The notes below the pieces were generated by a model. That model did no database searches, was not told the origin of the DNA, and saw only the letters and a list, made by a program, of their open reading frames with translations. Position numbers and translations under genes: made by a program. A stretch of 10,810 nt of DNA from an uncultured Anaerosolibacter sp. (GTDB taxonomy: Bacteria > Bacillota_A > Clostridia > Peptostreptococcales > Thermotaleaceae): the NCBI GenBank assembly GCA_937948705.1, contig CALECF010000227.1, forward strand, positions 1-10,810, written 5' to 3'. Positions 1-10,810 of this stretch are shown here, in pieces; the stretch's first letter is position 1; each line of letters starts with the position of its first letter.

Positions 1-25
1 TGTCTTTGGTTATTTGTTCTTGGTT

Positions 26-60
26 TGCACCACTAACATCTAACCTCTAACTTCTAACCA
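26..60 (-). repeat. Degenerate heptamer tandem repeat in rRNA leader
   Basis: On the minus strand this reads as about four consecutive seven-base units of the form GGTTAGA, AGTTAGA, GGTTAGA, TGTTAGT, all sharing the core GTTAG. It lies between the CTTTGAAAACT leader box and the left window edge, inside the transcribed leader of the rRNA operon that continues to the left. Its function is unknown. It may be a spacer expanded by slippage. Confidence 0.6.
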
Positions 61-132
61 ATTATATGCTGGCTTAATTCTTACACTGTGTAGTTTTCAA
101 AGACCAAATTGTGTGTCGCTCGTTTTGGCGAC
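61..132 (-). other. rRNA operon 5' leader with box and hairpin
   Basis: Read on the minus strand, this stretch contains a small hairpin (arms 115-119 and 128-132, GTCGC/GCGAC), then CTTTGAAAACT at 92-102, then a short ACAC-AG-TGT palindrome. A CTTTGAAAACT-like element in this setting is typical of the region before 16S (and in the spacer before 23S) in Firmicutes rRNA operons, where it takes part in rRNA processing or antitermination. Because tandem promoters lie directly upstream, this is most likely the start of an operon, with 16S rRNA just beyond the left edge. The rRNA itself is not in the window. Confidence 0.7.
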
Positions 133-138
133 TTGTAT

Positions 139-167
139 ATCATATCATGTTTGTCGTTTCATGTCAA
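139..167 (-). promoter_or_regulatory. rRNA operon promoter P2 (sigma-A)
   Basis: On the minus strand a perfect TTGACA -35 box (162-167) is followed after exactly 17 bases by TATGAT (139-144). It is the promoter nearest the rRNA leader. The near-consensus boxes and ideal spacing fit a strongly expressed stable-RNA operon. Confidence 0.85.
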
Positions 168-219
168 CAAGTTTCTTTATGGTAATTATTTCACCTTGTC
201 TTACGTGACGACAAATACT

Positions 220-248
220 ATCTTATCATGTTTCTTGCCTCAAATCAA
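220..248 (-). promoter_or_regulatory. rRNA operon promoter P1 (sigma-A)
   Basis: On the minus strand TTGATT (243-248) and TAAGAT (220-225) are separated by 17 bases. The sequence before the -10 box, AAACATGA, is identical to that before the -10 box of the downstream promoter. The two therefore look like a duplicated tandem pair, as is common for Firmicutes rRNA operons. Confidence 0.75.
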
Positions 249-302
249 CTGGTAATATTTCCTACCACTTGACCCTCACCCCTAAGAAAGGGCCGAAAGA
301 AT

Positions 303-331
303 AATATATCATACATATTGGTCGAAAGCAA
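303..331 (-). promoter_or_regulatory. Possible third upstream rRNA promoter
   Basis: On the minus strand TTGCTT (326-331) and TATATT (303-308) are 17 bases apart. The match is weaker than the two downstream promoters, but orientation and spacing fit a third tandem promoter about 80 bases further upstream. The region between it and P1 contains only a short C/G-rich stretch. Confidence 0.4.
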
Positions 332-371
332 CTTCCATTTTGTTCCATGTTTTCATTTCATCAATCTATTC

Positions 372-745
372 TTATAAAATAACAACCCCTCTCTTCAGAA
401 GGGTTGCTTGCTTGTCCATCTCCAAAACTCTATTGGCTATTTGTTTAGGCCCACTTCATCTACTAGATTTGCTACAGCTTTGTTTGCTTGGTCTGATGCT
501 TGTACTTGAATCTGCGATAGGTGTTCTAATCTTTTTCCTTCATTAAATACCTTTTAAATTTCTTCAGATAGATGCTGTAACAATTTTAGCAATACCATTC
601 ACATATTTAACGATTTTATCACTCTCTTATATGTACTGGATAGAAGCTTTACTTTAATCATTTAACTTTGTACTACTATCGCGAAGCGTTTCTCCTAGAT
701 TAGATTCTTCTATATATGCTGGATAGAATAGCCCATTTTCTATGG
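372..745 (-). pseudogene. Decayed unidentified helical protein gene
   Basis: No intact ORF exists, but three minus-strand frames join into one protein-like reading. From about 745 down to about 580 one frame reads LGETLRDSSTKLND, stop, SKASIQYI, stop, ESDKIVKYVNGIAKIV. A second frame then reads LSEEI, stop, KVFNEGKRLEHLSQIQVQ and continues ASDQANKAVANLVDEV. A third frame reads IANRVLEMDKQATLL to a final stop at 372-374. The internal stops (654-656, 627-629, 554-556) are all TAA and each is one substitution from CAA or AAA. Frameshifts lie near 580 and near 450. The composition suggests a long amphipathic helix or coiled coil. The family is not recognised. The 5' limit is uncertain and the readable frame overlaps the end of the neighbouring TPR gene. 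Confidence 0.6.
375..408 (-). terminator. Rho-independent terminator (minus strand)
   Basis: On the minus strand an 8 bp stem (arms 401-408 and 381-388, AGCAACCC/GGGTTGTT with one G-U pair), with a further 3 bp inside the loop, is followed by the T-rich TATTTTAT. It overlaps the 3' end of the decayed gene. It would end transcription from the TPR gene side before the rRNA promoters. Confidence 0.5.
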
Positions 746-1374
746 ATTCTTCTGAGCCCCCTTGGGCAGTAATGATATGTTTCTATGGCCTTGGCAAAGA
801 ATTCTTTCGCCTTCTCTTTATTTGCTAGACTCCTATACACCATACCTACCCTATATAGGTTTTCCGTATTTCCAAAGCGTTCTATCTTTTCTTCTAGATC
901 CTCTACCACGTTTATATTTGGCATACTTGTATTCATCTCATTTTTCAGCAGATAGATATACGGTAAACCATAGCCTACCCTTGGGTCTATTTCCAATGCC
1001 TTTATGATAGAAGTTTTTCCTGACTCTATTTCCTTAAGCTCCATCATTGTCATCCCTAGATAGTAGTAGTAACTTGCTGAACCATCTTTTTCTAACTTTG
1101 GGTGTTGAAGAAAATTTAGCGCCTCTTTATATTTTTTCTTTTCAAAGTATAATATCCCTAACGTGAGGGCAGCATGGGCATTTTCTGGATTTAAAGTTAG
1201 TGTTCTTAGATTGTTCTTGATCTGGTGATTTGCTCGTATCCCCTTTATAAAATCAGGCAAAAATCCGAAGTACAGTTTATCCACAAACCCATAGGCAACA
1301 GCAACGAGGATCAGTGCAATCAAAGGATTCCCAGTCATGTAGGAAAATAAAAAATACAAATAGAAGCTACGCAT
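700..1374 (-). CDS. Membrane-anchored TPR-repeat protein
   Basis: This is a 224-residue protein. A hydrophobic N-terminus carries one membrane segment at about residues 13-30 (NPLIALILVAVAYGFVDKLYF), followed by a soluble domain with tetratricopeptide-like helices. Examples are LNPENAHAALTLGILYFEKK at about 63-82, a second unit around YYYYLGMTMMELKE and ALEIDP, and a third around LYRVGMVYRSLANKEKAKEF. TPR proteins are generally scaffolds for protein contacts, so no specific partner can be named. The start at 1374 is chosen because AGGGTGG lies five bases before it. An in-frame ATG at 1404 has no ribosome binding site and sits almost on top of a TATAAT box. The basic C-terminus (GLRRIHRKWAIL) resembles that of other Firmicutes TPR proteins. 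It is transcribed divergently from trhA. Confidence 0.75.
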   Translation of the reverse strand: MRSFYLYFLFSYMTGNPLIALILVAVAYGFVDKLYFGFLPDFIKGIRANHQIKNNLRTLTLNPENAHAALTLGILYFEKKKYKEALNFLQHPKLEKDGSASYYYYLGMTMMELKEIESGKTSIIKALEIDPRVGYGLPYIYLLKNEMNTSMPNINVVEDLEEKIERFGNTENLYRVGMVYRSLANKEKAKEFFAKAIETYHYCPRGLRRIHRKWAILSSIYRRI

Positions 1375-1413
1375 TCCATCCACCCTTTCTTGTTGTGATT
1401 CCATTCAACATCT

Positions 1414-1419
1414 ATTATA
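1414..1419 (-). promoter_or_regulatory. Likely -10 box for the TPR gene
   Basis: A perfect TATAAT on the minus strand lies 40 bases before the chosen start at 1374. No good -35 hexamer is seen 16-18 bases upstream (CTGTGG at 17), so the promoter call rests on the -10 box alone. Its position argues against the longer reading frame starting at 1404. Confidence 0.4.
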
Positions 1420-1575
1420 CAAAAATATTTATTCCACCACAGTATAAATTAAAAAAACAAATCTGAAATACAAAAGTTTTAAGGCTAATTTTATTTTTCT
1501 CTTCTTTATGATGCATTCTTCCCTAGAAAAGGAATAAAATATTTGATATGCTTAATGCAACGGTTGTTTTTGATG

Positions 1576-1606
1576 TATATTATGGAAGTATGCTTTCCAT
1601 AATATA
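1576..1606 (+). promoter_or_regulatory. Perfect 12 bp inverted repeat upstream of trhA
   Basis: TATATTATGGAA (1576-1587) is followed, after a 7-base spacer, by its exact reverse complement (1595-1606). The repeat ends about 48 bases before the trhA start. It could be an operator for a dimeric regulator or a hairpin in the mRNA leader. It lacks a T-run, so it is not a typical terminator. The rest of the 1375-1654 gap is AT-rich with no further clear signal. Confidence 0.5.
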
Positions 1607-1654
1607 TGGAGGGTATGATACGATTATACAAAATCATTATTTTGGAGGTATCCT

Positions 1655-2335
1655 ATGAGCCATACACCTATTCACCTTGAATCAAACCCAAACTCTAGTA
1701 AACGATATACCCTTGGCGAAGAAATTGCCAATAGCATCACCCATGGCATAGGCGTGTTGTTTAGCATTGTCACCCTAACCATTCTACTTGTTTATGCTAT
1801 TTGGAAGGGAAGTGTCCTATCCATTGTTGGTTTCAGTATTTATGGTTTTTGTTCTATTTGTCTTTATCTATCATCTACCCTGTACCATAGCTTTCAGGAT
1901 GAAAGGATAAAAAAAATCTTAAGGGTGTTTGATCACTCTTCCATATACCTATTTATTGCCGGAACCTATACGCCCGTTACGCTCCTTGCAATGAGAGGCT
2001 ACTGGCGCATCGGTATCTTGTCTGCTGTGTGGGTTATTGCAGTCTCTGGAATATTGTTCAAAATTTTTACTTATAATAAGTTTGAAAAATATAAAATCGT
2101 TTCCTTAGCCTTGTATCTCGCCATGGGCTGGCTGTTGGTGATCGCAATTAACCCTATGTTGAAAATGGTACCCCTAGGGTTTCTTATGTGGCTTTTAGCT
2201 GGTGGGATGATTTACACCATAGGGACTATCTTTTACGCTATAAAAAAAATTCCCTATAATCATGCCATATGGCATCTCTTTGTACTATTTGGCAGCGTTG
2301 CTCATTTTTTAGGTATTTTTATTTATCTACGATAG
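1655..2335 (+). CDS. trhA: TrhA/hemolysin III family membrane protein
   Basis: This 226-residue integral membrane protein belongs to the PAQR superfamily, hemolysin III (YqfA/TrhA) branch. Diagnostic motifs are EEIANSITHGIG (about 22-33), SSTLYHSF (about 73-80), DHSSIYLFIAGTYTP (about 92-106) and the C-terminal HAIWHLFVLFGSVAHF (about 202-217). The conserved His, Asp and Ser residues form the likely metal site of PAQR hydrolase-like proteins. About seven membrane helices are apparent. Bacterial members have been linked to membrane-lipid homeostasis, and the hemolysin name comes from early heterologous expression work. The start is supported by GGAGGT five bases before ATG. The length is typical and the gene appears monocistronic, with a terminator directly after it. 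Confidence 0.92.
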   Translation: MSHTPIHLESNPNSSKRYTLGEEIANSITHGIGVLFSIVTLTILLVYAIWKGSVLSIVGFSIYGFCSICLYLSSTLYHSFQDERIKKILRVFDHSSIYLFIAGTYTPVTLLAMRGYWRIGILSAVWVIAVSGILFKIFTYNKFEKYKIVSLALYLAMGWLLVIAINPMLKMVPLGFLMWLLAGGMIYTIGTIFYAIKKIPYNHAIWHLFVLFGSVAHFLGIFIYLR

Positions 2336-2338
2336 TCC

Positions 2339-2378
2339 TATGGCCTATCTCTATATAGAGATGGGCCATATTTTTTTT
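2339..2378 (+). terminator. Rho-independent terminator after trhA
   Basis: A long stem begins TATGGCC and closes GGGCCATA, with inner ATCTCTATATAGAGAT pairing. The only defect is one mismatched pair. Eight T residues follow (2371-2378). It starts four bases after the trhA stop codon. Confidence 0.9.
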
Positions 2379-2451
2379 ATAAAAATATGGAAATATTTTA
2401 AAGTAAAAGTATTAAAAAATGAATTATGGCGACACTAGTAAAGTGCATTTT

Positions 2452-2484
2452 GAGATAAACTTTTTTTTAAATCTGGTTTGTCTC
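2452..2484 (+). other. Imperfect hairpin in the trhA-symporter gap
   Basis: GAGATAAAC (2452-2460) can pair with GTTTGTCTC (2476-2484) through nine pairs including one G-U, around a 15-base T-rich loop. It lies between the trhA terminator and a small candidate ORF. The role is unknown. The nearby 9-base sequence GTGCATTTT occurs twice (2443-2451 and 2517-2525), possibly by chance. Confidence 0.3.
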
Positions 2485-2542
2485 TTTAAATTAAACTGTT
2501 TTTCTATGTAAGCTTTGTGCATTTTAAAGGATTGGAGGTATT

Positions 2543-2638
2543 ATGTACATATTATCGACACTGTTTTCAGAATGTTTTATAATGACTATGATTTTTGAAA
2601 ATAGCAAATTTAATGTTGTATTTGCTTTCAAAATATAG
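2543..2638 (+). CDS. Candidate 31-residue small protein
   Basis: A 31-codon frame starts with ATG preceded by TTGGAGGT, a strong ribosome binding site only three to four bases away. The predicted peptide (MYILSTLFSECFIMTMIF, then a more polar end) is hydrophobic and could be a small membrane peptide. It ends at the base before the -10 box of the symporter promoter, so it is not obviously in that gene's leader. No family is recognised. The main support is the ribosome binding site, so it may be a chance ORF in AT-rich DNA. Confidence 0.3.
   Translation: MYILSTLFSECFIMTMIFENSKFNVVFAFKI
2595..2631 (+). promoter_or_regulatory. Inverted repeat over the symporter -35 box
   Basis: TTGAAA-ATA-GCAAAT (2595-2609) and ATTTGC-TTTCAA (2620-2631) are inverted copies, the left arm carrying three extra bases. 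The centre contains most of the -35 hexamer (2616-2621) of the likely symporter promoter. That position would suit a repressor operator. The asymmetry weakens the case. Confidence 0.35.
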
Positions 2639-2644
2639 TATTAT
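2616..2644 (+). promoter_or_regulatory. Sigma-A promoter of the AGCS symporter
   Basis: TTGTAT (2616-2621) and TATTAT (2639-2644) are separated by 17 bases. They lie about 60 bases before the symporter start. Five of six -10 bases and the TTG core of the -35 match consensus. Confidence 0.55.
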
Positions 2645-2704
2645 CGTATTACATTTATTAATTTTTTTTAACACTTTAAAAAATTTATGGAGGTGGAGTT
2701 TTTT

Positions 2705-4165
2705 ATGGCACAATTTGTTGATGCAGTAAACGGGATACTCTGGAGTAAAGCACTTATTTATTTATGCTTAGCGGTTGGTTTGTATTTCTCCTTTGCAACT
2801 CGCTTCATGCAAGTTCGTCACGTTAAAGACATGTGGAAATTGTTGTTTGGTAGTGAAGCTTCTGATACAGGGGTATCGTCTTTCCAGGCTTTCGCCATGG
2901 CGGTATCTGGTCGTGTTGGTACAGGTAACATCGCTGGGGTAGCTACAGCTATTGCAATGGGTGGTCCTGGTGCTGTTTTCTGGATGTGGACAATCGCTTT
3001 CCTAGGCGCAGGTTCAGCTTTCGTTGAGTCTGTACTTGCTCAGATTTACAAAGAAGAGCAAGATGGCGAGTATCGTGGAGGTCCTGCATTCTACATTGAA
3101 AAAGCTATGGGTATGAAATGGTATGCAGTCCTATTTGCTATTTCTACAGTAGTTGGAACTGGTTTATTCTTACCAGGTGTTCAATCTAACAGTATTGCTG
3201 CTGGTGTTCAAAATGCATTCGGCGTTAGCCCATCAGTTACTGGTCTCGTAATTATCGCTCTATTAGCAATGATTATCTTCGGCGGTGTTAAGCGTATTGG
3301 TAGAGTAGCTGAGTTGGTTGTTCCTTTCATGGCAATCGCTTATATCCTTGTTGCTCTTACAATCATCATCTTAAACATCTCTTTATTGCCAGGTGTAATC
3401 GCTTTAATCTTCAAAAGTGCATTTGCTGTTCAGCCAGCTTTCGCAGGTATCCTTGGTATGGCAATTTCTTGGGGTGTTAAGCGTGGTATCTACTCCAATG
3501 AAGCTGGTCAAGGTACTGGTCCTATCGCTGCCGCTGCGGCTGAAGTTTCTCACCCAACAAAACAAGGTTTGGTGCAAGCATTCTCCGTATATGTAGATAC
3601 ATTGTTCGTATGTTCTGCAACAGCGTTTATGATCCTAATCACAGGAAAGTACAATGTAAACAATCCTGCTGGTGGATTCATTGTTGAAAATCTTCCTGGG
3701 GTAAATGTAGGTCCTGCTTATACACAAATGGCAGTTGACACATTAATCCCTGGTTTCGGTAGTGCGTTTGTATCCGTTGCACTATTCTTCTTTGCCTTCA
3801 CAACTTTGATGGCATACTACTACTATGCAGAATCAAATATTGCTTATCTATTCAAGAATAACGCTAGCATGAGAAAAACATTCATTATAATCACAAGAAT
3901 CGCCCTTCTTGCTTCCACATACTATGGCGCAGTAAAGACTGCTGAATTAGCTTGGGGTCTTGGCGATATCGGTGTTGGTTTAATGGCATGGTTGAATGTA
4001 ATCGCAATCGTAATACTACAAAAGCCAGCTTTACAAGCATTAAAAGACTACGAAGACCAACAAAAACTTGGCTTAGACCCAGTATATGATCCTAAGAAGT
4101 ATGGCATCAAAGGTGCTGAAGTTTGGGAAAAGATACTGCTTAAATCAAAGACTGTAAAGAAATAG
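2705..4165 (+). CDS. Alanine/glycine:sodium symporter (AGCS family)
   Basis: This 486-residue secondary transporter takes up alanine or glycine with Na+ and belongs to the AGCS family (AlsT/AgcS/DagA type). Family hallmarks are VSGRVGTGNIAGVATAIAMG near the N-terminus, the region around GPGAVFWMW, GGPAFYIEKAMG, and IYSNEAGQGTGPIAAAAA in the middle. About 11 membrane helices are apparent and the C-terminal tail is charged. ATG at 2705 is preferred because GGAGGTGGAG precedes it at good distance. The in-frame ATG at 2687 has no ribosome binding site. Codon choice is unusual for the window, with heavy use of GGT, GCT and GTT, which suggests high expression or a different origin. It appears monocistronic. 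Substrate preference between alanine and glycine cannot be told from the sequence. Confidence 0.93.
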   Translation: MAQFVDAVNGILWSKALIYLCLAVGLYFSFATRFMQVRHVKDMWKLLFGSEASDTGVSSFQAFAMAVSGRVGTGNIAGVATAIAMGGPGAVFWMWTIAFLGAGSAFVESVLAQIYKEEQDGEYRGGPAFYIEKAMGMKWYAVLFAISTVVGTGLFLPGVQSNSIAAGVQNAFGVSPSVTGLVIIALLAMIIFGGVKRIGRVAELVVPFMAIAYILVALTIIILNISLLPGVIALIFKSAFAVQPAFAGILGMAISWGVKRGIYSNEAGQGTGPIAAAAAEVSHPTKQGLVQAFSVYVDTLFVCSATAFMILITGKYNVNNPAGGFIVENLPGVNVGPAYTQMAVDTLIPGFGSAFVSVALFFFAFTTLMAYYYYAESNIAYLFKNNASMRKTFIIITRIALLASTYYGAVKTAELAWGLGDIGVGLMAWLNVIAIVILQKPALQALKDYEDQQKLGLDPVYDPKKYGIKGAEVWEKILLKSKTVKK

Positions 4166-4182
4166 GATAATATTATTCATAT

Positions 4183-4219
4183 AAAAACCCCTTCTAATAT
4201 GACATTAGAAGGGGTTTTT
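4183..4219. terminator. Bidirectional terminator between symporter and comFB
   Basis: This is a perfect 16 bp stem (4183-4198 and 4204-4219) with a five-base loop. It has A5 on one flank and T5 on the other, so it can terminate in both directions. It serves the convergent symporter gene (ends 4165) and comFB (ends 4256). Confidence 0.95.
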
Positions 4220-4255
4220 ATATGGGCTTTGTCCATATGATTGAAGGATACATCC

Positions 4256-4504
4256 TTAGTTTCCTATGTCTGCCACAGCTGCTGCAATTTCTATAAGAGC
4301 CTTCATTCGGAGCTGTTTATCTAATAGAAACGCCTTTTTTTCACCCTCACTGTTGGTAGACAAAAAGTACTTTTGGGGTAGTTTATTCAAAACAGTGGCA
4401 AGGACATCATTCCTGCGATTTTCATCCCCATCTAAGCCATAGTGCTTCAAATACTCCGTCATCACTTCCCTTACCAGCATCTCCGTGTAATTTTGCATCG
4501 TCAT
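4256..4504 (-). CDS. comFB: ComFB-family protein
   Basis: This 82-residue protein matches the late-competence protein ComFB family. NYTEMLVREVMTEYL at the N-terminus, NDVLATVLNKLPQKYFLS in the middle, and FLLDKQLRMKALIEIAAAV near the end align with the general ComFB pattern (NDVLAL-LN...P-Y, LVDKQ). B. subtilis ComFB carries a Cys-x-x-Cys element just before NDVLA. Here that stretch is DGDENRR and there is no cysteine, so metal binding is unlikely. ComFB proteins of cyanobacteria and other bacteria are reported to bind cyclic dinucleotides. ATG at 4504 is chosen because GGGGTGG precedes it by four bases. ATG at 4498 is a possible alternative. The longer in-frame ORF to 4657 is not coding, because it covers the terminator and much of a riboswitch. 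Expression should be set by that c-di-GMP riboswitch. Confidence 0.8.
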   Translation of the reverse strand: MTMQNYTEMLVREVMTEYLKHYGLDGDENRRNDVLATVLNKLPQKYFLSTNSEGEKKAFLLDKQLRMKALIEIAAAVADIGN

Positions 4505-4543
4505 ATTCCCACCCCTTCTCCTATACATATTTTCCCATATTGC

Positions 4544-4570
4544 AAAAAGACACCTACACAGGCGCCTTTT
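4544..4570 (-). terminator. Riboswitch expression-platform terminator
   Basis: On the minus strand AAAGGCGCCT (4560-4569) pairs with AGGTGTCTTT (4546-4555) through ten pairs, two of them G-U, around a GTGT loop. The T-run extends to 4544. It lies between the c-di-GMP aptamer and the comFB ribosome binding site, the expected position of a transcription-termination expression platform. An antiterminator was not resolved, so whether c-di-GMP turns comFB on or off is undecided. Confidence 0.7.
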
Positions 4571-4611
4571 ACGAGTGATGAACGAACTTTGTCTATTTAT
4601 CACGCACTTCT

Positions 4612-4705
4612 CTTCGGCAACCTGGCAATCATCGGAATGAGCTTCCCTTAGACCCATGGCTTTGCGTCCTTATCTTTCGATAAGTTTGCAATTAACGGCA
4701 TATCG
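4612..4705 (-). ncRNA. c-di-GMP-I riboswitch (GEMM-I)
   Basis: Read on the minus strand the order is GCAAAC, a short hairpin closed by a GAAA tetraloop (TTATCGAAAGATAA), the hallmark GGACGCAAAGCC, a second arm with GGGTCTAAGG, and the closing CCAGGTTGCCGAAG. This follows the GEMM-I consensus (as in Vibrio Vc2) element by element. That includes the tetraloop, the conserved adenosine run that inserts between the ligand bases, and the receptor arm. The base before CAAAC is G, the identity associated with c-di-GMP recognition, whereas cGAMP-type variants have A there. It lies about 110 bases upstream of comFB and is followed by a terminator. The 5' border is approximate. Confidence 0.93.
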
Positions 4706-4741
4706 TTCCTATGTATTTGTTGAATATCTCATCCTACACTT

Positions 4742-4747
4742 ATTATA
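4742..4747 (-). promoter_or_regulatory. Likely -10 box for the riboswitch-comFB unit
   Basis: A perfect TATAAT on the minus strand lies about 50 bases before the aptamer core. The -35 at 17 bases (GAAGTG, 4765-4770) is poor. No terminator is seen between ktrA (ends 4796) and this site, so the comFB leader could also receive read-through from the ktr operon. Confidence 0.4.
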
Positions 4748-4795
4748 TTCCCTATATGGCTATACACTTCCTGCATGTTAACAGAATAACAACCA

Positions 4796-5446
4796 CTATA
4801 TCCGCTGCTCAATCTTCTGAATGTCATCATTATGACCTACCACTACGAGTACATCACCTTTGTTGATCATATCTAAAGCAGTTGGAGATATATTAATCTC
4901 ACTGCCGTGCTTGATCGCCATCACATTGATGCCATACTTGGCCCGCATGTTCAAATCCTTAAGGTTTTTACCTTCCCAATCCTTTAATGCCGATATTTCT
5001 ACAATGCTGTAATCAGGAGCCACTTCAATATAATCTAAGATGTTAGAGGATACTAGGTTATGGGCTACCCTTACCCCCATGTCCCGTTCAGGAAATACCA
5101 CACGATCAGCCCCAATTTTGTACAGCACTTTGGCATGGAGCTCATTTTGAGCCTTTGTCACCACATATTTAATCCCTAGATCCTTAGTAATCAGGGTAAT
5201 CAATATGGATGATTGGATATTGGAGCCAATGGTCACAACGGCCACATCAAAATTTCGAATTCCCAAGGATTTCAGTGAAGTCTCATCGGTGGCATCCACC
5301 TGAACCGCATGGGTAACCGAATCAGCAATGGCCTGTATCACATCTTCATTTTCGTCAATGGCCAACACATCATAACCTAAGCTATATAACGTTCTCGCAA
5401 CACTGGATCCGAATCTTCCACATCCGATGACAACAAATTGCTTCAT
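4796..5446 (-). CDS. ktrA: Ktr/Trk K+ uptake regulatory subunit (RCK protein)
   Basis: This 216-residue cytoplasmic subunit gates the K+ channel-like transporter KtrB. The N-terminal RCK/TrkA-N Rossmann domain (about 1-125) has GCGRFG at 8-13, an acidic strand end VLAID near 30, and QVDATDETSL near 49-58, which together form the nucleotide site (ATP/ADP in KtrA/KtrC). The C-terminal TrkA-C domain (about 135-216, with INISPTALDMINKGDVLVVVG) is the region that binds c-di-AMP in characterised KtrA and KtrC proteins. Length is typical of KtrA/KtrC and about half of duplicated proteobacterial TrkA. AAAGGGGA precedes the ATG at good spacing. It follows ktrB by 16 bases and is surely co-transcribed. 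Assignment to KtrA rather than KtrC is arbitrary from sequence alone. Confidence 0.92.
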   Translation of the reverse strand: MKQFVVIGCGRFGSSVARTLYSLGYDVLAIDENEDVIQAIADSVTHAVQVDATDETSLKSLGIRNFDVAVVTIGSNIQSSILITLITKDLGIKYVVTKAQNELHAKVLYKIGADRVVFPERDMGVRVAHNLVSSNILDYIEVAPDYSIVEISALKDWEGKNLKDLNMRAKYGINVMAIKHGSEINISPTALDMINKGDVLVVVGHNDDIQKIEQRI

Positions 5447-5462
5447 TCTTTATTTCCCCTTT

Positions 5463-6824
5463 CTACCCTACGATTACCTTTTCCTCTGGATATTTGTACA
5501 CACCCTTATTCTTTCTCTGCTGACTTGCTAACGCCAACGCCACTGTTAAAGGTCCAAGTCTTCCTGCAAACATGGTTAAGGAAATAATGATCCTGCCCAG
5601 GGCCGTTAGCTTCGACGTAATACCTAAGGATAAGCCCACTGTGCCAAAGGCCGAAGTAGTCTCAAATAAAATTTCAAGAAAGCTATGACTTTTTTCCGTA
5701 ATTGTCAAAATCATGGTTACCATGACGACCAAGGTCATGGCAATTCCAACAATGGCTAGGGAGCGACTCATAATCTCCCGAGGCAATCTCCTGTGGAAGA
5801 TCTCTGTGTCTTCTTTCCCCCTAATCTCAGAAATAATCGTCCAAATCAGTACCCCGGCAGTTGTAGTTTTCACCCCTCCAGCCGTTCCTGCAGGGGAGCC
5901 ACCGATAAACATCAATACAATGGTAATGAAGATAGTTGCCATGGTAAGCTGCTCCATCGGTAGTGTATTAAAGCCCGCAGTTCTTGGGGTAACGGAATGG
6001 AATATGGCCGCTAAAAATTTTCCCTTCCATGGCAATGGCGCTATTGTATTTGGATTACTATATTCCAAAGCAAAAATGACAATAAAGCCAATCAAAAGTA
6101 AGGCTGCAGTAGCCACCAACACAACCTTGGTATGTAGGGAAAATTTCTTAAACTTTCTTTTTTGAAGGATCTCTAGGACTACGCTGTAACCTAGCCCCCC
6201 CGTAACAATCAAGAAACAAATGACAATGTTCACCAAGGCATCGCTTACAAATGGTGTCAAGCTCCTAAAATCACCAATAAGATCGAAACCCGCATTACAA
6301 AATGCAGAAATCGCATGGAATATACTATAGCCAATTCCTTTCCATAATCCATAGATAGGTACAAACTTAAAAGATAAAAGAATGGCCCCAATACCTTCTA
6401 TGGTAAAGGTAGTAATCAATATATATTGGGTTAATCTCACAATACCCTCTATATTGAATTGGTTGAGGGCCTCTTGCATAACCAACCTTTCCTTTAAGGA
6501 GATTCTTCGTCCAAAAATTAAGGCCATAAAGGTTGCCATGGTCATAAATCCTAGACCGCCAATTTGTATTAACAATAAAATAATTACTTGTCCAAAGACG
6601 GTCCAATAAGTACCTGTATCAACCACTACCAATCCTGTTACACACACTGCAGAAGTGGACGTAAAGAGGGCATTGATGAAACCTATGCTCTCTCCATTCT
6701 TAGTGGCAATGGGTAAATTCAACAATATCGATCCTATAAAAATCACTGCAGCAAAACCAAGAACAAGAATCTGTGCAGGATTTAATTTCACATCATTCCA
6801 GCGCATCGTATCTATCTTAATCAT
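5463..6824 (-). CDS. ktrB: Ktr/Trk K+ transporter membrane subunit
   Basis: This 453-residue protein belongs to the TrkH/TrkG/KtrB superfamily of K+ transporters, which are built from four channel-like membrane-pore-membrane repeats. All four selectivity-filter segments are visible: SAVCVTGLVVVDTG, SAFCNAGFDL, TPRTAGFNT and SAFGTVGLSLG. The GGSPAGTAGG segment fits the intramembrane gating loop. Length fits KtrB/KtrD rather than the longer TrkH. KtrB systems are generally stimulated by Na+, which would suit an alkaliphilic or salt-adapted host. The start at 6824 has AGGAG directly abutting the ATG, which is too close, so the upstream TAGGA or the ATG at 6806 may be used instead. It is encoded between the CBS protein and ktrA. 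Confidence 0.93.
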   Translation of the reverse strand: MIKIDTMRWNDVKLNPAQILVLGFAAVIFIGSILLNLPIATKNGESIGFINALFTSTSAVCVTGLVVVDTGTYWTVFGQVIILLLIQIGGLGFMTMATFMALIFGRRISLKERLVMQEALNQFNIEGIVRLTQYILITTFTIEGIGAILLSFKFVPIYGLWKGIGYSIFHAISAFCNAGFDLIGDFRSLTPFVSDALVNIVICFLIVTGGLGYSVVLEILQKRKFKKFSLHTKVVLVATAALLLIGFIVIFALEYSNPNTIAPLPWKGKFLAAIFHSVTPRTAGFNTLPMEQLTMATIFITIVLMFIGGSPAGTAGGVKTTTAGVLIWTIISEIRGKEDTEIFHRRLPREIMSRSLAIVGIAMTLVVMVTMILTITEKSHSFLEILFETTSAFGTVGLSLGITSKLTALGRIIISLTMFAGRLGPLTVALALASQQRKNKGVYKYPEEKVIVG

Positions 6825-6876
6825 CTCCTAACATCCTACAGCCTTACTGTATTCATTATCACCAAATATTCTTATC

Positions 6877-7302
6877 TTATGTTCTATCTCTAGACGATTT
6901 ATCTGATATTAATCGGTGACAGTATTGAATAATATCACTTCTTTTTATGATTCCAATAAAAATTTCCTGGTCATCAATCACAGGAACAAAATTCTGATTC
7001 TCGGCTAGGGTAAGTAAATCTTCAATATCTGCATTGATGGATACGGGTTTATTCACGATTCGCTTTGATATATCCTTGATACGAATCTTACTAGCTTCCT
7101 TTAAGTTAAAATCAGCCATTCCCTTAAATTTCCATAGTAGATCTCCCTCCGTCAGGGTGCCTACATATCTTCCATCCTCATCTATCAAGGGGACTGCTGT
7201 ATACCTGTGGTACTCCATTCGCTCCAATACCTGCCTCATGGTAGACTCAGGCGATTCATAAATCACTTCACTTTTGGGGGTAAGAAAAAACGCAATATTC
7301 AT
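6877..7302 (-). CDS. CBS-domain pair protein
   Basis: This is a 141-residue stand-alone Bateman module. CBS1 spans about residues 15-65 (YTAVPLIDEDGRYVGTLTEGDLLW) and CBS2 about 78-132 (NFVPVIDDQEIFIGIIKRSDII). CBS pairs bind adenine nucleotides or cyclic dinucleotides, and some Firmicutes stand-alone CBS proteins (DarB/CbpB) bind c-di-AMP. This one is not clearly of that subfamily. AAAGGAG lies five bases before the ATG. It is first in a likely operon with ktrB and ktrA behind a consensus promoter, so a role in sensing K+, osmotic or nucleotide status is a reasonable inference. No catalytic domain is present. Confidence 0.85.
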   Translation of the reverse strand: MNIAFFLTPKSEVIYESPESTMRQVLERMEYHRYTAVPLIDEDGRYVGTLTEGDLLWKFKGMADFNLKEASKIRIKDISKRIVNKPVSINADIEDLLTLAENQNFVPVIDDQEIFIGIIKRSDIIQYCHRLISDKSSRDRT

Positions 7303-7344
7303 AGTTTCTCCTTTCTTTCCATCATCCCTCTATTTTCAGCTTCC

Positions 7345-7373
7345 ATTATAAATTGATTTTACGCCACCGTCAA
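7345..7373 (-). promoter_or_regulatory. Sigma-A promoter of the CBS-ktrB-ktrA operon
   Basis: On the minus strand TTGACG (7368-7373) and a perfect TATAAT (7345-7350) are separated by exactly 17 bases. Transcription would start about 35 bases before the CBS gene. This separates the ktr unit from corA upstream. Confidence 0.85.
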
Positions 7374-7374
7374 A

Positions 7375-7393
7375 GGGAATTTTTAAGATTCCC
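7375..7393 (-). terminator. Weak hairpin after corA
   Basis: GGGAAT and ATTCCC form a 6 bp stem with a seven-base loop, followed on the minus strand by only three T residues. It lies 68 bases after the corA stop and directly abuts the -35 box of the next operon. It may be a weak terminator for dedA-corA, or coincidental. Confidence 0.3.
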
Positions 7394-7460
7394 TACCCAT
7401 TTTCTTTGTTGCCCATAAGGTTGGTTCTTTTGGCCAAACGCCTACGACCTAGGCATTCTT

Positions 7461-8420
7461 CTATTTGTAGATATCGAACCATCCTTTCCTTTTAAACCAA
7501 ATAAACATTATCCCTCCGATTATGCCCATTAGACCCAACACTGCAAAATATCCATACCGCCACTCTAACTCAGGCATATATCTGAAATTCATACCATAAA
7601 CCCCTGCAATGAAGGTTAATGGTATAAAGATCGTTGTGATGACTGTGAGAAGCATCATAATGGCATTCATGCGATTAGAGTTTATAGCCAGGTAACTATC
7701 CCGCATATCCGAGGTTACCTCCAGATTGGACTCCACCATTTCTGAAAGCTTCAACAGATGGTCATAAATATCATCAAAATATAGCTTCTTTTCATGAAAC
7801 TCCTTCAAGTGATTTGAGTTGAGGATGCGATACAATAAATCTCTCATGGAGTTAATTAATCGTCTGAGCTTCATTAAATCCTTCCGAATATCGAAAACCC
7901 TGTCCATCAATACCCTGGTCGAATAGCCTTCTACATTATCTTCTAGCAAATCAATTTCGTCCTCTATGTGATATACCGCGGGGAAATATTCGTCTGTAAT
8001 TTTGTCTAAAATAAGATGGGCAATGGATATGGGGCCTTGGCTATCCATATGTTTCTGGGCCGATACCTTATCCCATGCCCCATCCATTTCAAGGGAATGC
8101 TTCAGATGTACCGATACTACATAATTTTTTCCTACAAAAAAATCTATTTCCTCTGCTTCCATCGTTGTTTTATTTAACCCATTGACTACAAAAAATGTAT
8201 AGTCTTCATAATAGTCAAGCTTTGGCCGCTGCATCATATGGAGGCAGTCTTCTATGGCCAATGGGTGAAATTGAAAGACCTGCTCGAGCAGCGCAATTTC
8301 CTCTTCATCTGGACTTTCAAAATCAGCCCAGAACCATTTAAGCTTCATCGAGCCTAGTTTTTCCATGGGGAGATCCATCACTAATTTTGAATCCTCCGTT
8401 ACTGCCATCGTACGAATCAA
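7461..8420 (-). CDS. corA: CorA-family Mg2+ transporter
   Basis: This protein of about 319 residues belongs to the CorA metal transporter family, pentameric channels for Mg2+ (and sometimes Co2+ or Ni2+). A large acidic cytoplasmic domain (about 1-255) includes the long helix region VFDIRKDLMKLRRLINSM. Two C-terminal membrane helices follow. The first ends in the signature YGMNF, then the short outside loop MPEL, then the second helix and the basic tail FKRKGW. The start is taken as TTG at 8420, because homologues usually begin M-I-R-T-x-A-x-T-E-D and GGTGGTGG sits eight bases upstream. The frame is open to a GTG at 8435 and also has an ATG at 8408. It lies 60 bases after dedA in the same direction, so co-transcription is likely. 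Confidence 0.92.
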   Translation of the reverse strand: MIRTMAVTEDSKLVMDLPMEKLGSMKLKWFWADFESPDEEEIALLEQVFQFHPLAIEDCLHMMQRPKLDYYEDYTFFVVNGLNKTTMEAEEIDFFVGKNYVVSVHLKHSLEMDGAWDKVSAQKHMDSQGPISIAHLILDKITDEYFPAVYHIEDEIDLLEDNVEGYSTRVLMDRVFDIRKDLMKLRRLINSMRDLLYRILNSNHLKEFHEKKLYFDDIYDHLLKLSEMVESNLEVTSDMRDSYLAINSNRMNAIMMLLTVITTIFIPLTFIAGVYGMNFRYMPELEWRYGYFAVLGLMGIIGGIMFIWFKRKGWFDIYK

Positions 8421-8480
8421 TGCTCCGTCCACCACCTATCAACATTTCCAGTTTTGAGCATTCTAGCTATTGACCAACAT

Positions 8481-9116
8481 TTACCTTTGTTTTTTATTCC
8501 TTCTTAATAAGTATCTGAAGGTAAACACACCGATCAAAGGCACTCCTACAATTAAAAATAGTAGTGGTCCTGTTGAATGAATTACTCTTTGAATGTCATC
8601 TATATTGTCTCCCAGCTGATATCCCACGTATCCCATAGCCACTACCCAAGGAGAAATTCCTAGAAACGTATATATAGCAAATTTACTTCTCCCCATATGG
8701 TGCATCCCTGCAATATAAGAAAAATAATTACTCAAAAATGTAGGTCTGGATAGACATACGGCAATTTCCCCATATTTATTGAAAAGGTCCTCTACCATCT
8801 GGATTTTATCTTGATGCTTATTCAATGTTTTCACAAATCGCTTCTGGGCAAAATCATTCACATGTTTGCCGATATAGTAGGGAATAAATGCTGCCAATGT
8901 ATACGCACTACTACCTAGGACAAGCATAATGAGAGGATTGAGCCGATAGTGTTTCACAAAAAATCCACTTAAGACCAGTACAAAGGTCCCTGGAAAAGGC
9001 AAAGAGGTTCCTTCTAGGAACATACCTATAACCATGGCAAGATAACCATGGATACCTGATTCTTGCGTAAAATCTACAAGTCTCCCCACCAATGAGGCTG
9101 CAACACCTATAACCAT
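8481..9116 (-). CDS. DedA-family membrane protein
   Basis: This 211-residue protein is of the DedA (VTT/SNARE-associated) family, integral membrane proteins linked to membrane homeostasis, pH and cation tolerance and, in some members, recycling of undecaprenyl phosphate. Family features are FLEGTSLPFPGTFVLVLSGF (about 33-52), a central amphipathic region, and SRPTFLSNYFSYIAGMHHMG in the second half, followed by the usual W-containing helix (GISPWVVAMGYVGY). In many DedA proteins the second motif has a further Arg after the Pro. Here that position is occupied by Leu/Ser. The start at 9116 is decided by GGAGG six bases upstream. The in-frame ATG at 9137 lies upstream of that site. It heads a probable dedA-corA operon, divergent from mgtE. 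Confidence 0.88.
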   Translation of the reverse strand: MVIGVAASLVGRLVDFTQESGIHGYLAMVIGMFLEGTSLPFPGTFVLVLSGFFVKHYRLNPLIMLVLGSSAYTLAAFIPYYIGKHVNDFAQKRFVKTLNKHQDKIQMVEDLFNKYGEIAVCLSRPTFLSNYFSYIAGMHHMGRSKFAIYTFLGISPWVVAMGYVGYQLGDNIDDIQRVIHSTGPLLFLIVGVPLIGVFTFRYLLRRNKKQR

Positions 9117-9148
9117 GTCATCCCTCCTTCTCACCACATACTAGCATC

Positions 9149-9157
9149 ATTATATCA
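9149..9157 (-). promoter_or_regulatory. Extended -10 promoter of dedA-corA
   Basis: On the minus strand TGATATAAT gives a perfect -10 box (9149-9154) with the TGN extension. It lies about 33 bases before the dedA start. No convincing -35 box is seen at 17 bases, which is acceptable for an extended -10 promoter. Confidence 0.6.
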
Positions 9158-9244
9158 GAATTCTTCTTTCATTTATATATCCTCTCACTTACCTTTTGCT
9201 TTAGTATATACATAGTATTTGCATAAAGTTCTGATACAAACCAC

Positions 9245-9274
9245 TTGACATTTGTACCCTTTTTCACATATCCT
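9245..9274 (+). promoter_or_regulatory. Promoter of the mgtE unit
   Basis: A perfect TTGACA (9245-9250) is followed after 18 bases by TATCCT (9269-9274, four of six matches). Transcription would begin near 9281, giving a leader of about 205 bases before mgtE. Confidence 0.6.
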
Positions 9275-9311
9275 ATGAATAGACAGTGAATACTATTTGT
9301 TAGGCGAGTCA

Positions 9312-9350
9312 GACTTTTTAGTGTTGCGCTAAAAAGTCTTTTTACTATGT
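9312..9350 (+). terminator. Attenuator-like terminator in the mgtE leader
   Basis: AGACTTTTTAG pairs perfectly with CTAAAAAGTCT around TGTTGCG, where two further pairs are possible, and is followed by a run of five T. It lies about 30 bases after the predicted transcription start and before the leader ORF, so it would stop mgtE transcription unless an antiterminator forms. No plus-strand gene lies upstream that would need it as an ordinary terminator. Confidence 0.8.
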
Positions 9351-9373
9351 ATTAAAAATAGGAGGTGGGATCT

Positions 9374-9469
9374 ATGGATTCAGGTCCGTATGCCAGTCGT
9401 TATATGGACGTTTTATACTACTGCAGGGTCTTGAATCCATGGCACTACCCTTGGATTCATCCTCTGTAA
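9374..9469 (+). CDS. Candidate mgtE leader peptide (31 aa)
   Basis: A 31-codon ORF starts at ATG with the strong ribosome binding site AGGAGGTG six bases upstream, better than that of most genes here. The peptide begins MDSGPYASRYMDV, is rich in Tyr and Trp, and ends NPWHYPWIHPL with three prolines in the last ten residues. The stop codon is 18 bases before mgtE. Mg2+-transporter leader peptides of enteric bacteria (MgtL of mgtA, CorL of corA) also use short ORFs, some of them proline-rich, to couple translation to Mg2+ level. This ORF is not recognisably homologous to them. It lies inside a structured RNA region with alternative pairings, which supports a regulatory rather than purely coding role. 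Confidence 0.6.
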   Translation: MDSGPYASRYMDVLYYCRVLNPWHYPWIHPL

Positions 9470-9482
9470 AAAAAGGGGAGGA
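9374..9482 (+). promoter_or_regulatory. Alternative-hairpin region of the mgtE leader RNA
   Basis: Three segments compete. Segment 1 is ATGGATTCA (9374-9382) and includes the leader start codon. Segment 2 is TGAATCCAT (9432-9440), the exact complement of segment 1. Segment 3 is TGGATTCA (9452-9459), which pairs with eight bases of segment 2. Helix 1:2 would bury the leader start. Helix 2:3 would free it. Nested inside 1:2, GTCCGTAT can pair with ATATGGAC with one G-U. Right after segment 3, TCCTC (9460-9464) can pair with GAGGA of the mgtE ribosome binding site (9478-9482). Confidence 0.6.
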
Positions 9483-9487
9483 AGAAT

Positions 9488-10810
9488 ATGCCTTATGAAT
9501 TCTATGAAAAAGATTTAATTCAATTTCTTACCACTACAAGTCAATCCCAAATCGATGAACTTATAGAAGACATCCATCCAGCCGATATTCTGGATGCAAT
9601 AAGAATTTATGAAGGCGATAAGAAGCTGCTATTCCAGAAGCTTCCTGAATGGGTAATCGCTGCGATTATTGACTATGCTGAGGATGAAGAAAAGTATGAG
9701 ATACTTTCTATCTTCCCTGAAAAACGGCAGAAAGACATTGTAGACGAGATGTCCTCCGATGAGCTGGTAGACCTATTGGGTTCTATTCCTAAAGAACAGG
9801 CTGATGACATCATTGTGAAGCTTGACCTAGAAGAAGCCGAGGAAGTAAGGGAATTATTGACCTATAAGCCCGATACCGCCGGTGGCATCATGGCTACCGA
9901 ATTCATTTGTATCCAAGATATCATGTCTGTGGGAGAGACCCTAAAGTATCTGCAACAGGAAGCTCCTGATGCAGAAACTGCCTACTATATTTATGTATTG
10001 GACGAGCGCGATCATTTAAAGGGTGTGGTATCCTTAAGGGATATCGTTGTCAATAACTTTGATATAAAAATTGGCGATATTATGAACGAAAATGTCATCA
10101 GCATTCCAGTAGATATGGACCAGGAGGAAGTAGGTCATATTTTTGAGAAATATAGCTTTCTCACCATGCCTGTTGTGAATGAAAGGGATGAAATGCTGGG
10201 TATCGTTACGGTGGATGACATCATGGCAGTATTAAGCGATGAGCATACGGAGGATATGTACCGTCTAGCAGGCCTTCAGGAAGGTGATAAGGTTACAGGA
10301 ACCATTGGGGAATCCGTAAGAAGCAGGTTACCCTGGCTCTTTGTAAATCTAGTCACTGCCATCCTTGCCGCAGCCACCGTTAGTCTATTTGAAGACACTA
10401 TTTCAAAGGTTGTAGCCTTAGCTACCTTCATGCCTATCGTGGCAGGTATGGGCGGCAATGCAGGGACCCAAACCTTAACTTTGGTTGTCCGAGGAATCGC
10501 CTTAGGAGATTTAACCTATGAAAATGGAAAAAAAGTTCTTTTAAAAGAGTTTGGTGTAGGTGTTAGTAATGGTTTGGCCATTGGATTATCGGTAGCCACC
10601 TTGGGATATCTTTGGGAGGGCAAGCCAATCTTTGGCTTAGTGATTGGATTAGCTATGTTCTTGAACCTCATCGCCGCCACCACTGCAGGTTTTCTAGTGC
10701 CTGTAACCCTTAGAAGATTTAAAATTGACCCCGCCCTTGCATCGGCAGTATTCGTAACCACCGTTACAGATGTATTAGGCTTTTTCTTTTTCTTAGGATT
10801 GGCCACATTG
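9488..10810 (+). CDS. mgtE: MgtE Mg2+ transporter (3' end outside window)
   Basis: This Mg2+ channel-transporter is 441 codons long to the right edge with no stop. MgtE proteins are about 450 residues, so only the last few are missing. Order of domains: MgtE-N superhelical domain (about 15-130, with IHPADILDAI and MSSDELVDLLGSIP), the linking KPDTAGGIMATEF, two CBS domains (about 140-255, GVVSLRDIVV and GIVTVDDIMAVL) that close the pore when Mg2+ is plentiful, and a membrane domain from about 280. The membrane domain contains PIVAGMGGNAGTQTLTLVVRG and TVTDVLGFFFFLGLA, whose Asp forms part of the Mg2+ path. GGGGAGG precedes the ATG at six bases. It is preceded by the leader ORF and structured RNA, and is divergent from dedA-corA. 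Confidence 0.95.
   Translation, partial: MPYEFYEKDLIQFLTTTSQSQIDELIEDIHPADILDAIRIYEGDKKLLFQKLPEWVIAAIIDYAEDEEKYEILSIFPEKRQKDIVDEMSSDELVDLLGSIPKEQADDIIVKLDLEEAEEVRELLTYKPDTAGGIMATEFICIQDIMSVGETLKYLQQEAPDAETAYYIYVLDERDHLKGVVSLRDIVVNNFDIKIGDIMNENVISIPVDMDQEEVGHIFEKYSFLTMPVVNERDEMLGIVTVDDIMAVLSDEHTEDMYRLAGLQEGDKVTGTIGESVRSRLPWLFVNLVTAILAAATVSLFEDTISKVVALATFMPIVAGMGGNAGTQTLTLVVRGIALGDLTYENGKKVLLKEFGVGVSNGLAIGLSVATLGYLWEGKPIFGLVIGLAMFLNLIAATTAGFLVPVTLRRFKIDPALASAVFVTTVTDVLGFFFFLGLATL

Follow-up and report, generated by a model that had tools for sequence, protein, structure and literature searches.

The window, a stretch of 10,810 nucleotides from an uncultured Anaerosolibacter sp., ends within mgtE, a Mg2+ transporter gene whose product is recognized by TIGR00400 (348.4 bits, for a cut-off of 232.75) and displays the MgtE_N, CBS and MgtE domains (Pfam). 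The closest named relative of the window, L001, belongs to an Anaerosolibacter sp. MAG and is 93% identical. Upstream from mgtE lie a promoter-like site, a terminator-like hairpin and a short leader ORF endowed with its own Shine–Dalgarno (SD) sequence:

9245–9274, + strand: promoter-like site (TTGACA, 18 nt, TATCCT), with 10 of 12 consensus bases
9311–9339, + strand: terminator-like hairpin of 13 pairs followed by TTTTT; it comes after an M-box aptamer in relatives, the aptamer being absent here
9360–9367, + strand: leader SD, AGGAGGTG, preceding the leader ORF
9374–9469, + strand: leader ORF, 31 codons plus stop, MDSGPYASRYMDVLYYCRVLNPWHYPWIHPL, with the recurrent N-terminal motif MDSGP at codons 1–5
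9488–10810, + strand: mgtE, which leaves the window at its end

Promoter-like sites of that quality are expected 1.9 times by chance in the region; the one found here has an aligned and conserved counterpart in two related loci, L090 and L091. The opposite strand carries an ion-transport cluster (4796–9137, − strand) comprising TrkA, TrkH, a CBS protein, a CorA-kind gene (7461–8435), which is the second Mg2+ transporter gene of the window, and a VTT-domain protein. Also on the minus strand, a c-di-GMP-I riboswitch (4613–4700, 83.5 bits) is located where a ComFB-like gene (4256–4657, Pfam) begins.

The earlier note on this DNA had singled out a 31-codon ORF with a strong SD just before mgtE. 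The ORF is indeed present and is rare in randomized sequences: of 2000 first-order Markov shuffles of this 320-nt region, 2 yielded an ORF of 25 or more codons whose SD match reached 7 or more, versus 405 of 2000 when SD matches from 4 upwards were accepted. Its codons 2–5 (DSGP) specify one acidic residue and one proline, and its stop codon is separated from the mgtE start by 18 nt. A known riboswitch in the window leader was rejected, as the scan against Rfam returned no family at gathering score; the two sub-gathering matches, to microRNA and lncRNA families, were far below threshold.

Predicted alternative pairings of the leader RNA

Folding of the leader region, together with the family covariation described below, delineates four segments:

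9372–9387, + strand: segment 1, which covers the leader start codon and has segment 2 as its partner when the leader is ribosome-free
9427–9442, + strand: segment 2, corresponding to leader codons 18–23, with segment 1 as partner, or segment 3 via 9433–9442
9449–9467, + strand: segment 3, in which 9449–9458 pair with segment 2 and 9455–9467, including the anti-SD TCCTC, with segment 4
9475–9487, + strand: segment 4, the mgtE SD region, with GGAGG at 9477–9481, hidden in helix 3:4

The predicted helices are (i) helix 1:2, between 9372–9387 and 9427–9442, with 15 bp and a duplex energy of −25.2 kcal/mol; (ii) helix 2:3, between 9433–9442 and 9449–9458, with 9 bp and −16.3 kcal/mol; (iii) helix 3:4, between 9455–9467 and 9475–9487, with 11 bp and −13.2 kcal/mol. 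Helices 1:2 and 3:4 are exclusive with helix 2:3, and helix 3:4 hides the transporter ribosome-binding site (RBS), which is the stem logic of MgtQ-like attenuators. The window leader is more stably folded than shuffled sequences, with a z value of −2.85 (9358–9500), and of −4.79 when the upstream terminator is included (9283–9500). The earlier note had proposed three segments pairing as 1:2 or 2:3, a leader start codon lying inside segment 1 and a TCCTC able to mask the mgtE RBS. Both alternative pairings fold, helix 1:2 holds the start codon, and TCCTC (9460–9464) masks GGAGG (9477–9481) in helix 3:4; the number of segments has to be corrected to four, because folding adds helix 3:4, whose second strand is the mgtE SD region.

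A recurrent leader family upstream from Mg2+-transporter genes of Clostridia

Upstream regions were scanned for ORFs having a start codon, an SD match of 4 or more, D or E at position 2, P at positions 4–6 and a length of 10–70 residues. The MgtE set consisted of 120 upstream regions of at least 180 nt each, non-identical over their last 120 nt. The M-box set was derived from a class-wide sample in which 91 of the 391 genomes contain an M-box; 90 of 100 listed places were used, four others being already in the MgtE set, and the downstream gene was callable in 88 of the 90. The motif occurs upstream of 19 of 53 close mgtE genes (shuffle mean 0.2), of 18 of 67 distant mgtE genes (shuffle mean 0.75) and behind 43 of the 88 M-boxes (shuffle mean 0.6), compared to 0 of 124 control genes of the named loci (shuffle mean 0.4). 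With the rule frozen, it was found again in 24 cases (shuffle mean 0.7) in a further M-box set made of the 70 best-ranked of 100 listed places in a phylum-wide sample; the two M-box samples share taxa, and removal of the previously found leaders left 23 of the 24. Conversely, the rule is unmet at 34 of the 53 close and 49 of the 67 distant mgtE genes, at 45 of the 88 M-boxes and at 46 of the 70 further ones, some of these loci carrying variants and others having no such ORF. None of the sampled genomes is known to be from Bacilli.

The genes downstream of the family leaders are mgtE, corA and genes for MgtE_N/PRC proteins, often with an M-box upstream. Before mgtE, the peptides start with MDSGPYASR (window), MDSGPSHHI, MDSDPYSRC, MESVPPSRN, MEGDPLSRR, VDSYPPSRC, MDSSPLPRR or MDSGPLPSR; before corA, with MDCDPDSNY or MDADPGEKR; MDNGPYGGR and MESGPRSGR precede genes that start like the one for the MgtE_N/PRC protein of locus L219 (Pfam). 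Nine of the family peptides matched no NCBIfam model, and one gave a weak Pfam match, below the cut-off. Among viral contigs, a single stretch fit a pattern and none encoded a relative. The window ORF, with its SD, its start codon, an acidic residue at position 2, a proline within positions 4–6 and a Mg2+-transport gene downstream, is thus, on sequence grounds, a member of a recurrent leader-peptide family located before Clostridial Mg2+-transporter genes.

Covariation of the segments and the predicted ribosome-position switch

The analyses below used 86 leaders, i.e. 80 motif matches plus six Pro-less variants chosen by eye from the close mgtE set. In hybridizations of non-overlapping segments (n = 83), the segments of a given leader paired better with their own partners than with the segments of other leaders, with z values of −20.8 for 2:3, −11.8 for 1:2 and −11.3 for 3:4. 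These values are optimistic, because the sequences are related, yet the non-partner combinations 1:3, 2:4 and 1:4, which are equally related, remained flat (z of −0.8, −1.5 and −0.7; n = 83). The result held after dereplication on segment 2, which left 46 leaders: slightly overlapping segments yielded z values of −15.8 (2:3), −10.5 (1:2) and −9.1 (3:4). Of the features that the earlier note had proposed to look for in relatives, covariation of the helices is found there, and conservation of the peptide is seen at its N-terminus. The sequences themselves show that the ORF forms a family, that this family is linked to Mg2+-transporter genes and that its four-segment RNA co-varies.

To model a translating ribosome, the mRNA was removed up to the ribosome front for each codon, and the cost of freeing the downstream SD was then computed (equilibrium folding at 37 °C, several of the loci being from species named for cold). 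The mean cost over the 86 leaders is 5.3 kcal/mol when the leader is ribosome-free, close to 3 kcal/mol when the P-site is at codons 1–12, and 6.1 and 6.6 kcal/mol at codons 16 and 18, respectively, whereas shuffled bodies stay near 3 kcal/mol at all positions. A rise in cost of more than 2 kcal/mol after codon 8 is predicted for 66 of the 86 leaders versus 35 of 516 shuffles, and both transitions exceed 2 kcal/mol in 43 of the 86 versus 5 of 516; the remaining 20 leaders show no switch. Among the 73 leaders having a detected change, the switch point falls at codon 14 or 15 in 39. For the window itself, the predicted cost is 7.1 kcal/mol with no ribosome, 1.7–2.3 kcal/mol at codons 1–12 and 7.4 kcal/mol at codon 16.

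Sorted by downstream gene, switching is predicted for 22 of 25 leaders of close mgtE genes, 15 of 18 of distant mgtE genes, 15 of 22 of M-box mgtE genes, 8 of 12 of corA genes, 5 of 5 of MgtE_N/PRC genes, 1 of 3 of unclassified genes and 0 of 1 of P-type ATPase genes (the gene classes behind M-boxes being assigned by sequence motif, with three proteins checked by Pfam). Switching is less marked in the further set, with 9 of the 23 new leaders and a mean amplitude of 2.67, compared to 66 of 86 and 4.16 in the first set; 14 of the 23 have no clear switch. Nineteen off-motif leaders, 13 of them without an early Pro and some preceding P-type ATPase genes, display no mean change: 4 switch singly and 15 do not, including one that was not computable, and several of the gene starts in this group are uncertain.

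The fold is thus predicted to depend on ribosome position, and the model suggests a single logic for the family: the SD is closed in ribosome-free leaders, open with a ribosome at codons 1–13, and closed again past about codon 15. We propose that, when the leader is ribosome-free, helices 1:2 and 3:4 would form and hide the mgtE SD (OFF). A ribosome initiating or held on codons 1 to about 13 would cover segment 1, enabling helix 2:3 to form and freeing the mgtE SD (ON), and a ribosome past about codon 15 would melt segment 2, so that helix 3:4 would form again (OFF). The early M-[DE]-S-x-P motif would be placed so that a ribosome pausing there, or ribosomes repeatedly initiating and dropping off, hold the switch ON, low Mg2+ being the putative cause of this early pause or drop-off. 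Taken alone, the logic of a ribosome-controlled translational attenuator for mgtE is in our view highly probable.

For the window, the model also predicts SD opening (1.3–1.5 kcal/mol) when a ribosome stands close to the leader stop, so that translational coupling may add to the effect. Plain coupling, whereby ribosomes terminating at the leader stop would make the mgtE SD accessible or re-initiate, early sensing playing no part, would fit this prediction as well as the short distance between leader stop and gene start, 18 nt in the window and 17 nt as a median over the 86 leaders. However, this distance ranges from an overlap of 82 nt to a gap of 205 nt and exceeds 50 nt in a quarter of the leaders; moreover, coupling explains neither the 1:2 and 2:3 covariation nor the sharp change at codons 14–15, which makes it a very unlikely substitute for the attenuator.

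Conservation of the peptide and of its codons

In the family, the first residues of the peptide recur (M-D/E-S-G/D/S-P near the start) and the remainder is variable, the frequencies of D/E at position 2 and of P at positions 4–6 being partly circular since the scan required both. Variants without the early Pro exist (MDSYLSRN, MDPSGYSS and MECDTGNS). In some relatives the early motif is DPDP or DADP, and the further set contains leaders that come near an EPDP motif (MDPDPGSS, VDPDPWSS, MDADPEPQ and MEDPYPGY), not all of whose RNAs switch. We take the family leaders to resemble the full MgtL peptide.

The earlier note had placed sensing in the Pro/Trp-rich C-terminus, NPWHYPWIHPL. The second half of the window leader has a nearly identical RNA counterpart in its two closest relatives, L090 and L091, where the ORF nevertheless runs in a different frame; a conserved sensor at the Pro/Trp-rich end was therefore rejected, and the recurrent N-terminal M-[DE]-S-x-P is more likely to be the sensing part.

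The ORF is open over at least 18 codons in all 86 leaders, the corresponding figures being 42% for shuffled bodies and 19% for the other two frames, and Ser3 is written by TCT, TCG, TCA, TCC, AGC and AGT; this variety of Ser3 codons argues for selection on the peptide. These data bear on whether the RNA could itself be an ion- or ligand-sensing riboswitch and the ORF incidental, as one might gather from the strength and covariation of the helices and from an RBS that is masked in one state and accessible in the other. Against it speak the single frame kept open, the six codons used for Ser3 and the Rfam scan of the window leader, with no family at gathering score and only the distant microRNA and lncRNA matches, so that we regard an autonomous riboswitch as extremely improbable and retain an attenuator controlled by translation of the leader.

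The codons of the early motif are biased: CCA is found at Pro codon 5 in 0 of 71 leaders (20.0 expected) and at codon 7 in 1 of 27 (6.0 expected). We keep the avoidance of CCA at codon 5 as a hint, as it may be a trace of selection at the decoding or tRNA level. It need not mean tRNA sensing, because other codons are also skewed and 53 of 76 folds place the third base of codon 5 in a base pair, so that pairing may account for part of the bias. Nor is it a plain pointer to TrmD, since loss of m1G37 reportedly stalls ribosomes at Pro codons in general (PMC8384417, available text).

This codon bias is one reason to consider that the same attenuator might respond not to Mg2+ but to general translation stress, such as ribosome drugs or a shortage of charged or modified tRNA-Pro, raised Mg2+ uptake then steadying the ribosome. 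In the fold model any early pause would turn the switch ON, and a response to charged tRNA-Pro has been attributed to mgtP and mgtL of Salmonella. On the other hand, the family precedes several kinds of Mg2+-transport genes, often behind a Mg2+-sensing M-box, and the absence of CCA at codon 5 is weakened as a clue by the skew of other codons and the frequent pairing of the third base. We therefore deem a translation-stress signal rather unlikely and favor low Mg2+.

Relationship to the M-box riboswitch

An M-box lies ahead of the terminator and leader in L001 and L090. The window can be aligned with L090 and L091 over its promoter-like site, 5' end and terminator, and about 160 nt of aptamer are missing from it (at 9300–9345), consistent with the absence of any M-box aptamer (RF00380) match at gathering score in its mgtE leader (Rfam). 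This gap represents either a natural deletion or an assembly fault. Leaders with no M-box match were also found at L008, L015, L024, L027, L028, L047, L121, L126, L127, L130, L143 and L148. In a pool of 13 leaders of this kind, including that of the window and that of L023 (for which about 200 nt of upstream sequence is too short to judge the M-box), 11 switch; the attenuator thus stands without the riboswitch.

In several Clostridium loci (L009, L010, L121 and L126–L130), a terminator-like hairpin comes immediately after a strong promoter-like site and precedes the leader, or mgtE directly in the case of L009 and L010; no M-box was matched where scanned. These loci look like a second group resembling aptamer loss. 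Upstream of mgtE in L097–L103, stretches before the leader look by eye like diverged M-boxes, although Rfam detects no M-box at gathering score in L098. Finally, in L254, L255, L261, L264, L269 and L271, M-boxes precede P-type ATPase genes resembling those of Mg2+-translocating ATPases (checked for L254 and L271, judged by eye for the other four). The ORFs behind these M-boxes are short and encode acidic residues early on; most of them lack Pro, and most lack an RNA switch.

Comparison with known systems

A four-segment scheme is typical of erm-type drug-induced translational attenuators. The likeness to these systems lies in an early-held ribosome that rearranges the hairpins so that the downstream RBS becomes accessible; unlike in erm-type attenuators (PMC5118997, PMC11264731), neither drug nor resistance gene is involved here and Mg2+ transporters lie downstream. 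A close parallel in logic is Salmonella mgtQ/mgtB (PMC8092293, available text), where a short ORF with a strong SD and an acidic residue at position 2 precedes a Mg2+ transporter gene, where 1:2 and 3:4 oppose 2:3 with the transporter RBS hidden in 3:4, and where a ribosome on segment 1 favors the ON state. Mutations in that system probed stems 1:2, 2:3 and 3:4 as well as the acidic residues at positions 2 and 5; without the start codon the system was OFF, and the single Pro mattered only through pairing. In MgtQ-like attenuators the acidic residues are required for the next gene to be expressed, through an effect restricted to translation; the window ORF has Asp2. However, mgtQ has 8 codons and sits between operon genes, before a P-type ATPase gene, whereas the leader described here has about 31 codons, occupies a 5' leader before mgtE, corA or MgtE_N genes, often behind an M-box, and contains segment 2 within its ORF. 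Sequence homology is not claimed.

The E. coli and Salmonella MgtL leader, before mgtA, also combines early acidic and Pro codons with a Mg2+ transporter gene next to it (PMC11282234, PMC6335274 and PMC6460261, in the parts available). According to these sources, its early EPDP motif makes ribosomes drop off when Mg2+ is low (PMC11282234), a link exists between its Pro codons and the Mg2+-dependent TrmD (PMC6335274), and slow or aborted translation at low Mg2+ turns expression ON, as proposed here; its output is Rho-dependent transcription termination, whereas the output predicted here is the RBS of the next gene. The M-box (ykoK) riboswitch, RF00380, governs the same genes and in many relatives comes right before the leader, but it is an aptamer RNA acting via a terminator and is absent from the window, the leader being a separate downstream module. 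In Mycobacterium tuberculosis, a conserved small ORF likewise lies between an Mbox and the next gene, pe20; the Mbox controls this uORF via a translational platform and Rho, and the available text of PMC12810186 assigns no clear role to the peptide and describes no four-segment attenuator.

M-boxes also precede mgtE-nramp operons, the Nramp cases being mostly from Clostridia and Deltaproteobacteria, and the accessible part of that source (PMC4072509) mentions no leader peptide there. The mgtE motif of PMC11109978 is, in the text available, confined to Thioalkalivibrio, and the corresponding parts of PMC10219788, PMC8632094 and PMC12121999 hold nothing on the leader family, the last one touching on antibiotic uORFs. 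Family peptide strings, searched as text in open-licence literature, led to unrelated subjects, and we found no published description of the family in that literature under leader peptides, uORFs, M-box, mgtE, corA or TrmD. The earlier note, which had not recognized a described element, was therefore right as regards the family in open-licence literature; the kind of mechanism is known, since Salmonella mgtQ/mgtB shares the four-stem logic. Altogether, we consider this recurrent leader-peptide attenuator to be real: its mechanism is of a kind already known, and it operates within a family and a setting for which we found no description in open-licence literature.

The translation-coupled Mg2+ sensor suggested in the earlier note holds insofar as a switch acting on the mgtE RBS is predicted, whose alternative pairings involve the leader start and are maintained across Clostridia by compensatory change, the link to Mg2+ being drawn from the gene and M-box context. 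By analogy with the systems above, we infer that low Mg2+ is the signal and that ribosomes would pause or drop off at the early motif; the whole statement, an attenuator switched on by an early pause or drop-off at the acidic/Pro motif at low Mg2+, appears to us reasonably probable.

Implications for Mg2+ homeostasis in Clostridia

We lean slightly toward the broader view that Clostridia carry a widespread, undescribed ribosome-based Mg2+ sensor, composed of an early acidic/Pro leader and a four-segment RBS switch, which is often in series behind an M-box, can stand alone without an aptamer as in the window, and would be convergent with enterobacterial MgtL and MgtQ. The family already provides a large natural alignment for taking apart the peptide motif, the codons and the RNA switch, and expression studies of M-box genes gain a layer to consider, as many of these genes carry a leader ORF between the aptamer and the gene. 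If the proposal is correct, ribosomal sensing of Mg2+ on an early acidic/Pro nascent chain, described in enterobacteria, would extend to Clostridia; transcription and translation of mgtE, corA and MgtE_N/PRC genes would both be gated by Mg2+ through different physics; and the sensor would be stackable on the M-box riboswitch, so that one transcript would yield two independent readings of Mg2+.
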